From the IMG/VR virus record IMGVR_UViG_3300037193_001436, positions 43,210 to 107,209 of that record: a stretch of 64,000 nucleotides of DNA; one strand, written 5' to 3'. Under the pieces are notes generated by a model. It did not search any database. It was given only the letters and a program-made list of their open reading frames with translations, and was not told the origin of the DNA. Every line of letters begins with the position of its first letter. The first letter of the stretch is position 1. The stretch is from a virus. Position numbers and translations under genes: made by a program. Of the stretch, positions 1-64,000 are shown in pieces.

Positions 1-240
1 ATACATGTCCTTCAGCTCCCGCTGGCTGTAGGCGTCCTCGTCCTTGGTGTTAACCGTGTAGGCCCCGGAGTCGACGAAGATCCTGGCGTCGTCGTGGAAC
101 TTGTCGGCCAGCAGCCAGGGGCGGGAGAATTTCACCCGGCGGCGCAGGCCGACGAAGGACAACGCGACGTGCGGGGCCTGGGACTCGGTCAGGATCTTGC
201 GGTGCGAGGGGACCTCTCCCCCGGCCAGGTACAGCCTCAC
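1..240 (-). CDS. Partial protein, possible TGT/DpdA-like (weak)
   Basis: The gene is cut by the left window edge, so only the first 80 codons are visible. The GTG start overlaps the stop of the upstream gene as GTGA, which fixes it firmly. The visible part has an early LAGGEV motif, a basic RRRVKF stretch and FVDSGAY near residue 60. A short hydrophobic strand followed by DSGA is reminiscent of phage proteins of the tRNA-guanine transglycosylase fold (queuine/DpdA type), but this is a resemblance from memory and the catalytic half is outside the window. It is the last visible member of a tightly overlapping operon with a nucleotidyltransferase and a HAD-like protein. Confidence 0.6.
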   Translation of the reverse strand, partial: MRLYLAGGEVPSHRKILTESQAPHVALSFVGLRRRVKFSRPWLLADKFHDDARIFVDSGAYTVNTKDEDAYSQRELKDMY

Positions 241-623
241 GGAACCATCCCCGGCGGGCTCATCCGCTGGCTGTAGGTGCGCTTGGTGAACTTGGCCGGA
301 GAGGGCATGGTCGGGGTTGACGTGTTGGTGGCCGGGATCGGGCCGACCGGGCCGGGGATGGACGGCCGGTAGTAATCCGACCAGCGCCGGACGCCCTCGC
401 CGAGCTTCTGCATGCCCTCCATGGCGGCCTGGCGGGTGTCCAGGGCCCGCAGGCCAGGGTTGCGCATGTAGGTGTAGGGGTCGGTGTGACCGTAGCGGTG
501 GGCCAGGGCGAATGAGTGAGCCGCTGCGAACAGCGGGTGCGTCCCGGCGGCGTTGAAGCCGGTGACGCCGATTTCGGCCGTGCCCTGCAGCCGGGAGAAG
601 TCGGCGTTGATGTCGCTGCTCAT
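237..623 (-). CDS. Hypothetical protein, 128 aa
   Basis: I do not recognise this protein. The ATG overlaps the stop of the upstream gene as ATGA and the stop overlaps the next gene's GTG, so it sits inside an operon. The N-terminal half is helical and rich in Ala and His. The C-terminal 40 residues are rich in Pro, Thr and Ser, consistent with a flexible tail. A longer reading frame upstream exists but would overlap the neighbour deeply, so the inner ATG is preferred. Confidence 0.75.
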   Translation of the reverse strand: MSSDINADFSRLQGTAEIGVTGFNAAGTHPLFAAAHSFALAHRYGHTDPYTYMRNPGLRALDTRQAAMEGMQKLGEGVRRWSDYYRPSIPGPVGPIPATNTSTPTMPSPAKFTKRTYSQRMSPPGMVP

Positions 624-1120
624 AGGGTTTCCCTTTCCATCGAGTCCTCCTCGGCCCGCAGGGTGTTCTGCCGGTCGGTCTCGGCGACCAGGTCGTCCCA
701 GCGGCGTGGCGATCCGTTGTAGTCCGGCCGCCAACTCGGCACCGAGTACTGCGGGTGCAGGTAGAGCAGGGTGGGGACGCCTTCGGCCAGCAGCGCGGCG
801 GCGATCTTGGGATCGGGCTCGATGACCAGGGAGATCGGTCCGTTGCGCCGCATCCGGAAGATCTGCGCCAGCCGCCGGTCGGCGATGGAACCGCCGTCGG
901 ACAGCACCGAGACGTCGATGCCGACGTGGCCGGTGATCCGGTGGATCTTGAGGAAGTGCTCGATGGCGACCTGGTCGCGCACGAAGCCGTCGGCCAGGAA
1001 GGTGACGCGGCCGAACTGCTTCAGGCCCTCGAACAGCATCAGGCCGTTGGGGTTGGGCACGCTCTGGTCGGTGATCCGGCGGATGACGCCGTCCAGGGTG
1101 ATCCCGATCTGACCGGTCAC
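620..1120 (-). CDS. HAD-like hypothetical protein, 166 aa
   Basis: The protein starts with a hydrophobic strand leading into LDGVI, like motif I of haloacid dehalogenase (HAD) enzymes. A strand with FLADG and a later segment near residue 110, where a conserved-looking Asp-Pro precedes EGVPTLLYL, fit a Rossmann-like core. The usual first Asp of DxD is not obvious, so catalytic activity is doubtful. The GTG start overlaps the nucleotidyltransferase stop (GTGA), and its own stop overlaps the next ATG. Co-transcription suggests a shared nucleotide-related job. The HAD assignment is inference from pattern only. Confidence 0.7.
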   Translation of the reverse strand: MTGQIGITLDGVIRRITDQSVPNPNGLMLFEGLKQFGRVTFLADGFVRDQVAIEHFLKIHRITGHVGIDVSVLSDGGSIADRRLAQIFRMRRNGPISLVIEPDPKIAAALLAEGVPTLLYLHPQYSVPSWRPDYNGSPRRWDDLVAETDRQNTLRAEEDSMERETL

Positions 1121-2115
1121 TGCGGATACCTCCGGGCGTACAGGGCTGCGGCCCGCAGGGTCTCCTGCGCGTTCGTCAGGGGCTGGCCGTAGGTGTCGGT
1201 TTCGTAGTCGGTGCGGCCGGTGTGCCGGGCGCTCCAGACCTCGTGAAGGGCCTGGGCGGTGCCGAACTGCTTGTGGGCCTGCCAGCGGAAGTTGGCGAAG
1301 TCGCCGTACCCCTCGCCCTGTTCGCCGAAGGCACTGCGTCGGCCGAGGTGGATGTCGTCGTACAGTGCGCCGATTTGGTCTGCGACGACCTGCAGGTTGC
1401 GGCTGTTGGTCGACCAGGCGGGCGTGCCGGGGACCGACGTACGGATCGCGCCCTGGACATGGTTGTAGCGCTGGATCAGCGAATCGGCCAGCCGTCGCTC
1501 GTCCTCGACGTAGTCCCACCATCCCTTGGGATAAAGGGTTTTCGGGTCCTCGGGCAGGATCGGGGGCTTCACGGTCCAGGTGTCCGAGGTGAGGTTGTAG
1601 GCGGCGTACGGGTGGATGTCCCGGATGTCGCTGCCAGTGGCGTTGACGTAGAAGGTGACCTCGAACGGCCCCGAGAATCCCCCGGCGCTGAAGATCTGGT
1701 GGGCGGTCTTGGGCCACAGGTCGCGGTGCAGCTCCTGGTTGATCTGGTCGGCGGCTTCGGCGTCGCTCAACCCACGCATGTCGGGGTTGTGGAGGAAGAA
1801 CAGCGGCCAGTTGACACCGATCAGCACATCAAGGTCGCCGTTGCCTCGATCGGCGGCCCACTGATGGGAGATCCCTGACCCGGCGATCCAGACAGTGGAC
1901 CAGCTCGACGGCCGGATGTACCTCTCGTCCCAGTAGGCATACAGGGTCCGCACGATCCAACGGCGAACCTCGGGCCGGATCCGGTCGCCGTCGAACAGCC
2001 GAGGATCGAGGGAGTTGGAGGGCCGGGAGAAGTAGCCGGACTGTCCCTCGTGAATACCAACTGGCCCGGCCGCTGCGGCTCGGGCCAGGTAGTAGTTCAG
2101 GCCGGGGACACCCAT
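1117..2115 (-). CDS. Nucleotidyltransferase-like protein, 332 aa
   Basis: Near residues 78-101 the protein has a Gly-Ser followed about 12 residues later by GDLDVLIGV. This is the GS...DxD signature of the nucleotidyltransferase (pol beta-like) superfamily, in which the two Asp bind metal. The helical C-terminal part contains a paired-Trp segment (WW) and many aromatic residues, and I cannot assign it to a subfamily. The substrate (tRNA, protein or small molecule) cannot be told from sequence. The gene heads a four-gene overlapping operon with a HAD-like protein. The ATG at 2115 is preceded by an 83-bp gap, which may hold a promoter. Confidence 0.75.
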   Translation of the reverse strand: MGVPGLNYYLARAAAAGPVGIHEGQSGYFSRPSNSLDPRLFDGDRIRPEVRRWIVRTLYAYWDERYIRPSSWSTVWIAGSGISHQWAADRGNGDLDVLIGVNWPLFFLHNPDMRGLSDAEAADQINQELHRDLWPKTAHQIFSAGGFSGPFEVTFYVNATGSDIRDIHPYAAYNLTSDTWTVKPPILPEDPKTLYPKGWWDYVEDERRLADSLIQRYNHVQGAIRTSVPGTPAWSTNSRNLQVVADQIGALYDDIHLGRRSAFGEQGEGYGDFANFRWQAHKQFGTAQALHEVWSARHTGRTDYETDTYGQPLTNAQETLRAAALYARRYPQ

Positions 2116-2198
2116 ACCTTCAGGTTAGTTGCGCAGGCACCCGAACTTGGAGCGAGCGAAGTTGTTGTACGCAAGCTTTCTATATGCGCCTTCGCCGG

Positions 2199-2435
2199 TT
2201 ACCCCCCAAGTCGGCGCGAAGTTCCTGCAATCGTGACCTTGGTGACCGGGAGGCCGACCTCGTCGATCTCGACGGTGACCGCCTGCAGGCCGGGGAAGCG
2301 GTGGTTCGGGTAGTGCCGCGCGTCGTTCCAACCTGCCTGGTAGGCGGCCTGGGTCAGGTACTCGATCCAGGCCTTCATCTGACCTGACCAGGACAAGGGG
2401 AACGGCGGCGGGATCTCCTCAGGCGGCTTGCTCAT
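2199..2435 (-). CDS. Hypothetical protein, 78 aa
   Basis: This small protein has a Pro-rich N-terminus, then a Trp-containing amphipathic helix (residues 16-45) and a short beta-rich C-terminus. The start overlaps the upstream gene's stop as ATGA. No family is recognised. It is the last gene before an 83-bp non-coding gap, so it may end a transcription unit. Confidence 0.7.
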   Translation of the reverse strand: MSKPPEEIPPPFPLSWSGQMKAWIEYLTQAAYQAGWNDARHYPNHRFPGLQAVTVEIDEVGLPVTKVTIAGTSRRLGG

Positions 2436-2761
2436 TTCAGGTTGAGGCGTGCGCGCAGCGCCTGCTCCTGGGCGTGCTGCTGCAACGCCGAGCCCATCTG
2501 AAGCAGACCGTTCGACACCAGGCCTGCGGTCTGCTGGATCTGGATGTCCTTGATGATGAGCTGGCAGGCCGACCAGATCTCGTCGTGGCTGGCCATGTGG
2601 TCAGGCACGATGTTCTCGCCGACGTCGGTGGAGACCTGAATGTTGCCGTTGGCATCGACCAGGACCAGGAACGCGGTCCGGACCTCCTGCTGCTGCGGGG
2701 CCTCGGGCTCGGGCGGCGTGCTGCCGTTCTTCAGCTTGGACAGGTCGGGGATCTCAGGCAT
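2432..2761 (-). CDS. Hypothetical protein, 109 aa
   Basis: The N-terminus is rich in Pro, Glu and Gln. A short strand follows (TAFLVLVDANG), then a long helical C-terminus rich in Gln and Leu that could form a coiled coil. The gene overlaps its downstream neighbour by 4 bp and its upstream neighbour by 8 bp. No function is assigned. Confidence 0.75.
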   Translation of the reverse strand: MPEIPDLSKLKNGSTPPEPEAPQQQEVRTAFLVLVDANGNIQVSTDVGENIVPDHMASHDEIWSACQLIIKDIQIQQTAGLVSNGLLQMGSALQQHAQEQALRARLNLK

Positions 2762-3041
2762 CGTCGGCCTCCACGGGTTGTGCTTCGACGTACACGGGGT
2801 TGGTCTCGGTCATGTTGGCGGGGATGACCACAACCGCCTCCGGCTCCAGGGGCAGGAACGCTCCACGCGGAGCGTGCACCGTCATCTTGACCGTGACGCT
2901 GCCACCGACAGGCCGGGCTGGTTTGTTCTGGCTGTGCCGCACGACCTTCGCGCCGACGAGCTTGCCGTTGTACTCGTTCCACAGTGGCTCCAACTGCAGG
3001 TACACGGTCGCCGGGACGTGGGTCTCATTCAGATCAGCCAT
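2754..3041 (-). CDS. Hypothetical protein, 95 aa
   Basis: The protein is predicted to be beta-rich, with strands around residues 11-25 and 48-75 and an acidic C-terminus (EADDA). Its start shares one base with the upstream stop (TGATG). No family is recognised. It lies between a Cys-rich protein and a Gln-rich helical protein in a small operon. Confidence 0.72.
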   Translation of the reverse strand: MADLNETHVPATVYLQLEPLWNEYNGKLVGAKVVRHSQNKPARPVGGSVTVKMTVHAPRGAFLPLEPEAVVVIPANMTETNPVYVEAQPVEADDA

Positions 3042-3550
3042 CAGAGATCACCCCGTTTCATGGCGTCGTTGTAGGCCTTCTGCTCCACCAGGGAGTGCAC
3101 CGGGCAGAACTCGCACAGGTACCGGTCGTCCTTGGTGTGGTACGCGGGCATCCCGGCTTCCTTGCGGGCCTGTGCGGTGCCGGGCGTGAGTCGCTTGGAG
3201 TCCGACTTGTAGTCGCTGCAGTCGGGGTTGCGGAGATGTTGCCGCCAGCAACTCATCGCGTCTTCGCGGAAGGTGTCGCGAGTGTTGTAGAAGTCGCTGC
3301 CAAGCCCGGTCTCTCCGCCGAACTCGTTGACCAGCTTCTTGGAGATCTCCTTCTGCACGCGGGGATCGTTCCAGTCGGCAGCGTCGACCCGTGCGAGCAT
3401 CCCGATGTGCTCTTCGCCGTTGGTCCGGTGCGGCTTGACCAGGTAGTTGAGCAGGACGTCGTGCTCGGGGTCACCGGAGTAGTCGGGCAGCGGTTCGATG
3501 GTCTTGCAGTCCCTGCAGACCAGGAGGCGGATTTGCTCGGGTTCAGTCAC
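3041..3550 (-). CDS. Cys-rich hypothetical protein, putative zinc binder, 169 aa
   Basis: A CRDC pair sits at residues 12-15. Further Cys residues occur in the middle (SCW and DCS), and the C-terminus has CEFCPVH. Two CxxC pairs plus His residues suggest one or two zinc sites, possibly with the N- and C-terminal pairs coming together. The family is unknown to me. It is translationally coupled by TGATG to the next gene. A small zinc-ribbon-like open frame lies immediately upstream. Confidence 0.75.
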   Translation of the reverse strand: MTEPEQIRLLVCRDCKTIEPLPDYSGDPEHDVLLNYLVKPHRTNGEEHIGMLARVDAADWNDPRVQKEISKKLVNEFGGETGLGSDFYNTRDTFREDAMSCWRQHLRNPDCSDYKSDSKRLTPGTAQARKEAGMPAYHTKDDRYLCEFCPVHSLVEQKAYNDAMKRGDL

Positions 3551-3555
3551 GCGGA

Positions 3556-3699
3556 TCAGTCTTCCGGCCCGGCCCGGGGCATTCTACTGTCGCGAGTTGT
3601 TACTTTGCCGACGTGCCAGGTGATGCAGCGCCTGCAGAGGTAGACATCCATGCCGGTCTGGTACTCGCCGGTGCGCAGCAACCACAGCAGCCGCCCCAA
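3556..3699 (-). CDS. Small zinc-ribbon-like ORF with unclear start
   Basis: This frame is open from 3759 down to the TGA at 3556. Its C-terminal half reads like a real protein: VYLCRRCITWHVGK is the CxxC...H ribbon common in small actinophage proteins. Upstream residues (a Cys-Asp-Glu turn and a TKAAALGRLL helix) also look coding. There is no ATG or GTG at a sensible place. The only ATG, at 3651, falls inside the ribbon, and a TAG at 3760-3762 closes the frame. I give the TTG at 3699 as a provisional start. A non-canonical start, a frameshift or decay are alternatives. Confidence 0.4.
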   Translation of the reverse strand: MGRLLWLLRTGEYQTGMDVYLCRRCITWHVGKVTTRDSRMPRAGPED

Positions 3700-3779
3700 G
3701 GCTGCGGCCTTGGTGGGGAGCTGCAGCTCGTCGCATCCGTCATCGTCGACGTCGGCCCCCTACCAGCGCCGCGCAGTTG

Positions 3780-4577
3780 CTACTTCGAGTCCTGCAACCC
3801 CGAAGAGCCAGGAGCGGCGGCGAGCGTCGCCACGTTGTCGTCCAGGGTCTTCATCAGTTCCTGGGTCTTCTGGATCTGCTGGGTGTCACCCTCGATCCGG
3901 TCGAGCTGCTGCTTCATGTCCCGGATCACCTTGATCAATGCGGTGCCGGTGCCGGTGGGAGCCACCCAGAAACGCTTGGCGTACTCCTCCTCCTCGGCCT
4001 GGTAGATGCGGCGAAGTTCCGCTTCGGTCCAATCCGCCATGTTGCCCTCCGCTGAGCCGCCGGTCGGCGGCTTGGTGAGTGAAGCCAGTAGTGCCCGTGC
4101 GCGCTTGAGGTCGGCGGCGACGTCCTGCGGTCGGCCGACGTACTCGAAGTGCATGGCGTCGGGGCGGTTCTCGTACCGGCCGCCCCAGTAGAAGTGGCAC
4201 GACTCCCAGGCGTGGACGACCTTCGGCGGAAGGTCGGTGATGAGCTTCGAGCCCATCGGGTTGTCCTCAGAGTTAACGTCGACCGCCAGGCCCCAGGAGT
4301 GGTTGCTCGCCGTCTTGGTTCCCCGGATCGGCCGGTTGGCGAAGCCCCAGCAGGCACCGACCTTCAGTCGGTAGCCCATCAGCACCGTCGCCGCGAGCAG
4401 GGTTTGGACCAGCGGAGCGATCTCTCGCCGGACGCGGACCTTCACCCCGCCCCCGGAGACCGTCAGCATCTTGGACTCCTGGGCGTTTGGCCACCCAGGG
4501 CCCCAGCCTCTCGCGGCAGCATTGTTGCGGGAGGCACCGGCCAGCGGATTCGGCCCGTATGCTGCGCGCGATGCCAT
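3780..4577 (-). CDS. Endolysin, peptidase M15 (D,D-carboxypeptidase) family
   Basis: This is the lysis enzyme that would cut the peptide stems of host peptidoglycan. The 265-residue protein carries the M15 zinc signature: NHSWGLAVDVN (His93 and Asp100) and a distal HFEY (His143). It also has the Tyr-Arg and Gly-Ala-Cys-Trp stretch that precedes this core in VanY-like enzymes. Residues 180-255 are helical and rich in Glu, Lys and Gln (coiled-coil-like). I see no standard cell-wall-binding repeat, so this region may do that job or mediate multimerisation. The first 35 residues are Ala/Gly/Pro-rich and not a classical signal peptide. The holin candidates lie about 22 kb away at 26.7-27.3 kb. Confidence 0.9.
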   Translation of the reverse strand: MASRAAYGPNPLAGASRNNAAARGWGPGWPNAQESKMLTVSGGGVKVRVRREIAPLVQTLLAATVLMGYRLKVGACWGFANRPIRGTKTASNHSWGLAVDVNSEDNPMGSKLITDLPPKVVHAWESCHFYWGGRYENRPDAMHFEYVGRPQDVAADLKRARALLASLTKPPTGGSAEGNMADWTEAELRRIYQAEEEEYAKRFWVAPTGTGTALIKVIRDMKQQLDRIEGDTQQIQKTQELMKTLDDNVATLAAAPGSSGLQDSK

Positions 4578-4579
4578 GA

Positions 4580-4747
4580 CTAGTGGTCGACCTCCCCCGG
4601 GTCGACGTCGGCCCGGTCCTCCACGCCGACACCGGGCTGGGTGTCGACCGGCTGCACCTCTTCGTTCTCCTGGACGGCCTGCGCGGCCTCCTCTTCGGTC
4701 ACACCGACCGGCTCGTTCGGGCCGGGTTCATTCGGGGTCGTGGTCAC
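4580..4747 (-). CDS. Small acidic protein, 55 aa
   Basis: A GTG start overlaps the upstream stop (GTGA) and the frame ends 2 bp before the endolysin ATG. The product is strongly acidic (EEEAAQ, QENEE, VDPGEVD) and rich in Pro and Val, so it is probably disordered. The tight packing between two coding genes is the main support. No function is assigned. Confidence 0.65.
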   Translation of the reverse strand: MTTTPNEPGPNEPVGVTEEEAAQAVQENEEVQPVDTQPGVGVEDRADVDPGEVDH

Positions 4748-4989
4748 AGTGGTACCGCCAATCCAGGGGTGGGGGTGGGGACGAAGTTCGGGGTGGGAGC
4801 GGCGATGCCGTCCGGCGAGATCTTCACGCGCTTCTCGTGGATGCCGTACCAGGGGTCGAGCAGGTCGGCGCGGTCAGCCCAGGTGGCACCTTCGACGATG
4901 CCGCCACGGTTGTTGATGACCTTCTTGTACTTGCCGTCCGTCGCACCCTCGTGCAGGTCGGCATTCATCGATCGGCTGTACGGGTACAT
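4744..4989 (-). CDS. Hypothetical protein, 81 aa
   Basis: The protein has a Lys/Gly-rich middle, a Trp-containing segment (ATWADRADLLDPWYG) and a Pro/Thr-rich C-terminal tail (PTPTPG). No family is recognised. The gene is followed with a GTGA overlap by the small acidic protein. A GGAACTCGTTTCC dyad lies at 5002-5014, 13 bp before the start, similar to the promoter-proximal dyads elsewhere in the window. Confidence 0.7.
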   Translation of the reverse strand: MYPYSRSMNADLHEGATDGKYKKVINNRGGIVEGATWADRADLLDPWYGIHEKRVKISPDGIAAPTPNFVPTPTPGLAVPL

Positions 4990-5034
4990 GCAACTCCTCC
5001 AGGAACTCGTTTCCAGGTTCCCATCTCGGAACGA

Positions 5035-5190
5035 CTACTTGATAGCGCGCTTCGCTTTGCCGTTTGGCCTGCGGCGGTCGTTGAACAAGTCGGCAGCGCG
5101 CTGGCCCGCGCCGTTGTTGTCGTCGTCATCGGGGGTCTCGACGCGGCGGATGCGCTTGTTGCGGCGGCGGTCGGTTGCTTTCAGTGGCAT
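5035..5190 (-). CDS. Small basic protein, 51 aa
   Basis: The ATG at 5190 opens a frame ending with TAG at 5035. The product is very basic at both ends (DRRRNKRIRR and RRRPNGKAKRA) with an acidic DDDDNN linker in between. It could bind nucleic acid or scaffold acidic partners, but this is guesswork. Support comes from the fit between neighbours and an intact frame. Confidence 0.6.
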   Translation of the reverse strand: MPLKATDRRRNKRIRRVETPDDDDNNGAGQRAADLFNDRRRPNGKAKRAIK

Positions 5191-5196
5191 GGGGAA

Positions 5197-5517
5197 TCAC
5201 CAGACATTCAGTGCGGGGGTGGACGTGCCTTCCATGCCGGACTTGTTCTGCGCGAAGTCCGTGCGCTGGTAGATCCGGTCGACGTTGACGACGTCCTCGA
5301 TCCCCAGCTCCTCGGTGCGGTAGCCGTACCGGGGCGGGAAGAGCTGGACCGGGACCGGCGGCCGGATGAGCCGGAGCTGGTCGGCGGTCAGGGACATGGC
5401 CGACTCCAGCGCCAGTCCGGTGAGGTACTGCTCATGGGTCTGGTTCGGCCGCTGGATCTGGACCGGCGGCGAGCCCCAGGGACGGCGGCCGTAGACGGTG
5501 TCGGCAGTGCTAGTCAT
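5197..5517 (-). CDS. Hypothetical protein, 106 aa
   Basis: The protein has a Pro/Arg-rich N-terminus, a helix around residues 28-50 and a Pro-rich region (RPPVPVQLFPPRYG) before a short C-terminal helix. No family is recognised. Its composition resembles the neighbouring leftward genes up to 9.2 kb, which may all be structural. Confidence 0.68.
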   Translation of the reverse strand: MTSTADTVYGRRPWGSPPVQIQRPNQTHEQYLTGLALESAMSLTADQLRLIRPPVPVQLFPPRYGYRTEELGIEDVVNVDRIYQRTDFAQNKSGMEGTSTPALNVW

Positions 5518-5553
5518 GTTGACACATCGCTGTCAGGCCGGGACGATGGAGGC

Positions 5554-5730
5554 ATGACCGAGAGCCCTGGCACGACGCCTCCTGAGCCCCACGACGGGAT
5601 GACGCTGGAGGAGTACATCGCCGCGTACCCGGAGTACGAGGAGTACGGCCGGGCCGTGTTCGCTTCCCTCGCCGAGCCGGACGAGGAGGGCTGGGACGAC
5701 ATCTCGACCTCCTCAGATGTCGAAGACTGA
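5554..5730 (+). CDS. Small acidic protein on the plus strand, 58 aa
   Basis: This is one of the few rightward genes. It starts at ATG 5554 with GGAGG very close upstream and ends at 5730, overlapping the end of the convergent minus-strand gene by 18 bp. The product is highly acidic (EYEEYGRAV, EPDEEGWDD, SSDVED) with a Tyr-rich helix, TLEEYIAAYPEYEEYG. Proteins like this sometimes mimic DNA or bind basic partners, but there is no direct evidence here. Confidence 0.55.
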   Translation: MTESPGTTPPEPHDGMTLEEYIAAYPEYEEYGRAVFASLAEPDEEGWDDISTSSDVED

Positions 5731-7254
5731 CTGCGTCCGGCCAGTCCTGGGGTTGTTGTGGAACTGCGGCCCGAGCTGGGTGTGAACCTGCCCGCGCTGG
5801 AGTGACTGCAGCGGCTTGTCCGGGTTGTTCGGGACGTTGACGCCTTCCCCGGCCCAGTGCCGCACCACCGGGTACTGCTCGGCCGGTGAGGTGTTCACGT
5901 CCGGCCTGCGCATCTGCTGCGAGCCCCAGGTGGCCGCCTGGAACGAGTGCACGTTGTCGGCGTAGTTCACGCCCCGGGACAGTCCCCGCGCCGCCAGAGT
6001 CCGCCTGGTGGCGTAGTCGTTGAGGGCGTGGACGATCGGGGCACCCTCGGCGAGCATCTGCTCCGGCCGGGACAGGCCCCACTCCGGCTTGATCTTGCCG
6101 GACGCGTCGGAGACGAACTCCTGGGTCTTGCCTCGCTTGGCCGACGCGGGCTGGTCAGCGTAGACACTGCTTCGGACCCCGGCCGCGTCGCGGTACTTGT
6201 GGGACTTCGCCGTCGGCAGGTGCGGTGCCATCACGCTGGCCTCGTGCACATCGGAGACCTTGTAGGCGTCCGGCGAGTCCTTGTTGACCAGTGCGCCCCG
6301 GAACGCGACCGTCTTGGCTGCGGCGTTCGGGTCGCCGTACTGGTGGACCGAGAAGTCGCCGGTGTCCAGCGCCTCTGCGGCCCGGCTGGCCGCCTTGTCG
6401 ACGTTGGCCGGGCGTCCGGCGATGAACTTGGCCGGACGCTGCTCCAGGGCGGCGTGGACGGCCTCCTCGCCCTGGTCCAGGTTCGGGTGGCTCCGCTTGG
6501 CCCCGGGCTGTGCCTTCCACATGTTGTTCGGGCTGGTGTCGGCGGCGGCGCTGGCCATCAGGTTGCGCGCGGCCTCGATCCGCTCGGGGTGGGACAGGTG
6601 GCCGGTGGCGTTGACGAAGGACGGGTGCTGGACCAGCCGGTGCACCTTGGACTCGAACATGTCGGGGGTCTCACGCAGGTGCTCCTCGTGCGTGATGGCG
6701 TGCTCGATGTTCGGGAAGTCGGTGGTGACGTGGCCGCCGTAGAACAACTGTGACGCGGACTCGTTGACCCCGGCAACGATGTGTTCGGCGGTGACCCGGT
6801 CCAGGGCCCGGGACTGGGCACGCTCCACCGAGCCGACCGGGTCCCGGGGGTCGTGGCCGAAGTGCTTGAGGACCTGGGTGCCTTTGGTGTACTCGCGGCC
6901 GGACAGGTCCTCGGCGCGGCGCTGGACGGTGACGCCGGGCTCGTGCTTGTGCGGCTCGTTGATCGCCGGGACGCCCTTCTCGGCGGCGGTGTTGGGGAAC
7001 ATGTGCCGCGCGCCGGTGACGAAGGTGCGGTACCGGGGGTCGATCGGGTCCATCCGGTAGCCCATCGGGGCGTCCACGGATTCGTCGGTCTTCTTCGCCA
7101 GGTCGCGCAGGCGTCGGCGGTCGGTGACCGGTCGCTCGTAGCCATGCACGGCCTTGGGAGCCGACAGTGTGCGGCCCTGCCCGACGGCGGTGAACTGGTT
7201 CGGTCCCTTGCCGGTGATCGGGTTGGTGAGGTCGTCGGCCTTCTTCTTCGCCAT
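5713..7254 (-). CDS. Hypothetical 513-aa protein, possibly virion-associated
   Basis: This is a large soluble protein with a basic N-terminus (MAKKKADD) and long helical stretches. The later part contains VNKDSPDAYKVSDVHEA and NVHSFQAATWGSQQ. A spacing of Val-Asp/His followed later by QA..WG is seen in conserved actinophage proteins of unknown function, but I cannot name a family securely. It is the largest of a run of unknown genes between 4.7 and 9.2 kb. It ends convergently on the small plus-strand gene. A virion-internal or head-associated role is inference. Confidence 0.75.
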   Translation of the reverse strand: MAKKKADDLTNPITGKGPNQFTAVGQGRTLSAPKAVHGYERPVTDRRRLRDLAKKTDESVDAPMGYRMDPIDPRYRTFVTGARHMFPNTAAEKGVPAINEPHKHEPGVTVQRRAEDLSGREYTKGTQVLKHFGHDPRDPVGSVERAQSRALDRVTAEHIVAGVNESASQLFYGGHVTTDFPNIEHAITHEEHLRETPDMFESKVHRLVQHPSFVNATGHLSHPERIEAARNLMASAAADTSPNNMWKAQPGAKRSHPNLDQGEEAVHAALEQRPAKFIAGRPANVDKAASRAAEALDTGDFSVHQYGDPNAAAKTVAFRGALVNKDSPDAYKVSDVHEASVMAPHLPTAKSHKYRDAAGVRSSVYADQPASAKRGKTQEFVSDASGKIKPEWGLSRPEQMLAEGAPIVHALNDYATRRTLAARGLSRGVNYADNVHSFQAATWGSQQMRRPDVNTSPAEQYPVVRHWAGEGVNVPNNPDKPLQSLQRGQVHTQLGPQFHNNPRTGRTQSVFDI

Positions 7255-7257
7255 CTC

Positions 7258-7773
7258 CTACCTCCAGGACGGCAGCAGCCGGGCGGCCTTGGCAGTGCGG
7301 ATCGGGTCCACCGGGCCGGGGTCGATGTCGACGCTGCGGGCCAACGCGCCGAGCTGGGAGGGGTTGAGCATGTGGGCCTTGCCCATGTAGTTGACCTGCT
7401 CCTCCGGCGTGCCGGTCGGCGCGAACTTCAGACCGGCGGCCTCGAACTCCAGGCCGGTCTGCGGGTTGAAGCTGTCCGGCCAGAAGTAGTCCGACGGGTC
7501 GATCCGCTCCCCCTTGTGGACGCCGCGCTGGTAGGAGCGCTGGGTGAGCCGGGACTGGATCCCCTTGAGCAGCCGGTCCTCGCGGCGGGAGTTGACGTTG
7601 CCCAGGTAGCCGTCGGGGTACTCGGCCTCCGGCGTGCGGGCAGCGGCGACCGAGCGGCGGGCGTCGAGGATGTCGCGGTACCCGATCAGGTCGGTCCGAC
7701 CGCCGCCGCCGTAGGTGGGCGTGCCGGGCTGGCTGACCCCGAAGGGCGCGAGGTACTGCCAGTTGGTGGTCAC
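7258..7773 (-). CDS. Hypothetical protein, 171 aa
   Basis: The N-terminus is Gly- and aromatic-rich (QYLAPFGV), a basic helix spans residues 35-80, and the C-terminus contains Pro-flanked short motifs. No family is recognised. The stop is 3 bp before the next start and the start overlaps the upstream gene by 4 bp, so it is co-translated with its neighbours. Confidence 0.72.
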   Translation of the reverse strand: MTTNWQYLAPFGVSQPGTPTYGGGGRTDLIGYRDILDARRSVAAARTPEAEYPDGYLGNVNSRREDRLLKGIQSRLTQRSYQRGVHKGERIDPSDYFWPDSFNPQTGLEFEAAGLKFAPTGTPEEQVNYMGKAHMLNPSQLGALARSVDIDPGPVDPIRTAKAARLLPSWR

Positions 7774-8288
7774 TTGATGCCCCGGGCCTTCTTGCCGTGC
7801 TTGGTGAGGACTTCCTCACCGGCCTCGTTGTCCCAGTACGCTTCCTCGTTGCGCTTGGTGGCGACGCTCATGGCCTGCTGGTGGGTGGTGAACGCGCTGG
7901 AGGCGTCCAGGTCGACCCGGCCGGGAGCCACCCAGGACCCGGCGATCGCGCCGCGCCGGTTGCCGGTGGTGCTGCGGATGTTCTCGATGTGCTCCATCGC
8001 GGTGGGGGTGTCGACGTGCGGGACCTGCTTGGTCGGGATGCGCTCGCCCTTGGTGTCCGGCTCGCCGCCGACCACGTAGGCCTTGTCGACCCCGGCGTTC
8101 AGGAACCGGTTGGAGTGGGTGTTGAAGCTGGCTCCGCCCTCGGCGTGGGTGCGGATGGCGAACTGGACGCCGTTCAGCAGCGGGACGTCGCGGCGCAGCG
8201 AGGGAAGCTGGCCCTGCCGGGGCAGGCTCTCGCGGATCCCCTTCAGTCCGGGCACGTCAGCCAGCGGGGGGAACTTCCCGAGTGCCAT
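7770..8288 (-). CDS. Hypothetical protein, 172 aa
   Basis: The central part contains SNRFLNAGVDKAYVVGGE, and the C-terminal part has LDASSAF followed by a helix with RNEEAYWDN. This looks like a conserved globular phage protein, but I cannot name a family. A strong ribosome-binding site, CTAGGAGG, lies upstream of the ATG, next to an AACAACT heptamer. The gene lies at the head of a three-gene block that continues to 5713. Confidence 0.75.
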   Translation of the reverse strand: MALGKFPPLADVPGLKGIRESLPRQGQLPSLRRDVPLLNGVQFAIRTHAEGGASFNTHSNRFLNAGVDKAYVVGGEPDTKGERIPTKQVPHVDTPTAMEHIENIRSTTGNRRGAIAGSWVAPGRVDLDASSAFTTHQQAMSVATKRNEEAYWDNEAGEEVLTKHGKKARGIK

Positions 8289-8330
8289 GACAACTTCCTC
8301 CTAGTTGTTGCTTTCCCGTAGGCTGGTGCT

Positions 8331-8549
8331 GTGACGACCCATCTGACGGCGGTGAAAATGGAGGTTCCGACACCGCCGCATGACTACTGGGCCTGGTGCG
8401 AGACCTGCGCCCGGCAGGTGGGTCCTGTGGTCGGATACTCGATCGTTGCCCAAGACATCTGTTCGGCGCACGAGGAGCACCCTGACCTGCCGGACGATGA
8501 GCTGATGACGCTCATCCCCAGTAGGGGTTTTGGCCGTACTGACGCTTGA
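8331..8549 (+). CDS. Small zinc-ribbon-like protein on the plus strand, 72 aa
   Basis: The rightward frame begins with GTG at 8331, with an alternative ATG at 8358, in the gap before the divergent gene at 8288. It has a WCETCARQ CxxC pair and a later IC-x3-H (DICSAHEEH), a plausible zinc site, followed by a Pro/Asp-rich helix. It overlaps the end of the convergent minus gene by 38 bp. The Cys/His pattern and sensible composition support coding. Confidence 0.55.
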   Translation: MTTHLTAVKMEVPTPPHDYWAWCETCARQVGPVVGYSIVAQDICSAHEEHPDLPDDELMTLIPSRGFGRTDA

Positions 8550-8838
8550 GGTAGAAGTCGCGATTCCCAACTGCCGACGGCACGATCCGGGTGTTCCGGA
8601 GCGTCTGTGCGGCCTCGGGAGCGGTCGGGTAGCCCATCACGGTCTGCGGTGCGCCCTTGAACCCCAGGCGCTCCATGGTGCCCTGCCGGTGCGCGGCCGT
8701 GGCACCCTCCGGGCTGGCCGAGACGGTGCTCTTCTTCCTGACCGGCTTGGTGTGCTTGCTCGGGGCCCCGGAGACGTTCTTGGCCCGAGCCATGCTCTTG
8801 CCCATCTTCGGGAAGTTGGTGGTCGTCTTGTCAGCCAT
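8512..8838 (-). CDS. Hypothetical basic protein, 108 aa
   Basis: The first 50 residues are rich in Lys, Ser and Thr (KHTKPVRKKS) and probably disordered. The rest has a helix and a Tyr/Arg/Asn-rich C-terminus ending NPYWG. It is 3 bp downstream of its neighbour. No family is recognised. A DNA-contacting or virion-internal role is possible but not shown. Confidence 0.7.
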   Translation of the reverse strand: MADKTTTNFPKMGKSMARAKNVSGAPSKHTKPVRKKSTVSASPEGATAAHRQGTMERLGFKGAPQTVMGYPTAPEAAQTLRNTRIVPSAVGNRDFYLKRQYGQNPYWG

Positions 8839-8841
8839 CGC

Positions 8842-9153
8842 TCATCCAAACGCCTTGAGGTCGGGGGGACGCTCGGCCCGGAGCCATAGGCTCTTGTCGA
8901 ACGTGGAGTCGGACTGCCCGATCGGCGACTTCGGCACACCGAGCTTCGCCCGCTCCCAGTCCATCGACCCAAGCGCGTTCCTGCTGGGCTGCAGGTTGTC
9001 CAGGAGCGAGGTCCGTCGGTAGGTCCGCAGGCCGCCGCCGACGGCGTTCTGGAGCGTGCGGAACTGCGGCTGCCGCACCCTGGTAGCCGCTTCCTGGAAC
9101 TCCTGTGACCGTCCGGCCAGTGGTTCTTCCGGAACAGCAATCCCGTTCGCCAT
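8842..9153 (-). CDS. Hypothetical protein, 103 aa
   Basis: Residues 15-50 are helical and rich in Arg and Gln. Residues 65-95 contain Trp, Pro and Lys with several turn-forming motifs. The ATG follows a 49-bp gap containing a TTTCCGGAAA palindrome. No family is recognised. It heads the run of unknown genes reading toward 4.7 kb. Confidence 0.7.
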   Translation of the reverse strand: MANGIAVPEEPLAGRSQEFQEAATRVRQPQFRTLQNAVGGGLRTYRRTSLLDNLQPSRNALGSMDWERAKLGVPKSPIGQSDSTFDKSLWLRAERPPDLKAFG

Positions 9154-9202
9154 CGAGAAACCCTTTCCGGAAACCAGTTTAGATCGGGCGTTGCCTCCGG
9201 TA

Positions 9203-9490
9203 TCAGTCGTGGAAGACGCGGAAGGCGATGCCGGACATCTTCTTGCCGTCCGGCATGGTGACGTCGGCGAAGCCGGGGCGGCAGGTCAGGGTGATGCCGC
9301 GCGGTGCGACGTAGGCCTGGGCGATGGCGATCGCCTTCACGGCCTGGTTGACGGCTCCGGCCCCGACGGCTCGCAGGGTGACCGGCTTGTTGTCGTAGAC
9401 GGCGTGTGCGATGGCGGACGCGAGGGTGCCAGGGGGCGAGGAGGCCGCGACCTTCAGGACCTCGTCCTTGGGGGTTTCCGTGGTGGCCAT
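9203..9490 (-). CDS. SpoVS-like protein, 95 aa
   Basis: The protein matches stage V sporulation protein S along nearly its full length. It has an initial strand (VLKVAASS), a helix (TLASAIAHAV), the signature AVGAGAVNQAVKAIAIAQAY, then VAPRGITLTCRPGFADV and a final strand. SpoVS belongs to the AlbA-like fold and in Bacillus affects sporulation and septation, although its mechanism is unclear. In a phage it could bind nucleic acid or influence host development. The gene sits at the downstream end of the recombination genes, separated by 53 bp from the RuvC-like gene. Confidence 0.9.
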   Translation of the reverse strand: MATTETPKDEVLKVAASSPPGTLASAIAHAVYDNKPVTLRAVGAGAVNQAVKAIAIAQAYVAPRGITLTCRPGFADVTMPDGKKMSGIAFRVFHD

Positions 9491-9543
9491 GTAGGTGCTC
9501 CTGCTGAGATCCGGGTCGGCTCCTCAACCGTAAGCGAGCACTG

Positions 9544-10119
9544 TCACGGGGTGGGAATTGTTGCCGGGGGCATCTCGGTATGCGGGTGTACCGACTTCAG
9601 CGCCTCCTTCTCGTAGGCCAGCTCGGCGTTGCCGGTGTGGATGGCCATGGCGACGCGGGCCAGGGAGTAGGCGTCGGCGAGGTTGTCGTCGCTGGTTTCG
9701 AAGCCCCACTTCTTGTAGACCGCCAGCAGCATGTTGTTCTTCTTCGCCGCGCCGTTGCCGGTGACGAACTTCTTCAGGCTGCTGGGCTTGACGATGGTCG
9801 GGTAGCGCAGGTCGCCGTGCTCGTCGTTGAACCGGTCGAAGTAGTCGTAGACGGCGAGCTTGACGATGGCTCCGAGTTCACCGGCCTGTTCCCGGCCGAA
9901 CTTCGAGGCGTTGGAGTACCCCTCCATGCAGATGTGCGCGACGTCGTCGGTCTCGGAGAATAGCTTGAACAAGTGCTGGTAGATCGAGAGCAGTCGCTCG
10001 ATCCCGTTCCCGGTCTTGGCGTCGAAGCTCTTGAGGTTGCCGACGATGTCGGTGCCGTCGGCATCGAGTGAGACGAAGGCGAAGCCGGTGTAGGACTGGT
10101 CGATGCCGACGTATCTCAC
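9544..10119 (-). CDS. RuvC-like Holliday junction resolvase
   Basis: This RNase H-fold nuclease would cut four-way junctions before packaging. The acidic catalytic residues are visible: Asp in the first strand (VGIDQSYTGFAFV), Glu in the second (CMEGYS), and a C-terminal helix with SDDNLADAYSLA. A Lys-rich segment with GNGAAKKNNM precedes it, as in RuvC relatives. At 191 residues it is close to RuvC length. Its start overlaps the upstream stop by 4 bp. The phage also carries an Hjc-like nuclease at 12.3 kb, so the two may act on different structures. Confidence 0.85.
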   Translation of the reverse strand: MRYVGIDQSYTGFAFVSLDADGTDIVGNLKSFDAKTGNGIERLLSIYQHLFKLFSETDDVAHICMEGYSNASKFGREQAGELGAIVKLAVYDYFDRFNDEHGDLRYPTIVKPSSLKKFVTGNGAAKKNNMLLAVYKKWGFETSDDNLADAYSLARVAMAIHTGNAELAYEKEALKSVHPHTEMPPATIPTP

Positions 10120-10412
10120 GCCTGGTCCTGCTCGTGCGCGAGCTTGATCACGGCCTCGTTGACGTACTCGCAGGCGGCACGAGGGACCTGGTTGAGCATC
10201 CGCTGCACGTCCGGGCTCTTCTCGACCTCGTCCCAGCCGAACGACCGGACTCCGAGTTCGAGGGTGATCCAGGTGCCTCGGGGGATGATCTCCTTGCCGT
10301 ACTTCCCGGCGGAGTCGTAGTAGAAGTGCGGGTTGATCCGCAGCAGCGTCTCGCGCCGGGCGTTGATGAGCGCGGTGTGTTCCGGGGCCAGCTCGTCGTA
10401 GGGGATTGCCAT
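10116..10412 (-). CDS. Hypothetical protein, 98 aa
   Basis: The protein is predicted to be mixed alpha/beta, with a beta segment TWITLELGVRSFG in the middle and a helical C-terminus. It overlaps the RuvC-like gene by 4 bp and lies in the recombination cluster. No family is recognised. Confidence 0.72.
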   Translation of the reverse strand: MAIPYDELAPEHTALINARRETLLRINPHFYYDSAGKYGKEIIPRGTWITLELGVRSFGWDEVEKSPDVQRMLNQVPRAACEYVNEAVIKLAHEQDQA

Positions 10413-10420
10413 CTCTGCTC

Positions 10421-10930
10421 CTAGGGGTTCCAGCGCTCGACCCGGCGTTCGCGGGTGTCCCGGTTGACCCGGCGGGTCAGCTCGCGGGACAGGAGTGCTG
10501 CGGTGCGTTCTGAGTTGTCGTACACGGCGGTGATGAGCTTGCGGAACGCGTAGGCGCGCTGCTGCTCGTTCAGGGCGTCGAGGTACTGCTGGTCGGTGTA
10601 GGCGTGCGCCTTGGCGGCGGCGACGGTCTTCTCTGACTTGTTCTCAAGGCTCTTCAGGGCCTTGATCTTCTCGACGACGGCGTCGGCGTACCGTTCGTCG
10701 ACCTCGGCTGCGGCTACCTGGGCGCTCAGATACTCGCTCCATCGCGTCGTCCGGGTGAACAGCTTCATCAGCGCGGCGTCGGACTCCTCGGTGAGATCGT
10801 CCGGCGGTTCGGGGGCGGCGTGGCGTGGTCTGGTTGGCATCACGATCCCGTGCTGCTCCAGCTTCCGCTTCGCCTCCAGGCTCCGCAGCCCCATCTCCAG
10901 TGTCACGTTGCGGCTGACGGTCCGTGCCAT
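10421..10930 (-). CDS. Hypothetical helical protein, 169 aa
   Basis: This is an almost wholly helical protein, rich in Ala, Glu, Arg and Lys, with coiled-coil-like repeats from residue 60 to 160. A well-formed ATG lies at 10930. Its first 287 bp are also open in the frame of the upstream Cas4-like gene, which reads on to 10644. Composition favours this frame as the real coding one in the overlap. No function is assigned. Confidence 0.75.
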   Translation of the reverse strand: MARTVSRNVTLEMGLRSLEAKRKLEQHGIVMPTRPRHAAPEPPDDLTEESDAALMKLFTRTTRWSEYLSAQVAAAEVDERYADAVVEKIKALKSLENKSEKTVAAAKAHAYTDQQYLDALNEQQRAYAFRKLITAVYDNSERTAALLSRELTRRVNRDTRERRVERWNP

Positions 10931-11879
10931 CGCTGTCCTCCTTCCAGCACACACCGAGGAACGGGCACTTGGTGCAGGGTGCGGACTTGGGTGTGTAGTC
11001 CTTCGGCCGGTCCAGAACGGTGCCCTCGGCAACGGCGAACTTGATGTCGCGTGCGGTCTCGAACAGCTCGTGGGTGACCTCGGGGTCGTAGGTGATGGTG
11101 AACTCTTTGGGCTGCTGGTTGGCCTTGTTCTCGTACAGGAACACCATCCGGTAGAACGGCAGGCCCATCAGGTTGGCCAGTCGCAGGTAGATCTGAGCCT
11201 GCCGCCGGTGGCTCGGGAAGGGGCGCTTGATGCCATTCCAGAGCGAGTCCAGGTCGATCACGCTCTTGCCGTCGGTGGTCTTCTTCGTGTGCTTCCTGAC
11301 CAGCTCAGGCTCTTCGATGCGGATGGTGCCGGTACCGATGGTTTTGATTTCGACCAGCGACTCGATGTCGATGACTCCGCCGTCGGCGTGCCCGGCGATC
11401 AGGTAGCGGTCCTCGGCCTGTAGGGGGACCTCGCGGTAGGCCAGGGTCTCCGCCGAGCACTCCGGGCATTCCTGGGGTGCCGTGTCTTCCCAGACCCATC
11501 CGCAGGCCAGGCAGATCCACCGGCCGTAGAGGCGGCCCATGCGCCACAGCCAGGTCTGCCACTTGGTGTGTGCGGTGTTGCCGGTCTCGAAGATGCTCGC
11601 GGTGCCGTAGCCGATCGCCTCGTCGTTGTTGGGGATCTGTCCGAGGATCCGGTAGCAGGTGGCGCGTGGGCACCAGTCGGCTTTGGCCATCTCCGAGGGG
11701 TGGATGATGTCGGCGCGGCGTTCGGTCTTGTCCCGGGCGACTTCCTTGACGACGTGGGCTTGGATGTCGCCGAGAAGGACACTGCTCTGCTTGCGGACCT
11801 CGGCGCGTACCTTGAGGGCTGGTGCGAGCTTGCGTTGGGCAGGCTTCGCCTTAGCTCGCGGCTTTCTGGTGGTCGGCAT
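10644..11879 (-). CDS. Cas4-like Fe-S PD-(D/E)XK nuclease
   Basis: This 411-codon frame has the RecB/Cas4 nuclease core: a His-Pro-Ser-Glu segment, DWCPRATCYR with the first cluster Cys, GHADGGV and then LVEIKTI (the ExK catalytic step). A C-terminal CTKCPFLGVC supplies three more Cys for a 4Fe-4S cluster. An inserted zinc ribbon (CLAC and CPEC) lies near residues 120-140. Family members usually end soon after the last cluster Cys. Here the frame continues about 100 codons into Arg/Pro-rich sequence that overlaps the next gene, so the true C-terminus is uncertain. Phage Cas4-like enzymes are recombination exonucleases; no CRISPR is nearby. Confidence 0.85.
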   Translation of the reverse strand: MPTTRKPRAKAKPAQRKLAPALKVRAEVRKQSSVLLGDIQAHVVKEVARDKTERRADIIHPSEMAKADWCPRATCYRILGQIPNNDEAIGYGTASIFETGNTAHTKWQTWLWRMGRLYGRWICLACGWVWEDTAPQECPECSAETLAYREVPLQAEDRYLIAGHADGGVIDIESLVEIKTIGTGTIRIEEPELVRKHTKKTTDGKSVIDLDSLWNGIKRPFPSHRRQAQIYLRLANLMGLPFYRMVFLYENKANQQPKEFTITYDPEVTHELFETARDIKFAVAEGTVLDRPKDYTPKSAPCTKCPFLGVCWKEDSDGTDRQPQRDTGDGAAEPGGEAEAGAARDRDANQTTPRRPRTAGRSHRGVRRRADEAVHPDDAMERVSERPGSRSRGRRTVRRRRRREDQGPEEP

Positions 11880-12261
11880 ACTCCTCGTCGTCCTCCTCCC
11901 CCGGCTCGTCGGAGAAGAACGCCGAGGGCGGCACCTGCTCCATCAGCCCGAATGCCATGGGGTTGGGGTAGGACCACATATGCATCGGGAACGTCTTGCG
12001 GATCCAGCGGCGCTGCATCAGGTTGAAGCCGCCGAAGATCCCGTACTGTTCGTTGTTGATCAGGGCCCTGCCGAGGCAGGCCGCGCGCATAGGGCATTCC
12101 TGGCCGTCGTAGGTGCCGACGCAGATCTCGGCGGCTTCCTCCTCCTCGTCGAACCAGGGGTCCCGGCCTCGGGTGACCTGGAACTTGCGACACTTCGCCT
12201 CTGCGAACCGGTCGCCGTCGGCTGACCAGTCCGGCGCGAGGCGTCGTGACTTCAGGACCAT
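11851..12261 (-). CDS. WhiB-family regulator with atypical Cys spacing
   Basis: The 136-residue protein has the WhiB plan: an early Cys (AKCRKF), DPWFD, an ICVG Cys, ECPMRAAC and the GIFGGF turn followed by basic residues. Four Cys would hold a 4Fe-4S cluster. In canonical WhiB the middle pair is CxxC, but here eight residues (VGTYDGQE) lie between those Cys, which may alter the cluster. The acidic C-terminal tail is unusual. WhiB proteins are actinobacterial regulators that act with the primary sigma factor, and phage versions can repress host WhiB genes. It is embedded in the replication operon. Confidence 0.85.
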   Translation of the reverse strand: MVLKSRRLAPDWSADGDRFAEAKCRKFQVTRGRDPWFDEEEEAAEICVGTYDGQECPMRAACLGRALINNEQYGIFGGFNLMQRRWIRKTFPMHMWSYPNPMAFGLMEQVPPSAFFSDEPGEEDDEEYADHQKAAS

Positions 12262-12566
12262 CCAGCGTCCTCCCGCATCCGCTCCCAGTCATCCTTGTTC
12301 ATGACGACCCAGCTACTCCCGGCCATTTCGATGCCGAAGGCAAACTCTCTGCCGTCCAGCAGGGCGTGGTTCTCCGCAACCCGCAGGTCGGCCAGCCGCA
12401 GCGTGAACTGGCGGGACTTGGTGGTCTTCAGCTCGACAGACCAGCGCTCGGAGCGGACGTCGTTCTTCCGGGACCAGGTGTTCCCGGAGCCGGGTGTGGT
12501 CCGGCCGCCGAGGTCGTCGGCCCAGTCACGTTCCTGGCGCTGTGAGCGCTTGAGGTCGTCATTCAT
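12252..12566 (-). CDS. Hjc-like PD-(D/E)XK Holliday junction resolvase/nuclease
   Basis: At 104 residues this resembles archaeal-type Hjc resolvases. An N-terminal Glu (RQERDWADDLGG) is followed by GGRTTPGSGNTWSRKNDV and then VELKTTKS. These supply the Glu, Asp and ExK residues of the PD-(D/E)XK centre. A third segment follows as a helix. The gene overlaps the WhiB start by 10 bp and the upstream winged-helix gene by 8 bp. It would cut branched DNA made by the RecA-like and replication proteins. Confidence 0.8.
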   Translation of the reverse strand: MNDDLKRSQRQERDWADDLGGRTTPGSGNTWSRKNDVRSERWSVELKTTKSRQFTLRLADLRVAENHALLDGREFAFGIEMAGSSWVVMNKDDWERMREDAGWS

Positions 12567-12723
12567 GGCGGATCCCCAGCAGTGCTTCAGCCCGGCGGGT
12601 GCCCGCCTCGGTGAGCCGGAAGCGGAGCTGACCGTCGGGGTCGACGCCGACGATCTCGACGAGTCCCTGCTCCACCAGCTCGCTGAGGTCGTGTTCGGTG
12701 GCGGCAAGTTCGGGGTCGCTCAT
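12559..12723 (-). CDS. Small winged-helix-like protein, 54 aa
   Basis: An ATG at 12723 overlaps the upstream stop, and the frame ends inside the next gene's start. The product has a helix (HDLSELVEQGLVEI) and a hairpin (QLRFRLTEAGTRRAEALL), typical of the last helix and wing of MarR/ArsR-type winged helices. It is too short for a complete domain with three helices. It could be a minimal DNA binder, and its job is unknown. Confidence 0.65.
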   Translation of the reverse strand: MSDPELAATEHDLSELVEQGLVEIVGVDPDGQLRFRLTEAGTRRAEALLGIRHE

Positions 12724-12923
12724 GGCTGGCCGTCCGTGGGCTTGTACTCGTATTGATTTACCAGCTCCTGGATCTCACGGATGTGCTCGCGCTCCTGCTC
12801 CTTGAACAGCTCCTCGGCGCGGTTCAGCCGGGCGGCCAACCGGATGGCGGCGGTCAGGATCCAGGAAGTCATCACCATCCAGAACACCGACAGGCCGAGG
12901 AACAGCCAGGCCCAGCCAGTCAT
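12720..12923 (-). CDS. Small membrane protein, 67 aa
   Basis: A Trp-rich hydrophobic stretch at residues 3-27 forms one transmembrane segment. It is followed by a charged coiled-coil-like helix rich in Glu, Arg and Gln. Overlaps at both ends place it inside the recombination operon next to the RecA-like gene. Single-pass membrane proteins with a cytoplasmic coiled coil in phage early regions are mostly uncharacterised. Confidence 0.75.
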   Translation of the reverse strand: MTGWAWLFLGLSVFWMVMTSWILTAAIRLAARLNRAEELFKEQEREHIREIQELVNQYEYKPTDGQP

Positions 12924-14089
12924 GCGACCTCCCGGTGACGGCGGTGGATCGTTCGGACTCCGGCGTTCTCGGCACTGGTGAGGTCGGACTCGGTGACGCC
13001 CTTCTTGCGCAGGGGATCCAGAGCCACCTCACGTACCCGCTGGCCGATCTCGTTGCAGAGGGCAACGTCCTCGCGGATGCCCGCGAACATGGCGTCCTTG
13101 CCGGTCCACTTGCGGTCTCCGAAGCGGAACGTCGCGCCACCCCGGGTGATCACGTCGTACACCAAAGCCATCGCGACCAGTTCCTTGGTGACGTCATAGT
13201 CACCACGCTCGAATCCGAGCAGCGGCGCGTCGCGGAAGTAGAAGTCGATGTAGGCGACCTGCTGGGGTGCAGCGGACTTGTTCTTGATGGTGCGGACCTT
13301 GATCTTCTGACCGACCTTGATCTTGCCCTTGCCGGGCGTGGCCTGCTCGATCCACTCGTCCCTGGCGACCTCGACTCTGCAGTAGAACGCGTAGTTCTTG
13401 GCGTTGCCACCGGGCGAGGTCTTCGGGGTGCCGTGCGGAGCGTAGGCACCGATCTTGTCGCGGTACTGGTTGATGATGAACCCCAGCATCGGGCGTTCTT
13501 CGAGGACCAGGGATCGGCGGGTTGCGGACCCGGCCTTGCGGAAAAACTTGCCCGTCAATCTGGCCCCAAGGGCCATCACCGCCTCATCCATCGCCTTCTC
13601 CTCTTCCTCCTTGGGGATGAGGGCCGGGTAGGAGTCGAGGACCACGCAGTCGACGGCGCGGGCGGACGCGTACTTGAGCATCGTCTCGTAGGCGACTTCC
13701 ATCTCCTGGGTGGGAACGACTTGGACCCGGGAGTTGTCGACGCCGAGGGCGGTGGCCTGGTCGACGTCGTAGTGCTCGGCGGCCACCCAGAGCGTGGAGA
13801 AGTCCGGGTCGAGTTGTTGGTTCGCCGCGATGGTCTTGAGGACGATGGCCGTCTTCCCGTGGCTCTCCAGGCCCAGGATCTCGGCCCACTGATTGCCCGG
13901 CCAACCGCCTCCGAGGGCGACGTCGAGACTGAGACTGCCGGAGGTGTACCGGCGCGCGACCCGCATGTCGCTGGCGAGGACCACCGATCCCTCGCCGAGG
14001 CGCTTGTTGAGTTCTGCGGCCAACGAAACTGCCTCGACGCTGAGTCCCACGGTGATGTCCTTCCGAGTGGTGTTCGGATCGGCACTCAC
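12920..14089 (-). CDS. RecA-like DNA recombinase
   Basis: This 389-residue ATPase has the RecA core: an upstream SGSLSLDVALGGGWP, a Walker A ILGLESHGKTA near residues 71-81, a Walker B VVLDSYPAL, and a later segment ending with SPGGNAKNYA that corresponds to loop 2. It would pair single-stranded ends with duplex DNA during phage recombination and repair. The C-terminal 100 residues contain a helical bundle with RFGDRKWTG, as in RecA-like phage proteins. The start is preceded by a 32-bp gap. It overlaps the small membrane protein gene by 4 bp. Confidence 0.92.
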   Translation of the reverse strand: MSADPNTTRKDITVGLSVEAVSLAAELNKRLGEGSVVLASDMRVARRYTSGSLSLDVALGGGWPGNQWAEILGLESHGKTAIVLKTIAANQQLDPDFSTLWVAAEHYDVDQATALGVDNSRVQVVPTQEMEVAYETMLKYASARAVDCVVLDSYPALIPKEEEEKAMDEAVMALGARLTGKFFRKAGSATRRSLVLEERPMLGFIINQYRDKIGAYAPHGTPKTSPGGNAKNYAFYCRVEVARDEWIEQATPGKGKIKVGQKIKVRTIKNKSAAPQQVAYIDFYFRDAPLLGFERGDYDVTKELVAMALVYDVITRGGATFRFGDRKWTGKDAMFAGIREDVALCNEIGQRVREVALDPLRKKGVTESDLTSAENAGVRTIHRRHREVA

Positions 14090-14121
14090 TCTAGGGACCC
14101 GGATAGGCCTTCCGTAGTTGG

Positions 14122-14373
14122 TTAACCCGAATCATCAAGTGCATTCAGGTGGTCTTTCCATAACGCGATTGCCTCGGGCAAGGAGTGGACCTGGCCGAGG
14201 GTGTCGTAGCCGGTGAACCGGGACGATGGTCTAACAACTTGGCTCATGCAGGAGCAGCGCACGTTGAGGATCTTGGCGTTGCTGTTGGTGGGGGCGGTCA
14301 GCCGCAGCCGATGCGGGAGGTCCCGCAGCTCGGCGAGGTCGGCGTCGTTCAGGAAGGACCAGTTCCTGTCCAC
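14122..14373 (-). CDS. Hypothetical protein, 83 aa
   Basis: The start is taken as GTG at 14373 because upstream codons in the same frame are a shadow of the zinc-ribbon gene. The product has a helix (DADLAELRDL), a CSC pair in the middle and a helical end (LPEAIALWKDHL). This resembles small host-like proteins with a hydrophobic core and aromatic C-terminal helix. No family is recognised. Confidence 0.65.
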   Translation of the reverse strand: MDRNWSFLNDADLAELRDLPHRLRLTAPTNSNAKILNVRCSCMSQVVRPSSRFTGYDTLGQVHSLPEAIALWKDHLNALDDSG

Positions 14374-14383
14374 GACCGGGGCC

Positions 14384-14749
14384 TCAGCCGACGCGCCCGA
14401 TGATGTTGGTCGGCTGATAGTTGTTGGTCGTACTGACCTGGCGCGAGGCCTGCGCGGGTGCGGACTGTCCGGCAGGCAGTCCCCCGGCACCGGACTGTTG
14501 CCCGAAGCGCGGGTTGTAGCCGCAGTCGTAGCAGCGCACCATCTTGGTGGAATCGCCGGGGCTGCCGGTGTAGTTGCCGGACCCGCACTCGGGGCACGCC
14601 TTCGTCGAGCGGCTGCTCGGAGCCTTGGGATTGATCTGGTGCGTGGGGGCCACTGTGTAGGGCGCGGTGATCGTTGGCGGGTGGTACGTCGTCGCCGGTA
14701 TGGCGGCCGGTTGCACGTTTCCCAGACGCTTCGTCCAGAAGTCACTCAT
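14384..14749 (-). CDS. Zinc-ribbon protein, 121 aa
   Basis: The N-terminal 45 residues are Pro/Thr-rich and likely disordered. Residues 52-80 form a classic zinc ribbon: CPECGSG then RCYDCGYN, giving four Cys in CxxC pairs. The C-terminus is rich in Gln, Ala and Ser. Proteins of this shape may bind DNA or RNA or bridge replication proteins. The gene lies between RecA and the polymerase genes. Confidence 0.75.
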   Translation of the reverse strand: MSDFWTKRLGNVQPAAIPATTYHPPTITAPYTVAPTHQINPKAPSSRSTKACPECGSGNYTGSPGDSTKMVRCYDCGYNPRFGQQSGAGGLPAGQSAPAQASRQVSTTNNYQPTNIIGRVG

Positions 14750-14755
14750 CGGTGG

Positions 14756-15145
14756 TCACCTACCTATGTACCCGTCGTTGACCTGTACCACCTCTTGGCT
14801 GACCAGGTGCGCGAGCAACCCGACGCAACTGGCCCGGACGATCTCGCTGACGACCTCCTCGGTGAGGGGTGTCGGCGAGATGCATTCGGCGTCCGATTCG
14901 ACCAGCATAGCGGCGCAGATGACGGCCTTGACTACCGGAAGAATCGGCCGCAGATAGGGCTCGATTTCGAGCAGCGGATCGAGCCGCCGGTGCGAGTCCT
15001 CGTGCTCCATGTCCTCGCCCTCGTCCCCGGGCGGGACCAGATCCATCCGCCGGAGTACGACCGGCGACAGGTAATGCGGGAGCATGTCCCAGGCCATGCG
15101 CCGGGTGAGCAGCGGGCGGGCGTCGATGCCTTCGATGTTGTTCAT
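14756..15145 (-). CDS. Hypothetical helical protein, 129 aa
   Basis: The ATG at 15145 overlaps the DNA polymerase stop (ATGA). The product is largely helical, with a DEGEDMEHEDSH acidic stretch in the middle and two hydrophobic helices (ILPVVKAVICAAML and ASCVGLLAHLV) near the C-terminus. These are probably core helices rather than membrane spans. No family is recognised. Its coupling to the polymerase gene suggests a replication role. Confidence 0.7.
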   Translation of the reverse strand: MNNIEGIDARPLLTRRMAWDMLPHYLSPVVLRRMDLVPPGDEGEDMEHEDSHRRLDPLLEIEPYLRPILPVVKAVICAAMLVESDAECISPTPLTEEVVSEIVRASCVGLLAHLVSQEVVQVNDGYIGR

Positions 15146-17124
15146 TTGGCTTCGCTCCAGCGGTCGACGATCTTGAGGTCGGCCGACAGTGGGACCTTCA
15201 CCAGGTCCTGAATGCCTGGGCCGAGCATGGCCTCGCGCATCAGTCCGGCGCACTCCTCGGCCCGGTCTTCCGGGGTGCGGACGACCAGCTCGTCGTGGAC
15301 CGACAGCACCAGGTCCATCTCGTCGGGCAGCAGCTTGTCGAGGCGCACCATGGCGATCTTGATCAGGTCGGCGGCGCTGCCTTGGATCTGGGAGTTGACG
15401 GCTTGCCGTTCGGCCTTCATTCGCTCGCGGTCGCTGCGGGAGTAGATGGTGGGGAGCCTGCGACGGCGGCCGAGCAACGTGGTGACGTAGCGGTTCTTCC
15501 GGCAGGCACGGATGATGTCGGCCCGGGTCTCGTAGATTTCCGGGAAGGCACGCTCGTGCACGGCGAGGAACCGCTTGGCCTCGAAAACCGTGATGCCTGC
15601 CATGGATGCCACCTTGTCTGGTCCGGCTCCGAAGACGACAGCGAAATTGATGCCTTTGGCAACTTGTCGAAGTGCGAGTGCGCCGGGGTCCCCGGCTTCG
15701 ACCCGCTTCATGAACTTGCGGGCGTCCTCGCCGATGAGGGCTGCTGCGGTGGCCGAGTGGGGGTCGACTCCCTGGTAGAAGCCGTCGAAGAGTGCACCGT
15801 GGCCGCAGAAGTGCGCCAGCACCACCAGTTCTATCTGGCCGTAGTCGGCGACGCAAAGCTTTTCGCCAGGCAGGGCGTAGAACAGGCCACGGATCTTCTT
15901 GCCGTTCTCGCTACCGGGCCGGGGGACGTTCTGCAGGTTGGGTTCGCGGCAGGAGAATCGGCCGGTGACGGTACCGTACTGCACGAGGTCGGCGTGCACC
16001 TTGCCGTCGTAGATCCTGCAGGGCTTCTTCGGGTCGGCCGGGTCGCCGAGGTAGCCGGTGACGTAGGTGCCGTGGAGCTTGTCCAGCTCCTGGTACTTGA
16101 GGATGCCGTCGACCAGCGGGTTGCCTGCGAACTGTTCGAGGTGGTCGGCCTGGGTGGTGTAGTCGACCGGCAGGATCTCCAGTCCGGCACGCTTCTTCTT
16201 CATCCCGCCGGGTGTCAGGGTGGTGCCCTTGAGGCCCTGGCCGCCTTCGGACTTCGGCCCGAACAGCATGGTGGCCTTCTGCGGGGTGGAGTCCAGGTTG
16301 AATTTGGTCCCGGCGGCGCGGTACACGTCGGACTCGGCCAGCACGATCTGTTCGCCGAGGTCCTTGTCGAGGTGGGCCAGGACGTCGGTGTCGATGTCGA
16401 TGCCTGCCATCTTCATCCGGCACAGCACCGGGATGAGGGCTTCCTCCAGCCGCCGGACGCGCTTCAGTTCGGGGAACTTCTCGAACATCGGGTCGAACCG
16501 CTTGAACAGCAGCCAGGTGTAGCGGGCGTCCATGAAGGCGTAGTGCGCCACCTTGCTGAACGGGTGGATCTCGACCTTCTTGCCGACGTTCTCGTGGTCG
16601 TACTTGACCCCGTAGTACCGCTCAGTTAGTTGCTTGAGGCCCTTGTTGAGGATGTTCTCGTTGAGCAGCCACTGCAGGACGATGGTGTCGCAGTGCGGAC
16701 CGGCGGCGAGCTGGTGGTCGTAGTACTTGGCGATGGCAACGAAGTCGAAGACCGCGTTGTGGGCGATCTTGGTGATGTTTTCGTTGAAGAACAGGGGTTG
16801 CAGGGCTTCGAAGACCTGGCCCGGCCGGAGTTGTTCGGGTGGGTCGTCGTACTCCGGCGGGAACATGTCGAACTTGCCGGTGACCTTGTTCTTCTTCCGG
16901 GTCGCCTTCTTCAGCAGCCGGTCGCCGTTGGGGTGGCCGAAAGGGATGGCGACTGCCCGCCCGTAGCTTGCCAGCGAGATCCAGTTGAGCTGGTTGCGGG
17001 TCGGTTCGCCTCGGAAGTCTCCCATCGCCTCGGTGTCGAACACCACCGCGTCCTGTTTGCTGAACCAGGAGGCGACCTCGGCCAGGTGCTCGGCATCGAG
17101 GACGACGTTGGAGCTGAACCCCAT
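15142..17124 (-). CDS. Family A DNA polymerase with 3'-5' exonuclease domain
   Basis: The replicative polymerase is 660 residues long. The N-terminal 190 residues form a DEDD exonuclease: VFDTEAMG (Asp30, Glu32), later HNAVFDF and a distal YAFMDARYT. The polymerase part has TGRFSCREPNLQNVP, motif A CVADYGQIEL, motif B RQVAKGINFAVVFGAG and motif C SVHDEL. It lacks the 5'-3' nuclease domain. In motif B the O-helix Tyr equivalent to E. coli Pol I Tyr766 is Phe (FG instead of YG), while the Phe762 position is kept. It sits among SSB, RecA, helicase and primase genes, a self-contained replisome. Confidence 0.95.
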   Translation of the reverse strand: MGFSSNVVLDAEHLAEVASWFSKQDAVVFDTEAMGDFRGEPTRNQLNWISLASYGRAVAIPFGHPNGDRLLKKATRKKNKVTGKFDMFPPEYDDPPEQLRPGQVFEALQPLFFNENITKIAHNAVFDFVAIAKYYDHQLAAGPHCDTIVLQWLLNENILNKGLKQLTERYYGVKYDHENVGKKVEIHPFSKVAHYAFMDARYTWLLFKRFDPMFEKFPELKRVRRLEEALIPVLCRMKMAGIDIDTDVLAHLDKDLGEQIVLAESDVYRAAGTKFNLDSTPQKATMLFGPKSEGGQGLKGTTLTPGGMKKKRAGLEILPVDYTTQADHLEQFAGNPLVDGILKYQELDKLHGTYVTGYLGDPADPKKPCRIYDGKVHADLVQYGTVTGRFSCREPNLQNVPRPGSENGKKIRGLFYALPGEKLCVADYGQIELVVLAHFCGHGALFDGFYQGVDPHSATAAALIGEDARKFMKRVEAGDPGALALRQVAKGINFAVVFGAGPDKVASMAGITVFEAKRFLAVHERAFPEIYETRADIIRACRKNRYVTTLLGRRRRLPTIYSRSDRERMKAERQAVNSQIQGSAADLIKIAMVRLDKLLPDEMDLVLSVHDELVVRTPEDRAEECAGLMREAMLGPGIQDLVKVPLSADLKIVDRWSEAK

Positions 17125-17342
17125 CAGTCGGGGACGCGCTCGATGGTGATGCGGTACGCCGACTTCAGAAACGAGAATCCCAGGTCGATCTGATTGGTCG
17201 CGAAGCCGTTCGCGTCGACCAGGGCCTCGATGCTGGTGACCTGGTTGGTCTGGGTCATCAGCAGGATCGCCAGCAGTGCTCCGGCGGCTACAAGGTTGTT
17301 GTCATGGTCGTCATGGTCGGGGGCTACGGGCCGAGTCGCCAT
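17124..17342 (-). CDS. Small protein with one hydrophobic segment, 72 aa
   Basis: A His/Asp-rich start (DHDDHDNN) precedes a hydrophobic stretch NLVAAGALLAILLMTQ that could span the membrane. A beta-like C-terminus ends in ITIERVPD. The gene shares one base with the polymerase start. No family is recognised. Confidence 0.68.
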   Translation of the reverse strand: MATRPVAPDHDDHDNNLVAAGALLAILLMTQTNQVTSIEALVDANGFATNQIDLGFSFLKSAYRITIERVPD

Positions 17343-17343
17343 G

Positions 17344-18357
17344 TCAGTACTCGTCGTCGAGGTTGTTGTCGGCGATCACCTTGTTCAGCTCGGCCTTGGT
17401 CTTGACGGTGTAGATCTGGTCGGCCTCGAACAGGTTCTCTTCCAGCTCGTCCAGTTCTTCCGCCGTCAGGGGCTCGGTGTCGAAGTCCTCTTCGAGGTCG
17501 CGGGCCTTCACCGGCCGGACGCTGGTGGTGTAGCGGTCGTTCTTCTTGGTCCGGGTGATGGTCCAGTAGATGTCGTCGCGGTTGAGCGGGCTGGTCTTGG
17601 GGTTCTCGGCGAACTTCTCCAGGATGTCGCCGACCTGGGTGCCTGCCGTCCAGAGCTTCACCTCCGGCGGGTTCAGGTCCATGTCGGCCACGTTGAAGCA
17701 GACCTTCACCGACGGCCGGTCGCCGAGTTTGTTGCAGAACGGGCAGTCATCGCCCAGGCAAACGTAGGAGCGCCGCTTCTCGTCCTTGCCGTCCTTGATG
17801 GTGATCCAGTGCTCGGCATAGGACGCGACCGGCTCCTCGTCGAGGATCTTGATCAGCATGTCGGTGTTGTCGAGGATCTTCAGGTTGTCCGCGAAGTCGG
17901 ACTTGACCGAGTCGGCAGCCTGCCGGTAGCCGCCCCAGCCCTTGCGTGCCGTAGAGCCACCCCGGCGCTCTGAGCGCCCGCCACGGCCTCCGCGCTCCTC
18001 CCGGTCGTCGCGGCCCCTGGAGCTGCGTCCACGGCGCTCTGAGCGCTCCTCACGGTCTTCTGTGGAGCGGCTGCGCCGGTCGCGGCGGTTGGCGAACTCG
18101 TCCAGGCCGCCGGGGTGGTCGGCGAGGTCTTCCCGGGAGCCGCGACGGCGGCGCGGGCGCTCCTCCTCGGGCTCGTCTTCCGGCTCGTCGTCTTCCTCGT
18201 CGTCGGAGAACCGGCTGCGGCGGTCGCGGCGGCGCGACTCCCCCTCGTCGGGGTCCTCGTCCCGGCGGCGTCCCCGGCGCGATCGGCCCTCGTCGGCCGC
18301 GTCCAGGTAGTCGTCGGTCTCGGTGTCCTGACTGCGTCGGCGGCTAGTGCGCGGCAC
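17344..18357 (-). CDS. Putative ssDNA-binding protein with long charged N-terminal tail
   Basis: Residues 1-140 are an extraordinary run of Arg, Asp, Glu, Gly and Ser (RGRRR, EEDDEPEDE, GGRGGR), probably disordered. Residues 145-337 hold a globular domain with EHWITIKDG, SYVCLGDDCPFC (a zinc-knuckle pair), VCFNVADM, VKLWTAG, DIYWTITRT and PVKARDL. This resembles actinophage and T4 gp32-type ssDNA-binding proteins with a zinc module, by recollection rather than search. The acidic end LDDEY is typical of SSB C-termini that recruit partners. RGG-rich tails can promote condensation with nucleic acids. Confidence 0.78.
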   Translation of the reverse strand: MPRTSRRRSQDTETDDYLDAADEGRSRRGRRRDEDPDEGESRRRDRRSRFSDDEEDDEPEDEPEEERPRRRRGSREDLADHPGGLDEFANRRDRRSRSTEDREERSERRGRSSRGRDDREERGGRGGRSERRGGSTARKGWGGYRQAADSVKSDFADNLKILDNTDMLIKILDEEPVASYAEHWITIKDGKDEKRRSYVCLGDDCPFCNKLGDRPSVKVCFNVADMDLNPPEVKLWTAGTQVGDILEKFAENPKTSPLNRDDIYWTITRTKKNDRYTTSVRPVKARDLEEDFDTEPLTAEELDELEENLFEADQIYTVKTKAELNKVIADNNLDDEY

Positions 18358-18619
18358 GGGTGCTCCTCTTGTTCAGGTCGTCCAGGTACGAGTGGATGTA
18401 GCTGTCTTCTTCGTCGGTGTGGATCCGCGCGTCCTCCAGATCGGGCGCGGTGATGATGTCCAGGGCCTCGTCGAGCATGATCGTGGCCAGCTCGACGTCA
18501 CCCGGCTTGCCGCCGGTGATGACCTTGACCGAGGCGAACACCTCGACCGACTCGTAGTTGCCCATATTCACGTGGTGCAGCCGGGACTTGGAGATCTCGA
18601 TCTGCGAGGGGTCGCTCAT
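18344..18619 (-). CDS. Hypothetical protein, 91 aa
   Basis: The ATG at 18619 overlaps the upstream stop. The product has two strands (SVEVFASVKVITGG and VELATIMLDEAL) and an acidic middle (DLEDARIHTDEEDSY), ending in basic residues. It overlaps the SSB-like gene start by 14 bp. No family is recognised, but its position argues for a replication-linked role. Confidence 0.7.
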   Translation of the reverse strand: MSDPSQIEISKSRLHHVNMGNYESVEVFASVKVITGGKPGDVELATIMLDEALDIITAPDLEDARIHTDEEDSYIHSYLDDLNKRSTRAAH

Positions 18620-19074
18620 GACGGCCCGTCCTTGGCCGCGAGCTGCTTGAACAGCGCGAGGACCCGGGCCTTGAAGTTGGTCGACGCGATCTCGCGCCGG
18701 TCGTTGGAGAGCAGGCCCTCCTCGTTGGCGATCTGGATCATGCCCTCGATCTGGGCGCGGGTGTACAGCCGACGGCGGCCGTGCTGGCTGCCGTTCTTCC
18801 CGGCCCGCTGGTAGGTGGACTTGGGGATGATGCCCTTGCGCTCCCACTGCCGGATCGTCAGCGGCTTGCGGTTCATCGCCATCGCCAGGTGCCCGACGGT
18901 GAAGAACTCGGTGTCGACGCCGTTGCGCTTGTAGATGCGGGGCTTGTCGTCCCACCCGTCGGTGCTGGCCTTGGCCGCCTCGGGGTCACTGCGGTCGATC
19001 TTGCGCTTGCTGCCGGGGTAGTACTCCTCGGCCAGCTCGGCGACCTCTTCGTCGTACGTCATCGGCTCACTCAC
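18616..19074 (-). CDS. MerR-like helix-turn-helix protein, 152 aa
   Basis: Residues 57-90 read FFTVGHLAMAMNRKPLTIRQ followed by WERKGIIPKSTY. This is the helix-turn-helix and wing of MerR-family proteins (TI+.WE+.G.IP). A second basic segment GRRRLYTRAQIEGM is the usual following helix. The N-terminus is acidic and the C-terminus is helical. There is no ligand-binding domain, so it is more like an excisionase or small regulator. It lies between SSB-linked genes and the helicase operon, with 4- and 8-bp overlaps. Confidence 0.78.
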   Translation of the reverse strand: MSEPMTYDEEVAELAEEYYPGSKRKIDRSDPEAAKASTDGWDDKPRIYKRNGVDTEFFTVGHLAMAMNRKPLTIRQWERKGIIPKSTYQRAGKNGSQHGRRRLYTRAQIEGMIQIANEEGLLSNDRREIASTNFKARVLALFKQLAAKDGPS

Positions 19075-19513
19075 TGATCGGGCGGAAGGCGAACGTCTCG
19101 CGCTCGGCGAACATGGAGTCGAGTTCGGCGTCGGTCAGCAGGCCTTCCTGGTTCAGGACGTAGACCTCGTTCTGGTCGATCTCGCGGATCACGACCGTTG
19201 CCCGGTTCCACAGGCCCTTGTCCTTCAGGACCTTTTCGGCCACCTCGGTGTCGAACGACTGGCTCACCCGGCGCTGCTGCTGGAAGCCGACGTACTGCTT
19301 GTCGCCGTACTCCAGGGGCTCCGGCAGGGTGAAGTTGCGGTGTCCCTTGTCGTCGGTCTCGCCGTGCTCGACGACGTGCTGGGTCAGCTCCTTCTTCAGG
19401 CCGTCGATCCGCTTGGTCGACGTGGCCACCTCGTCCTTCAGGACCAGGAACTGCAGCAGCTTGCCGACGATCGTCCCCGTCGACCGACGTCGGACGGTCC
19501 TGGTGGAAGCCAT
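19067..19513 (-). CDS. Hypothetical protein, 148 aa
   Basis: The N-terminus is basic (RTVRRRST), followed by a coiled-coil-like helix (DEVATSTKRIDGLKKELTQ) and a mixed C-terminal domain ending in FAFRPISE. No family is recognised. It is the first gene after the terminator at 19605-19638 and has a GGAAC-GTT-AACG element 34 bp before its ATG, so it probably starts a new transcript that runs through the MerR-like, SSB and polymerase genes. Confidence 0.75.
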   Translation of the reverse strand: MASTRTVRRRSTGTIVGKLLQFLVLKDEVATSTKRIDGLKKELTQHVVEHGETDDKGHRNFTLPEPLEYGDKQYVGFQQQRRVSQSFDTEVAEKVLKDKGLWNRATVVIREIDQNEVYVLNQEGLLTDAELDSMFAERETFAFRPISE

Positions 19514-19546
19514 CGAAACCCCTTCTCGCTACTCGACTTCAGAGGA

Positions 19547-19565
19547 CGTTAGCGGAACGGGTTCC
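19547..19565 (-). promoter_or_regulatory. GGAAC-N2-GTT-N5-AACG element
   Basis: On the minus strand this reads GGAACCCGTTCCGCTAACG and continues GTCC. It lies 34 bp before the ATG at 19513. The GGAACCCGTTCC part is a near-perfect dyad. The same spacing occurs at 26668, 44754 and 62186, so I treat it as a shared promoter or operator. Confidence 0.6.
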
Positions 19566-19604
19566 GAGAACCTAGTAAACGTAGTTGTTGTACCGGAACA
19601 AGAA

Positions 19605-19638
19605 GGACCCTCCCACAGGAGAGGTCGTGGGAGGGTCC
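19605..19638 (-). terminator. Terminator hairpin after SNF2 helicase gene
   Basis: A perfect 12-bp inverted repeat, GGACCCTCCCAC / GTGGGAGGGTCC, with a 10-nt loop lies 44 bp beyond the helicase stop. On the minus strand the stem is followed by TTCTTGTT. It would end the helicase-primase transcript before the next promoter element. Confidence 0.8.
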
Positions 19639-19681
19639 GTTCGACGGTCGGGGTTGAGACGACCCGTCGGCGGTGTCAAGT

Positions 19682-21289
19682 CTACGAGGGTGTGTCGGCC
19701 AGATAGGAGGTCAACGAACCGACCGTGTTCTCGATGACTCCCTTGCTGTCGGCACCGACTCCGTCCAGGGTGGCGCTGGCCACCTGGCGCTTCATGGCCA
19801 GCATCTCGTAGGTGCGTTCCTCGATCGATCCGCCGATCAGGTAGTTCAGGATGTAGACCTGCTGGTGCTGCGACCCTACGCGGACGTGGCGGCCGTTGCG
19901 CTGGTCCATCTTCCCGGCCGACCAGGCCAGGTCGACGTTGATCAGGTAGTTGGCCTGCGGGAGGTCGACCCCATAGCCCCCAGCGTCCGACGAGACGAAC
20001 AGCCGGACGTCGGGCTCTGTCTGGAACAGCACCCGCGCGGCGGCCTTCTGCTTGACACTCATGTCGCCGGTGTAGGTGACCGCCTGCGTGTGGGTGGAGC
20101 CGAGCCGGTCGGCCAGTTCCTGGACCATGTCCTTGTAGAACGAGAACAGGATCACCTTGGCGTCCGGCTCGGACTCCAGAATGTCGGTGACGTCGGCAAC
20201 GATCTGGTCGAGCTTGTTCGAGGGCGCATCGACCAGCAGCCCGGCCTCCATCAGCCCGGCGGCATAGGCCGACCCCTCCCCGTCGCCCTTGAGGTACTTC
20301 TCGGCGGACCTCTGCAGGAGCCGGGGATGGTCGCAGAGCATCAGCATGGCGCTGGTGCGAGCCATGATCTCCCCGGCGGCGCTGCCGAGCTGACTGGGCA
20401 AGGTCCCTGCGTAGTACTGGGTGAGGTCGAAGCTCTGGGTCATGTTGGCGTCGGCCAGCGCGGTCTGCAGATCCCCGGCGATCCGCTTGTAGAGCTTGCG
20501 GAGGCTGGGGTGCAGGGTGACCTGCCGGACGGACTCCTGGACCTGCGGCAGGTACTTGGCCACATCGGGGTCGGTCCTGGTCTTGCGGACCATCGCCTTG
20601 CTGACCTTGCGGTGCAGGACCTGCAGGTTCTTGTACTTGACCACCCCGCCCCAGTTGTTGCGGACGATGAACGAGCGGTCGAACAAGTCGAACCGGCCGA
20701 GCACGTGCGGGTCGACCCACTCCATGATCGAGTACAGCTCCTCCGGCCGGTTCTCCACCGGCGTACCGGTAAGGGCGTACCGGAACGGTGCGTCGAGTCG
20801 CTTGGCGAGCTTGGTGCGTTTGGCCCGGAAGCCCTTGATGGCCGAGGCCTCGTCGAGCACGATGCAGTCCGGCCTCAGCTTGCGGATCCAGCGGAAGTCG
20901 TTGCGGACCTGCTCGTAGCTGACGATGACGAACTCCGGCCGGTCCCGCAGGGCCTGCTGGTAGGCGGCCTTGCGCTTGTCCGGCGTACCGTCGACCACGA
21001 CGCAGCCGGACTGCTCTGGCACCCAGATGTACACCCCTCGGCGGAGCTGGACCCGGCGGCAGGAGATGTCGGTGAACTTGGCGATGCTCTCGGCCCACTG
21101 CCACTTCAGCCCGGCCGGTACGACGAGCAGGGACTGCCTAACGGCTCCCTCGGCGATCAGTTCCTCGATGGTGGCCAGGGCGACCAGGGTCTTGCCGAGG
21201 CCCATGGTGTAGGCAACCAGCAGGGAGCCTCGCTCGACCGCCCGGTCGACGGCCTCTTCCTGGTAGGGGTGCAGGTCAACCGTGAGCAC
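19682..21289 (-). CDS. SNF2-family DEAD/H helicase
   Basis: The 535-residue protein has the two RecA lobes of Swi2/Snf2 ATPases: Q-like LHPYQEEAV, Walker A TMGLGKT, Ia LLVVPAGLKWQW, motif II LDEASAIKG, III LTGTPVENRPEE, then IV VILFSFYK, V SDAGGYGVDLP and VI QRNGRHVRVGS. Such proteins translocate on duplex DNA and may remodel nucleoprotein or drive branch migration. Phage versions usually sit in replication clusters as here. It overlaps the primase by 14 bp. Confidence 0.92.
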   Translation of the reverse strand: MLTVDLHPYQEEAVDRAVERGSLLVAYTMGLGKTLVALATIEELIAEGAVRQSLLVVPAGLKWQWAESIAKFTDISCRRVQLRRGVYIWVPEQSGCVVVDGTPDKRKAAYQQALRDRPEFVIVSYEQVRNDFRWIRKLRPDCIVLDEASAIKGFRAKRTKLAKRLDAPFRYALTGTPVENRPEELYSIMEWVDPHVLGRFDLFDRSFIVRNNWGGVVKYKNLQVLHRKVSKAMVRKTRTDPDVAKYLPQVQESVRQVTLHPSLRKLYKRIAGDLQTALADANMTQSFDLTQYYAGTLPSQLGSAAGEIMARTSAMLMLCDHPRLLQRSAEKYLKGDGEGSAYAAGLMEAGLLVDAPSNKLDQIVADVTDILESEPDAKVILFSFYKDMVQELADRLGSTHTQAVTYTGDMSVKQKAAARVLFQTEPDVRLFVSSDAGGYGVDLPQANYLINVDLAWSAGKMDQRNGRHVRVGSQHQQVYILNYLIGGSIEERTYEMLAMKRQVASATLDGVGADSKGVIENTVGSLTSYLADTPS

Positions 21290-22286
21290 TGGACATCCAG
21301 GGGAAGCTCGCCTTGCTGATGCTGGCGCGGATCTCGGTGTGGGCCATCTCGCCGGGGTCCTTGACCTTGTACATGTACGGCATCACGAGGATCTGCATCC
21401 GTCGGTGCCACTCGTTGTAGATGCGTTCGGAGTTCTTCCGGCCGTCGGGGTCGTTGTCCAGGGCAAGGATCAGGGAGTCGAACCGCTCCAGCACGAGCTG
21501 CATCTGGACGTCGCTCACTCCAGCGCCGTACGACGACAGCGCGCCGGGGATCCCGGCGGACCAGATCACGGCGGCGTCCAGTGGTGCCTCGACCATGATC
21601 GCCCGCTTGCCGGGGTCGGGCTGGTCGAGCCCGAACAGGGTACGGGACTTCTCCACCTGGCGCGGGCGGTTGCGGAAGTAGCGGCCCTCGACGGCCTTCT
21701 CCTGCCATCCCAGCAGGGTGTTGGTCGCCGGGTCGCGGATCGGGGTGATCCAGGCATCCTTCTGCGGGTCGTAGAGCACACCGTAGGCCGCCGCTGCCTC
21801 GGCCGTGATGTTCCTGGTGGCGAGGACGTTCCTCGGCGGCGGGATGCACAGCGCGAGGTCGGCCTCGGTGATCGCCTTCCGCCGGTCCTTGCGTGTCAGC
21901 TCGTGGATGTAGCCGCCGGTGAGCAGGTGCTCGACCCGGTCGAGGCTGCCCCGGGAGCGGACCCAGGCGTCGGCCTCGTTGCTGGGCAGGTCCAGGACCT
22001 CGCGGACGACGGCGGCGAACGGGCCCCGAAAGCCGCAGGCGAAGCAGTTGTGCACGCCGGTGTCGATGTTCACCGACCAGGATGGGTCGTTGTCTTCCTT
22101 GCCGACCAGCCGTAGATGCCCGGGGCAACGGGCTACCGCCTCGTCGCCGGTGATCCGCAGCACCTGGATGCCGAGTTCGTCGAGGCACTTGAGCACGTCG
22201 CCGGGGACCCAGAGCGGTCCGTTGTCGCGGTCCTGCTTGAGGCGGCGGGTGCGGTCCCAGCCGCTACTCGAATCCGCTCTGCGCAT
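21276..22286 (-). CDS. DnaG-type primase
   Basis: This is the primase of the replisome. It has a CHC2-type zinc ribbon (CPGHLRLVGK with a later CFACGFRG), DNA-binding helices and a TOPRIM domain: VEAPLDAAV, LALDNDPDG and the preceding YGAGVSD. I choose the ATG at 22286; an upstream ATG at 22322 would add 12 residues and lengthen the overlap with the helicase gene. The protein lacks the C-terminal helicase-binding domain of bacterial DnaG, as is common in phages. It overlaps DnaB by 23 bp upstream and SNF2 by 14 bp downstream. Confidence 0.9.
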   Translation of the reverse strand: MRRADSSSGWDRTRRLKQDRDNGPLWVPGDVLKCLDELGIQVLRITGDEAVARCPGHLRLVGKEDNDPSWSVNIDTGVHNCFACGFRGPFAAVVREVLDLPSNEADAWVRSRGSLDRVEHLLTGGYIHELTRKDRRKAITEADLALCIPPPRNVLATRNITAEAAAAYGVLYDPQKDAWITPIRDPATNTLLGWQEKAVEGRYFRNRPRQVEKSRTLFGLDQPDPGKRAIMVEAPLDAAVIWSAGIPGALSSYGAGVSDVQMQLVLERFDSLILALDNDPDGRKNSERIYNEWHRRMQILVMPYMYKVKDPGEMAHTEIRASISKASFPWMSSAHG

Positions 22287-23535
22287 CGACGTCGGCCTGG
22301 TTTTCCTTCGCGAAGGGGTCATACTCCAGCTCCTCGAAGATCCCGGTGTCCCAGTCCCACCGCACGTACTTCTCCATCCGGCGGGTGCTGCGTCCGTCGA
22401 GCACCTTCAGCTTGTTGATGTCGTCGATTTCAGTCTTCTCCACGCCGACGACCAGATCGGAGTCCTGCAGGAAGGAGGAGGAGTAGCCGATCGAGTCGCT
22501 GGTGATCCCGCGTCGCTTGTCGGTCTTCCAGCTCAGCGCCTGGGTGGACTGGACGATCGGCAGGTCAAGGTTCTGGGCCAGCCGCTTCATGCCCCGGGTG
22601 ATGTTGGTGATCGCCTGCGGTGAGCCCTGCGGCTCACCCTGCTCGTCCCGCATCATGTAGACGCCGTCCACGAACACGATGTCGGGTTCGCAGCGCTCGA
22701 TCTGTGCCTGGAGTCCGGTCAGCGTGGTGGCGGAGTTGATGTCGGAGCTGACGAAGAACTCCGGCATCGCGACGAGCCTGCGCCAGGCCCGTTCGAGCCG
22801 CTTGTACTCGTCAGGGTTGAGGGTCCCGGTGCGCAGCCGCTGGTGCGACACCCTGGCCAGGAAGGCGGCGTGTCGGGTCTGCTGTTCGGGGTTGGACATC
22901 TCGAAGCCGACGGTCAGCGGCCGGAACGCGTGGTCGTGGGCGGCCATTGCCGCGAGCAACATCAGGGTCGACTTGCCGGACTTCGGCAGGCCGACGAAGG
23001 TGATGAGCTGTTGGTTCTGGAAGCCCTGGGTCGCCTGGTCGATCGAGTGGAACCCGCTGGGGATCCCGAGCAACTTGCCGTCGCGCTTGCGCAGCTCGGC
23101 GTAGGCGGCTCGTCGTCGCTCCAGGGTCTCGGCCGTCAGGTCGTCGATGAAGGAGCGCGGGATCTCGTTGTGGAGCTGGCTCATCGACTGGGCCAGCACG
23201 TCGAGGCTTTGCTCGGACTCCCCCATCTTCAGCAGCTCGGAGGCGCGCATCAGCCCGTCGGCGAGGATGGCGTACCGCCGGTTCTCCCGCATCTCGTCGA
23301 GCAGGTACGCCAGCGGGTGCTGTTCCGGATCGGGGAACGTGACGGTCGGGTAGTCCTTGTGCAGGACGTCGAGGCTGGGAACCTTGCCGTACCGGAGCTT
23401 GTAGTCGGTGATCGTCCGGAACAGCGTGCGGTTCATCCGGTCTTCGAAGAAGTCCGCCGTGATCCCGGCATCGCTCACGGCACCGAAGTTGCCGGTCGCA
23501 ACGATGCTGGCGATGAGGCTGCGCTCGATGTCCAT
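22264..23535 (-). CDS. DnaB-like replicative helicase
   Basis: The 423-residue ATPase has an N-terminal helical domain (residues 1-115), then a RecA fold with Walker A FVGLPKSGKSTL near residue 180. It has motifs GFEMSN, PDIVFVDGVYMM (Walker B) and QSTQALSWK, the sensor preceding a basic loop. This is the ring helicase that unwinds DNA ahead of the polymerase. The order DnaB, primase, SNF2 in one overlapping operon supports coordinated expression. The stop sits inside the primase gene. Confidence 0.92.
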   Translation of the reverse strand: MDIERSLIASIVATGNFGAVSDAGITADFFEDRMNRTLFRTITDYKLRYGKVPSLDVLHKDYPTVTFPDPEQHPLAYLLDEMRENRRYAILADGLMRASELLKMGESEQSLDVLAQSMSQLHNEIPRSFIDDLTAETLERRRAAYAELRKRDGKLLGIPSGFHSIDQATQGFQNQQLITFVGLPKSGKSTLMLLAAMAAHDHAFRPLTVGFEMSNPEQQTRHAAFLARVSHQRLRTGTLNPDEYKRLERAWRRLVAMPEFFVSSDINSATTLTGLQAQIERCEPDIVFVDGVYMMRDEQGEPQGSPQAITNITRGMKRLAQNLDLPIVQSTQALSWKTDKRRGITSDSIGYSSSFLQDSDLVVGVEKTEIDDINKLKVLDGRSTRRMEKYVRWDWDTGIFEELEYDPFAKENQADVDAQSGFE

Positions 23536-23985
23536 CTACCAGGCTCTCAGGATGTCGGGCTGGGCGGGGTTGATGATCCGGCCCTTCTTGCCGTAGGTCA
23601 GTTGGTGTGCCGGGTCAGGGTCGAAGATCGCACCGAGGTCCGGCATGGTTGCGATCTTGCGGGCCAGCTTGTTCGGCTCGGCGTACCAGACCCGGTGGAC
23701 CGGCAGGTCCTGGTTGTCGATCCAGTGCTCGATGTGTTCGACAGCCTTCGGGTCGAGGTAGGTGACAACCTCCAGTTCGTAGTGCAGTTGCCAGGTGACG
23801 TGCCACATCTGCCGGGCCAGTGGTTCATTGACGACCATCTCCTCGACGGCCCGCTTCCAGCGCCGGGTGCGGACCCAACTGTCGTAGCGGATCCGCATGA
23901 GGTTGCCGGGCACGATGCCGACCAGGTGCTCGAAGACCAGGACCAGCCGGGGCACCAGCTCGTTGGACAGGTCACCGCCCTGCAC
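23536..23985 (-). CDS. HAD-like hypothetical protein, 149 aa
   Basis: The start is taken as GTG at 23985, overlapping the previous gene by 14 bp. A hydrophobic strand ELVPRLVLVFEHLV is followed by WVRTRRWKR. The distal part has KLARKIATMPDLGAIFDPDP, consistent with the last conserved segment of a HAD or related fold. The phosphatase assignment is weak. Co-transcription with DnaB suggests a nucleotide or replication role. Confidence 0.65.
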   Translation of the reverse strand: MQGGDLSNELVPRLVLVFEHLVGIVPGNLMRIRYDSWVRTRRWKRAVEEMVVNEPLARQMWHVTWQLHYELEVVTYLDPKAVEHIEHWIDNQDLPVHRVWYAEPNKLARKIATMPDLGAIFDPDPAHQLTYGKKGRIINPAQPDILRAW

Positions 23986-24205
23986 GTGCGTCCCACTCCA
24001 GCGGGAGTTCGAGCTGGCCGTCGACCTGGCTCGGGGTGTCGTTCCTGAGCAGCCAGCGACGAGCGTCGTCCAGGATTTCGTAGGCCAGCTCGGCCTCGTG
24101 CGGACACGTACCACGCGTGGCCTGGTCGAGCCTGGAGAGCAGTCGGATGTACTGGTCCCGGGAGACCCGGATCTCGTCTGGTGTCTTGCCTACGACAACG
24201 ACCAC
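23972..24205 (-). CDS. Hypothetical protein, 77 aa
   Basis: This short helical protein has RDQYIRLLSRLDQATRG and AELAYEILDDARRWLL helices and a Leu/Pro-rich end. The gene overlaps the HAD-like gene by 14 bp. No family is recognised. Confidence 0.7.
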   Translation of the reverse strand: MVVVVGKTPDEIRVSRDQYIRLLSRLDQATRGTCPHEAELAYEILDDARRWLLRNDTPSQVDGQLELPLEWDARAGR

Positions 24206-24234
24206 GGCCTGCGCTCCTTCTCCCGATGAGGGGA

Positions 24235-24906
24235 TCAGGATTGCGGTTGGTCGTTGCCTGATTCAAGTTGATGGTTTGGGTCCAACAACTGCGATCGCAA
24301 ACGTTCTTCGACCCGGAGTTCCTGTAAGGCGTTCCGGTAGTCGGTGTCGTTCGCCAGCGAACCGTACTGGTTGCCGGGAACGGTCTTGAGCTGACCAGCG
24401 GCGTCGAGCCGCTGAATCTCGTCGGTGGCGTACTGGGTCTTCGCCTGGTCCCACAGGTCGGTCCAGTAGTCGTCGATGAACTGGTTGACGATTGCGTTCC
24501 GGGTCATGTGCTCATCGACGTAGTGCTGCCAGTAGATCCGGATCATCCGGCCGAGCAGGTCCTCGGTCAGGTCGTTGCCGTGCTGGCGAATGAACGCCCA
24601 GATCTGCTGGTCGTGCTTGATCTTGGTGACCAGGTCCTCGGCGAGCTGCCAGGGGCTGACCACGCGGGTCCGGCCGTAGGCCTTGCCGGTCTCGATGAAC
24701 AGCCGTACGAGCCGCCAGGTGCGCTCGGTCCGCTCCGGCGGACAGGGCGGGAAGTCGTGGTGTTGCTGCGGCTTGGGCTGGGAGGGAGCCCGCCAGGACC
24801 GGCGGGGTCGTTCCTCCGGCTGCGGCCGGTCCTCCAGCTCGTTCTGTGCCAGTGACAACGGATCGTCACTCCCAGGTGGCCGGAACTTCTCCCGACGGCC
24901 AGCCAT
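24235..24906 (-). CDS. Hypothetical protein upstream of DnaB operon, 223 aa
   Basis: The ATG at 24906 follows GGGCTGGGTTG, and an upstream ATG at 24981 lies inside the iteron array and is less likely. Residues 1-70 are Arg/Pro-rich and disordered. Residues 75-190 are helical with many Trp and Tyr. The gene is the first of the replication operon, immediately downstream of the iteron array, so helicase loading is a possible role, but no loader motif is visible. Confidence 0.7.
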   Translation of the reverse strand: MAGRREKFRPPGSDDPLSLAQNELEDRPQPEERPRRSWRAPSQPKPQQHHDFPPCPPERTERTWRLVRLFIETGKAYGRTRVVSPWQLAEDLVTKIKHDQQIWAFIRQHGNDLTEDLLGRMIRIYWQHYVDEHMTRNAIVNQFIDDYWTDLWDQAKTQYATDEIQRLDAAGQLKTVPGNQYGSLANDTDYRNALQELRVEERLRSQLLDPNHQLESGNDQPQS

Positions 24907-24961
24907 CCAACCCAGCCCCTTCCTATGTCTATTCCTAGGTAAATCCCTATGTCTTATGGAA

Positions 24962-25047
24962 GGGTCAGTCACTGACCCCATAAAAGGTCACTCACTGACC
25001 TATCGAAGGGTCACTCACTGACCCCTTGAAGGGTCACTCACTGACCC
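24962..25047. repeat. Four 23-bp iterons, candidate replication origin or operator
   Basis: Four 17-bp dyads start at 24962, 24985, 25008 and 25031, exactly 23 bp apart. Each reads GGGTCACTCACTGACCC or a one- to two-base variant: GGGTCA and TGACCC arms around a 5-bp CTCAC-type centre. Spacers are 6 bp (cataaa, atcgaa and similar). The array overlaps the end of the winged-helix gene at 25015 and precedes the replication operon. A repeated CCTATGTCT lies beside it at 24925-24956. Iterons beside a DNA-binding gene are typical of origins or autoregulated operators. Confidence 0.75.
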
Positions 25048-25491
25048 ATTGCGCTGCCGGAAGTCGACTACTCTCAGTCGCGGAGGTGGCGGATCGAACA
25101 TGGGCGGCAAGGCCGTCTGGTCGGTCCGGTGGGAGGCTCGGATCATGTCGAACTGCGCCGACCAGTACAGCCGGATGATGCTCGGTGGTCGGCCTGGAGA
25201 CCCATCGCCTGGCCGTGCGTGACGGGTGAGATAGCCGTGATCGCTCTGCAGCGACGCGAGCACCTTCTTCACCGTGTTCTTCGTGAGGCTCGTCCAGGCC
25301 ACGAGCGCCGGGATCGACGAGTAGGCCTGCATCACCTGGCCTACGGGAGCCCTCTCTGGGTTGTCCTCCCGGTAGAAGGCGTGGTGGGTCAGCACCAGCA
25401 GCAGGTGATGTTCACTGGGGCCAAGGAAGGCCGCTTGCTCGAATGCCCAGTTCATGGCCACGTGACTCTTGGTGTCGCCAGGGGGTATCAT
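25015..25491 (-). CDS. Winged-helix DNA-binding protein, possible replication initiator
   Basis: The 158-residue protein has a helix pattern with LLLVLTHHAFYRED, PVGQVMQAYSSIPALVAWTS and LTKNTVKKVLASLQSDHGYL. This matches a winged helix of the type seen in replication initiators and phage regulators. The C-terminal half is Arg/Pro-rich. Its last codons lie inside the iteron array that would be its most obvious target. It is the first gene after the terminator at 25514-25547. Initiator versus autoregulator cannot be separated on sequence. Confidence 0.75.
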   Translation of the reverse strand: MIPPGDTKSHVAMNWAFEQAAFLGPSEHHLLLVLTHHAFYREDNPERAPVGQVMQAYSSIPALVAWTSLTKNTVKKVLASLQSDHGYLTRHARPGDGSPGRPPSIIRLYWSAQFDMIRASHRTDQTALPPMFDPPPPRLRVVDFRQRNGSVSDPSRGQ

Positions 25492-25513
25492 CAGCCCTAC
25501 TTCTGTGAGTGGT

Positions 25514-25547
25514 AGAGGGGCCCCGAAATGCCTGCCGGGGCCCCTCT
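25514..25547. terminator. Terminator hairpin
   Basis: AGAGGGGCCCCG and CGGGGCCCCTCT form a perfect 12-bp stem with a 10-nt loop, between the stop of the AT-hook gene and the start of the winged-helix gene. It separates late-side from replication transcripts on the minus strand. Confidence 0.75.
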
Positions 25548-25554
25548 TTACGTG

Positions 25555-26649
25555 TCAGTCCTCGCTGATGACGTCGCCGGTCTTCGGGTCGACGGTCCGC
25601 ATCGGGACGCCCTTCGGCGGCCGTCCACGGCCCTGCTTGTGCCAGTTGCCGTCCTCGTCCTGCCACTCCTTCACGCCGCGTTGGGCGGCGGTGCGTTTGC
25701 GGGCCGGGGTGCCGTCCTTGCGCGGCCGACCGCCCTTCGGCGAGACGTCCTCCGGCTCTTCGGCCTGGATCTCCTCGGGATCGGTCACGAGGTCGGCTTC
25801 CGTGCTGCCGGTGTACTTCTCGATCGCCTCGCCGAGCAGTTTGTAGAGCGCCGACGGCTCGACCTCAGGCTTGAGGGTCATGGCCGCGTGAGCGCAGTCA
25901 AGGCTGTGGACCAGGGACAGCGATGAGGTCAGCGCGTGCAGGACGACGTCAGCACCCACGGGCAGCGGCTTGTCCGCGACCTGAGTGGTCGTCTGTGCCC
26001 TGTGGCGGGCCCGGGATACCTCGGCCTCCACCGACTCCTCCTGGACGCTCTCAGGGGCTTCTGCGGGCTTCTCGCGGGGCTTGCCCCGGCGCGGCCGTGG
26101 GGCCTGCTCGGGCTCGTCGTCGAGGGACTTGTCCTTGGCGGTCCGGCGGCGGCGCGGTTCGGGCTCCGGTTCCGGCTCGGTCTGCTCGTCCTCGTCGTCG
26201 CCGAGGTGCAGGTCGTCGAGGCCGGAGGTCAGGTCGAGGACCTTGATCCCCTTGGTCTGAGCCAGGTCGACCAGCTTCTCGGTCGCCTCGTCGGCCTCGG
26301 ACTCCTCGCCGTAGGCCACGATCAGCCGGACCTCTTCGTCGGCCTCGGGGGCCGACAGCCGGTCGACCAGACCGAGAGACACGTTGCGGGCCTCGATCTC
26401 GCCCTTGGAGCCGTCCAGGATCCGCTTGTTCTTGCGCGTCTCGACGTCGTAGACGGCCTCGTACGGGATCTTCGAGTCGACGGTCCAGTCCAGGAGCATC
26501 AGGACGGTCTTGGACAGGTACTCGTCGGACGCCGGGATGACCACCCGGACGTCGTCATACAGCTCCAGGTAGTCGTTCAGCAGGTCGTCGATGTTGGTCT
26601 CGGTGACCTTCCCAGGCCCGGCAAACCCGAGCAAGATATTGCGTCCCAT
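25555..26649 (-). CDS. AT-hook-containing protein with charged linkers, 364 aa
   Basis: Residues 1-150 are globular, with LLLGFAGPG, VRVVIPASD and VRLIVAYG strands, suggesting a Rossmann-like fold. Residues 155-220 are low-complexity (EPEPEPEP and RRRRTAKD). Near the C-terminus GGRPRK and GRGRPPKG are AT-hook-like DNA-binding motifs. A TTG one codon upstream could be used instead of the ATG. It has its own GGAAC-GTT-AACG element 19 bp upstream and a terminator after it. A transcript-independent DNA-organising or regulatory role is inference. Confidence 0.72.
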   Translation of the reverse strand: MGRNILLGFAGPGKVTETNIDDLLNDYLELYDDVRVVIPASDEYLSKTVLMLLDWTVDSKIPYEAVYDVETRKNKRILDGSKGEIEARNVSLGLVDRLSAPEADEEVRLIVAYGEESEADEATEKLVDLAQTKGIKVLDLTSGLDDLHLGDDEDEQTEPEPEPEPRRRRTAKDKSLDDEPEQAPRPRRGKPREKPAEAPESVQEESVEAEVSRARHRAQTTTQVADKPLPVGADVVLHALTSSLSLVHSLDCAHAAMTLKPEVEPSALYKLLGEAIEKYTGSTEADLVTDPEEIQAEEPEDVSPKGGRPRKDGTPARKRTAAQRGVKEWQDEDGNWHKQGRGRPPKGVPMRTVDPKTGDVISED

Positions 26650-26667
26650 CAACCCTCTCCTCGAACG

Positions 26668-26686
26668 CGTTCTAACAACTAGTTCC
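26668..26686 (-). promoter_or_regulatory. GGAAC-N2-GTT-N5-AACG element
   Basis: On the minus strand this reads GGAACTAGTTGTTAGAACG followed by CGTTC. It lies 19 bp before the ATG at 26649. It also includes the AGTTGTT heptamer. A GGGTTC-N9-GAACCC dyad lies just upstream at 26694-26714. Confidence 0.6.
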
Positions 26687-26730
26687 GACTTGGGTTCACG
26701 GTACAGGAACCCATGGACGGTTTGCGAGCG

Positions 26731-26991
26731 TCAGGGCAGATTGGGTATCCGGGTCCGGCGCGGGAGCACCATCGGGGGCACCTCGCGGCCCAGCGCGAGG
26801 GTGTGGAGCAGGCCGACCGCACCGGTGCAGGCGAGCGCTGCCCGCCAGTCCGGCCAGGCCAGAGCGAGGGCCAGACCGAAGACGAGCAGCGGCTGGACCC
26901 AGGTAGGGGGTGTCCAGGGGGACACCGTGAGAGCTGACTCCCACGCCCCGAACACCCCCAGCACGAGGATGACGAATCCGAAGACGCTCAC
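26731..26991 (-). CDS. Membrane protein, holin-like candidate 2, 86 aa
   Basis: A GTG start overlaps the upstream stop (GTGA). The product has about three hydrophobic stretches: VFGFVILVLGVFGAW, PLLVFGLALALAW and a third around TGAVGLLHTLAL. It ends in a basic tail. Two adjacent small membrane proteins after the tail genes are a usual holin arrangement. The identity is inferred only from topology and position. Confidence 0.65.
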   Translation of the reverse strand: MSVFGFVILVLGVFGAWESALTVSPWTPPTWVQPLLVFGLALALAWPDWRAALACTGAVGLLHTLALGREVPPMVLPRRTRIPNLP

Positions 26992-27311
26992 GCGGCAGCC
27001 CGGTGCTCCGCCTCGGGCGGGACGTCCTTGACGCCGATCGAGGCGACCTCGGCCGCGACACCGGTCGGCTTCCAGACGTGGTAGTGGGTGGCGACGGCGA
27101 TCAGCCAGTTGATCGCTGTCTGGCCCAGGACGGTCTTCCAGTTCTCCAGGGTCCCGGCGGTGATCAGGTCGGTGAGTCCGGCGCTGATCGCGGCAACGAG
27201 TAGGAGCAGGACAGCCTTGAGATTGCGGTTCCAGGTTGCCTTGGTGAGCACGCCGACCAGTAGCGGCAGCAGCAAGCTGACGCAGATGTTGAGCCACTGA
27301 TAGAGGTCCAT
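26988..27311 (-). CDS. Membrane protein, holin candidate 1, 107 aa
   Basis: The protein has hydrophobic segments around residues 7-23, 33-50 and 63-80 and a charged cytoplasmic end. The pattern resembles phage holins with two or three spans, although the sequence does not match a family I can name. It is immediately followed by a second membrane protein. The endolysin is not adjacent (3.8-4.6 kb), so this would be a split lysis module. Confidence 0.65.
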   Translation of the reverse strand: MDLYQWLNICVSLLLPLLVGVLTKATWNRNLKAVLLLLVAAISAGLTDLITAGTLENWKTVLGQTAINWLIAVATHYHVWKPTGVAAEVASIGVKDVPPEAEHRAAA

Positions 27312-27323
27312 GCGGCGTTCTTA

Positions 27324-27947
27324 TCAGTTGTTGGGCGGAATTTGAGTTGATGGATCGAACAAAGGCCGCAGCCTCTTCATGACGACCTCGGCCCAGAAAC
27401 TGGTGCCGACCCCGTTTTTGGGGTGCACGCCGCCGGAATCGAGGTAGTAGCTGATCCGGGCGGGGTCCTGAGCGAACCACTCCGACCAGGGCACGACGTG
27501 GTTCTTGTCCAGCACGTTGCGGATCTGGTTGTTGATGAAGCCGGAGTTGCGCTGGTCGGCGGTGTAGTAGTTCGGGCGGCTGGCCTGGACGTCGACCCAC
27601 AGCAGGTGCTGGACGCCCGGCAGGGTGACGTCGAACAGCCGGTGGATCTGGGCTTCCATCACTGTGGGCGTGAAGATGTCGTTGGTGCCGGTGGCCATCA
27701 CCAGGATGGGTGGCAGGACCGTCGCCGACAGCACGTAATCGACCGCCGGGGTGGTCGGCCGTCCGCTCCAGTAGTTGACCGCCAGCGTCTTACCTTCGGC
27801 CTGGACGGCGGCCGTCAGCTCCTCCTTCCCCAGTGTGGTGATGGAGTCGCCAACGATCAGCACGTCCGCCTGGTCCATCGCCGGACCAACGTAGCCGTGC
27901 TGGTTACCCGACCAGGGCCCGAGCGTCCCTGACCCGAAGTCGACCAT
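27324..27947 (-). CDS. SGNH/GDSL-family hydrolase
   Basis: Block I is LIVGDSITTLG with the catalytic Ser, block III MATGTNDIF has the Asn, and block V SGGVHP carries the catalytic His with a short DxxH-type spacing. At 207 residues it is a compact esterase. It is encoded at the end of the tail operon, after the receptor-binding candidates, so it may deacetylate host surface polysaccharide. Its neighbour at 27947 is a small unknown protein whose TGATG stop/start couples them. Confidence 0.85.
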   Translation of the reverse strand: MVDFGSGTLGPWSGNQHGYVGPAMDQADVLIVGDSITTLGKEELTAAVQAEGKTLAVNYWSGRPTTPAVDYVLSATVLPPILVMATGTNDIFTPTVMEAQIHRLFDVTLPGVQHLLWVDVQASRPNYYTADQRNSGFINNQIRNVLDKNHVVPWSEWFAQDPARISYYLDSGGVHPKNGVGTSFWAEVVMKRLRPLFDPSTQIPPNN

Positions 27948-28207
27948 CAGGACTCCTCCGTCGGGGAGACCACTTGCTCAGTCGACGTGTGCTTCTGCAA
28001 CTCGACTGATGTCACGTTGGGAGAGGCGGCGATGTAGTCGATGAAGGTCTGAACGAACTCATCCAGATTGCCTGTCCCCCAGTCGTTTCTGTAGTTGATG
28101 GCAAAGAGCACCTCGACGCTTTGGAAGTCATCGGTGTTGAATCCAGTGAGGTAGATCCGGCCGCTCTCATAGACGGGCTGACTGGTAGTCGGATCGCTGA
28201 AAGGCAT
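27947..28207 (-). CDS. Hypothetical protein, 86 aa
   Basis: The protein is mixed alpha/beta with YLTGFNTDDFQSVEVLFAIN and DEFVQTFIDYIAAS. It lies in the fibre and receptor-binding region and precedes the SGNH hydrolase. No family is recognised. A chaperone or small fibre component is possible. Confidence 0.7.
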   Translation of the reverse strand: MPFSDPTTSQPVYESGRIYLTGFNTDDFQSVEVLFAINYRNDWGTGNLDEFVQTFIDYIAASPNVTSVELQKHTSTEQVVSPTEES

Positions 28208-28227
28208 GTCAATTCCCCAGATAGTTG

Positions 28228-28899
28228 TTAGTTAGCCCCCAGGTACTCGACCTGGAAGTACGTGAGGTTGGCTCCCGCCTTGGCCAGCAGGTTTCCGCCA
28301 GCATCTTGTGACGCGAGGACTCGGATTTGGGCACCAGCACCGAATTGAAGGGTCTTGGATACCGCCGACGTGCACCCGCTCCTCTGCGTGCCCGCGACGA
28401 CGTTGTAGGCGACGTTGGTGATGATCGGGCTTCCGCCACTCGCGCCGGAGTAGACCTGGCACAGCCGAATGCCGGTCGTAGCCGAGATGTCGAAGTACAC
28501 AGCGGCGGTGACTCGGTACCGACCCGTCAAGGCAGGCATCGTCAGAACGCCTGCAGAGTAGGCGAATCCTCCCGCCGTAGAGTCCTGAGTCCAGTTGATC
28601 AGGTTGAGGGCTGACCAGGTCGCGGTGGACTGGTCGGTGGCCAGGTAGCCGAACCAGTACGGCTTGACGGCGTTGGCTGCGTTCGCGGTCGTCTGCGCCG
28701 CAGCAGCCGCAGCCACAGCCGAATCCGCCGTAGCCTGGGCCGCGTCGGCGTCTGCTTGCGCGGCGGCGACCTGCGCCGCCAGCGAAGTGTCGGTGTCGTC
28801 GCCGATCCCGATGCGCCGGTCGAGGTCAGCAACCGCCGGATACAGGGGCGAGCTGTACCACTCCTGCGATCCCTGGTCCGGAAGGTTGTAGCGGGTCAT
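28228..28899 (-). CDS. Fibre-like minor tail protein, 223 aa
   Basis: The ATG at 28899 follows an overlap with the upstream stop. Residues 40-80 form an Ala/Asp/Gln heptad-like region (QADADAAQATADSAVAAA) that should be a trimeric coiled coil. Residues 95-220 are beta-rich with RYRVTAAVYFDI, resembling C1q-like or other jelly-roll receptor-binding domains. The stop is TAA in TAACTAACAACT. A host-adhesion role is inference. Confidence 0.75.
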   Translation of the reverse strand: MTRYNLPDQGSQEWYSSPLYPAVADLDRRIGIGDDTDTSLAAQVAAAQADADAAQATADSAVAAAAAAQTTANAANAVKPYWFGYLATDQSTATWSALNLINWTQDSTAGGFAYSAGVLTMPALTGRYRVTAAVYFDISATTGIRLCQVYSGASGGSPIITNVAYNVVAGTQRSGCTSAVSKTLQFGAGAQIRVLASQDAGGNLLAKAGANLTYFQVEYLGAN

Positions 28900-29423
28900 G
28901 TCGACTTGGCGGGCTCGACAAGGATCTCGCGGTAGAAGACGTCGAAGTTGCCGCCGGTACACAGGTGCATGGTGCGGATGTTGTACGCACCGCCCGGTGT
29001 CAGGCCGGTTATCAGCTTGCGCCGCGACGCGTTGATGCGAGCTGCTGCTGTGAATCCGAGAACGCCGACGCCGTTGTCGGTCGTGGCGGTGGTGAACACA
29101 GTTCCGCTGCCGATGGTGCTGCCGGTCCGGATCTCGTAGGCCATGTAGCAGCCCTCACCGGCGGTGTTGGTTTCCATGTGAGCCGAGACGGTCGCGTAGA
29201 TCTTGCCGTTGCCGGGTGCGGTGAACGGGACTCCGCAGACGGGACTTCCGGGTGCGAAGGTAGTGGTGGTCTGTGCGAGCAGGTCCGTCGTGTCCGAGGC
29301 GCTGGCGGGTTGGGTGGCTATGACCGCCGTGTGAGCGTCGATCGTTGCCGACAGCCCCGTGATCGCGGCATTGAGCGCGTCGCCCCAGTTCAACGACCCG
29401 ACGGCCGGGAGGGTAACTGTCAT
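28896..29423 (-). CDS. Minor tail protein, beta-rich, 175 aa
   Basis: The N-terminus has NWGDALNAAITGL, a helix typical of tail fibre N-termini. Most of the rest is beta-structured with Thr, Gly and Ser (FTAPGNGKIYATVSAHMET). It overlaps the next gene by 4 bp. I infer a distal fibre domain from location between the baseplate I protein and the other fibre gene. Confidence 0.7.
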   Translation of the reverse strand: MTVTLPAVGSLNWGDALNAAITGLSATIDAHTAVIATQPASASDTTDLLAQTTTTFAPGSPVCGVPFTAPGNGKIYATVSAHMETNTAGEGCYMAYEIRTGSTIGSGTVFTTATTDNGVGVLGFTAAARINASRRKLITGLTPGGAYNIRTMHLCTGGNFDVFYREILVEPAKST

Positions 29424-29429
29424 GACCGA

Positions 29430-30668
29430 TCAGCCTCCGTAGGGGCCCGAGCCGTACGGGCCAGATCCGTAAGGGGTAGTTGTTGCACTCGCGCTGTCCG
29501 CGTAGACCGGATCGCCAACGACCAGCCCCAACTGAACATTCTCCCGGAGTGTCTTGCCCAAGGCGTAATGGCGATTGAGCTTGTCCTTGTAGTAGTAACT
29601 ACGCGCCTTGCCCGGCGTGCCGTCGAGTTCCCACACGTAGTCGGGCAGGCCGGAGTCGCCATCGAAGTACGGCTTGAGCCCGTTGCCCTCCTCAACCATC
29701 GCTGCATCGATCCGGATCGAGGTCGCGCCGTAGCTGGTGATCTGCAGGCTTGCGGTGACGGTGTTCGCGGTGAAGGAAACCCAGAGCCTGCGCCAGTCCG
29801 GGGCCCCCGGCATGCCGAGCGGCGCGGACTCCCAAGACATCGCGCTGGTCTCGATGCCGGTCTCATTGCGCGCGCCGTTGACCTGAATGCCGACGTCGTT
29901 GCCGTCCATGGACCGGATGTAGACGCTGGCGGTGTACCTACGGCCGGGCGTCAGGGTCTTGACCACGTGGGTGACGGTCTCGCCGAAGGTGAGGCTGGTG
30001 GCGGCGCAGCACGCGGTGCCCTTGACGGCGTCGGTGGTGATCCTGGCCAGGCTGCCGCCGACGGTTGCCCAGTCGGTGAGGTCGACCTCGAAGGACGGGT
30101 TGGTGGCGTGGTTGAGCCGCGTCGGCCGGACCCAGACGTCGAGGCTGCGAGCAGGGCTGTAGGCCGACGGGACACTGTTCTGGATCGGTGCGATCTCCCA
30201 CTGGACGTCGTCGATGTGCTGGACGGTGCCGGTGGGCATGGACTTGTAGACCAGGCCGACGGCGGCGTACGCGGCGCGCTTCCAGGCGACGTTGTCGGTG
30301 GGTGCGTACAGGGTCATGAAGTGCCGGGTCCAGTTGGCTCCGACTCCGGCGGACACTGTTCCGTTGTTGTCGGCAACGGCGATGGCCATGGCTGGGTCGG
30401 ATTCGGTGGCCGGGAAGAACGCGAAGTCGGTCATGCTGGCCAGCTCATCGCTGACCCAGATGCCGATGCTGCCGCCGATACCGACGTCGAGCGCGCCGGG
30501 AATGGCTCCGAGGTCGATCGGGACGATGACGTAGATGTCGATCGAGCCCTCGGAGAAGGCGACCGCCGGGGACTCCCCGAGTTCGGTGAGGACGGACTGC
30601 AGGATCTCCAGTACGGCCACGCCAGGGAAGTCGAGGCGGCCTTCGGCAACGAGTTGATCGGTGGTCAT
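29430..30668 (-). CDS. Minor tail protein with carbohydrate-binding-like domain, 412 aa
   Basis: Residues 1-185 are a globular N-terminal part that begins with LDFPGVAVLEILQSVL. Residues 188-330 begin NHATNPSFEVD, then GTACCAATSL, TASVYIRS and RRLWVSF, which matches the sandwich fold of carbohydrate-binding modules and related fibre domains. The C-terminus has a repeated YGSGPYG motif. It probably contributes to polysaccharide binding. It is 4 bp inside the downstream end of the gpI-like gene. Confidence 0.78.
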   Translation of the reverse strand: MTTDQLVAEGRLDFPGVAVLEILQSVLTELGESPAVAFSEGSIDIYVIVPIDLGAIPGALDVGIGGSIGIWVSDELASMTDFAFFPATESDPAMAIAVADNNGTVSAGVGANWTRHFMTLYAPTDNVAWKRAAYAAVGLVYKSMPTGTVQHIDDVQWEIAPIQNSVPSAYSPARSLDVWVRPTRLNHATNPSFEVDLTDWATVGGSLARITTDAVKGTACCAATSLTFGETVTHVVKTLTPGRRYTASVYIRSMDGNDVGIQVNGARNETGIETSAMSWESAPLGMPGAPDWRRLWVSFTANTVTASLQITSYGATSIRIDAAMVEEGNGLKPYFDGDSGLPDYVWELDGTPGKARSYYYKDKLNRHYALGKTLRENVQLGLVVGDPVYADSASATTTPYGSGPYGSGPYGG

Positions 30669-32713
30669 AGGTTGAACATCCCGTGATTCGCGATCGCCGA
30701 GTTGAACGAGTCGGTCACCTGCGCGACCTGGGTTCCGTTCTTGTAGACCGTGAGCACCGAGCCGTTCATGTCGACCATCATTCGGTCGCCGTCGGCGAAG
30801 GGGGTGGCGAAGCCAGCCAGGGAGGTGAACGCCCCGGCGACGACCTTGCCGATGCTGGTGCGGCTGACGCGGAACATGTTGCTGGCGTCGGAGATCCGCA
30901 ACACCAGACCATGGAAGTGTCCCGCCAGCGGGCTCTTGCCGAAGGTGACGGCGACGCGGCCGTTGGCCGACAGGCCGGTGATCCGGGTGATCTGTGTGGC
31001 GGCCGGGTTGGCCGGATAGGCCAGGCCGTCATCGACGATCCAGTTCGAGCCGGTGACCACGCCCCAGGTCTGGGTGGACGGCCGGACGTCGGCGACGCGG
31101 GTGGTCCACACGCCGGTGCTCTGCCGGGTGAAGGTGTCGAGGAACGCGGTGGTGCTTTTGGCGGACAGCGTGGTGAGGAACTGGCCGTGCTCGTCGAACA
31201 GCGAGACCCTGGCCTCGACGGCGAGCCCGCCGGTGCCTGCGGTGCCGGTGAGTGGTCCGTGGGCGTAGGCGGAGAAGCACATCCGGATCCGCTCGTCGAA
31301 CCCGAGGGCTTCCCAGACGTCGTCGCCGTCGGGTTCACCGGGGGGCTGGGCTCCGAGGGCTTCTTTGATCGCGCGCCACGGGCGGCCCTTGTGCAGGACG
31401 ATGTCACCGCGTGCGTACTCGACCTCGGCGTCCCAGTGTTCTGTTGCCTGAGGCACCGGTACGCCGTACCGGATGACGGTCTCGGGGTCCCAGGTGGTGC
31501 CGCCGGACAGGTAGCTGACCGATCGGACCAGGACGTCCTTGGTGGAGGCGTTGGTGTTCTTGACGACCAGGACGTTGGAGTCGTTGCGGCCGGTGTGGGC
31601 GTCGAAGCTGACTCCGACGTTCACGTACAGCGGGTCGCTGGTGTTGATCGGCAGGGCGCAGTACAGGGGTGACTCGGGACCCTGCAGAAGTGCTTGCCAG
31701 GTGGAGATGTTGGCCGACTTGGCCCGGTACAGGGTGCCGTCGGCGTGCCGGTCGAGGGCGGTCCACCAGGTGTTGCTGGTGGCTGTCAGCGGGGGCTTCT
31801 GGGCGTCTCCCAGTGCTCCGACGGCCTTGGCCTCGAACTCGTTGCCCGCGAACACTACGCGGTCCCCGGGTCGGCCATTGACGGTGTCCGGGCCGACGTA
31901 CTGGCGGGTGGCGATCCACTCCGGGTACTGCTCGGGGCTATAGAACGAGGACTGGTCCTGGGTGAGCATGAGGTTGCGGCCGAGCACGATCTCGGTGTCG
32001 TAGCCTGCGCTGAGCCCGACCAGATCCCGCAGGCCGGAGCGAAGCCCGCGCACCTTGCTGAGCAGGGAAGCGTTGGTGACACGCTGGCGCATGAGTCGTG
32101 CGGGCAGTGCGTGCAGGTACTCGACCCCGAACTGCGACGCCAGGGACTCCAGGTCGGACAGGTGCACGACGCTGGGATCGTTGGCTGCAGGCAACGTCTT
32201 CGCGTAGCTGCGGATGTAGTCGACGCCGAACGCGAGGATGTTGACGAAGTTCCGCAGCTCTTGGTTCTCGATGTTGCCGGTGAGTTCGTTCGGGACGGCC
32301 AGCCGGAAGTACCTGGGGATGAAGGACAGCAAGGTGTCCTGGGTGCTCTCGCCGACGACTGCCAGGGTCGACGTCATCCCGGCGCGCTGCCAGTCGCCGT
32401 CGATCAGCAGGTACAGCGTGTAGTACCGAAAGGCGCTGAGCGATGGCGTGCTGCCGTCGATGTCGACGTACTGGCCGGGGGTGGTGGGGCCGGTGAGGTC
32501 GAGCAGAATGTCGCCGTCGTCGGCGGTGGTGGCCCAGCCGTACCGGGATCCGAGCAGCCGGAAGCCGGTCCAGTCTCCGGGCGGGTTGGTCCACTGCACG
32601 CGGGTCCGGCCGTTGCCGATCGGGTCGGCGGTGAAGGGTTCGACTCCGTAGTCGACGGCCAGCGGTGTGCCGTACCGGCTCAGTGCATAGAAATCGGCTT
32701 CGTAGATGGCCAT
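30665..32713 (-). CDS. Tail protein I-like baseplate protein with fibre domains, 682 aa
   Basis: The ATG at 32713 shares a base with the neighbouring stop. Residues 120-260 contain LLSFIPRYFR, NIENQELRNFVNILAFGVDY, an arrangement like P2 gpI and Mu gp48 baseplate-tail proteins that connect J to fibres. The rest is a beta-rich extension with repeated Ig- or laminin-like sandwiches (DTFTRQSTGVWTT, FHGLVLRISDASNMF). It is long for gpI because of these extra domains. The order gp25, J, fibre, I matches contractile tails. Confidence 0.82.
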   Translation of the reverse strand: MAIYEADFYALSRYGTPLAVDYGVEPFTADPIGNGRTRVQWTNPPGDWTGFRLLGSRYGWATTADDGDILLDLTGPTTPGQYVDIDGSTPSLSAFRYYTLYLLIDGDWQRAGMTSTLAVVGESTQDTLLSFIPRYFRLAVPNELTGNIENQELRNFVNILAFGVDYIRSYAKTLPAANDPSVVHLSDLESLASQFGVEYLHALPARLMRQRVTNASLLSKVRGLRSGLRDLVGLSAGYDTEIVLGRNLMLTQDQSSFYSPEQYPEWIATRQYVGPDTVNGRPGDRVVFAGNEFEAKAVGALGDAQKPPLTATSNTWWTALDRHADGTLYRAKSANISTWQALLQGPESPLYCALPINTSDPLYVNVGVSFDAHTGRNDSNVLVVKNTNASTKDVLVRSVSYLSGGTTWDPETVIRYGVPVPQATEHWDAEVEYARGDIVLHKGRPWRAIKEALGAQPPGEPDGDDVWEALGFDERIRMCFSAYAHGPLTGTAGTGGLAVEARVSLFDEHGQFLTTLSAKSTTAFLDTFTRQSTGVWTTRVADVRPSTQTWGVVTGSNWIVDDGLAYPANPAATQITRITGLSANGRVAVTFGKSPLAGHFHGLVLRISDASNMFRVSRTSIGKVVAGAFTSLAGFATPFADGDRMMVDMNGSVLTVYKNGTQVAQVTDSFNSAIANHGMFNL

Positions 32714-33414
32714 TACGGCAGTTCCCGCAGGCAGATCGAGGACAGGAAGGCACTGTTCACTCGGGCCGAGCGGCTGGAGTTCTGGTTGACCAGGAGCTTC
32801 ACCTTCGCGCCCCGGGGAGCGACACCGAGGAACACCGGGGCCTGGTAGACGCCACGGATCTCGGGGTTGTAGTGCTCGGTTCGGACGACCGAGCTGTTGC
32901 CGGTGCCGTTGATCGAGATGACCGCGCTGTAGGTGCCGAACCCGTCCGACAGCGGCAGCGGGTAGGTGTCCCAGTTGCTCTGGGCCCGGATGAAGTAGAA
33001 GCCGGTCTTGGGCAGGGTGAGGCCGTAGCCGTTGTAGGACCGGGCGGTGTCGTAGGCGGGCTTGGGGAACGGCAGCATGCGGTACGGGACGGTGGGTCCG
33101 GCCAGCTCGCCGGGGAACCACTTGTCGGTGGCGGCTGCGGAGAAGACGGGCAGGTGCTCGCCGCGTCGCAGCGACAGGAGCTGCGCGGCGATGTCCTTGA
33201 ACTTGGTGAGGGTCTGCTGCAGCGCACCCTCGTCGTCGATGTTGTCCTGGTCGATCTCCTGCTGGATGTCGGCGACCTCGTTGACCAGCGGGCCGAGGAC
33301 TTCTTGGATCGCGACAACTTCGTCCTGCAGGTCGTTGACGTGCTCGGCCTTGACGTCGTCGATGAGGTTGCGGTGGGTCGGGAACGCCTTGATTCCACGA
33401 GGGAACACGGCCAT
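32713..33414 (-). CDS. Fibre or C1q-like tail protein, 233 aa
   Basis: Residues 18-82 form a heptad-like helix (VVAIQEVLGPLVNEVADIQQ) suggesting a trimeric coiled coil. Residues 110-230 are beta-rich with GFYFIRAQSNWDTYPLPLSD and VKLLVNQNSSRS, like C1q/TNF-type heads of phage fibres. It lies between J and I baseplate genes and could be a wedge-associated receptor-binding protein. Confidence 0.75.
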   Translation of the reverse strand: MAVFPRGIKAFPTHRNLIDDVKAEHVNDLQDEVVAIQEVLGPLVNEVADIQQEIDQDNIDDEGALQQTLTKFKDIAAQLLSLRRGEHLPVFSAAATDKWFPGELAGPTVPYRMLPFPKPAYDTARSYNGYGLTLPKTGFYFIRAQSNWDTYPLPLSDGFGTYSAVISINGTGNSSVVRTEHYNPEIRGVYQAPVFLGVAPRGAKVKLLVNQNSSRSARVNSAFLSSICLRELP

Positions 33415-34874
33415 CAGGAGACACCTCCAGAAACGGTGATTTGCAGGTTCCCGAGGGTGGGGAATTCCCAGGCCTTGCAGACGATGTCGGCGGTACCGGA
33501 CTGCGGTGCGTCGCTGCGGGCGATCAGCGGGATGTTGATGTACCGCACGCCAGGCACCGCGATCAGCGCACCGAAGAAGTCCGACAGGGTGAGCTTGTCA
33601 CCGAAATCGACGTTGGCCGGGTCGAGCAGGGTACGGATGGCCTGCTCCGCACTGAACTTGACGGCACTGTTCAGGAAGGACGGCCAGGCTTCGATGACGA
33701 CCGGCGTGCCGACCGAGCCGACGTTGATCGAGACGAAGGTCGGTCCGGCGATGGTGACCGTCGTACCGGCCAGGCACTGTGCCGACAGGGACTTCAGCGT
33801 GCTGGTGATGAGGGTGTTGCTCGGTGCCTGCCCGCCGGGCCCGAGGATGTAGACGGTCACCGAGGTGTGGAAGTCGGCGATCGCGCTGGCCCGGATCACG
33901 CCCGGCACGGTGAGCGCCAGGTCCTCGAAGTCCTGGGTGGTGATCGCCCGGCTGATGGTGCGGTACGAGCGCGGCGCGTTGGCGCGGACCTGTTCGGTGG
34001 ACTCGGGGTCGGCTCCGCCGAGGGCGGCGGTGGACAGGGCGACGTCGCTGGCGTCGGTGGCGACGTGGACGCCGGGCGGGTCGGCGCTGGCGAGCTGGGT
34101 GATGGCTCCGGCACCGACGTTGCCCTCGACCCCGTAGCCACTGCGATAGGTCACGGTGATGGGCATGCCGATGACCGGGATCGCGCCGTTGACGTCGTCG
34201 CCGAAGAGCAGCCAGATGCCGCCCTGGGCGTCCAGCCGGGTGGCGAACACCCGGTCCTGGGGGTCGGCGTCGAGGAGGTGCGGCACGTAGGTCCAGGTCT
34301 CGTTGTTGACCTTCACCGACAGGCCGCCGGAGTAGACGTTGGTGTGCGGGAGCCGGTAGGCCTGGTCGGGCTGGCCGGTCGAGGTGCCGAGCGAGATGTC
34401 GGTGTGGGTCTGGCCCTCCTGGACCGTGACCGCGATGGTGCCTCCTGCGGCCGGGACCGTGACGGCAGCGGTGGTCTCGAAGACGATCTGGGCGTCCAGG
34501 TCCTCGATCATCTCGGTGACGAGCTGGGTGCCGACGGGGACGACGGTGGCAGGCGCGTCTGCGTCGGTCTCCAAGGTGACGCTCGACGTGGCCGGGATGC
34601 CGGTGTGTGGCAGGTACCCGAGCATTTCGGCGATGTTCAGCACCGACTGGCGTTGCGTTGCCGTCGGCAAGTACGCCTCTTGCTTGGACTGGTCGACGTA
34701 GTAGTTGGTGATGTCGCCGACGTAGGCCAGCAGCTCCAGGAGCATGACGCCGAAGTCGCCCTCGGAGGCGGGCTGCCAGTCCGGGAAGGCGTCGCGGGCG
34801 TAGGTGAGCAGGCTGGTGCGCAGGCCGTCGAAGTCCCGGCTGGTGTAGTCGATGACCGGCAGTTGGTTAACCAC
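33414..34874 (-). CDS. Baseplate J-like protein
   Basis: This 486-residue protein begins with IDYTSRDFDGLRTSLL and EGDFGVMLLELLAYVGDITNYYVDQ, the sequence shape of baseplate J and Mu gp47 proteins. It has beta-rich central domains with repeated Thr/Val stretches. The C-terminal part is VRYINIPLI before a terminal strand. It is part of the wedge that triggers sheath contraction. It overlaps gp25 by 8 bp and abuts the fibre gene. Confidence 0.88.
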   Translation of the reverse strand: MVNQLPVIDYTSRDFDGLRTSLLTYARDAFPDWQPASEGDFGVMLLELLAYVGDITNYYVDQSKQEAYLPTATQRQSVLNIAEMLGYLPHTGIPATSSVTLETDADAPATVVPVGTQLVTEMIEDLDAQIVFETTAAVTVPAAGGTIAVTVQEGQTHTDISLGTSTGQPDQAYRLPHTNVYSGGLSVKVNNETWTYVPHLLDADPQDRVFATRLDAQGGIWLLFGDDVNGAIPVIGMPITVTYRSGYGVEGNVGAGAITQLASADPPGVHVATDASDVALSTAALGGADPESTEQVRANAPRSYRTISRAITTQDFEDLALTVPGVIRASAIADFHTSVTVYILGPGGQAPSNTLITSTLKSLSAQCLAGTTVTIAGPTFVSINVGSVGTPVVIEAWPSFLNSAVKFSAEQAIRTLLDPANVDFGDKLTLSDFFGALIAVPGVRYINIPLIARSDAPQSGTADIVCKAWEFPTLGNLQITVSGGVS

Positions 34875-35277
34875 GAACGACTTCCTTCACCTCTCCGCCG
34901 ACCAGGATCCGGGCCTGGTTGACCCGCGCCCCGGTGACGTCGGTCGACCCGGATTCGCGCCGGGCGTAGTCGACGTCCATGCGCACCTCGCCGGTGTTGC
35001 CCTGGACCGGGATGGCACGGTTCAGCAGCACGCCAGGTTCCCAGGCCTGGAGGGCGGCACCAACCTTGTCGTTGATGTGCTCGACGCCGATGTCGTCCAC
35101 CTCCTCGAACAGCAGGCTGGCCAATTGGACGCCGTACTCGGGGACCATCACTCGTTCGCCCGGTTCAGTGCTGACCAGGGAAATAACATGTTGGTGCACT
35201 TGTCGTTCCGTGTTGGTGATCGCCTGAATGCCGTAGCTCGTGCTCAGGCGAAACGGCACGGCGATCTCCGATGACAT
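34867..35277 (-). CDS. gp25/GPW-like baseplate wedge protein
   Basis: The 136-residue protein has the family hallmark GERVMVPEYG followed by LASLLFEEVDD and then a terminal ferredoxin-like domain. T4 gp25 and P2 gpW are the conserved inner-baseplate proteins that start sheath assembly. It has an expected length and position, immediately upstream of J and overlapping it by 8 bp. Confidence 0.9.
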   Translation of the reverse strand: MSSEIAVPFRLSTSYGIQAITNTERQVHQHVISLVSTEPGERVMVPEYGVQLASLLFEEVDDIGVEHINDKVGAALQAWEPGVLLNRAIPVQGNTGEVRMDVDYARRESGSTDVTGARVNQARILVGGEVKEVVRG

Positions 35278-35314
35278 GTCTCAAGTATCCTTCCCTGCTT
35301 GGCGACTCTGAGAG

Positions 35315-36457
35315 TCAGTTCAACTGGACGATGTCGAGGGATTCCGACTCCCAGAACACCCCGTCACGACGTACGCAGCCCACAACGTCAGGGGTGCCGG
35401 ACAACTGCGCGGTGCGGGTGAAGTCGGGTTGAACCCCTTGGTTTCGGGACATCTCGACGTCGGTCGAATGTGCTGTGGTGCCGGTCCGGTTGATGTTCAT
35501 CACGTGCCGGGTGCTCTCGATGTGCCAGACGCCGGTGTGCTCGACGGGGACACGGGGGCCGTCGATCCAGACCAGCTTGCCCGGCCGCAGCAAAGGGGCC
35601 CCGGGCAACCGCACGGTCGCGGTCAGCCAGTTCTGCAGCCGATTGGCAGTGGCGAGCCTGTCGCGGGCCTCGCTATAGCTGGTCACCTCACCGGGCAGCA
35701 CTGTGGTCAGAGCGGGCTTGAAGCCGACCGTGTCGTCCGGCCGCGTCTTGAGGACGGTGTTGGAGCGGACAGTGAAGGCACCCTTGGTGGCCGCGCTGCG
35801 CCCCAGCACGATCTTCTCGCTGACCACTCCCCCGCTGCGTGGAGCCAGGGTGCCGGAGGTGACCTCGAAGTCGGTGACGGTGCTGTACTTCGGGACGAAC
35901 GTAGTTGTTGCACCGAGCAACAGGACGTTGGGGTCGACGAACAACACCGTGCCACCGTCGACCCAGAGTCGGAATCCGGTCTCGGCGGCCAGCCGCTGCA
36001 AGGCCTGGAAGTCGGACTCGGTGGTGATCGTGAACGTCGGTAGAGTTCGGGTAGAGCGGTGTAGTAGCGCACGCATCCTGTGCTTGCGGGAGATTTCAGC
36101 GGCGGCGAACGACGGTGTGACGTTGCTCCAGGCCCGGGGGTCGGAACCGTTCATCCGCAGCGACGTGCCCAGGCACAGGTAGCGCACCGTCGGCACGCCG
36201 TCGTCGTCGGTCAGCACCTCGCAGTGGTTGACGTAGCCGAAGAAGCGCGACTGCTCGGTGGCCGACCGACCCCACTGCAGCACGACCGAGGTCATCTCCG
36301 GGTAGAGCGCCCCGCCGGTGGTCCGCAGCAGGCTGGTCGCGACCGACATGTCGACGATCGCCAGGGTGTGGCGTTCGTAGGCCTGCCGCAGCTCGAACCG
36401 GGTGATGGATCCCCGTGCCGCCTGGTCGTCGAAGATGGCCGAGACGAAGTTAGACAC
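35315..36457 (-). CDS. Late control D-like baseplate hub protein, 380 aa
   Basis: The protein has GRSATEQSRFFGYVNHCEVL, RLAAETGFRLWVDGG and a C-terminal VEHTGVWHIESTRHVM. This is the layout of gpD/gp27-type hub proteins (ring-forming, above the spike). It overlaps the tail protein X gene by 8 bp, as in P2 (X before D). There is no lysozyme insert. Confidence 0.8.
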   Translation of the reverse strand: MSNFVSAIFDDQAARGSITRFELRQAYERHTLAIVDMSVATSLLRTTGGALYPEMTSVVLQWGRSATEQSRFFGYVNHCEVLTDDDGVPTVRYLCLGTSLRMNGSDPRAWSNVTPSFAAAEISRKHRMRALLHRSTRTLPTFTITTESDFQALQRLAAETGFRLWVDGGTVLFVDPNVLLLGATTTFVPKYSTVTDFEVTSGTLAPRSGGVVSEKIVLGRSAATKGAFTVRSNTVLKTRPDDTVGFKPALTTVLPGEVTSYSEARDRLATANRLQNWLTATVRLPGAPLLRPGKLVWIDGPRVPVEHTGVWHIESTRHVMNINRTGTTAHSTDVEMSRNQGVQPDFTRTAQLSGTPDVVGCVRRDGVFWESESLDIVQLN

Positions 36458-36722
36458 TGGGGATCCTCAGCAAGGTGCCGCGCGGGAGCACCAACCAGTC
36501 GTGGATCTCGGGGTTGGCGTCGGCGATCATCCACCACAGCTTCGCCAGCCCGAGGAAACGATAGGCGAGCTGGTCGATGCGCTCTCCATCGCGGACCAGG
36601 TAGTTGGTGTAGGCAATGACCCGCTCGGCTGGCTGGGGAGTGATGACAGTCTGCCGGGCTCCGGTGCGGCTCTGGACGGTCTGGATGCTGGAGGTGGTGT
36701 ATCGCGAGTCTGCGTTGATCAT
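36450..36722 (-). CDS. Tail protein X / LysM-like protein, 90 aa
   Basis: The small protein ends with WWMIADANPEIHDWLVLPRG TLLRIPS, the LysM/tail-X arrangement (DP/ANP and LP.G..L.IP). Such proteins link hub and tube or tape measure in P2, Mu and T4 gp53 relatives. Its neighbours are the CIS tube-like protein and the hub gene, consistent with that role. Confidence 0.82.
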   Translation of the reverse strand: MINADSRYTTSSIQTVQSRTGARQTVITPQPAERVIAYTNYLVRDGERIDQLAYRFLGLAKLWWMIADANPEIHDWLVLPRGTLLRIPSV

Positions 36723-36730
36723 GTGGCCTC

Positions 36731-37498
36731 CTATCCGACCGGGAGAACCGGGTAGTCCTTACCCGGAATGGCTTCCTGCGGCTTGTTCGGGTTCGGCGTT
36801 GTGGTGCTGCTCGATGAGGAGCCGATGGTGGCGATGTTGGCGGGCGTGGTGAGGACGACGTTGAAGGAGATGCCGACGGCCGCGCGGGTGGGGATCATGT
36901 CGTAGGACCAGTGGGTGTAGGACACCGAGAACGCGGAGATGTAGCCGAAGTACTTCAGCCGGTCGCCGACGTACAGGTAGGAGTACACCTGCTGGATCTG
37001 GCTGCGGGGGTAGAGCTGTTCCCAGGAGGACGACGCGGTGTAGGAGGCATCGATCAGCCCCAGGTACGCGTAGAAGGCGAGCACGTCGGCGTGCACACCG
37101 AAGACCGAGGCGACTTCGAAGGAGCGGTCCCACACCTCATAGGTGCGGTCGAACAACAGGTTCAGCGAGAGCTGGCCCTCGCCGAACGTCGCGGCCGTAA
37201 CGGACTTGTCGGTGCCCTCGGGGTCGGCCTGCGAGCCGTCGTAGGTGAGCGCGACGTCCAGCGTGGTGGGGTTGAACATGAAGTTGACCTGCAGCCCACC
37301 GGTGACCGCGACGATCCGACCTCGCTTGATCGGCCGGTCCTTCAGCGCCGGGTTCGCACCGCCGGTGGACAGCATGCGGGGATCGAACGGCGGGTTGAGG
37401 TTCGGCCGACCGCCGGGGCCGGGATAGTTCGGCGGGCCCTGCAGTTGCGGAGTGACCGGGGTCGGGCTTCCGCCGTCCCCCGGCAGCGAATTCCTCAT
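36731..37498 (-). CDS. CIS-tube-like baseplate/tube adaptor, 255 aa
   Basis: The ATG at 37498 overlaps the tape-measure stop. After a Pro-rich start, the segment VNFMFNPTTLDVALTYDGS is the FNP motif of contractile injection system tube-adaptor proteins. It is followed by FGEGQLSLNLLFDRTYE and YLYVGDRLKYFGYISAFSVS. These proteins connect the inner tube with the hub. Its C-terminus is Thr/Pro-rich. Order tape measure, adaptor, LysM/X, hub is typical. Confidence 0.82.
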   Translation of the reverse strand: MRNSLPGDGGSPTPVTPQLQGPPNYPGPGGRPNLNPPFDPRMLSTGGANPALKDRPIKRGRIVAVTGGLQVNFMFNPTTLDVALTYDGSQADPEGTDKSVTAATFGEGQLSLNLLFDRTYEVWDRSFEVASVFGVHADVLAFYAYLGLIDASYTASSSWEQLYPRSQIQQVYSYLYVGDRLKYFGYISAFSVSYTHWSYDMIPTRAAVGISFNVVLTTPANIATIGSSSSSTTTPNPNKPQEAIPGKDYPVLPVG

Positions 37499-40320
37499 AC
37501 GAGCACGCCCTCCGTCAGCTTCTTGATCTTCTCGTTCTGGGCGAGCTGGTCGGCGATCGCCTTGCCCAGGTCGTTGACGCCGGTCGAGGTGACACCCGCC
37601 GACGTGGTGATGGTGATCGCGCCCTGCTCGATCGTGATCTGCAGGCCTGCGCCGGTCTGCGGGCCGAGGCGGCTGGTCGCGCCGTAGGCGGTGCCGTTGA
37701 GCAGCACCTCGCGGATCTGCCGGGCTTCCTTGGCCCCGATGATCATCTCGCCCTTGTGGACCCGGGCGTCCTCGTCCTTCGGGATCTCCCACGCGCCGGT
37801 GTCGTACCAGTGCGGGCTGCGGGATTGCCATTTCGCCCAGGCGTTGACCGGGTTGCCGTACCGATCGGCGATGTAGGCCAGCCCGGCCTTTGTCTGCCCG
37901 CGCGGATCGGAGGTCTTCTTTACTCCATATCCGCTCCATGTTGAATTCAAAAACTGGAACAGTCCGTAGGCCGTGCTCGTGGGGTTTTGTGCTGTATTTC
38001 TGAAACCCGACTCGTGCATGACGAGTTGGTACAGCGCGTCCCACTGCTTCCCGGTCCAGCCCTTGGCCGCCGCCATTTCCTTGACGATCGCCTTGTTGCC
38101 GCTGACACTGCTCGGCGCGGACGGGATGCTGGAGCCGGACGTGCCCGAGCTGGCGTTGTTGCTGGATGACGGAGTGGTGTTCGCGGTGGTGTCGGGCGGT
38201 GCTGCGCCCATGCCCATCGATCCGGCTCCGGCGAACGCGGCCAGCGCCGCGCGCTCGCTGGTGATGATCGCACCGGCACCGGCTCCGGACGCGCCGCTCT
38301 CGGCCATGGACTGGACACCGGAGGCCGCTCCGGCGGTCGAGGTGCCCTGACTGGAGGTGCTGACACTGCTCTCCGAGATGGCCACGCTGGTACCGGACAG
38401 GTACGGGGCTGGGTTCACCGGTCGGCCGTTGATGTGGATCTCGAAGTGCAGGTGCGGGCCTGTGGCACGGCCTGTGGAGCCGACGTAGCCGATGACCTCG
38501 CCCTGCTGCACCCGAGACCCGACCCGTGCCTTGACGCGGCTCTGGTGGGCGTACAGCGTCTCGTAGCCGCCGCCGTGGTTGATGATGACGTGGTTGCCCG
38601 CCCAGTAGTTGGCTCCCCGGCTGCCCGAGAAGGTCACTGTCCCGGCCGCCGAGGCGTGGATCGGCGTACCGGAGCTGGCCCCGAAGTCGATGCCGGTGTG
38701 GGTCTTGGTCCGGCCGTTGATCGGGTCCTTGCGCGAGCCGAACCCTGAGGTGATCCGTCCGGCGACGGGCTTGGCGAACTTCAGGGTCGTCTTGCCGACC
38801 GAGGCCTTGGCCGACCCCGACGAGGTCCCCGGCGATCCGGAGGCACTGTTCGAGCCGAGCTTGTTCGAGCTGGTGGACAGCGGGGTGCCCTGGGCCCGGT
38901 TGGTCATGCCCTCGCTGACCTCGCCACCGGTTTGGTTGCTCTGGGCACCGATGTCGGAGATGCTTCCGCCGCCGGGACTGAGGACGCCCTTGGCTCCGCC
39001 GTAGTAGCCGACGGCCGAGCCGAGCGGGCCGTTGAGCAGCTTGTTGATGACGTCGGTGAACGCGGTCAGTGCGTCGGTGGCGTTGCGGGCTCCGGCGGCG
39101 AAGGCGTCGGTCATGCCGAGGTCGCGGTCGCGCTTGGCCGCGCCGAGTTCCTTCTGCTCGCCGACGATGCTGGTCGGGTTGACGCCCGCCTGCTTGAGTT
39201 TGTCCAGGGCCTGCTTGCGTTCGCCCCGGTTGGCCGAGTTCGCCTGGGCTCCGAGCTGCTGCAGGGTCTCGAAGTTCATCCCGTTCATGCGGGCGATCAG
39301 GATGGCGCGGATCTCTTCCTTGATGATGTCGCGGGTGCCCTGGGGCAGCAGGCCGTGGGCCTCCCAGTTCCGCAGCGTCGTCTCGATCGCGCCGTTGGGG
39401 TCGTCAAGGTGGAAGTTGATCTTGTCCGAAGTGTTGATGGACTGCCAGTTGCCGATCTTCTGCAGGATCTGCCGGGCCAGGCTGAGCGGGTCCATGTGGT
39501 TGCCCGGACCCTTGCCGGTGTCGATACCCATCCCCCGCAGGCCGACGGTGACGTTGGGCTGGTTGAGCTGCACCATTGCCTGTGCGACCTGCGCGTTGCC
39601 CAGACCGGGGTTGATCAGTCCGGCCACGCCGGTCGCGGCGGTCGCGCCTCGGTCGCTGGCCGAGCCGACCTGGACGCCGAGGCCTCGGGACAGTGCGTAG
39701 CGGCCCTGGGCGACGTCGGCCATCGAGAGGCCGGTCACCTGGCCCTTCATCGAGTTGAGGATCTGGTCGCGGGTGTTGGCTCCGCCGAGGGAGAGCTGGG
39801 AGGCGATCAGGTCGGCGGTGTACATGCCGGGGGCACCGGCGTTGATCATCCGGTTGATACCCGCAGCCGCCGCGTAGCCGCCCGCGACCGCGAGGCCGGA
39901 CTTGCCTCCGGCGGTCTGCATCATCCGGCCAAACATGCCAGGCGGGGGCTGCTGTCCGCCGCCTCCACCCTGGCCACCACCGCCTCCGCCGCCCGAGCCA
40001 CCAGAACCGGCACCGCCCGGGGGCTGGCCGCCGTTGAAAGTGGCTCCTCCCCCGTTGGTGCCTCGGGGCGGCTGCTGGCCGCCCAGCGGGCCTTGACCGC
40101 CGTTGTTACCCCACCACCCCAACGTGGGGAAGGCCCCGGCTCCGACGCCGCCCATCCCGCTGGCGGCCGTCATCCGGTTCATCTGGTGCAGTTGTGGCAC
40201 CAGGCTGGACAGGCCCTGGTTCAGGTGATCGATCGTGCTCTTGAGGCTGTCGATCGAGGTCTGCAGATGGTTGGTGCCGAGCAGGCCACTGCCTGCTGTC
40301 GAGATCGGCTCATCCGCCAT
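37495..40320 (-). CDS. Tape measure protein with M23 peptidase and SLT-like domains
   Basis: The 941-residue protein sets tail length. Residues 53-130 are a Gly/Pro/Gln-rich linker. Residues 150-440 are helical, with hydrophobic segments. Residues 517-640 are an M23 (lysostaphin-type) endopeptidase: HTGIDFG (His541, Asp545), a later His near 592 (YAHQS) and HLHFEIH (His623). Residues 740-845 look like a lytic transglycosylase of SLT type: HESGFRNTAQNPTSTAYGLF with Glu770. Both domains would open the wall during DNA entry. Hub-side helices close the C-terminus. Confidence 0.9.
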   Translation of the reverse strand: MADEPISTAGSGLLGTNHLQTSIDSLKSTIDHLNQGLSSLVPQLHQMNRMTAASGMGGVGAGAFPTLGWWGNNGGQGPLGGQQPPRGTNGGGATFNGGQPPGGAGSGGSGGGGGGGQGGGGGQQPPPGMFGRMMQTAGGKSGLAVAGGYAAAAGINRMINAGAPGMYTADLIASQLSLGGANTRDQILNSMKGQVTGLSMADVAQGRYALSRGLGVQVGSASDRGATAATGVAGLINPGLGNAQVAQAMVQLNQPNVTVGLRGMGIDTGKGPGNHMDPLSLARQILQKIGNWQSINTSDKINFHLDDPNGAIETTLRNWEAHGLLPQGTRDIIKEEIRAILIARMNGMNFETLQQLGAQANSANRGERKQALDKLKQAGVNPTSIVGEQKELGAAKRDRDLGMTDAFAAGARNATDALTAFTDVINKLLNGPLGSAVGYYGGAKGVLSPGGGSISDIGAQSNQTGGEVSEGMTNRAQGTPLSTSSNKLGSNSASGSPGTSSGSAKASVGKTTLKFAKPVAGRITSGFGSRKDPINGRTKTHTGIDFGASSGTPIHASAAGTVTFSGSRGANYWAGNHVIINHGGGYETLYAHQSRVKARVGSRVQQGEVIGYVGSTGRATGPHLHFEIHINGRPVNPAPYLSGTSVAISESSVSTSSQGTSTAGAASGVQSMAESGASGAGAGAIITSERAALAAFAGAGSMGMGAAPPDTTANTTPSSSNNASSGTSGSSIPSAPSSVSGNKAIVKEMAAAKGWTGKQWDALYQLVMHESGFRNTAQNPTSTAYGLFQFLNSTWSGYGVKKTSDPRGQTKAGLAYIADRYGNPVNAWAKWQSRSPHWYDTGAWEIPKDEDARVHKGEMIIGAKEARQIREVLLNGTAYGATSRLGPQTGAGLQITIEQGAITITTSAGVTSTGVNDLGKAIADQLAQNEKIKKLTEGVLV

Positions 40321-40537
40321 CGTCGGACCCCTTGCGCAGTTCGGTGTTCCGCCAGGCGAAGAAGGCGATCCAGTGCCTTCGTTCGCGCACGGTCAACCGG
40401 CGTATTTCGCGTAGGGTCCAAGCCGGGTGTAGTACGACTAGTTGTTCGAATTCGAATGCCGTGTCATGCCAGGTACAGATCTGGAAATAAGGCGACCGGT
40501 CCGATGCCGACCACGGTCGTTTCCCCACAGTCGTCAT
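40310..40537 (-). CDS. Tail assembly chaperone, downstream frame, 75 aa
   Basis: The frame starts at ATG 40537 inside the end of the upstream gene and overlaps the tape-measure start by 11 bp. It has WTLREIRRLTVRERRHWIAFF, a short helical protein. Phage tail chaperones are usually two frames joined by programmed frameshift just before the tape-measure gene. Here the frame is +1 relative to the upstream one and shares a GGGG at 40523-40526 as a possible slip site. It could be an independent gene as well. Confidence 0.68.
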   Translation of the reverse strand: MTTVGKRPWSASDRSPYFQICTWHDTAFEFEQLVVLHPAWTLREIRRLTVRERRHWIAFFAWRNTELRKGSDDGG

Positions 40538-41297
40538 GCGTTACGGGCACCTCATTGTATCGAGCGCCCGGCATCCGGTTGTTCATCTCGCGGAGCAGCC
40601 GGGTGCGGTCCGGCAGCGACATGTCGCGGACCGTCGACTCGAATCCGGCGACCGGCATCTCCATGCCGTTGGCGTCGGTGATGGTCTCCACACATCGCTG
40701 GAGCAGGATCGTGTTGCGCTCAGCGTTGGTGGTGTTCTCCCTCTCCAGGTACGCGGCCTGGTCGTGTCCGTTGGGCAGCCGGACGCGGGCGCTGCGTCCG
40801 TTGCGGAGGGCAACGGTAAACGTGGCTTCGCTGCGGTCCTGCAGGGGCTTGATCGGCACGTCGTCGGTGTGCACGATCGCATCGAACAACTCGTCGCAAC
40901 CTGCGCACTTGAGATTCGCCATCTCGATCTCGGGACCCCAGGTGACCTTCCGGATGGCCATCAGCAAGTAGTCGCGGTCTCCGACCAGCAACTTACCGAC
41001 GGCATCGGAGTTGGCGGATTCGCCGTCGATCTTCTCAACCGCCAACTCCAACAGGGTGGCGATCCAGCGAGAGACCGGGCCACGCACCCTGGCGAGGGCT
41101 TCCTCGTCGGCTCCCGTGAGTTCGCGGACTTCGACCTTCTGGCCGGTGCCGGGAAGGGTGAACAGGTTGTCGGCCGGTGGTTCGAGTTGTGGTTTGGGCG
41201 CAGGCTCGGAGGCTGGCCCGTCAGCCAGGATGGCCGCGATCTGGGCGTTGGCCTGCTCGGGGTTCTCCATCGGGTCGACGCGCACGAAGTCTGACAC
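40464..41297 (-). CDS. Tail assembly chaperone, upstream frame, 277 aa
   Basis: The GTG at 41297 is preceded by GGAGAACAACTC, a good ribosome-binding site. Starting farther upstream would add a non-conserved N-terminus. After an acidic disordered N-terminus the core has VEVRELTGADEEALARVRGP and CAGCDELF. The position between tube and tape measure and the overlap with a second frame match tail assembly chaperones. Overall shape also resembles T4-type baseplate assembly proteins, so the exact function is open. Confidence 0.72.
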   Translation of the reverse strand: MSDFVRVDPMENPEQANAQIAAILADGPASEPAPKPQLEPPADNLFTLPGTGQKVEVRELTGADEEALARVRGPVSRWIATLLELAVEKIDGESANSDAVGKLLVGDRDYLLMAIRKVTWGPEIEMANLKCAGCDELFDAIVHTDDVPIKPLQDRSEATFTVALRNGRSARVRLPNGHDQAAYLERENTTNAERNTILLQRCVETITDANGMEMPVAGFESTVRDMSLPDRTRLLREMNNRMPGARYNEVPVTHDDCGETTVVGIGPVALFPDLYLA

Positions 41298-41422
41298 GAG
41301 TTGTTCTCCAAGTTGGTGAACCCGGCGTGAGAGCTGAGGGAAGCAGTCCCACGCCGGGGCTGTGGTCGCAACCACGGTTTAGTCCTTGATCACGCTACCC
41401 AGGGCATTGGGCAGAGTGTGAG

Positions 41423-41986
41423 CTACAGCGAGGCCGCTCCGTAGGAGCCGTGGGCAACGAAGTCGAAGCCCTCGTGGGCCAGGGTCATCTGCTGGATCAT
41501 GATCGCGTTGGCACCGGCGTCGAAGTCGCTGAACGCGACCGAGGTCGGCCACGCGTTGTAGACGGTGAACAGTGCCTTCACCGGCGTGGATCCCTTGGTG
41601 ATCGGGTGGTCGAGCACCTTGATCTGAACGGTGGTGCGGAAGTCACCGGCTCCGGCAGGCCGAGTGCCGGTGCCCTGCATGACGGCGAACAGCTCCTTCA
41701 TCCAGGACATGTTGGCGTTGCCTGCGGCACCTACCGCCACACCCTTGCTCAGCGTCAGCGGGCTGAAGTCCGACTGGCCGGGCATTTTCTGTGTGGTCGT
41801 GTTCATCCCGCCCTCGCGGTACGGGATCACCTCGGTGGTGATGGACAGGCCGGAGACGGACATGAAGCCCATGTGGACGTCGTACCCCAGCGACTGCTTG
41901 CCGTTGATCGTGACAACGAACTTGAAGTTGCGCAGAGGGTCCGTCGTCATGTGCGCGATCGACGACTTCGCGGGGATGGCAGCCAT
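41423..41986 (-). CDS. Tail tube protein (T4 gp19-like)
   Basis: The 187-residue protein has the pattern FKFVVTINGK, FMSVSGLSITTEVIPYREGG, then KMPGQSDFSPLTLSKGV. This matches gp19/Hcp-type tube proteins of contractile tails. It follows the sheath gene at 15 bp distance. It would assemble hexamers into the inner tube, with the tape measure inside. Confidence 0.9.
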   Translation of the reverse strand: MAAIPAKSSIAHMTTDPLRNFKFVVTINGKQSLGYDVHMGFMSVSGLSITTEVIPYREGGMNTTTQKMPGQSDFSPLTLSKGVAVGAAGNANMSWMKELFAVMQGTGTRPAGAGDFRTTVQIKVLDHPITKGSTPVKALFTVYNAWPTSVAFSDFDAGANAIMIQQMTLAHEGFDFVAHGSYGAASL

Positions 41987-42000
41987 GGCTCAAAAGCTCC

Positions 42001-43542
42001 TTAGGCAGTGATCTCGGTGGTCGCGCCGCCGTCGAACTGGCCGATGCGGATGATGATGAACTCGGCCGGGCTGTTCAGCGCCACTCCGACCTCGACGTTG
42101 ACGATCCCGGCGTTCTGCGAGGCGGGCTGGTTGTTCTCGGCGTCGCACTTGACGTAGAACGCGGTCTCCGGGATGGAGCCCTTGAGCAGCCCCGACTGCA
42201 TCTGGGCGATCAGGTACTGCGTGACGACGACCTCGATCTGCTCCCACAGCGCCGCGTTGTTGGGCTCGAAGATCGCGAACGCGGTGATGTCCCGCAGCGC
42301 CTTGGACAGGCTGATCAGCGCCCGGCGGATGTTGACGTAGCGGTCCGGCATCCGGGTGTTCAGGGTGCGAGCGCCCATGATGCAGAAGCCCGCGCCGGTG
42401 ACCTGCCGGATGACGTTGACACCCGCTTGGTTCAGGGTGTCGAGCTGGGTCTCGCTGAACCGGCTGTGCACGCCGAGCACGCCCTTGACGGCGGTGTCGA
42501 GCCCGGCCGGAGCCTTGTGCACACCCCGAGAGGTGTCAGTCAGGGCGTACTGCCCCACGACAGCGCCTCCAGGGGCCACCAGGCGCATCGCGCCGGGCAC
42601 GGACGACGCCGGGTCGGCAAGGTACAACCAGGGCGCGTAGACGGCCGCGTACGACGTCTTGGGGACCGTACCGACGAAGGTGGTCATCGCGGTGGTGACC
42701 TCGGCCGCTGCGTCGGTGGCTGCGGGCTTGGGCCCGTCGACCACGACGAAGATGTTGGTGCGTCCGGCAGCCCAGTTGACGACGTCGGTGAGGGTGGTGC
42801 CGTTGCTGACGCCGGGGAGGTTCAGCGTGATGACGTTGTCCACCGCTTCGAGCTTCTTGGCGGCGGCCACCAGGTCAGGCGTGCCGGTGCCCTCGGTGCC
42901 GCCGGTCAAGGGAGCCTTGACTGCCGAGGCCGGGTTGCTGTTGGCGTCGACCCACGGCGACAGCGTGGCCAGCGTGACGTACTTCGAGCCGACCGTCAGC
43001 GAGTTCACGATCGTGACCGCGTTGCGCGAGTCGGCCGGGTCGAGGGTCAGGTCGACGAAGGTCTCGCGGGCCAGCAGGCCGCCGCCGGTTCCGGCCTCGA
43101 TGGTGAGGTCGAAGCGGGACTCGTCGGTCGAGGGCTGCACGGTGACGTAGATGCGGGTCGGGCTGGTGGCGTCGCTGGCCCAGGAGCCGGGCGAGGACGC
43201 GGTGACCTTCAGCATCGGGATCGGCGTGACGGCCGTGGTGTCGTTGATCGTCAGTGAGGCCGCGACCGCGTTGGTGTTGATGCCTCGGACGATGTAGGCC
43301 AGGTGCCCGCCGTTGCTGAAGTACTGCCAGACGCCGTAGTGCAAGTCATCCGGGCTGGAGCGGATGTCACCGAACAGGGACTGGAACTGCGTCCAGGAGG
43401 TGACCAGAGTCGGCCCGACAGGCCCGCCGCGCGTCGAGGTGCCGACGAAGGCCGCGACGTAGTCGCCGGATCCTACCGCCGGGTCGGCGAGCGGCTGAAG
43501 GCTCTCCTCGATGAAGACGCCAGGCCGCTGGTACGTAGCCAT
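42001..43542 (-). CDS. Tail sheath protein
   Basis: The 513-residue protein starts YQRPGVFIEESLQPLADPAV and has FVGTSTRGGPVGPTLVTSW, the sheath N-terminus. The C-terminal domain contains GFCIMGARTLNTRMPDRYVN and ends with EFIIIRIGQFDGGATTEI, the handshake strands of contractile sheaths. It is the contractile cover of the tail and the strongest sign of myovirus morphology. Confidence 0.95.
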   Translation of the reverse strand: MATYQRPGVFIEESLQPLADPAVGSGDYVAAFVGTSTRGGPVGPTLVTSWTQFQSLFGDIRSSPDDLHYGVWQYFSNGGHLAYIVRGINTNAVAASLTINDTTAVTPIPMLKVTASSPGSWASDATSPTRIYVTVQPSTDESRFDLTIEAGTGGGLLARETFVDLTLDPADSRNAVTIVNSLTVGSKYVTLATLSPWVDANSNPASAVKAPLTGGTEGTGTPDLVAAAKKLEAVDNVITLNLPGVSNGTTLTDVVNWAAGRTNIFVVVDGPKPAATDAAAEVTTAMTTFVGTVPKTSYAAVYAPWLYLADPASSVPGAMRLVAPGGAVVGQYALTDTSRGVHKAPAGLDTAVKGVLGVHSRFSETQLDTLNQAGVNVIRQVTGAGFCIMGARTLNTRMPDRYVNIRRALISLSKALRDITAFAIFEPNNAALWEQIEVVVTQYLIAQMQSGLLKGSIPETAFYVKCDAENNQPASQNAGIVNVEVGVALNSPAEFIIIRIGQFDGGATTEITA

Positions 43543-43590
43543 GCAAGACTCCTAAGAAGTTGGTACTTAGGGTCCGAGTCATGGTCCGAG

Positions 43591-44274
43591 TCAGGATCCG
43601 AATTCGTACGAGTCCGCCAGAACGCGAAGATCGATGTTGACTTCTTCGACCGGCTTGAACAACTCGTAGACGTTTTGTACTGCATACAGGGGCAGTTCCG
43701 AATAGACCCTTACAGCGTAGTGGGTTCGGAACACTCTCTTGTCATTGTTGTCCTTGGCATCTTCCCGTTCCGGTCCGCCGATCAGGTCGAGTGAACGGAC
43801 GGTGCCGTCCTCGGGTACCTCGACGTAGCCGAAGCGCGGAGGGATCCGGTCGATCGCCGCCAGCGCAGCCGTCAGCTCGGTCTGGTGCTGCTCGAACCGC
43901 GTGTGGACGACGACCTGGTAGTCGATGTTGTGCGGGATCGGCCAGTCCTGGGTGTAGAACGGCGACCGGCTGGGGTCGACCGAGGTCGCGCCGTCGGGGA
44001 TGTAGGGCTGGCCGTCCCGGGCGGGAGTGTCGTTCGGCCACTCCTCCGGCACGTACGGCAGGTACGTGCTCCCCCGATGTTCCCGGTCGGCTGCCCTGTT
44101 GATGCCGCTGTGCGTGATCGAGATGGTCGGGTAGTCCATGTCGGCCAGCTCGTACGACGGCACAGTGAAACGCACCGCCACAGGTCGTCCCCCGGGCGGT
44201 GCGCTCGAATCTGTTACGAATAGGCCCGCGAACTTTGCCTTGATGGCGGCGTCCTCATTCAGGAGCCACGGCAC
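43591..44274 (-). CDS. Probable tail terminator or neck protein, 227 aa
   Basis: The protein is mixed alpha/beta with HNIDYQVVVHTRFEQHQTEL TAALAAIDRI and RTHYAVRVYSELPLYAVQNV. This is in line with tail terminator and head-tail joining proteins that sit right upstream of the sheath gene. The family is not certain. Length is longer than the usual terminator, owing to a Pro-rich loop region. Confidence 0.65.
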   Translation of the reverse strand: MPWLLNEDAAIKAKFAGLFVTDSSAPPGGRPVAVRFTVPSYELADMDYPTISITHSGINRAADREHRGSTYLPYVPEEWPNDTPARDGQPYIPDGATSVDPSRSPFYTQDWPIPHNIDYQVVVHTRFEQHQTELTAALAAIDRIPPRFGYVEVPEDGTVRSLDLIGGPEREDAKDNNDKRVFRTHYAVRVYSELPLYAVQNVYELFKPVEEVNIDLRVLADSYEFGS

Positions 44275-44316
44275 ACAACCATTGTCGGCGAGCTGGGCGT
44301 TGAGTTGTCAGTCCTG

Positions 44317-44712
44317 CTAGCGCTCCTGCAGCGCCTTGTTGTGCTTCTCGATCCGCTCGGTGTGCATCATCGCGATCAGCATCAGCGGGATCCAGGTGAC
44401 CAGGCCGAAGATGACGAGCATGATCCAGAAGTAGTCGTCGGCGGTGTAGGTGTTGCCGTACCAGATGACGAAGCCCAGGAAGTGCAGCACAGCGGCGGCC
44501 AGGATGTAGCGGCCCCAGACCGGGTACTTCCAGCCCCTCGGGACCAGGCCCTGCGCCTCCGCCTCCCGCCGGTTGTACGACCGCGCGGCCAGGAAGACCG
44601 CCGTACCGACGGCCGCGATGGTGGCCGGGTTCGGGCCGTGGTCCTGGTGCTGTGGCGCGTGCTGGTGCGACACGGCGTTGAGCCGGTCGAAGTCGCTGTT
44701 GAAGTCCCCCAT
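44317..44712 (-). CDS. Membrane protein in structural cluster, 131 aa
   Basis: I choose ATG 44712; ATG 44748 would add a His-rich leader that overlaps a promoter-like element. Three hydrophobic segments are seen (TIAAVGTAVFLAAR, YILAAAVLHFLGFVIWY and FWIMLVIFGLVTWIPLMLIA) with charged ends. A membrane protein inside the head-to-tail gene block is unusual. It has its own GGAAC-GTT-AACG element 42 bp upstream, so it may be expressed separately, perhaps early or as a moron. Confidence 0.72.
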   Translation of the reverse strand: MGDFNSDFDRLNAVSHQHAPQHQDHGPNPATIAAVGTAVFLAARSYNRREAEAQGLVPRGWKYPVWGRYILAAAVLHFLGFVIWYGNTYTADDYFWIMLVIFGLVTWIPLMLIAMMHTERIEKHNKALQER

Positions 44713-44753
44713 GATCCTGCGCTCCCCTAAGTTGTGGTGGTGGAACAACTATA

Positions 44754-44772
44754 CGTTCCCGGAACGCGTTCC
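44754..44772 (-). promoter_or_regulatory. GGAAC-N2-GTT-N5-AACG element
   Basis: On the minus strand this reads GGAACGCGTTCCGGGAACG followed by TATAGTTGTT. GGAACGCGTTCC is a perfect 12-bp palindrome and TATAGT could be a -10 box. It lies 42 bp before ATG 44712. Confidence 0.65.
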
Positions 44773-44781
44773 GGAAGGGGT

Positions 44782-45291
44782 TCAGAGGTCCAGAAATTGT
44801 GGATCCAGGATGTACTCGTCGGGCTTGAGCTGGGCCCCTTCGAGGCTGACCATGAAGTCGGTGGAGGAGATCTGGCCGGTGACGTGAATCTGGGTCACAC
44901 GGAAGGCCTTGCCGTCGTACACGACCCGGTCCTTGAGGTAGTTCTGGCTGCGGACGTCGGCCTCGGTCAGGCCGGTGCGCAGGAACTGGGAGTAGGACAT
45001 CGTCGCGTAGAGGTCGTCGACGAAGTAGAAGCCGGTCTCGGTGTCCTGGTTGCCGCCCTCGTTGTGGGTAGCGTGCAGGACCGGGATCTCGACCGGCGGG
45101 TGGAATGCCAGGCCGGTGCCAGTCGGCTCGTCGTAGACCGCGTGCATCTCCGACTCCTCGGCCCAGTAGCGGTAGTAGCTGATCGAGTCCTCGATCTCGG
45201 CGTTCTGGTAGCCGCGCAGGGCCGCGTCGATCTGCTGCTGCTCGCGCTTGCGGTCGAACCGGCCGCCCTCCTTCCAGTCCAACCGGCTCAT
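44782..45291 (-). CDS. Probable head-tail connector or stopper, 169 aa
   Basis: The ATG at 45291 overlaps the upstream stop (ATGA). The product is mixed, with FDRKREQQQIDAALRGYQN helix, then beta-rich VEIPVLHATHNEGG and KDRVVYDGKAFRVTQIHVTG. T4-like and SPP1-like neck proteins have similar size and location. It is a guess based on position between capsid-linked genes and sheath. It is followed by a promoter-like gap. Confidence 0.62.
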   Translation of the reverse strand: MSRLDWKEGGRFDRKREQQQIDAALRGYQNAEIEDSISYYRYWAEESEMHAVYDEPTGTGLAFHPPVEIPVLHATHNEGGNQDTETGFYFVDDLYATMSYSQFLRTGLTEADVRSQNYLKDRVVYDGKAFRVTQIHVTGQISSTDFMVSLEGAQLKPDEYILDPQFLDL

Positions 45292-45434
45292 CGCGGATCT
45301 TTCAGGATCGGGTGCTTGCACAGGCGGCACTCGACCAGGTTGGGAAGCGCCCGGCGAGCCGTGTCAGTGTGATCGGTGCTGATGCAGCAGCACTCGGTGC
45401 ACAGTCCCTGCCGGTGGCAGACCTTGCAGGCCAT
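45288..45434 (-). CDS. Cys-rich mini protein in head-tail block, 48 aa
   Basis: The ATG at 45434 overlaps the upstream stop (TGATG) and the stop overlaps the next start (ATGA). It has eight Cys: CKVCH, LCTECCC and ECRLCKH, which suits one or two zinc sites. It may be a small structural clamp or a regulator. Tight packing argues that it is a genuine gene. No homologue is recalled. Confidence 0.7.
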   Translation of the reverse strand: MACKVCHRQGLCTECCCISTDHTDTARRALPNLVECRLCKHPILKDPR

Positions 45435-46249
45435 CAGAACAGCCCCCTGTCAGCCGGGCTGGCCGGTCCGTCGGGGTCGGACTCGCGGGTGTCGATCTCG
45501 GGCAGGACCCGGATCGGCATGGTGGCGTCGTCGTACTCGCGCGCCACGTAGACCGGGACCAGGCGGCCGGTGGTCTTGGAGATGCGGCGCAGGGTGGACA
45601 TCTCGATGCGGAAGAGGCCGACGTTGAGCTGAGCGCACAGCGTCTTGTACTTCTCGGTCAGCAGGTTGATCTGGCTGACGATCTGGCCGTAGCGCTGCGA
45701 TCGAGGAACGAAGGTGCCCTCTGAGGTGTGCACGTCGATGTCCGTGCTCGCGTCAGTCGACAGCGCCCACAGCGCCTCGGTGGCGGCCAGCAGGGCCACC
45801 AGCACTTCCTCGATCTCGGGCAAGTTCTCCAGCGTCACCGCGTAGTGGGCATACTTGATGAACCCGTTTTCGTCCCGGTACCGGATGGTGTCGCTTGCCC
45901 CGTTGGTGTGCTGGAGAAGCGCCTCGTGCAGGAACTCCTTGATCTCGTCGTCGGTGAACAGACTAAAGCTGTTGCCCTCGACAACGAGCTGCCAGTCCTT
46001 GGCGAGCGCGGTGTCGAGCGTGATCAGGCCCTGGGCCAGGTCGAGGGTGTAGTCGTCGGCCGTGAGATCAGTGATGGCCAGGGTGGTGGGATTGACCGTG
46101 AAGGCCTTGAGCCCGGTGGCGGAGACGTTGTTGGCGGGCAAGTCGAAGGTCTTCTGGGTGCCGGTGCCTCGGAACTGGCCCCGGAACGACATGGGGTTGT
46201 CGCCCAGCTCCAACCGGATCCGGGAGATCAACGCGGCTTCGGTGGCCAC
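45434..46249 (-). CDS. Probable head-tail adaptor protein, 271 aa
   Basis: The GTG at 46249 follows GGGGACGAGCA and a small gap. The N-terminal domain is strand-rich, including FRGTGTQKTFDLPAN. The helical part holds FTDDEIKEFLHEALLQHTNG, EIEEVLVALLAATEALWAL, ending in INLLTEKYKTLCAQLNV. Helical adaptor proteins of HK97 gp6/SPP1 gp15 type have this layout and lie after the capsid gene. Identification is by analogy. Confidence 0.65.
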   Translation of the reverse strand: MATEAALISRIRLELGDNPMSFRGQFRGTGTQKTFDLPANNVSATGLKAFTVNPTTLAITDLTADDYTLDLAQGLITLDTALAKDWQLVVEGNSFSLFTDDEIKEFLHEALLQHTNGASDTIRYRDENGFIKYAHYAVTLENLPEIEEVLVALLAATEALWALSTDASTDIDVHTSEGTFVPRSQRYGQIVSQINLLTEKYKTLCAQLNVGLFRIEMSTLRRISKTTGRLVPVYVAREYDDATMPIRVLPEIDTRESDPDGPASPADRGLF

Positions 46250-46265
46250 TGCTCGTCCCCGCTCG

Positions 46266-46676
46266 CTATTGGATGGTGAGAGCGCCCGCTGCGACGAAGA
46301 TCGGCTTGTTGGCCTTGGCAAGCACCGGTTCCAGGAGCTGCCACAGGTACAGGACGGTCCCCGACGTACCGGACGATGAGTCGGTCAGGAAGGCGTAGGT
46401 CGCCTCGGTGTCCATGTCGGCGGTCACCGGCCCGAACTGGACGCTGGCACTGTTCGTCGTCGAGATCGGCGTACCGGTGGGAGCCGCCCAGGTGACCTGG
46501 ACCCGGGCGTACCCAGCCGTGGTCACCTCCGCCAGCGTGGCGAGGGTCACCGGCTCGTCCGGGATGGCGATGGCCAGGCCGAGGTAGGCGTTCCGGGGCG
46601 CGGTGTAGGCGACCGCTCGTCCGGTCAGGAAGTCGAGCAGCATCCCCTTGGAAGCGTCGGTGGTGTTGCCTGGCAT
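46266..46676 (-). CDS. Beta-rich structural protein, 136 aa
   Basis: The protein opens with GMLLDFLTGRAVAY and has LYLWQLLEPVLA near the end, with a beta core typical of small phage fibre or decoration proteins (ARVQVTWAAPTGTP). A similar architecture is common in phage proteins with YARV and a following strand. Function is not certain. Confidence 0.68.
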   Translation of the reverse strand: MPGNTTDASKGMLLDFLTGRAVAYTAPRNAYLGLAIAIPDEPVTLATLAEVTTAGYARVQVTWAAPTGTPISTTNSASVQFGPVTADMDTEATYAFLTDSSSGTSGTVLYLWQLLEPVLAKANKPIFVAAGALTIQ

Positions 46677-46704
46677 CGCATCAGCCCTTGGTCGTCAGGT
46701 GGAT

Positions 46705-47076
46705 CTAGTGGTAGACGACGCCCTTCTCGTCCAGGTGCTTGTAGATCCAGCGAGGTGCGCGGTACTGCTGACCCTCGACGAAGTCGAAGTGGTTGCCTGC
46801 GCCGATGGTCACCTGCTCCATCGTGGTGTTGACCCGGAAGTTGACCAGGTCGTCCTCGACGGTGATCGGAGAGACCTCAACGTCGCCGACGCTTTCGACC
46901 TCGGGTTCGGGCCTCGGTTCGGTCAGGTCGATGACCTCGTCCTTGCCCGCCTCGATGGACGCGGTCGCCATGGACATCTGGGCTGCCCGCTCCTCGATCT
47001 CCTTCGCGTGCTCGGCGGTGTTCTTCTCCTTGACCTTCCCGGTGAAGTCGCCGTGGCGAGCCTGGCTCCGAGGCAT
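46705..47076 (-). CDS. Hypothetical head-associated protein, 123 aa
   Basis: The N-terminal 55 residues are helical and charged; the C-terminal part is VNFRVNTTMEQVTIGAGNHF then YRAPRWIYKHLDEKGVVYH. This resembles the C-terminal helix-turn of head decoration or connector proteins. It immediately follows the major capsid gene. No firm family is assigned. Confidence 0.68.
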   Translation of the reverse strand: MPRSQARHGDFTGKVKEKNTAEHAKEIEERAAQMSMATASIEAGKDEVIDLTEPRPEPEVESVGDVEVSPITVEDDLVNFRVNTTMEQVTIGAGNHFDFVEGQQYRAPRWIYKHLDEKGVVYH

Positions 47077-47118
47077 CTGGATTCTCCTTGTCAGTCACGA
47101 AAAGTTGTCCAAGGCAAA

Positions 47119-47154
47119 CACAGGAGCGCCGGTGTGGAGCGACGCTCCTGTGTG
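47119..47154 (-). terminator. Hairpin after major capsid gene
   Basis: ACACAGGAGCG and CGCTCCTGTGT form an 11-bp stem with a 14-nt loop, 20 bp beyond the capsid stop. There is no U-run on the minus strand, so it may be an attenuator or a 3' mRNA stabiliser rather than a full terminator, which fits the need for high capsid expression. Confidence 0.6.
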
Positions 47155-47173
47155 CCCACGTACGCGCGAGGGG

Positions 47174-48169
47174 TCAGTTGGTCTCGGTGATCACGACGGA
47201 CTGGTCGGTGATGAGGCCCAGGCCCCAGATCGCGTACCAGGCCAGGGCGTGCTCGCGGCCGAAGTCGAGGATGCCGCCGTCGCGCAGCTCGACCGGCAGG
47301 GAGATCGCGTGGCCGAACGCGTTGTCGCCGATGGTCATGGCCTGGTAGACGTCGGCACCGCCGCCGCCAGCACCCGCGAGACGGTTCACCTGCGTGGTTT
47401 CGATGAACACCACGTCGTTCAGGCGGCCGATCTCACCGATCATGAAGTTGCCCGGAGCCGCGTACTTCGTGACCTCGATGAACTCGGGGTCGTCACGCAG
47501 CCGACGGCTCTGGTGCGGGTGGACGAACGACACGTAGGTCTCGCCGAGGCGCGGAACGTTCTTGGTCGCCAGGGTCTCTACGGTGTCCTTGACCAGCGCG
47601 GCGGTGTAGTCGAAGCCGCCGTTCAGGGCCGCGCGGTTCGCCGCAGCGGTGCCCCGGTCGTAGGGGGAGATCGACGTCATCGGCGAGACCGGCGCGGACA
47701 GCTTGTTGTAGCCGTACAGCACGCTCGTTGCCAGCAGCAACGTGTCCCGGCAGGAGACGTCGAGGTAGGTCGCCATGTTGCGGCCCAGGAGCCGCGAGGC
47801 CGACGCCATCACGTCGTCGAAGGAGGCGTTGAGCAACAGCTCGGACACGGCCACCGCGTACCCGTGCTCGACCACGGTGATCGAGAACTGGCTCGCGGTC
47901 AGCGCGTTGGTCTGCATGCGGACACCTTCGACGAGGGCCGAGGCCGCGCCGAGGTTGTTGTACCGCATGAAGTTGATCGTGAGTCCGGGCTGTACGCCCA
48001 GCTCCGTCTTCTTGACCGCGAACTGCTCGAACCGAAGGATCGGCATCGACTGGAACAGGATTTCCTTGCTCCAGATGGTCTGGACGGCCGGGGTGAGCAT
48101 CGAGTTCGCGCCCGCGTACGCGGTCGGCGACGCACTGAGTACCCCAGTACCCGTGATTGCGTTGGCCAT
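47174..48169 (-). CDS. Major capsid protein (HK97 fold)
   Basis: The 331-residue protein has the features of HK97-type capsids: a short N-arm, SMPILRFEQFAVKKTELG, SQFSITVVEHGYAVAVSELL in the spine region and LVKDTVETLATKNVPRLGET followed by SFVHPHQSRRLRDDPEF, then IGEIGRLNDVVFIETTQV in the core and a last A-domain strand. No delta-domain protease is obvious, and scaffolding is separate. The downstream hairpin and upstream scaffold gene agree. Confidence 0.9.
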   Translation of the reverse strand: MANAITGTGVLSASPTAYAGANSMLTPAVQTIWSKEILFQSMPILRFEQFAVKKTELGVQPGLTINFMRYNNLGAASALVEGVRMQTNALTASQFSITVVEHGYAVAVSELLLNASFDDVMASASRLLGRNMATYLDVSCRDTLLLATSVLYGYNKLSAPVSPMTSISPYDRGTAAANRAALNGGFDYTAALVKDTVETLATKNVPRLGETYVSFVHPHQSRRLRDDPEFIEVTKYAAPGNFMIGEIGRLNDVVFIETTQVNRLAGAGGGGADVYQAMTIGDNAFGHAISLPVELRDGGILDFGREHALAWYAIWGLGLITDQSVVITETN

Positions 48170-48237
48170 TGTGGCTTTCCCTTGTCTCCGGATCAGGTCA
48201 TGTCAATGACGGTCGTTGCCTCCGGCCCGGGGGTCTG

Positions 48238-49062
48238 TTAGCCGAACAGCCCTCTGCCTTGAGACCCGCCGATGCCCATCTGCTGACGGAACTTCGCGTA
48301 CTGCTCGAAGTTCATGTTCGCGATGTCCTCGGCGCTGTACTGCTTGCCGCCCGGGTTGTCGGTGTCCGGCCCCACTGCTGGGAACGACGCCGACGACACC
48401 CCCCGCTGGGAAGCACGGGCCTGCTGCGCGTACGACTGGATGGTCTGAACAAGCTGCTCGGACTTCTCCTTCATCCGCGTGATGCTGGCCTCAAGCTCCT
48501 CGGGAGTGTTGCCCGAGACGAGGTCGATCAACTCCGGCGCGATCTCGTCGCGCACCGCGTTCAGTCGCTCGGTCCGGAACTCCTGGAACGCGTGGTACTC
48601 ACGTTCCTTCGCCGCCAGGGCGCGCTCCTGCTCGCGTTCGGTGTTGAGGGTGTTGAAACGCTCCTCCCACGACTTGTTCGACTGCTCGAACTTCTTGTTC
48701 CACTCGGCTTCACGGGACTCCAGCAACTGCCGGGCGTCCATGTCCGCTTCCGCCTTCTTCTTGGCGGCTGCTTCCTCGGCTGCCCGTGCTTCCTGTGCCT
48801 TCTTCGCCCGTTCGGCCTCTGCGGTCTCGAACTCGGTCAGTCGCTGCTTGGTCTTCTCCAGCTCGCCGTAGACCTTGGCCTTCTCGTCCTCGCGGATCTT
48901 GTGGACCTCGGCTTCGGTGAACGTCCTCGGCTGCGGCTGTTCGGTCTTCTGCTGGCGCTCGGGAGTCGTTGCCGTCTCCTGTGTGCCCTGCTCGAAGCCG
49001 TCCTTCGCGACGTCAGACTGGGTGACCTGGCCGGTCTTGGTAGGTGCGTCTGCCATTGACAT
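48238..49062 (-). CDS. Scaffolding protein, 274 aa
   Basis: This is a long helical, Glu/Lys/Ala/Gln-rich protein (residues 50-210) of strong coiled-coil character (EEAAAKKKAEADMDA). It has an acidic N-terminus and a C-terminal segment with NMNFEQYAKFRQQMG that likely contacts the capsid. It is directly upstream of the capsid gene. ATG 49062 has AAGGAGTC upstream. Typical length for tailed-phage scaffolds. Confidence 0.85.
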   Translation of the reverse strand: MSMADAPTKTGQVTQSDVAKDGFEQGTQETATTPERQQKTEQPQPRTFTEAEVHKIREDEKAKVYGELEKTKQRLTEFETAEAERAKKAQEARAAEEAAAKKKAEADMDARQLLESREAEWNKKFEQSNKSWEERFNTLNTEREQERALAAKEREYHAFQEFRTERLNAVRDEIAPELIDLVSGNTPEELEASITRMKEKSEQLVQTIQSYAQQARASQRGVSSASFPAVGPDTDNPGGKQYSAEDIANMNFEQYAKFRQQMGIGGSQGRGLFG

Positions 49063-49108
49063 GACTCCTTGGTCAGGGGGTTGTCCGAGTAAGCCACGAG
49101 TTGGTGTT

Positions 49109-50815
49109 TCAGGACTGTGGTGAGGTCTGTCGGCTCGGGAGCTTGGTCCCGTAGGCCTTTGTCACCAGGTCCACCATCGACTGGTTCATCTCTTGTTCGG
49201 TCATCGCCGCGAAGTCCATCGGGGGTTTGACCATCGGCTCTGGTTGCTCAGAGCCACTGTCTTCATTATTGGACCCCCCTGGCGGAGGTTGTGAATTGCC
49301 GTCCGCCGGGAGCATTCCAGTTAGTGCAAAGATCGCCTGCTGGATCCGCGCGTTCACCAGGTCGAGGGCTCCCTGGTCCTTTGCGTCCTGCAGCAGCTCC
49401 TCGAAGATCTCCTGCATCTTCTCGTCGGGGAACTCCGCGCCCAGCTCGGCCAGCGCGCCGCGCTTGGACTCCAGGCCCATGCCCATCTTGACCTGCAGCT
49501 CTTGCAGCTTGATCAGGGCGTCGACTGGCAGCGGCGGCGGCCAGTGGATGATCGTCTCGAACGTGACCGGGTCGGCCGGGTCGAGGATCGGCGGCTGTCC
49601 CTCGTCGGTCATGATGCCGTCGGAGGACGGGTCGTAGGCCAGCGTCTCCGGCGTGAAGGTGAAGAGGGTTTTGAGGATCAGGTAGTTGATTTCCTTGAAG
49701 CCGATGGAGTAGGTCAACTTCTTCATCGCGTACCGCTGCATCATCGGCTGGTACATGATGCTCAGGGCAACGCCCGAGGTGTTACTGATCGGCTGCATCT
49801 GACCGAGCGCGGACTCCGGCACGCCGGTGATCTCGTGCATCCCACGCTTCAGCCGGTCCAGGTACTCCAGCGCGGCCGGGATCGCGGCGGTGCCACCTTC
49901 GAGGTTGAACACCTGCACGTCCTTGGCCGGGATCGCCCAGACCTTCTTGGCCCCCTTCTCCAGGTTGGAGGCCTTCGCGCCGGTGATGACGGTCACCGGG
50001 GACGCGTGGTAGTTGATGATGTCCGAGATGTCGGTGGCCTTCTCGTTGTACTCCCGGTTGAGCATGGTGATGTCGGCGATGTCTGCCGCACCCCACGGGG
50101 AGCCAGCGATCCGGATGTTCGGGATGTGCACGACGGGGATGATCCCGAGCGGATTCGGCCGCTGGTCCAACAACTCGTCGTTGATGTACTCCTCGATCCA
50201 CTCGTCAGTCAGGATCTCGGTGTAGGTGTAGACCTGCCGGGTGCCCTCCTGCGAGGTGCCCCAGAACTTGTACTTCAGCTTCAGCCGCAGCAGCCGGTCA
50301 GGGTCGTGCGGGTGCCACTCCGGGAAGACGTGCGCGGCCTTCAGGGGAAGGATCCTGACCCGGCCGGGGTGCACGGCCCCGATGGAGTCCTCCCACGGGG
50401 GTTCCCAGGCGACCTTGACGAAGCAGTCGCCGGACACGCCGCCCTCCTGGCCCATCTGCCAGAGGAGGACTTCCTTGTCGTTGTCGGTTTCCCAGACCCG
50501 CTTCAGCAGAGTGGGGACGATGTGGCTGGTCATCTCCGGCGACTTCATCTGCACTCCACGCCCGAACGTGAAGTTGTTGATGTAGTCGGCGAAGGCCTTC
50601 ACGTAGTTGAAGGTGAGCTGGCTCTCGCCCGCCTCGCGCCGGTACGCCCAGTGGTGGCCCAGATAGAAGGCCCAGTTCTGGGCGTACCGGTTCAGCCGGG
50701 GGCCATGGACCTCGAACTCCTCGTCGGCCAGCTCGACCAGGCCCAGTGGCGAGATCTGCATCGCCAGATCGGAACCGGCGGCTCGCATCGACGGGGACGC
50801 GAACGAAATGCTCAT
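49109..50815 (-). CDS. Portal protein
   Basis: The 568-residue protein has the portal layout: a basal wing, FADYINNFTFGRGVQMK, LWQMGQEGGVSGDCFVKVAW, NPLGIIPVVHIPNIRIAGSP, a long helical stem region with YLDRLKRGMHEITGVPESAL and a C-terminal crown. It builds the dodecameric DNA channel. Position between terminase and scaffold/capsid is canonical. The C-terminal tail is rich in Pro, Ser and Gly. Confidence 0.92.
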   Translation of the reverse strand: MSISFASPSMRAAGSDLAMQISPLGLVELADEEFEVHGPRLNRYAQNWAFYLGHHWAYRREAGESQLTFNYVKAFADYINNFTFGRGVQMKSPEMTSHIVPTLLKRVWETDNDKEVLLWQMGQEGGVSGDCFVKVAWEPPWEDSIGAVHPGRVRILPLKAAHVFPEWHPHDPDRLLRLKLKYKFWGTSQEGTRQVYTYTEILTDEWIEEYINDELLDQRPNPLGIIPVVHIPNIRIAGSPWGAADIADITMLNREYNEKATDISDIINYHASPVTVITGAKASNLEKGAKKVWAIPAKDVQVFNLEGGTAAIPAALEYLDRLKRGMHEITGVPESALGQMQPISNTSGVALSIMYQPMMQRYAMKKLTYSIGFKEINYLILKTLFTFTPETLAYDPSSDGIMTDEGQPPILDPADPVTFETIIHWPPPLPVDALIKLQELQVKMGMGLESKRGALAELGAEFPDEKMQEIFEELLQDAKDQGALDLVNARIQQAIFALTGMLPADGNSQPPPGGSNNEDSGSEQPEPMVKPPMDFAAMTEQEMNQSMVDLVTKAYGTKLPSRQTSPQS

Positions 50816-50882
50816 GCGCCCCTCTCAACTCTTTGCTCGCGGCAACGTCCGGCGCGTCGGATTGGTCAGGATGCGTGGTGCC

Positions 50883-51239
50883 CTACGCGGCGATGAACTG
50901 CAACGTCACGTCGAGGTCGGCACCGGCCACCGTCGACCCGATCTGGTCGATCTCCAGGGTGAAGGTGTCCCCGGCGGCGAACTTGGTGACGTCGGGCCGC
51001 GCACTCACCGCAGACTCGGTCGTGCTGACCGCGATGCTCGGCCGGTTGGCCTGGGTGGTGAAGATCGTCGTGCCTTCCTTGTGCACGTCGATCAGCAGCG
51101 CCGCGCCGGTCGGGGCGGTGCCCACGACTGCGACCACGTTGACGATCTCGCCCGAGAAGGGGGCGATCCAGCGGTCCTTGATGCCGGTGGTGAGGGTGCC
51201 GGAGGCTTCCAGCTTCAGGACAGAGCGGACATCAGCCAT
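50883..51239 (-). CDS. Head decoration-like protein, 118 aa
   Basis: The 118-residue beta protein includes VGTAPTGAALLIDVHKEGTT and FTLEIDQIGSTVAGADLDV. It is a clear paralogue of the C-terminal part of the gene at 52715. The repeated sandwich domain lies in a run of fibre-like genes between terminase and portal. A role on the capsid surface is likely but not proven. Confidence 0.72.
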   Translation of the reverse strand: MADVRSVLKLEASGTLTTGIKDRWIAPFSGEIVNVVAVVGTAPTGAALLIDVHKEGTTIFTTQANRPSIAVSTTESAVSARPDVTKFAAGDTFTLEIDQIGSTVAGADLDVTLQFIAA

Positions 51240-51259
51240 TGCAGTTCAGTTCCTCTTCG

Positions 51260-51550
51260 TCAGGGTGTCGTCTGGCGACGATCGTGGATCAGGCTGGCGG
51301 CTCGCGCAGCCTCGACTGGGTCCGGCGAGCCGGGGTTCCTCCGCGTCACCGGCACCAGGGAGGACTTCAGCACCATGCCGTGGAACTCGCCGGTGTCGGC
51401 GTTCTCGATGTACCGGAACGGGCCGGAGACACGGCCGACGCCGGACTGGTCCGACAGGACGACATGCGTGCCCGCAGGCGGTAGGTCGGCGCGAGGGCTC
51501 ATGGCGTCCATACCGGTCGGCTGGAAGGCATAGCGTCGCTTGTTGCCCAT
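51260..51550 (-). CDS. Hypothetical protein, 96 aa
   Basis: The N-terminus is basic, followed by THVVLSDQSGVGRVSGPFRY and HGMVLKSSLVPVTRR, which suggests a small beta-barrel (SH3-like). The C-terminus is charged. No family is recognised. It is in the head-accessory block. Confidence 0.7.
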   Translation of the reverse strand: MGNKRRYAFQPTGMDAMSPRADLPPAGTHVVLSDQSGVGRVSGPFRYIENADTGEFHGMVLKSSLVPVTRRNPGSPDPVEAARAASLIHDRRQTTP

Positions 51551-51560
51551 GGCGACGACC

Positions 51561-51974
51561 TCAGTCCTGGACGCTGGCCGGGTTGATTCGCTGGTAGCGT
51601 CCGCCGGACCGGTTCACCTGCTCGTACTTCAGCTCCGCGTAGGAGTTGAAGGAGCCGTGCGCGTACTCACCCAGGAAGGTCGGGGCCTCCACCCAGGCAG
51701 CGGATCCGACGTGCGCCCGCTCTGCCATCGTCTCCTCGGGGAACTTCTCGTAGACGTTGGCGTTGTGGTTCGGGCGGCCTGGCGCGGTGATGTAGCCCTG
51801 CATGACGCCCTTGGTGAACTCGTTCGGGACGTCGGTGTCGGTGGCTACGCCCTCTTCGAACCGAAGCGGGCCGCGACGAGCCAGGTTCTGGCCGACCTTG
51901 GCCTCGTAGTTGTAGTCACCCTGCTCCGGGAAGCGGGGCGTCGGTGCGAGAGTCATCACTGCCTCATTTCGCAT
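51561..51974 (-). CDS. Hypothetical head-region protein, 137 aa
   Basis: The protein has few helices, much Pro and Gly, and aromatic residues in a repeat-like context (GDYNYEAKVGQNLARR, NANVYEKFPEE, GSFNSYAELKYEQ). Start is ATG 51974 or ATG 51956. No family is recognised. Similar composition to the unknown block at 4.7-9.2 kb suggests virion association. Confidence 0.68.
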   Translation of the reverse strand: MRNEAVMTLAPTPRFPEQGDYNYEAKVGQNLARRGPLRFEEGVATDTDVPNEFTKGVMQGYITAPGRPNHNANVYEKFPEETMAERAHVGSAAWVEAPTFLGEYAHGSFNSYAELKYEQVNRSGGRYQRINPASVQD

Positions 51975-52052
51975 GGAACACGAGAAGATGCTTCAAGCAT
52001 AGAATTCCCGTGCACACAGCTTGGAATAGCAACTATTGCGGTAGTTGTTCGT

Positions 52053-52718
52053 TTAGCCGATTGGAATTCCCCAGCCCTGGAAGGCGGCCGTCGGCGTGGT
52101 GACCGGCGTGTTCATGTCGGCCGTGATCGCAGCCGCATCGAGCACCGTGTCGTAGACCCGAACGTCGTCGATCACTGCTGCGGTGGATGCGTTGTCGAAG
52201 ACGCGGATGTCCGTCGCGGTCGATACCGCAAAGGCCATCGAGACCGTCGATCCGACCTGGGTGCCATCGACGTACGCCTTCAGGGAGGTGCCGTCATGCG
52301 TCGCCGCATAGTGATGCCAGTTCGCGGCGTCGGCGGTGAGGTTCACCTCGAAGACCGCGTTGGAGGAGTTCTTGGCACGAAACCGGAAGGTGCCGTTCAG
52401 CATCAGCCAGCCGAAGACGCCGGTGTCTTCGGTGCTGCGGTAGTACTCCATGGTCCACGAGGGGTTCGCACCCGGCTGCTTGCCCCAGAACTCGACCGTC
52501 CGGGATGTGGTGTTCAGACCGGTGATCGGCGCGAGCTGGATGGCGGCCGACGACTGTGTGAGCCCCTTGGACGAGGACACCGTGCCGCCGTAGGTGTAGC
52601 CGGATCCGGCGGCCGTCCGGACCGTCCCGGCGGAGAGTGCGAAGTCGTGGCCGTTGCCCGAGCGGTCGAGAACGTTGCCGCTGGCCTCTTCGAAGTTCCA
52701 CGCGAGCAGCAGGCTCAT
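52053..52718 (-). CDS. LamG/concanavalin-like fibre or decoration protein, 221 aa
   Basis: The order LLLAWNFEEASGNVLDRSGN, RTVEFWGKQPGANPSWTMEY, WHHYAATHDGTSLKAYVDGT and VIDDVRVYD is the LamG/concanavalin A-like jelly roll. Such domains bind glycans. This gene is in the head region, not the tail operon, so it may decorate the capsid or neck. It overlaps its upstream neighbour by 4 bp. Confidence 0.85.
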   Translation of the reverse strand: MSLLLAWNFEEASGNVLDRSGNGHDFALSAGTVRTAAGSGYTYGGTVSSSKGLTQSSAAIQLAPITGLNTTSRTVEFWGKQPGANPSWTMEYYRSTEDTGVFGWLMLNGTFRFRAKNSSNAVFEVNLTADAANWHHYAATHDGTSLKAYVDGTQVGSTVSMAFAVSTATDIRVFDNASTAAVIDDVRVYDTVLDAAAITADMNTPVTTPTAAFQGWGIPIG

Positions 52719-53209
52719 GACGTTCTGCGGAGCCGGATCAGCACGGTCAGGTCCGCGCCCGCGACCGTGCTCCCGATCTGGTCGATGTCGACGCTGATGT
52801 AGTCGTTGGCGGCGAAGGTGGTGACGGCCGGATTGTTGCCGGTGGCACTGGTCGTCGAGACCGCGATGGTCGGTCGGGCCGACTGAGTCGTGAAGATCGT
52901 CGTGCCGTTCTTGTTCACGTCCACGATCACGGCCGCGCCGGTCGGGGCCGTGCCTACCGAGATGTAGCAGGTCTCGAACGTGTAGTTGCCGGACAGGTAG
53001 GCCTTGAAGGTGCCGGTGCGTACGGTGAGAGTCCCCCCAGCGGAGAACGGGTAGACCTCAACCGAGTAGGTGAGCAGCCGCTCGACTCCGCCGCTGTCCA
53101 GGTCGTACCAGCCGGTCGACTTGGGGTAGAGCAGCCGGAATCCGGACGCCGGAGTCGAGGGGGTCGACTGCTCCGGAGCCCGGATCCCGGTGCGCAGGAT
53201 GACCGGCAT
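52715..53209 (-). CDS. Decoration-like beta protein, paralogue domain, 164 aa
   Basis: Residues 1-75 are a variable N-terminal domain that starts PVILRTGIRAPEQS. Residues 78-162 repeat the domain found in the 50883-51239 gene: VGTAPTGAAVIVDVNKNGTT and IDQIGSTVAGADLTV. This indicates internal duplication in the module. It shares one base with the next gene. Confidence 0.75.
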   Translation of the reverse strand: MPVILRTGIRAPEQSTPSTPASGFRLLYPKSTGWYDLDSGGVERLLTYSVEVYPFSAGGTLTVRTGTFKAYLSGNYTFETCYISVGTAPTGAAVIVDVNKNGTTIFTTQSARPTIAVSTTSATGNNPAVTTFAANDYISVDIDQIGSTVAGADLTVLIRLRRTS

Positions 53210-53985
53210 TAGCCGTGCACCACGACCCGGTACTGTGCGGCCGTCGGGGCACTGCCCCAGTCGACGATCACGGTTCCGGACCCCTTCGAGACGTCGGGGT
53301 ATACCTGGTTGTTGCCCTCCCAGACCGACACGGTGACGTCGTTGGTGCCGAGGCCGTGGGTGAAAGTCTGCGGGTTGGTGGTGACCACGCAGTCGGCGGC
53401 GTACTTGCGCACGACCACGGCAGCGTCGACCGAGACGGAGTCGGCGGCCACGGACAGACCGTTGCCCGGGACAACGTCGAAGGTGCTGCCGGTCAGGGTC
53501 AGGCCGTTGCCCGCGACGTACGGCGAGCTGCCCGCGCCGACCTGGGCGAAGACGATGTTCGAGCTGCCGACGGTGGGGTTGTCGGTGGTCTGGGTCCAGA
53601 CGGTGTCGGCTCCTGCGGTTCCGCGCTGCACGGTGACGGTCGCGCCGTCCAGCTCGGCCGAGCTGTCGGCGTCCACGGCCCGGGTGGGTGCGCCGGAGGC
53701 GTTGACGGTGTAGATGCCGTTTTCGGTCTGGGTGGTCTGGTTCTTGATCAGGATCCGGTCGCCGGTGGACAGGCTGACACCGTCGATGGTCTGGCCGTTG
53801 GCGTAGGCCGACGCCAGGGTGCCGTTGGTGGTCGTGGCGACCTTGACTGCGGTCTTCCAGGACAGGCCCCGAACCGCAGCGTCCATCTGCTGCTTGGTGA
53901 CCAGGTCGGTGTTCGCCGAGGCGTCGGCGGCGTTGACGGCGCGCTGACCGTTGAGGTCCACGCCCTTGAGGAACTTCACAGCCAT
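53209..53985 (-). CDS. Fibre-like structural protein, 258 aa
   Basis: The N-terminus FLKGVDLNGQRAVNAADASA and LVTKQQMDAAV resemble phage fibre attachment segments. The middle is a Thr/Gly/Ala-rich beta stretch. The C-terminus TFTHGLGTNDVTVSVWEGNN is a common C-terminal fibre domain and is paralogous to the downstream 81-residue protein. It is likely a head or neck fibre. Confidence 0.8.
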   Translation of the reverse strand: MAVKFLKGVDLNGQRAVNAADASANTDLVTKQQMDAAVRGLSWKTAVKVATTTNGTLASAYANGQTIDGVSLSTGDRILIKNQTTQTENGIYTVNASGAPTRAVDADSSAELDGATVTVQRGTAGADTVWTQTTDNPTVGSSNIVFAQVGAGSSPYVAGNGLTLTGSTFDVVPGNGLSVAADSVSVDAAVVVRKYAADCVVTTNPQTFTHGLGTNDVTVSVWEGNNQVYPDVSKGSGTVIVDWGSAPTAAQYRVVVHG

Positions 53986-54000
53986 GAGCGCTGCCTCCGA

Positions 54001-54246
54001 TCAGATGATGTGCGCTTCGCCGGTGGTCGGCGAGGGGAAGGTGATGACGACTTGGGTGGCGTCGATCTGGGTGTCGGTGAAGACCTCTTCGCCGCCGATG
54101 AGGATCTGGACGTTGTGTGGCACCCGGCCAAGGCCGTGGGTGATGGTCCAGGTGGCTGCCGGGGTCGACTGAGTGTGCACGTAGGCCGCGCCGCTTCCGG
54201 CCTGGCCGGGCGGGCCCTTGAGTGATCCGCTGAGAGTCCAGGCCAC
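54001..54246 (-). CDS. Small fibre-domain protein, 81 aa
   Basis: The protein contains a collagen-like GPPGQAGSG start and WTITHGLGRVPHNVQILIGG, matching the last domain of the gene at 53209. It is a free-standing copy of a fibre tip domain. The start has an adequate ribosome-binding site. Function as a head fibre is inference. Confidence 0.75.
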   Translation of the reverse strand: MAWTLSGSLKGPPGQAGSGAAYVHTQSTPAATWTITHGLGRVPHNVQILIGGEEVFTDTQIDATQVVITFPSPTTGEAHII

Positions 54247-54250
54247 AAGA

Positions 54251-54787
54251 TCACTCCAGGGTGTAGAGGTCGCCGGTCAGGATGTCGAGGTAGGTGTCGC
54301 CGAGCACTGCCCCCTCGATGATGTCGGGCGGCGGGCCCTCGCCGGTGAACAGCTCCCCCGCGTTCTCCGGGTTGAGTTCCGGGGTGTCCGGCGTGACCTT
54401 CTCCAGCTCCGTCAGATCGGCCTCAGCGGTGTTTCTGGGCAGGATGACGTCGTAGGCCTGCCGTGATGCCCCGACGGCCTCTCGGACGCTCCAGATGACG
54501 TCCTGCGGTACGGCGTACACGACGGCGTCGACCAGCCGTCCGTCGCGGACCTCGGCGCGCATCGGCGGGAGCAGGACCTGGGTGTCGGCGATGAGGATGC
54601 GTGGGATGCTCGGCCGGAGGGTGACGGTGCCGTAGTAGCCCTTCCCGCTGGCCGACAGGTAGGTGCCGGTGATGACGCACCGGGTCACGCCCATGGGCAG
54701 CTCGGGGACGTTCAGCGGCGGGTTGGTGTAGACCGGGTGCTGGATGGTCCAGCCCGGTGAGTTCCACGCGTCGAAGCCGGTCGTCAC
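54251..54787 (-). CDS. Hypothetical head-region protein, 178 aa
   Basis: The protein is beta-rich at the start (VTRCVITGTYLSASGKGYYG and VTLRPSIPRILIADTQV) and acidic with Pro at the end. No family is recognised. The C-terminal end may bind a fibre. It overlaps the LPD-like gene by 4 bp. Confidence 0.7.
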   Translation of the reverse strand: MTTGFDAWNSPGWTIQHPVYTNPPLNVPELPMGVTRCVITGTYLSASGKGYYGTVTLRPSIPRILIADTQVLLPPMRAEVRDGRLVDAVVYAVPQDVIWSVREAVGASRQAYDVILPRNTAEADLTELEKVTPDTPELNPENAGELFTGEGPPPDIIEGAVLGDTYLDILTGDLYTLE

Positions 54788-55536
54788 TGCCCGAGCCCTT
54801 GCAGGAAGTGCCGCTTCCGTGCGTCGGCCGTTGCCCTGCGCAACTCGGTCGGCGTGCTGCGGGCGGTGGTGAACTGGCGGGACTGCATGTGGGCCGGAAG
54901 GATGCCGATCTTCTGGTCGACAAAGTCGCCGGTGGCGTGCAGGCCCGCGTTCTGGCCGCGCGTCTCGGTGGCAAGGGCCTGGCGAGCGAGGGGGCTGAAC
55001 ATCGAGGCGTGCTTCTGGTAGGCGGCCTCCTCGCCGTGGATGTCGACGCCCCGGCCGCTGCCGAGGTGGCCGTAGAGGTCGTGGACGGCGCGGAACATGT
55101 CGTTCTCGTCGTTGGAGAAGACCGCGTGCCCGCCGGTGGCGCGGGTCGACAGCACCTTGAGCCGGTTGTTCGCCTCGACGTCGCGCTTGGCGTTGCGGAT
55201 GATGCCGTAGACGCCGTCCTCCTGGTACGGGTCCTCGTCGGTGACCTCGACGTGGAGCCCGAGCCCGCCGCGCGACGCGGGCTTGGTCATGTGCTCGAAC
55301 TGCTGGCCGACCTCGTGCCGCATCGCGTGGAAGGCCGGGAGGGCCTTCGGGTCGAAGTCGGGCAGCTTGTCGTAGGCGCGGGCGATCTGGCGGGAGGCGG
55401 TTCGGGGCATGACGATGCCGCTGTAGTCAGTACTTCGCGGCCGAGCGATGCCGTGCTCAGTGCGGTACTGCGCGGCACTGTGCTGGATCTCGGACATCCG
55501 GCCCATACCCGACAGGAATTCGATGCGACGCGCCAT
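54784..55536 (-). CDS. Conserved HGEEAAY-motif protein, 250 aa
   Basis: The region from about residue 150 to 220 reads FRAVHDLYGHLGSGRGVDIH then GEEAAYQKHASMF and LARQALATETRGQNA. I recall this combination from many phage and plasmid large proteins (polyvalent-protein-associated domains). The His and Glu residues could bind metal, but no enzyme activity is known to me. The N-terminus has ARRIEFLSGMGRMSE. It directly follows the terminase gene. Confidence 0.75.
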   Translation of the reverse strand: MARRIEFLSGMGRMSEIQHSAAQYRTEHGIARPRSTDYSGIVMPRTASRQIARAYDKLPDFDPKALPAFHAMRHEVGQQFEHMTKPASRGGLGLHVEVTDEDPYQEDGVYGIIRNAKRDVEANNRLKVLSTRATGGHAVFSNDENDMFRAVHDLYGHLGSGRGVDIHGEEAAYQKHASMFSPLARQALATETRGQNAGLHATGDFVDQKIGILPAHMQSRQFTTARSTPTELRRATADARKRHFLQGLGQ

Positions 55537-55590
55537 ACATCAATCGTCGAGTGCCGGAACTGCGAAATGTGAACCGCGATGGCCGGTTTA

Positions 55591-57195
55591 TCAACTATAG
55601 AAGGGGTTGTTGCTGACCTCGACCTCGGGCGCGGTGAATTCGTGGGTGAGAACGCAGGCCATCGCGAGGGAGTCTGCGTAGTCGTCGTGGGCGTCGTTGG
55701 CCTTGGGGGCCTGGGCCATTACGTAGGGGCCCTCGAAGGCGGTCTCCAGGTCCTCCATCTGGGTCCGGAACCGCTTGTAGGTCTTGAGCCGCCGGGTCTT
55801 GGAGTGGGCTGGCCAGCCGATCAGACCCCGGTCCACCAACTCCTTCAGGTGCTTCCACCGCTTCGACTGCTCCGGCCGCTGCGAGGACAGGGCCTCGATC
55901 TTCACCCGGGGCATCATGACCTGCAGCCGGGAGATCACCACGTCGCCGAGCCCGCCACTGTCCACGCCGATGGCGAAGATGTTGTAGTTGGCAAGGAACT
56001 CGTGCATCCGGTGGAACTGCTCCTCCCAGCCGAGCCCGGTCAGGTCCAGCCAGTTCAGCACCCGGTGTTCGTAGTAGCCGAACTCGTCGGTGTAGTCCCA
56101 GTTCACCCAGACCACGGTGACGACCGTGGAGTCCTTCTTGCGGGCGGGATCGATGCCCACGACAACGGGTGACTTGTGCCAGGCCGCCACGGTCTGCATG
56201 GACACATCACCCAGCTCGTCCAGCCGCTCCGAGGTCGTGAACATACCCTGGTTCAGCAACCAGTGCAGGCGGTACGACAACCGGAACTCGTCGGAGTCCT
56301 CGCCGACGCGAAGCATCTCCTTCTTCACGAATCTCTCGTAGTTCTTGTTCCACTTGGCCACCTCCTTCCAGTCGGCCTGGAAGTGGTTGACCCTCATGCC
56401 TCGCTTGGTGGCGACCCGCTGGTTGATCCGGATCGTCTTGTAGAACACGCCCTTGTGGAACGACGGGGTGCCGATCATCACCATGGTCGCGTTGGTGGAG
56501 GCACCCATCGGCGCGATCGACTTGTTGACCACACGCTCGTCGGCGTCCTGACACTCGTCGATGATCATCAGGTGGTAGGTACGGCCCTCGATGCTGGCCC
56601 GGGGGTGGGCGGTCTGTCGCCGGATGAAGGAGCCGTTGCGCTTCAACACGATGTGGCCGCCGCCGCGACCCTTGCCGACCTCGTCGTCGATGTCCGGGTC
56701 GGCCAGGAACGCGGTGGCGTGCTCGCTGGTGAGCCGGGCCACGATCCGGCCGAAGATGATGTCGGTCTGCTCGTCGGTCGGCGCGAACACGCCCACCCAG
56801 ACGCCCTCGGCGTACTTGTCCAGCAGCTCAGGGAACACCTTGGACAGGATCGGGAGCATCACCATGGCTGCGGCCACGACGTTGGCGACGGTTTCGGACT
56901 TGCCGGACTGCCGGGAGAACAGCGCGGTGACGGTCGCGCCGTCGTTGATGATCAGCGACTCCAGCAGCCTGCGGGCGAACGGCTTCTGGTACCCGTACAG
57001 CGGGTGGCCGGACAGCTCGTCGACCACGAGCAGCAGCCGGTCGAGGATCTTGTCGACGGTGCGCTGGCTGATCTCGTCGAGCTGGAAGTCCTCGGCGAGC
57101 CGGGCTTGGCGCTCCTCGTCGGACTCCTCCAGCAACGCCAGGACTTCATCGTCAACGACGATGTCATCTTGAACCGTTGCCTCGGACACTGCCAC
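55591..57195 (-). CDS. Terminase large subunit
   Basis: The 534-residue packaging motor has an ATPase: FSRQSGKSETVA Walker A, IIDECQDA Walker B and GTPSFHKGV coupling motif. The RNase H-like nuclease has VVGIDPARKKDST, FAIGVDSGGLGD and NDAHDDYADSLA with catalytic Asp residues. The order fits full-length terminases. A small HTH protein lies upstream with a terminator between, so the small subunit is not obviously adjacent. It is the first gene of the structural block. Confidence 0.95.
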   Translation of the reverse strand: MAVSEATVQDDIVVDDEVLALLEESDEERQARLAEDFQLDEISQRTVDKILDRLLLVVDELSGHPLYGYQKPFARRLLESLIINDGATVTALFSRQSGKSETVANVVAAAMVMLPILSKVFPELLDKYAEGVWVGVFAPTDEQTDIIFGRIVARLTSEHATAFLADPDIDDEVGKGRGGGHIVLKRNGSFIRRQTAHPRASIEGRTYHLMIIDECQDADERVVNKSIAPMGASTNATMVMIGTPSFHKGVFYKTIRINQRVATKRGMRVNHFQADWKEVAKWNKNYERFVKKEMLRVGEDSDEFRLSYRLHWLLNQGMFTTSERLDELGDVSMQTVAAWHKSPVVVGIDPARKKDSTVVTVVWVNWDYTDEFGYYEHRVLNWLDLTGLGWEEQFHRMHEFLANYNIFAIGVDSGGLGDVVISRLQVMMPRVKIEALSSQRPEQSKRWKHLKELVDRGLIGWPAHSKTRRLKTYKRFRTQMEDLETAFEGPYVMAQAPKANDAHDDYADSLAMACVLTHEFTAPEVEVSNNPFYS

Positions 57196-57240
57196 GAATC
57201 CTCGTACGAATCTGGGGTGGGGTTACCTACGAGGGTATGC

Positions 57241-57273
57241 AAAAAGCCCCATCTCCTTAGAAGATGAGGCTTC
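57241..57273 (-). terminator. Rho-independent terminator before terminase gene
   Basis: On the minus strand AAGCCTCATCTTCTAAGGAGATGGGGCTTTTTG forms a stem with TAAG loop and a run of five T. It lies between the HTH gene at 57294 and the terminase start, so the structural operon needs its own promoter in the remaining 45 bp or readthrough. Confidence 0.8.
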
Positions 57274-57293
57274 CGGCAGTGGCTTGGTAGTTG

Positions 57294-57605
57294 TTACTTC
57301 CGGCGACCTGCCTGGAGGTAGTCGACCTCGTTGCTCGTGGCAAGGATCTGCTGGGCGCGGGTGCGGTGGAGGCCGAAGACGTTGGCGATCTGACTGTGGC
57401 TCATTCCCTGCTCGGCCATGAAGCAGATGAAGCGGTCGCGGGCGGCGTTCTCCAGGCTGTCCAACTGCTCCTTGTGCCAGCACAGCTCGTCGCAGTGGAC
57501 GTAGGACTTCTCCTCGTGGGTGACCCCGAGCTTCCGGCCGCAGCCGTAGCAGTGGACCGCGATGATCTCGACGGTCTCGGGGTCCGGTTGCGGGAAGCGC
57601 CTCAT
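57294..57605 (-). CDS. HTH and zinc-site protein, possible small terminase, 103 aa
   Basis: The N-terminus has a CYGCG zinc-like pair with HCDELCWH further on. The C-terminal half is a helix-turn-helix: DRFICFMAEQGMSHSQIANV followed by FGLHRTRAQQIL. It is located just upstream of the large terminase, and small terminases have HTH domains. The zinc site and the intervening terminator make a regulator equally possible. The stop is TAA within the AACAACT element. Confidence 0.75.
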   Translation of the reverse strand: MRRFPQPDPETVEIIAVHCYGCGRKLGVTHEEKSYVHCDELCWHKEQLDSLENAARDRFICFMAEQGMSHSQIANVFGLHRTRAQQILATSNEVDYLQAGRRK

Positions 57606-57847
57606 GACCGGGTCCTGGCGGCGACTTCGATCCCCGCCGACTTGAGCCCGGAGATCACCTTGGCGCGGTGCTTCGCATCGAACAGGTACCCCCGGCCGTA
57701 GATTCCGGTCGACGGGATGTAGTCGGCGACCTCGACCTGAGCTGGCCAGTCGGGGTGCTCCGGCCAGGTGACGACGGAGACGCGTATCTCGCGATCGTCC
57801 GCATCCGGGATTTCCAGCAGGACGGTTCGTTCGGGCGCAGCGGGCAC
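57602..57847 (-). CDS. Hypothetical protein, 81 aa
   Basis: The protein has VLLEIPDADDREIRVSVVTW and VEVADYIPSTGIYGRG, beta-rich, with a helix near the C-terminus (AKVISGLKSAGIEV). It overlaps the HTH gene by 4 bp. No family is recognised. Confidence 0.7.
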   Translation of the reverse strand: MPAAPERTVLLEIPDADDREIRVSVVTWPEHPDWPAQVEVADYIPSTGIYGRGYLFDAKHRAKVISGLKSAGIEVAARTRS

Positions 57848-57917
57848 GGGGCCGCCTCCTCAGGTCGTGGGCACAGCTACCAGGCGACCCAGTTTAGCGA
57901 TCCTGCGAGCGATGTGT

Positions 57918-58169
57918 CTACTTGGGTGGCATCTGCCGCTCGGCCAGCGTGTCGATCACGCCCTGCAGCGCGGAGACGGCTTCACGGGCCTCCTGGAGGA
58001 GTTCTGGCTCGTGGCTGCGCTGGTACTCACGAAGGGTGCGGGCGATTCCGGACCCGGCGACGTCGGCCCAGTCGAGGAGTTCGGCCTCAGACAGCCGTGA
58101 GACGCGCTTGGTGACCTTCTCCCGGACGTTGTCGGTCGGGTAGGTGGGTTTGGACCTCAGCAGGCTCAC
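57918..58169 (-). CDS. Hypothetical helical protein, 83 aa
   Basis: A GTG start overlaps the upstream stop (GTGA). The product has helices KRVSRLSEAELLDWADVAGS and LLQEAREAVSALQGVIDTL. It is a small alpha-helical protein of unknown role in the early region. Confidence 0.7.
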   Translation of the reverse strand: MSLLRSKPTYPTDNVREKVTKRVSRLSEAELLDWADVAGSGIARTLREYQRSHEPELLQEAREAVSALQGVIDTLAERQMPPK

Positions 58170-58507
58170 GATGCCTCTCCCCGGTCCAGGCCGAACGCGG
58201 TGACGACGCGCCACTCGGCGTCGAGGTCCTGGCCCTGGTCGACCAGGTTGTCGCGGATCTCGTCCAGGTCGACGACCCGGGCCGACAGCGCCTGCCGGAG
58301 GGCGGCCTCTTCCTCCAGGCCGGAGTCACGCCACCAGCCGAGCACCAGGGCGGTCTTGAAGGGCTTGAGCCGTATCAAGATACAGCGGGGGCAGACCCGG
58401 AACGGCGGCTCGATCTCGAAGGTCGGCGCGGTCCAGATCCACCCGGCTTCGGACGTCACTTTGATGGTCAGCCCGAACAGCCGACCGAGGTCCTTACTGG
58501 CGGGCAT
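58166..58507 (-). CDS. Hypothetical protein, 113 aa
   Basis: The ATG at 58507 shares a base with the upstream stop. A CPRC pair lies near residue 40 in a beta region (PPFRVCPRCILIRLKPF), with a helical C-terminus with VVDLDEIRDNLVDQGQDLD. No family is recognised. Confidence 0.68.
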   Translation of the reverse strand: MPASKDLGRLFGLTIKVTSEAGWIWTAPTFEIEPPFRVCPRCILIRLKPFKTALVLGWWRDSGLEEEAALRQALSARVVDLDEIRDNLVDQGQDLDAEWRVVTAFGLDRGEAS

Positions 58508-59001
58508 CAGGACCAGGGCTCCCGCCAGTAGTCCTTGAAGTTCAGCACGCGGTTGATGAACCTGCCGGGGCTCTTCACGCGCTTGAAGTTGTTCCACTCC
58601 CGAGGGCTCACGTCGGCATAGCCGTAGACCGCGCCGTCGCGGAACCGGATCCGCAGCACCCGCTCTTCCCGGCTGTACCCGGCGGCCACTGTCCGGGGCC
58701 GGGGTGGGTTGATGGATGGGGTCGGCTGGTAGGGCAGCAGGATCGTGTCGTCGCCGAGCTTGGCCTCCTGGATGGCCAGCGCGGTGTCATAGGTCATCCG
58801 GTGGGCGGCCTCGGCGCGAGCCGGTTCCTGCGACGCCGCCGAGACCTGCTTGGCGATCGGCGACCGGCCGCGCCCGGCGATCTTCTTGCGCGCCTGCTGA
58901 CCGGCCTGCTGCAGCTCGGTCGGCGGGCCGCTGGGACCCCAGTCGAGCGGCAGCTCCTGCTGGCCGGTCGACACCACGCGTCGCCGTCTCCTAGGGGGCA
59001 T
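58507..59001 (-). CDS. KTSC-domain protein, 164 aa
   Basis: The C-terminal 65 residues form a KTSC domain: VAAGYSREERVLRIRFRDGA, VYGYADVSPREW and VKSPGRFINRVL. This small domain is found in phage and host proteins, sometimes alone or fused to lysyl-tRNA synthetases, and its function is not known. The N-terminal half is basic, helical and low-complexity. It lies in the early region. Confidence 0.82.
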   Translation of the reverse strand: MPPRRRRRVVSTGQQELPLDWGPSGPPTELQQAGQQARKKIAGRGRSPIAKQVSAASQEPARAEAAHRMTYDTALAIQEAKLGDDTILLPYQPTPSINPPRPRTVAAGYSREERVLRIRFRDGAVYGYADVSPREWNNFKRVKSPGRFINRVLNFKDYWREPWS

Positions 59002-59021
59002 GCCTCTCCTTCACCGGGTGA

Positions 59022-59061
59022 ACCCCGGTCCCAGGTGGTTGCACAGCCCAGGGACCGGGGT
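59022..59061 (-). terminator. Hairpin after the gene at 59067
   Basis: ACCCCGGTCCC and GGGACCGGGGT form an 11-bp stem with an 18-nt loop directly after a stop at 59067. There is no strong U-run, so it may attenuate rather than stop transcription. Confidence 0.55.
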
Positions 59062-59066
59062 CGTCA

Positions 59067-59483
59067 TCACTTCTTGGCAGCGGCGCGCTTGTTCACCGCG
59101 ACCGGGTTGGTGCCGGTACCCGTCTCGACCTCGTCGTCGCGGTCGGCCAGCACCTCGGCCAGCGGCGTGCCGGAGTCGTCGACCAGCACACCCTCGTCGA
59201 CCGTGGCACCCTCGACGTTCTGGAAGTGCGCCAGGTAGCTCTGCAGGTCGACGCCCTGCTCGCGCATCACCTCGGGGCGCGGGAGCTGGTCCTTGGTGAA
59301 GGTCACCGGGTTCAGGTCCTCGTCCGGCTCCGGCCGGGAGTCGGCCTGCACGGTCCATCCCAGGTCGTAGTCCTTGGAGTCCAGAGTCCGGACCCGCTGC
59401 GGCCGGATCTCGTACTTGTCGTTGGCAGCCTTGGCCGAGCCGGTCGACTCGGCAGTCTTGGTAGTCGTCTTGGCGTCAGCCAC
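59067..59483 (-). CDS. Hypothetical protein, 138 aa
   Basis: GTG at 59483 is chosen since the upstream residues belong to a neighbouring frame. The N-terminus is Lys/Thr/Ala-rich and disordered. The middle has YDLGWTVQADSRPEPDEDLN and QGVDLQSYLAHFQ, and the end is basic (NKRAAAKK). No family is recognised. Confidence 0.7.
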   Translation of the reverse strand: MADAKTTTKTAESTGSAKAANDKYEIRPQRVRTLDSKDYDLGWTVQADSRPEPDEDLNPVTFTKDQLPRPEVMREQGVDLQSYLAHFQNVEGATVDEGVLVDDSGTPLAEVLADRDDEVETGTGTNPVAVNKRAAAKK

Positions 59484-59631
59484 GGTCGTTCGGTCCTCTC
59501 GGATCACCCTGCTGGACTGTCCAGCCCGGGTCGATGATCTCGCCCATCTCGTCCTCGGTACGGTCGTGTGGGCAGTCAGGGCCTCGGAAGACCTCTTGAC
59601 CGTCCAGGAAGACGCACCGGGACACGTACAT
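59476..59631 (-). CDS. Small hypothetical protein, 51 aa
   Basis: This frame starts at ATG 59631, overlaps the next start by 8 bp and fills the gap. It includes SRCVFLDGQEVF, DCPHDR and EMGEIIDPGWTVQ, which look coding. A Cys/His pair may bind zinc. Low confidence because of its small size. Confidence 0.6.
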   Translation of the reverse strand: MYVSRCVFLDGQEVFRGPDCPHDRTEDEMGEIIDPGWTVQQGDPRGPNDRG

Positions 59632-59811
59632 CTACTGGTCCTTGTCCCAGCCCGGCGGAATGCAGGCCTCGCAGAGGTGCAGCTCCTGGAAGTTCTTGCC
59701 GTCGGTCACCAGAACCGCCTCACGGTCCGGGTGGTTGTCGCAGGCAACAGCCTTCTTGCTGCTGGCCTTCTTGGAATCCTCAGCGCTCTGCGGGCTCACC
59801 GGACTCTCCAT
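59632..59811 (-). CDS. Small zinc-knuckle-like protein, 59 aa
   Basis: The ATG at 59811 follows a GGAAGTGGTTCC dyad. The product has a Lys/Ser-rich start, then ACDNHPDREAVLV and HLCEACIPPGWDK. A C..H plus CxxC pattern is a zinc knuckle found in small actinophage proteins. It ends one base before its neighbour's start. Confidence 0.68.
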   Translation of the reverse strand: MESPVSPQSAEDSKKASSKKAVACDNHPDREAVLVTDGKNFQELHLCEACIPPGWDKDQ

Positions 59812-59812
59812 G

Positions 59813-59824
59813 GGAAGTGGTTCC
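59813..59824. promoter_or_regulatory. GGAAGTGGTTCC dyad before a small gene
   Basis: The dyad lies 2 bp before ATG 59811. It is related to the GGAAC-GTTCC palindromes before other leftward genes, but the AACG part is absent. A similar GGAACTCGTTTCC is at 5002-5014. Confidence 0.4.
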
Positions 59825-59870
59825 GAATGGTGGTTCCCATGGTACCGAGATACTGCCTCGGGTTAGGGGT

Positions 59871-60056
59871 TCAGGAACGCCGTTGCCATGGGTACGCGCC
59901 ACCCCACGGCCAGCCGCCGAGGATGAAGTGCGCCGCCAGGAAGGCGAGACCGAGCGCGGTGACGTCGAGGTCTCCGAGGGCGACGTTGAAGGTCGCGAGG
60001 ACGAAGCAGATCAGCGCGATGATCGCGAGCATGAGCGGAACCCCTTTCATGGGCAC
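59871..60056 (-). CDS. Small membrane protein, 61 aa
   Basis: Two hydrophobic stretches (MLAIIALICFVLATFNVAL and VTALGLAFLAAHFIL) are joined by a DLD turn. The first ATG is at 60056; an inner ATG at 60032 has GGGG 9 nt upstream and may be used. It has a Trp-rich end. No family is recognised. Confidence 0.68.
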   Translation of the reverse strand: MPMKGVPLMLAIIALICFVLATFNVALGDLDVTALGLAFLAAHFILGGWPWGGAYPWQRRS

Positions 60057-60097
60057 TGCTTCCAGTCTGGTGCCCGCGAGGGGTGGGGTTATACAAA

Positions 60098-60150
60098 GCA
60101 GTGCCCGGCAAGCGTCAGAGGGGGGTCACTGGCTGCTGGCCGGGCACTGC
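60098..60150 (-). terminator. Terminator hairpin after Lsr2-like gene
   Basis: GCAGTGCCCGGC and GCCGGGCACTGC form a perfect 12-bp stem separated by 29 nt. On the minus strand the stem is followed by TTTGTATAA. It lies 13 bp beyond the Lsr2-like stop. Confidence 0.7.
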
Positions 60151-60162
60151 GGTCTTGAGTTG

Positions 60163-60531
60163 TTACGCGTGGGCCTCGTTGTAGGCCTGCACGATCTCCT
60201 TCTTCAGGGATCCGGTCGGCGCGACGTCATAGCCGTTGTTCTGCGCCCAAATCCGCATGTCGGTCTGCGTCGGGGCTCCACTCAACGCCAGTAGAGCCTT
60301 CTTGATCGCCTTGCTGACCGGTGTGGAACCGGCCTGACTGGAGATCGCGATGAACGGTGCCAACGCTTCCTGCAGCGCCAGCCTGTGCTTCGAGCACAGA
60401 TCCGCGTCGTAGACGTCCTCTCCCAGTGCGAACACCGTCGGCAGGTCGTCGGGAATCCGAACCCCGCAGTCCACGTACTTGCGCTTCTCTTGGATCTTGA
60501 AGTCGCATCGTCGAGTCACTTCTTCAGACAT
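60163..60531 (-). CDS. Lsr2-like nucleoid protein with Cys-rich N-terminus, 122 aa
   Basis: The C-terminal 36 residues, TQTDMRIWAQNNGYDVAPTG then SLKKEIVQAYNEA, are the Lsr2 DNA-binding domain that reads AT-rich minor grooves (the NGY-D-V-x-G core). The N-terminal part has RRCDFKI, VDCGVRI and LCSKHRLAL, a Cys/His arrangement unlike host Lsr2, where this half is the oligomerisation domain. It could counteract host Lsr2 silencing or shield phage DNA. ATG 60531 is preferred. It is followed by a terminator. Confidence 0.85.
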   Translation of the reverse strand: MSEEVTRRCDFKIQEKRKYVDCGVRIPDDLPTVFALGEDVYDADLCSKHRLALQEALAPFIAISSQAGSTPVSKAIKKALLALSGAPTQTDMRIWAQNNGYDVAPTGSLKKEIVQAYNEAHA

Positions 60532-60615
60532 CTCTCGGCCCTCTCCTGACCCCCTAAGGCCGCACCTCGCTCTAGCGCGGTCTAACAAGTAGGGATGGCT
60601 GAGAGTCTGGCGGAA

Positions 60616-60831
60616 CTAACAACTAGAGTCAAGTTTCTCAAACGTGATCCGTAACAGGTTCTCGGAACCGAACTCCCGTAAGCCCTTCAGTGTCAGTTTC
60701 CAGCCGGGCTCACCCGAAGGCCTGATGATCTCCATCACCAAACCCTCCTTGAGCATCCGCTGAAGCTCTCGGCCGAACTCGTAGTCGAGAGCTTCTTCCG
60801 GCGTGAGTGGTGTGTCTCCACGAAACAGCAT
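60616..60831 (-). CDS. Small winged-helix-like protein, 71 aa
   Basis: The product has PEEALDYEFGRELQRMLKEG and VMEIIRPSGEPGWKLTLKGL, which fit a short winged-helix (the wing is GWKLTL). It is the last gene before the AT-rich gap. It may be a transcription regulator of the early region. The stop is TAG within AGTTGTTAG. Confidence 0.65.
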   Translation of the reverse strand: MLFRGDTPLTPEEALDYEFGRELQRMLKEGLVMEIIRPSGEPGWKLTLKGLREFGSENLLRITFEKLDSSC

Positions 60832-61220
60832 TCTGAATCACTTATGCTCCGTAGCAGTTGATGGGATTCGCGTAGGGGGACCTACACGAACCGCACCTTG
60901 CAACCTCTTCCCCGAAGTTGCTCGGTGCCCCGAGTCCATCACTGGCGAGTGCGCATCCCTCGCCGGACTGGGTCGTGCTGTGTGTGTGGGGAGCTTGCGC
61001 TAGCCCGGCCCTTCACGGACCGGACTGTGTGATCCAACCAATGACTGCCCCTCTCCTTTGCTGACCCGCCGCCACGGCTGCCATCTCAACCGTTTGTGAG
61101 GTTTGATCACAGAGATTAACGAACCATCCACAGTTGGTAAACGGTCCTGGCCAAATTCCTGCAATCAAACAAACACGTGTTTGAGATGCTTCAGATATCA
61201 ATCAAGCCGATACTGTGCAG
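60832..61220. other. Non-coding gap with AT-rich part and palindrome
   Basis: No supported gene lies in these 389 bp. Bases 61085-61215 are markedly AT-richer than the rest and hold a perfect 14-bp palindrome CAAACACGTGTTTG at 61170-61183, and two related segments around TCTCAACCGTTTGTGAGG. Weak open frames on both strands look like chance. I read the region as regulatory (promoter, operator) or a possible origin or attachment site, without proof. Confidence 0.6.
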
Positions 61221-61487
61221 TCACACCGTCGGCGGGCAGGTCACGCGCCGCCGGATCTCGTCCCGCTCGGCCTTCGTCAGGGCCGCGTACACGCCGCCGG
61301 GATCGGTGTTCTCGTGCATGATCTTGACCCGGCAGGCATCCCGGAACGGGCAGGTCATGCAGATCCGCTTGGCGAGCTTCTGGGTGCGGTGCTGGGTGAA
61401 GATCTCCGGGTCGACCTTGGTGCAGGGCGGCATCGGGTACTGGTCGTCGATCGGCCGGTCGAGGCTGGGACGGTAGAGCTGACCCAT
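61221..61487 (-). CDS. WhiB-family regulator, 88 aa
   Basis: The start ATG at 61487 follows overlap with the upstream stop. The protein has an early Cys (MPPCTKVDPEIF), ICMTCPFRDAC, with canonical CxxC-x5-C, and a GVYAALTKAERDEIRRR end. The last segment corresponds to the WhiB G(V/I)WGG turn and basic tail, but the second Gly-Gly is changed. It is the second WhiB-like gene of the window, located in the early region, and could control host or phage early promoters. Confidence 0.85.
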   Translation of the reverse strand: MGQLYRPSLDRPIDDQYPMPPCTKVDPEIFTQHRTQKLAKRICMTCPFRDACRVKIMHENTDPGGVYAALTKAERDEIRRRVTCPPTV

Positions 61488-61783
61488 CACGCCACCTCCT
61501 CCGGTACCGGCACTCCGGCCTCGTACAGCAGGGCCAGGACGGCCAGGTGCCGCGAGTGCACGCGGTTGGGGTCCAGCGGCCGGTTGTCGAGGTGGGAGCA
61601 CTTCTGGACGCTCTTGATCAGCACGTCGAGAGCCATCTCGAAGTGCAGCGCCCGCAGGTGCGGGTCGATGTGCGCGCCGCCGTCGCGGAGGTGCGCGATC
61701 GCGGTGTGGACCGCGTGGTGCCGGTTCTGCTCGGCCATCTCCACCGGGTCGTTGAAGTAGACCTTCGCCTTGTCGTCGCTCAT
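61487..61783 (-). CDS. Hypothetical protein, 98 aa
   Basis: The protein is helical with MAEQNRHHAVHTAIAHLRDG, LRALHFEMALDVLIKSVQK and SRHLAVLALLYEAGV. It is coupled by TGATG to WhiB and overlaps its upstream neighbour. No family is recognised; the His content might reflect metal binding. Confidence 0.72.
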   Translation of the reverse strand: MSDDKAKVYFNDPVEMAEQNRHHAVHTAIAHLRDGGAHIDPHLRALHFEMALDVLIKSVQKCSHLDNRPLDPNRVHSRHLAVLALLYEAGVPVPEEVA

Positions 61784-62151
61784 CCCACGAACCTCGCCCG
61801 TACCTCGGCGGCCGTCTTGGTCAGCGCCTCCACGACCTCTTCCTTGGTCCGGCCCGGCTCGTCGTTCCACTTCGCCACGCCCTTGCCGAGGTGGTCGGTC
61901 AGGACCATCTCGCAGGCATCGATGACCAGCTTCCAGACGTCGAATCCCTCGACCTTCACGCCCTTGAACTTCTCGAACACGACCTGGGTGTAGTGGCCTC
62001 GGGTGCAGTACGCGCCGGTCACGGAGTCCCACATGGCGTACTGACCGAACCCGTCCCGCTCAACCCGCTCGGCCGTCAGCTCCAGCACATCGGACACGGC
62101 CTTGGACAACATCGGGCTTCGTTCGAGCAACCCCGGTGTCACATCGATCAC
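61780..62151 (-). CDS. Hypothetical protein, 123 aa
   Basis: The GTG at 62151 is preferred because AAGGAGAGG lies 6 bp upstream; an ATG at 62172 is the alternative. The product has helices LLERSPMLSKAVSDVLEL and DVWKLVIDACEMVLTDHL, ending with VVEALTKTAAEVRARF. No family is recognised. It heads the WhiB operon, behind a GGAAC-GTT-AACG element. Confidence 0.72.
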   Translation of the reverse strand: MIDVTPGLLERSPMLSKAVSDVLELTAERVERDGFGQYAMWDSVTGAYCTRGHYTQVVFEKFKGVKVEGFDVWKLVIDACEMVLTDHLGKGVAKWNDEPGRTKEEVVEALTKTAAEVRARFVG

Positions 62152-62185
62152 CAGTCCTCTCCTTGGGGGCATCGAGTGGAGAAGA

Positions 62186-62204
62186 CGTTACGAGAACTCG
62201 TTCC
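62186..62204 (-). promoter_or_regulatory. GGAAC-N2-GTT-N5-AACG element
   Basis: On the minus strand this reads GGAACGAGTTCTCGTAACG and continues GTCTTCT. It lies 35 bp before GTG 62151. It matches the element at 19547 through TAACGTC and beyond, in an unrelated gene context. Confidence 0.65.
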
Positions 62205-62256
62205 AGAAACACAACTCGGAACAGGTTTCGGTACAGGTCACGATAAGGTAACGGGG

Positions 62257-62289
62257 ATGGACTTCGACAACTCGTTCCGACAACTGTGA
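62257..62289 (+). other. Possible leader ORF, 10 aa
   Basis: A rightward ATG at 62257 opens a ten-codon frame (MDFDNSFRQL) that ends 41 bp before the plus-strand gene at 62330. It could be a leader peptide. The surrounding gap from 62152 to 62329 also has GATAAGGT as a possible -10 for rightward transcription. Support is weak. Confidence 0.25.
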
Positions 62290-62329
62290 GGCCAGTGGGA
62301 ACCCGATAGGCGGATCTGAAAGGACTCCG

Positions 62330-62593
62330 ATGTCGATCAACACAGCTCGCAGGTTCAAGCTCGTCCGGCACACCGATGTCTCCGGTGTCAGCGGCACGGG
62401 GGTGGTCGCCGAGGGCGTCGAGTGGTCGGACGGCTCGGTCGCCCTCCACTGGCGCGGACGGTGGCCGACCACAGTCGTCTTCGAGACCGGCGGCACCGAC
62501 GCCGTCCTCGCGATCCACGGCCACGAGGGAGCGACCCAGATCGTCTGGGACGACGGACCGGGAGGCCAGCCCTTCCTGGAGGCGGCGAGCTAG
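62330..62593 (+). CDS. Plus-strand hypothetical protein, 87 aa
   Basis: This rightward protein is beta-rich: ARRFKLVRHTDVSGVSGTGV, VEWSDGSVALHWRGRWPTTV and VLAIHGHEGATQIVW. It looks like a small barrel. The frame and start are well defined. It is divergent from the WhiB operon. No family is recognised. Confidence 0.75.
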   Translation: MSINTARRFKLVRHTDVSGVSGTGVVAEGVEWSDGSVALHWRGRWPTTVVFETGGTDAVLAIHGHEGATQIVWDDGPGGQPFLEAAS

Positions 62594-62602
62594 GCGGCCG
62601 GG

Positions 62603-62839
62603 GTGAGTCGACGGCCGGGTGTCCCCCGGCGCTTCTGGCTGGTCTATCAGACTGGTTCCCACACGGCCGAGATCGTTGCTGAAGGCACCCAGTCGAGTAT
62701 GGGTCAGGTGGTGGTCTTCCCGCCCGACTCCGAGATCCCGGCCATCTGGCCGAACTTCGAGACACTGCTCAGCAGTCAGCCGGGCACAGCGGTGCATTGG
62801 CTTGATCAGGACCGGATCGCCTTGCGCTGCATCCCCTAG
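62603..62839 (+). CDS. Plus-strand hypothetical protein, 78 aa
   Basis: A GTG at 62603 opens the frame shortly after the previous gene. The product has RRFWLVYQTGSHTAEIVAEG, QVVVFPPDSEIP and TAVHWLDQDRIAL, another small beta protein related in shape to its neighbour. The two are likely a co-transcribed pair. A strong hairpin follows. Confidence 0.7.
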   Translation: MSRRPGVPRRFWLVYQTGSHTAEIVAEGTQSSMGQVVVFPPDSEIPAIWPNFETLLSSQPGTAVHWLDQDRIALRCIP

Positions 62840-62904
62840 AACCCGGGAGACCGCGTCGGCCGAACCCCTGCGTGCTGGCGGCGCGGCCTCCCGGTTCCAA
62901 ACAT

Positions 62905-62964
62905 GACGAGACCCCCGACCCTCGGAAGAAGGTGAGGCTCCTTCTGTGGGGTCGGGGGTCTCGT
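62905..62964. terminator. Large bidirectional terminator
   Basis: GACGAGACCCCCGACCC and its complement GGGTCGGGGGTCTCGTC form a 17-bp stem around an inner AGAAGG/CCTTCT hairpin. It separates the rightward pair (ending at 62839) from the leftward genes ending at 63051. The rest of the 62840-63050 gap has no gene I can support. Confidence 0.8.
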
Positions 62965-63050
62965 CTCCCCCCTTACTCCCGCTGTCCTGCGGGAGGTGGA
63001 ACGACGAGGCTGCGCGGAGTTGTCGGTCCTCGGCACGCAGCCCCGCCGGT

Positions 63051-63236
63051 CTATGTGGTGCTCACCGCCTCGTTGCTCCAGGCAACCGGTTCGCTCGTGA
63101 CCCGCAGGCCCTTGAAGCGGCGGCGCATCCCCTCCTCGTACGCGGCGGCCTCTTTGGCCTCCTTGGTCTGGTCGGCGATCGCGTGCTGGCCGAACCAGAC
63201 CCGCACCCGGCGGCGCTCCAGCGTCGTGGTGCTCAT
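63051..63236 (-). CDS. Small basic protein, 61 aa
   Basis: The ATG at 63236 overlaps the upstream stop (ATGA). The product is a basic helix (TLERRRVRVWFGQHAIADQT and EEGMRRRFKGLRVTSE). It could bind nucleic acid. It ends the leftward operon that begins at 63483. Confidence 0.65.
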   Translation of the reverse strand: MSTTTLERRRVRVWFGQHAIADQTKEAKEAAAYEEGMRRRFKGLRVTSEPVAWSNEAVSTT

Positions 63237-63337
63237 CGGTGCCACTCCACACCGCGCCGAAGCGCCCGCCAGGCCAGACCGATCCGGCCCAGGCCGTGCC
63301 CGATGACGATCCCGACCTGCTCGTACCGGCTGGTCAC
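63233..63337 (-). CDS. Mini protein, 34 aa
   Basis: A GTG start overlaps the upstream stop (GTGA) and the stop overlaps the next ATG. The product is a single amphipathic, Arg/Gly-rich helix (GHGLGRIGLAWRALRRG). The overlaps on both sides are the main support. Confidence 0.55.
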   Translation of the reverse strand: MTSRYEQVGIVIGHGLGRIGLAWRALRRGVEWHR

Positions 63338-63483
63338 TGTCCCACCGCCACGGGCACCCGTGGGGTGCCGTCGAGGTCGTGCGTGCCCTTCAGCCAGCCC
63401 CGAACGGCCCACCGCTGGGCCTCAGGGACACGAGCGATGTACTCCTCTTGCTCCGCCTCGGTCATCACCGGTGCGTCCAGCAT
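63334..63483 (-). CDS. Small protein, 49 aa, first gene of leftward early operon
   Basis: The ATG at 63483 follows TTAGGGAG, a good ribosome-binding site. The product has TEAEQEEYIARVPEAQRWAV and GWLKGTHDLDGTP. It is the first gene after the GntR operator/promoter and so the likely first target of that control. Confidence 0.68.
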   Translation of the reverse strand: MLDAPVMTEAEQEEYIARVPEAQRWAVRGWLKGTHDLDGTPRVPVAVGQ

Positions 63484-63524
63484 TGACGATCACTCCCTAA
63501 CGGTGAGTTATTCGACTAGACCAC

Positions 63525-63554
63525 ACCGTAGACGCCCTGTCATGACAGGGTCAA
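63525..63554 (-). promoter_or_regulatory. Promoter for leftward genes at 63.5 kb
   Basis: On the minus strand TTGACC (63554-63549) and TACGGT (63530-63525) are separated by 18 bp, a sigma-70-type promoter. The spacer holds a TGTCATGACA palindrome. It would drive the three small leftward genes and lies divergent to the GntR gene. Confidence 0.75.
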
Positions 63555-63569
63555 GAGGGTGTCATGACA
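63535..63569. promoter_or_regulatory. Two GntR-type operators
   Basis: A perfect 16-bp palindrome CCCTGTCATGACAGGG spans 63535-63550. A second copy of its core TGTCATGACA lies at 63560-63569, 22 bp centre to centre. One sits in the promoter spacer, the other just upstream of the -35. Placement beside a GntR gene suggests cooperative autoregulated repression. Confidence 0.75.
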
Positions 63570-63619
63570 GGTTTAACAACTAGCTGCCCGCCGGATGAAC
63601 AAGTCGCTAGGGTTGTCGC

Positions 63620-64000
63620 ATGCCGCTGAAGCTCGACAAGCTGAAAATCGACCGGGGTCTGGGCATCCCGGTCTACCAACAGCTCGCCAACCACCTGCGC
63701 CAGGCGATCGTCACTGGCGACGTCCAGCCAGGCGACACGCTGCCCAGCGCCAAGGACATCCGCCAGCTCACCGGCATCAGCCGGGAGCCGGTCCTGCGGG
63801 CCCTGGACGTCCTCAGGAGCGAGGGCCTGGTCAACCCACCCCGGTCCGGCTTCCTGGCCACAGTGGCCCAGCCACGGCGTCCCAGACTGATGGGTCCGGC
63901 GCGCTACCGCGATCTCCTCAGCCGACTGCGCCAGGGCGAGCCGCTACCGAACGAGAACGCCTTCACCATCGAGAACGGCGCGAAGTGGCGGGACTACACC
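63620..64000 (+). CDS. GntR-family transcription regulator (partial)
   Basis: The gene runs off the right edge after 127 codons. Residues 14-80 form a GntR winged helix: GIPVYQQLANHLRQAIVTGD, TLPSAKDIRQLTGIS and LRALDVLRSEGLV. The C-terminal effector domain is cut off, so the subfamily cannot be given. It may be the repressor of the divergent leftward promoter. Streptomyces mobile elements use GntR-like KorSA as a master repressor, so a role in lysogeny or early control is plausible. Confidence 0.85.
   Translation, partial: MPLKLDKLKIDRGLGIPVYQQLANHLRQAIVTGDVQPGDTLPSAKDIRQLTGISREPVLRALDVLRSEGLVNPPRSGFLATVAQPRRPRLMGPARYRDLLSRLRQGEPLPNENAFTIENGAKWRDYT

Follow-up and report, generated by a model that had tools for sequence, protein, structure and literature searches.

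Phased dyads at the end of a winged-helix gene mark a predicted lambda-O-type replication origin in a viral genome

Few replication origins have been mapped in large actinophages, and a group of four evenly spaced inverted repeats in an IMG/VR viral record (IMGVR_UViG_3300037193_001436) raises the question of whether such repeats serve to start replication or to control the genes beside them. The repeats lie in a stretch of 64,000 nucleotides (positions 43,210 to 107,209 of the record), which we refer to as the window. An earlier reading, made from the letters of this stretch without database searches, had placed them between a winged-helix gene, whose 3′ end they overlap, and a DnaB–primase operon and had proposed either an initiator-bound origin or an autoregulated operator. 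The features of the locus are as follows, in window coordinates.

24962–25047: iteron array of four 17-bp dyads with a period of 23 bp
24920–24960: AT-rich tract, candidate unwinding element, with 37% GC against 66% for the genome
25015–25491, minus strand: winged-helix (WH) protein of 158 aa, proposed origin-binding initiator, so called through a homologue in the closest relative (L108) and profile comparison
24235–24906, minus strand: 223-aa gene, whose position alone makes it a candidate partner or helicase loader
23536–24114, minus strand: conserved gene that immediately precedes DnaB in nearly all relatives; start codon uncertain
22264–23535, minus strand: DnaB-like replicative helicase (phrog_19, 1.1e-48; DnaB_C, 1.2e-28)
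21276–22322, minus strand: DNA primase with CHC2 zinc finger and Toprim domain (phrog_47, 2.2e-31; Toprim_2, 2.6e-8)

The four dyads occupy positions 24962–24978, 24985–25001, 25008–25024 and 25031–25047, with start-to-start distances of 23, 23 and 23 bp. All four had been described earlier as GGGTCA-N5-TGACCC; the spacing holds throughout, but this exact form is found at sites 1, 3 and 4, and site 2 reads AGGTCA-N5-TGACCT. The two changes in site 2 are symmetric, so the dyad is kept. From base composition we would expect about 0.008 exact sites per 64 kb, compared with the three that are seen, and none of 300 mononucleotide shuffles produced three sites at equal spacing when up to two mismatches were allowed. 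Chance alone often yields a single site with two mismatches, so the weight lies on clustering and exactness. The array also has the top tandem repeat score in the window (127 at period 23 and 149 at period 46). Across the full 107,209-bp record no exact dyad site lies outside the array, and because the exact sites are confined in this way, we rejected a reading of them as dispersed operators.

Between the array and the next gene (24235–24906) sits the AT-rich tract, whose 50-bp GC minimum falls in the lowest 0.06% of the window and in which a 12-bp repeat (TTCCTATGTCTA) occurs in 2.9 imperfect copies at 24920–24954. The GC skew does not change sign at the array and is uninformative, and a DNA search in 50,697 phages gave no match.

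Read along the minus strand, the order is WH gene, array, the gene at 24906–24235, the conserved gene, DnaB and primase. The TGA stop codon of the WH gene (25017–25015) falls within iteron 3, where the sequence is read as GGT CAG TGA, so that the coding sequence takes in site 4 and a portion of site 3; sites 1 and 2 are intergenic, between the WH gene and the next gene. The layout first proposed, with the array between the WH gene and the DnaB–primase genes, changes in these respects: the WH gene ends inside the array, and a separate gene and then the conserved gene come before DnaB. We take ATG 24906 as the likely start of the downstream gene because of a purine-rich stretch upstream of it and its agreement with the homologue in L108; an alternative start at ATG 24981, inside the array region, is possible.

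On the other side of the WH gene, between it and the gene at 25555–26652, positions 25514–25547 form a perfect 12-bp inverted repeat (AGAGGGGCCCCG / CGGGGCCCCTCT, 10-nt gap) that resembles a terminator or processing hairpin and was not scored by a terminator scan. The gene at 25555–26652 encodes 365 aa, and both its sequence and its position before the initiator are conserved in many of the DnaB relatives. Also upstream of the replication genes, 27324–27947 and 29430–30668 encode proteins with weak likeness to GDSL lipases and carbohydrate-binding modules (CBM_4_9).

The WH protein itself gave nothing above threshold against Pfam and the PHROGs (phrog_6643, 0.11), no match in Pfam at an E value of 0.1, Rep_3 included, and no match among named phages; searches of viral contigs with this protein and with the product of 24235–24906 returned no relatives. 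The winged-helix call of the sequence-only reading has no direct support from either family collection; it rests on the L108 homologue (phmmer, 2e-10) and on profile comparison. The L108 protein matches phrog_270, annotated as "replication initiation protein" (1.8e-5), and the O-like phrog_18020 (0.0011). When the window and L108 pair was aligned with hhalign to the array-bearing family described below, the comparison reached 92%, over only 37 residues of a common helix-turn-helix shape. A profile search of the PDB returned mostly generic MarR, GntR and Crp winged helices, along with one chain of a chromosome replication initiation protein, and single-sequence structure models, with pLDDT values of 41 and 51, were too poor for fold searches.

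We scanned 2.9 million viral contigs for the same dyad, requiring two GGTCA-N5-TGACC sites, and obtained 68 loci, compared with 5 for one scrambled dyad of equal composition. After dereplication of these loci to 31 clusters, 36 of the 44 dereplicated spacings (range 15–45 bp) lie at 21–24, 32–35 or 44–45 bp, or about 2, 3 and 4 turns, classes that were picked post hoc with the data already seen; the concentration is at 22–24, 33–35 and 44–45 bp. In a test over all periods between 8 and 14, the periodicity of the spacings was matched by none of 2000 uniform draws. Single linkage groups the array-covering ORFs of 41 loci into one family, and by our own tally the array lies within the winged-helix O-like initiator family in 20 of the 31 clusters, with 10 of the 31 unassigned. 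Among 42 array-associated ORFs, matches were to phrog_270 (29), the O-like phrog_391 (27), HTH_36 (19) and Phage_rep_O (8). Within these initiators the array usually comes directly after the WH domain, often near residues 95–165, where it encodes linkers that include GSxxDP and GQxLTP. A stricter scan with an N4 version of the dyad gave 56 loci, with an O-like initiator ORF over the array in 53 of them and 16 of 20 spacings in classes similar to those of the N5 form. The fact that the same dyads recur at similar phases inside the O-like winged-helix initiator genes of many phages gives good support to the earlier idea of an initiator-bound origin. In many uncultured phages, a simple DNA pattern would then locate the origin along with its initiator.

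Relatives of the window were also collected through DnaB, without regard to repeats, and no N5 array was found in them. Many have a fused initiator, consisting of a WH domain, a linker and a C-terminal domain, followed by a DnaC-like loader, the conserved gene and DnaB. In 17 such relatives, hand-picked after the data had been seen and in some cases close kin of each other, 6 initiators contain repeated perfect dyads, and the other 303 kb contain none. Two of the DnaB relatives (L146 and L149) carry GGGTCA-N4-TGACCC inside the initiator, at spacings of 22, 23 and 34 bp, and another (L122), in which the initiator is split as it is in the window, has GTGTCAC/GTGACAC dyads near the end of the WH ORF. 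L108 has both the gene order and the split of the window, with different dyads in the same gap, so the array of the window is not conserved in sequence. The sequence-only reading had looked to the loss of the repeats from relatives that keep both neighboring genes as evidence against its proposal; what we observe is replacement rather than loss, since L108 keeps the neighboring genes and carries a different set of dyads at that position. Across the relatives, the position of the dyads is kept and their sequence is exchanged.

On these comparisons, we predict that the array is a phage replication origin of lambda-O type, and we consider this its likely function. We infer that a dimer of the WH protein (25015–25491) probably occupies each 17-bp dyad and that four dimers, set on one face of the helix by a period of 23 bp, or about two turns, would build an O-some-like complex. 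Such a complex would open the AT-rich tract at 24920–24960, and the DnaB helicase and primase encoded downstream would then be brought in, perhaps with the help of the 24235–24906 product.

Phased dyads are also typical of operators, and the array could serve as an operator only, through which the WH protein would control a promoter for the 24906 gene and the helicase–primase genes, with no origin function. Its place directly upstream of the start of the next gene fits such control, as does the arrangement at two of the scanned loci (L029 and L038), where the array is upstream of a winged-helix gene. At most of the other loci, however, the array sits mid-gene within the initiator, well away from any gene start. 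In addition, a scan for promoters of the sigma-70-like type found none around the array, and the AT-rich tract beside it fits an origin, and we regard a purely regulatory role as unlikely. Partition sites, too, are formed by phased repeats together with a small DNA-binding protein, and the array might be a centromere-like site bound by the neighboring protein, or have some other nucleoprotein role, with no part in replication. We find this highly improbable, given that no partition gene was identified beside the array and that the proteins covering the arrays elsewhere are replication initiators.

The product of the gene between the array and the conserved gene gave nothing above threshold against protein families (DnaI_N, at 0.019, is below its own cut-off), and a homologue of it stands at the same place in L108 with 29% identity in a pairwise alignment. 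We considered the protein as a counterpart of the C-terminal domain of the fused initiators, an assignment that found no support: the resemblance is limited to the region around MIRIYW/MIITYW. A DnaC-like loader is present in one relative (L079), and with this protein and PF01695 as queries, no DnaC-like AAA+ loader was found in the record of the window or in that of L108, both of which may be incomplete. The apparent absence of an AAA+ loader raises the question of the route by which DnaB is loaded.

We tentatively suggest, as a possibility that we would place somewhat short of an even chance, that the initiator is divided in this lineage, with a WH binder whose gene stops in an iteron and a separate recruiter of DnaB that acts free of an AAA+ loader, and that among related phages the recognition helix and the dyad arms covary while position and phase stay fixed. 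If the split form is true, the part of such an initiator that binds DNA and the part that recruits the helicase are able to function as two proteins. The split might itself be unreal, in that sequencing errors or stop readthrough could mask one fused lambda-O-type initiator; the reading of the array as an origin would stay. The WH gene and the 24235–24906 gene do lie in one frame, in the window as in L108, and the initiator is fused in most relatives. Three stops nevertheless stand between the two ORFs in the window, L108 and L122 are split as well, and the downstream protein does not significantly resemble the C-terminal domain of the fused initiators. A small HTH-like gene in L040 and L050 ends in the same manner as the WH gene, with its stop codon (...GQ*) in the first iteron, and we think it very unlikely that the split is only apparent. 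L040 encodes an integrase-like protein, so these two contigs may be integrated elements.

The recognition helix of the WH protein in the window reads TKNTV. Judged by eye, 13 of 20 GGTCA-N5 clusters have its Asn, compared with 0 of 66 ORFs from the DnaB relatives, all of them without an N5 array, the helix residue having been picked after looking. A Fisher test of Asn against N5 gives 4e-7, a value that rests on an estimated 28 distinct helices with phylogeny ignored. Three members of the DnaB-relative group (L135, L146 and L149) have KETV at this helix; L146 and L149 are those with the N4 array, and the L135 contig was returned by the N4 scan. The occurrence of KETV in these N4-associated contigs suggests that the Asn may accompany the N5 form of the dyad, which we offer as a lead. 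The dyad pattern makes a direct test of initiator–dyad pairing possible.

Origins inside initiator genes are already known. The iterons of the lambda origin, which are imperfect inverted repeats, lie in gene O next to an AT-rich tract (PMC7466680). The locus described here resembles the lambda O-some origin in its four inverted-repeat iterons, its AT-rich tract and the helicase genes downstream (PMC7466680), and its WH protein may be a lambda-O-like initiator, going by the L108 homologue and profile comparison. It differs in the sequence of its dyads, in a next gene that is not recognizably P, and in the location of the array: the initiator gene has its stop codon within an iteron, which puts the array at its 3′ end and not mid-gene as in lambda. 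Since coding sequence covers no more of the array than site 4 and some of site 3, we describe the locus as probably working like a lambda-O origin and do not file it as one.

Repeated dyads just past the WH domain of the initiator gene are also found in the Streptomyces phages SV1, Picard, SoJo and Eklok, but these read GGCCG...CGGCC and CGGGA...TCCCG, and the initiator is fused. The BRock-type Streptomyces phages (BRock, Alone3 and pSt2308), with genomes of 112–116 kb, share with the window a DnaB (~36% identity), a primase and the conserved gene before DnaB. They differ from it in having a free-standing C-terminal domain gene and a DnaC-like loader, and no dyad array was found in 15-kb stretches of them. 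Iteron plasmids of the Rep_3 or P1 RepA type have phased repeats bound by a winged-helix initiator; unlike in these plasmids, the WH protein has no Rep_3 match and the dyads lie where the initiator gene ends. PMC7157519 reports no repeats for mycobacteriophage RepA origins. In the open-access literature, to which our search was confined, we found the shared dyad, its phasing across phages and an initiator that ends in its own origin nowhere described.

Some of the N5 loci are exceptions, with arrays that fall in a very long ORF, as in L016 and relatives, or elsewhere. The 45-bp repeats in the very long ORF, present in 14 related loci, were not counted as origins. In L016, L021, L026, L028, L044, L063 and relatives, GGTCACCCTGTGACC recurs every 45 bp in two blocks ~1458 bp apart, within an ORF of up to 2026 aa, and is apparently a coding repeat unrelated to initiators. 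Dyads much like those of the window (GGGTCACTCACTRACCC, ~22 bp apart) also occur in L023 and L048, near long non-initiator ORFs.
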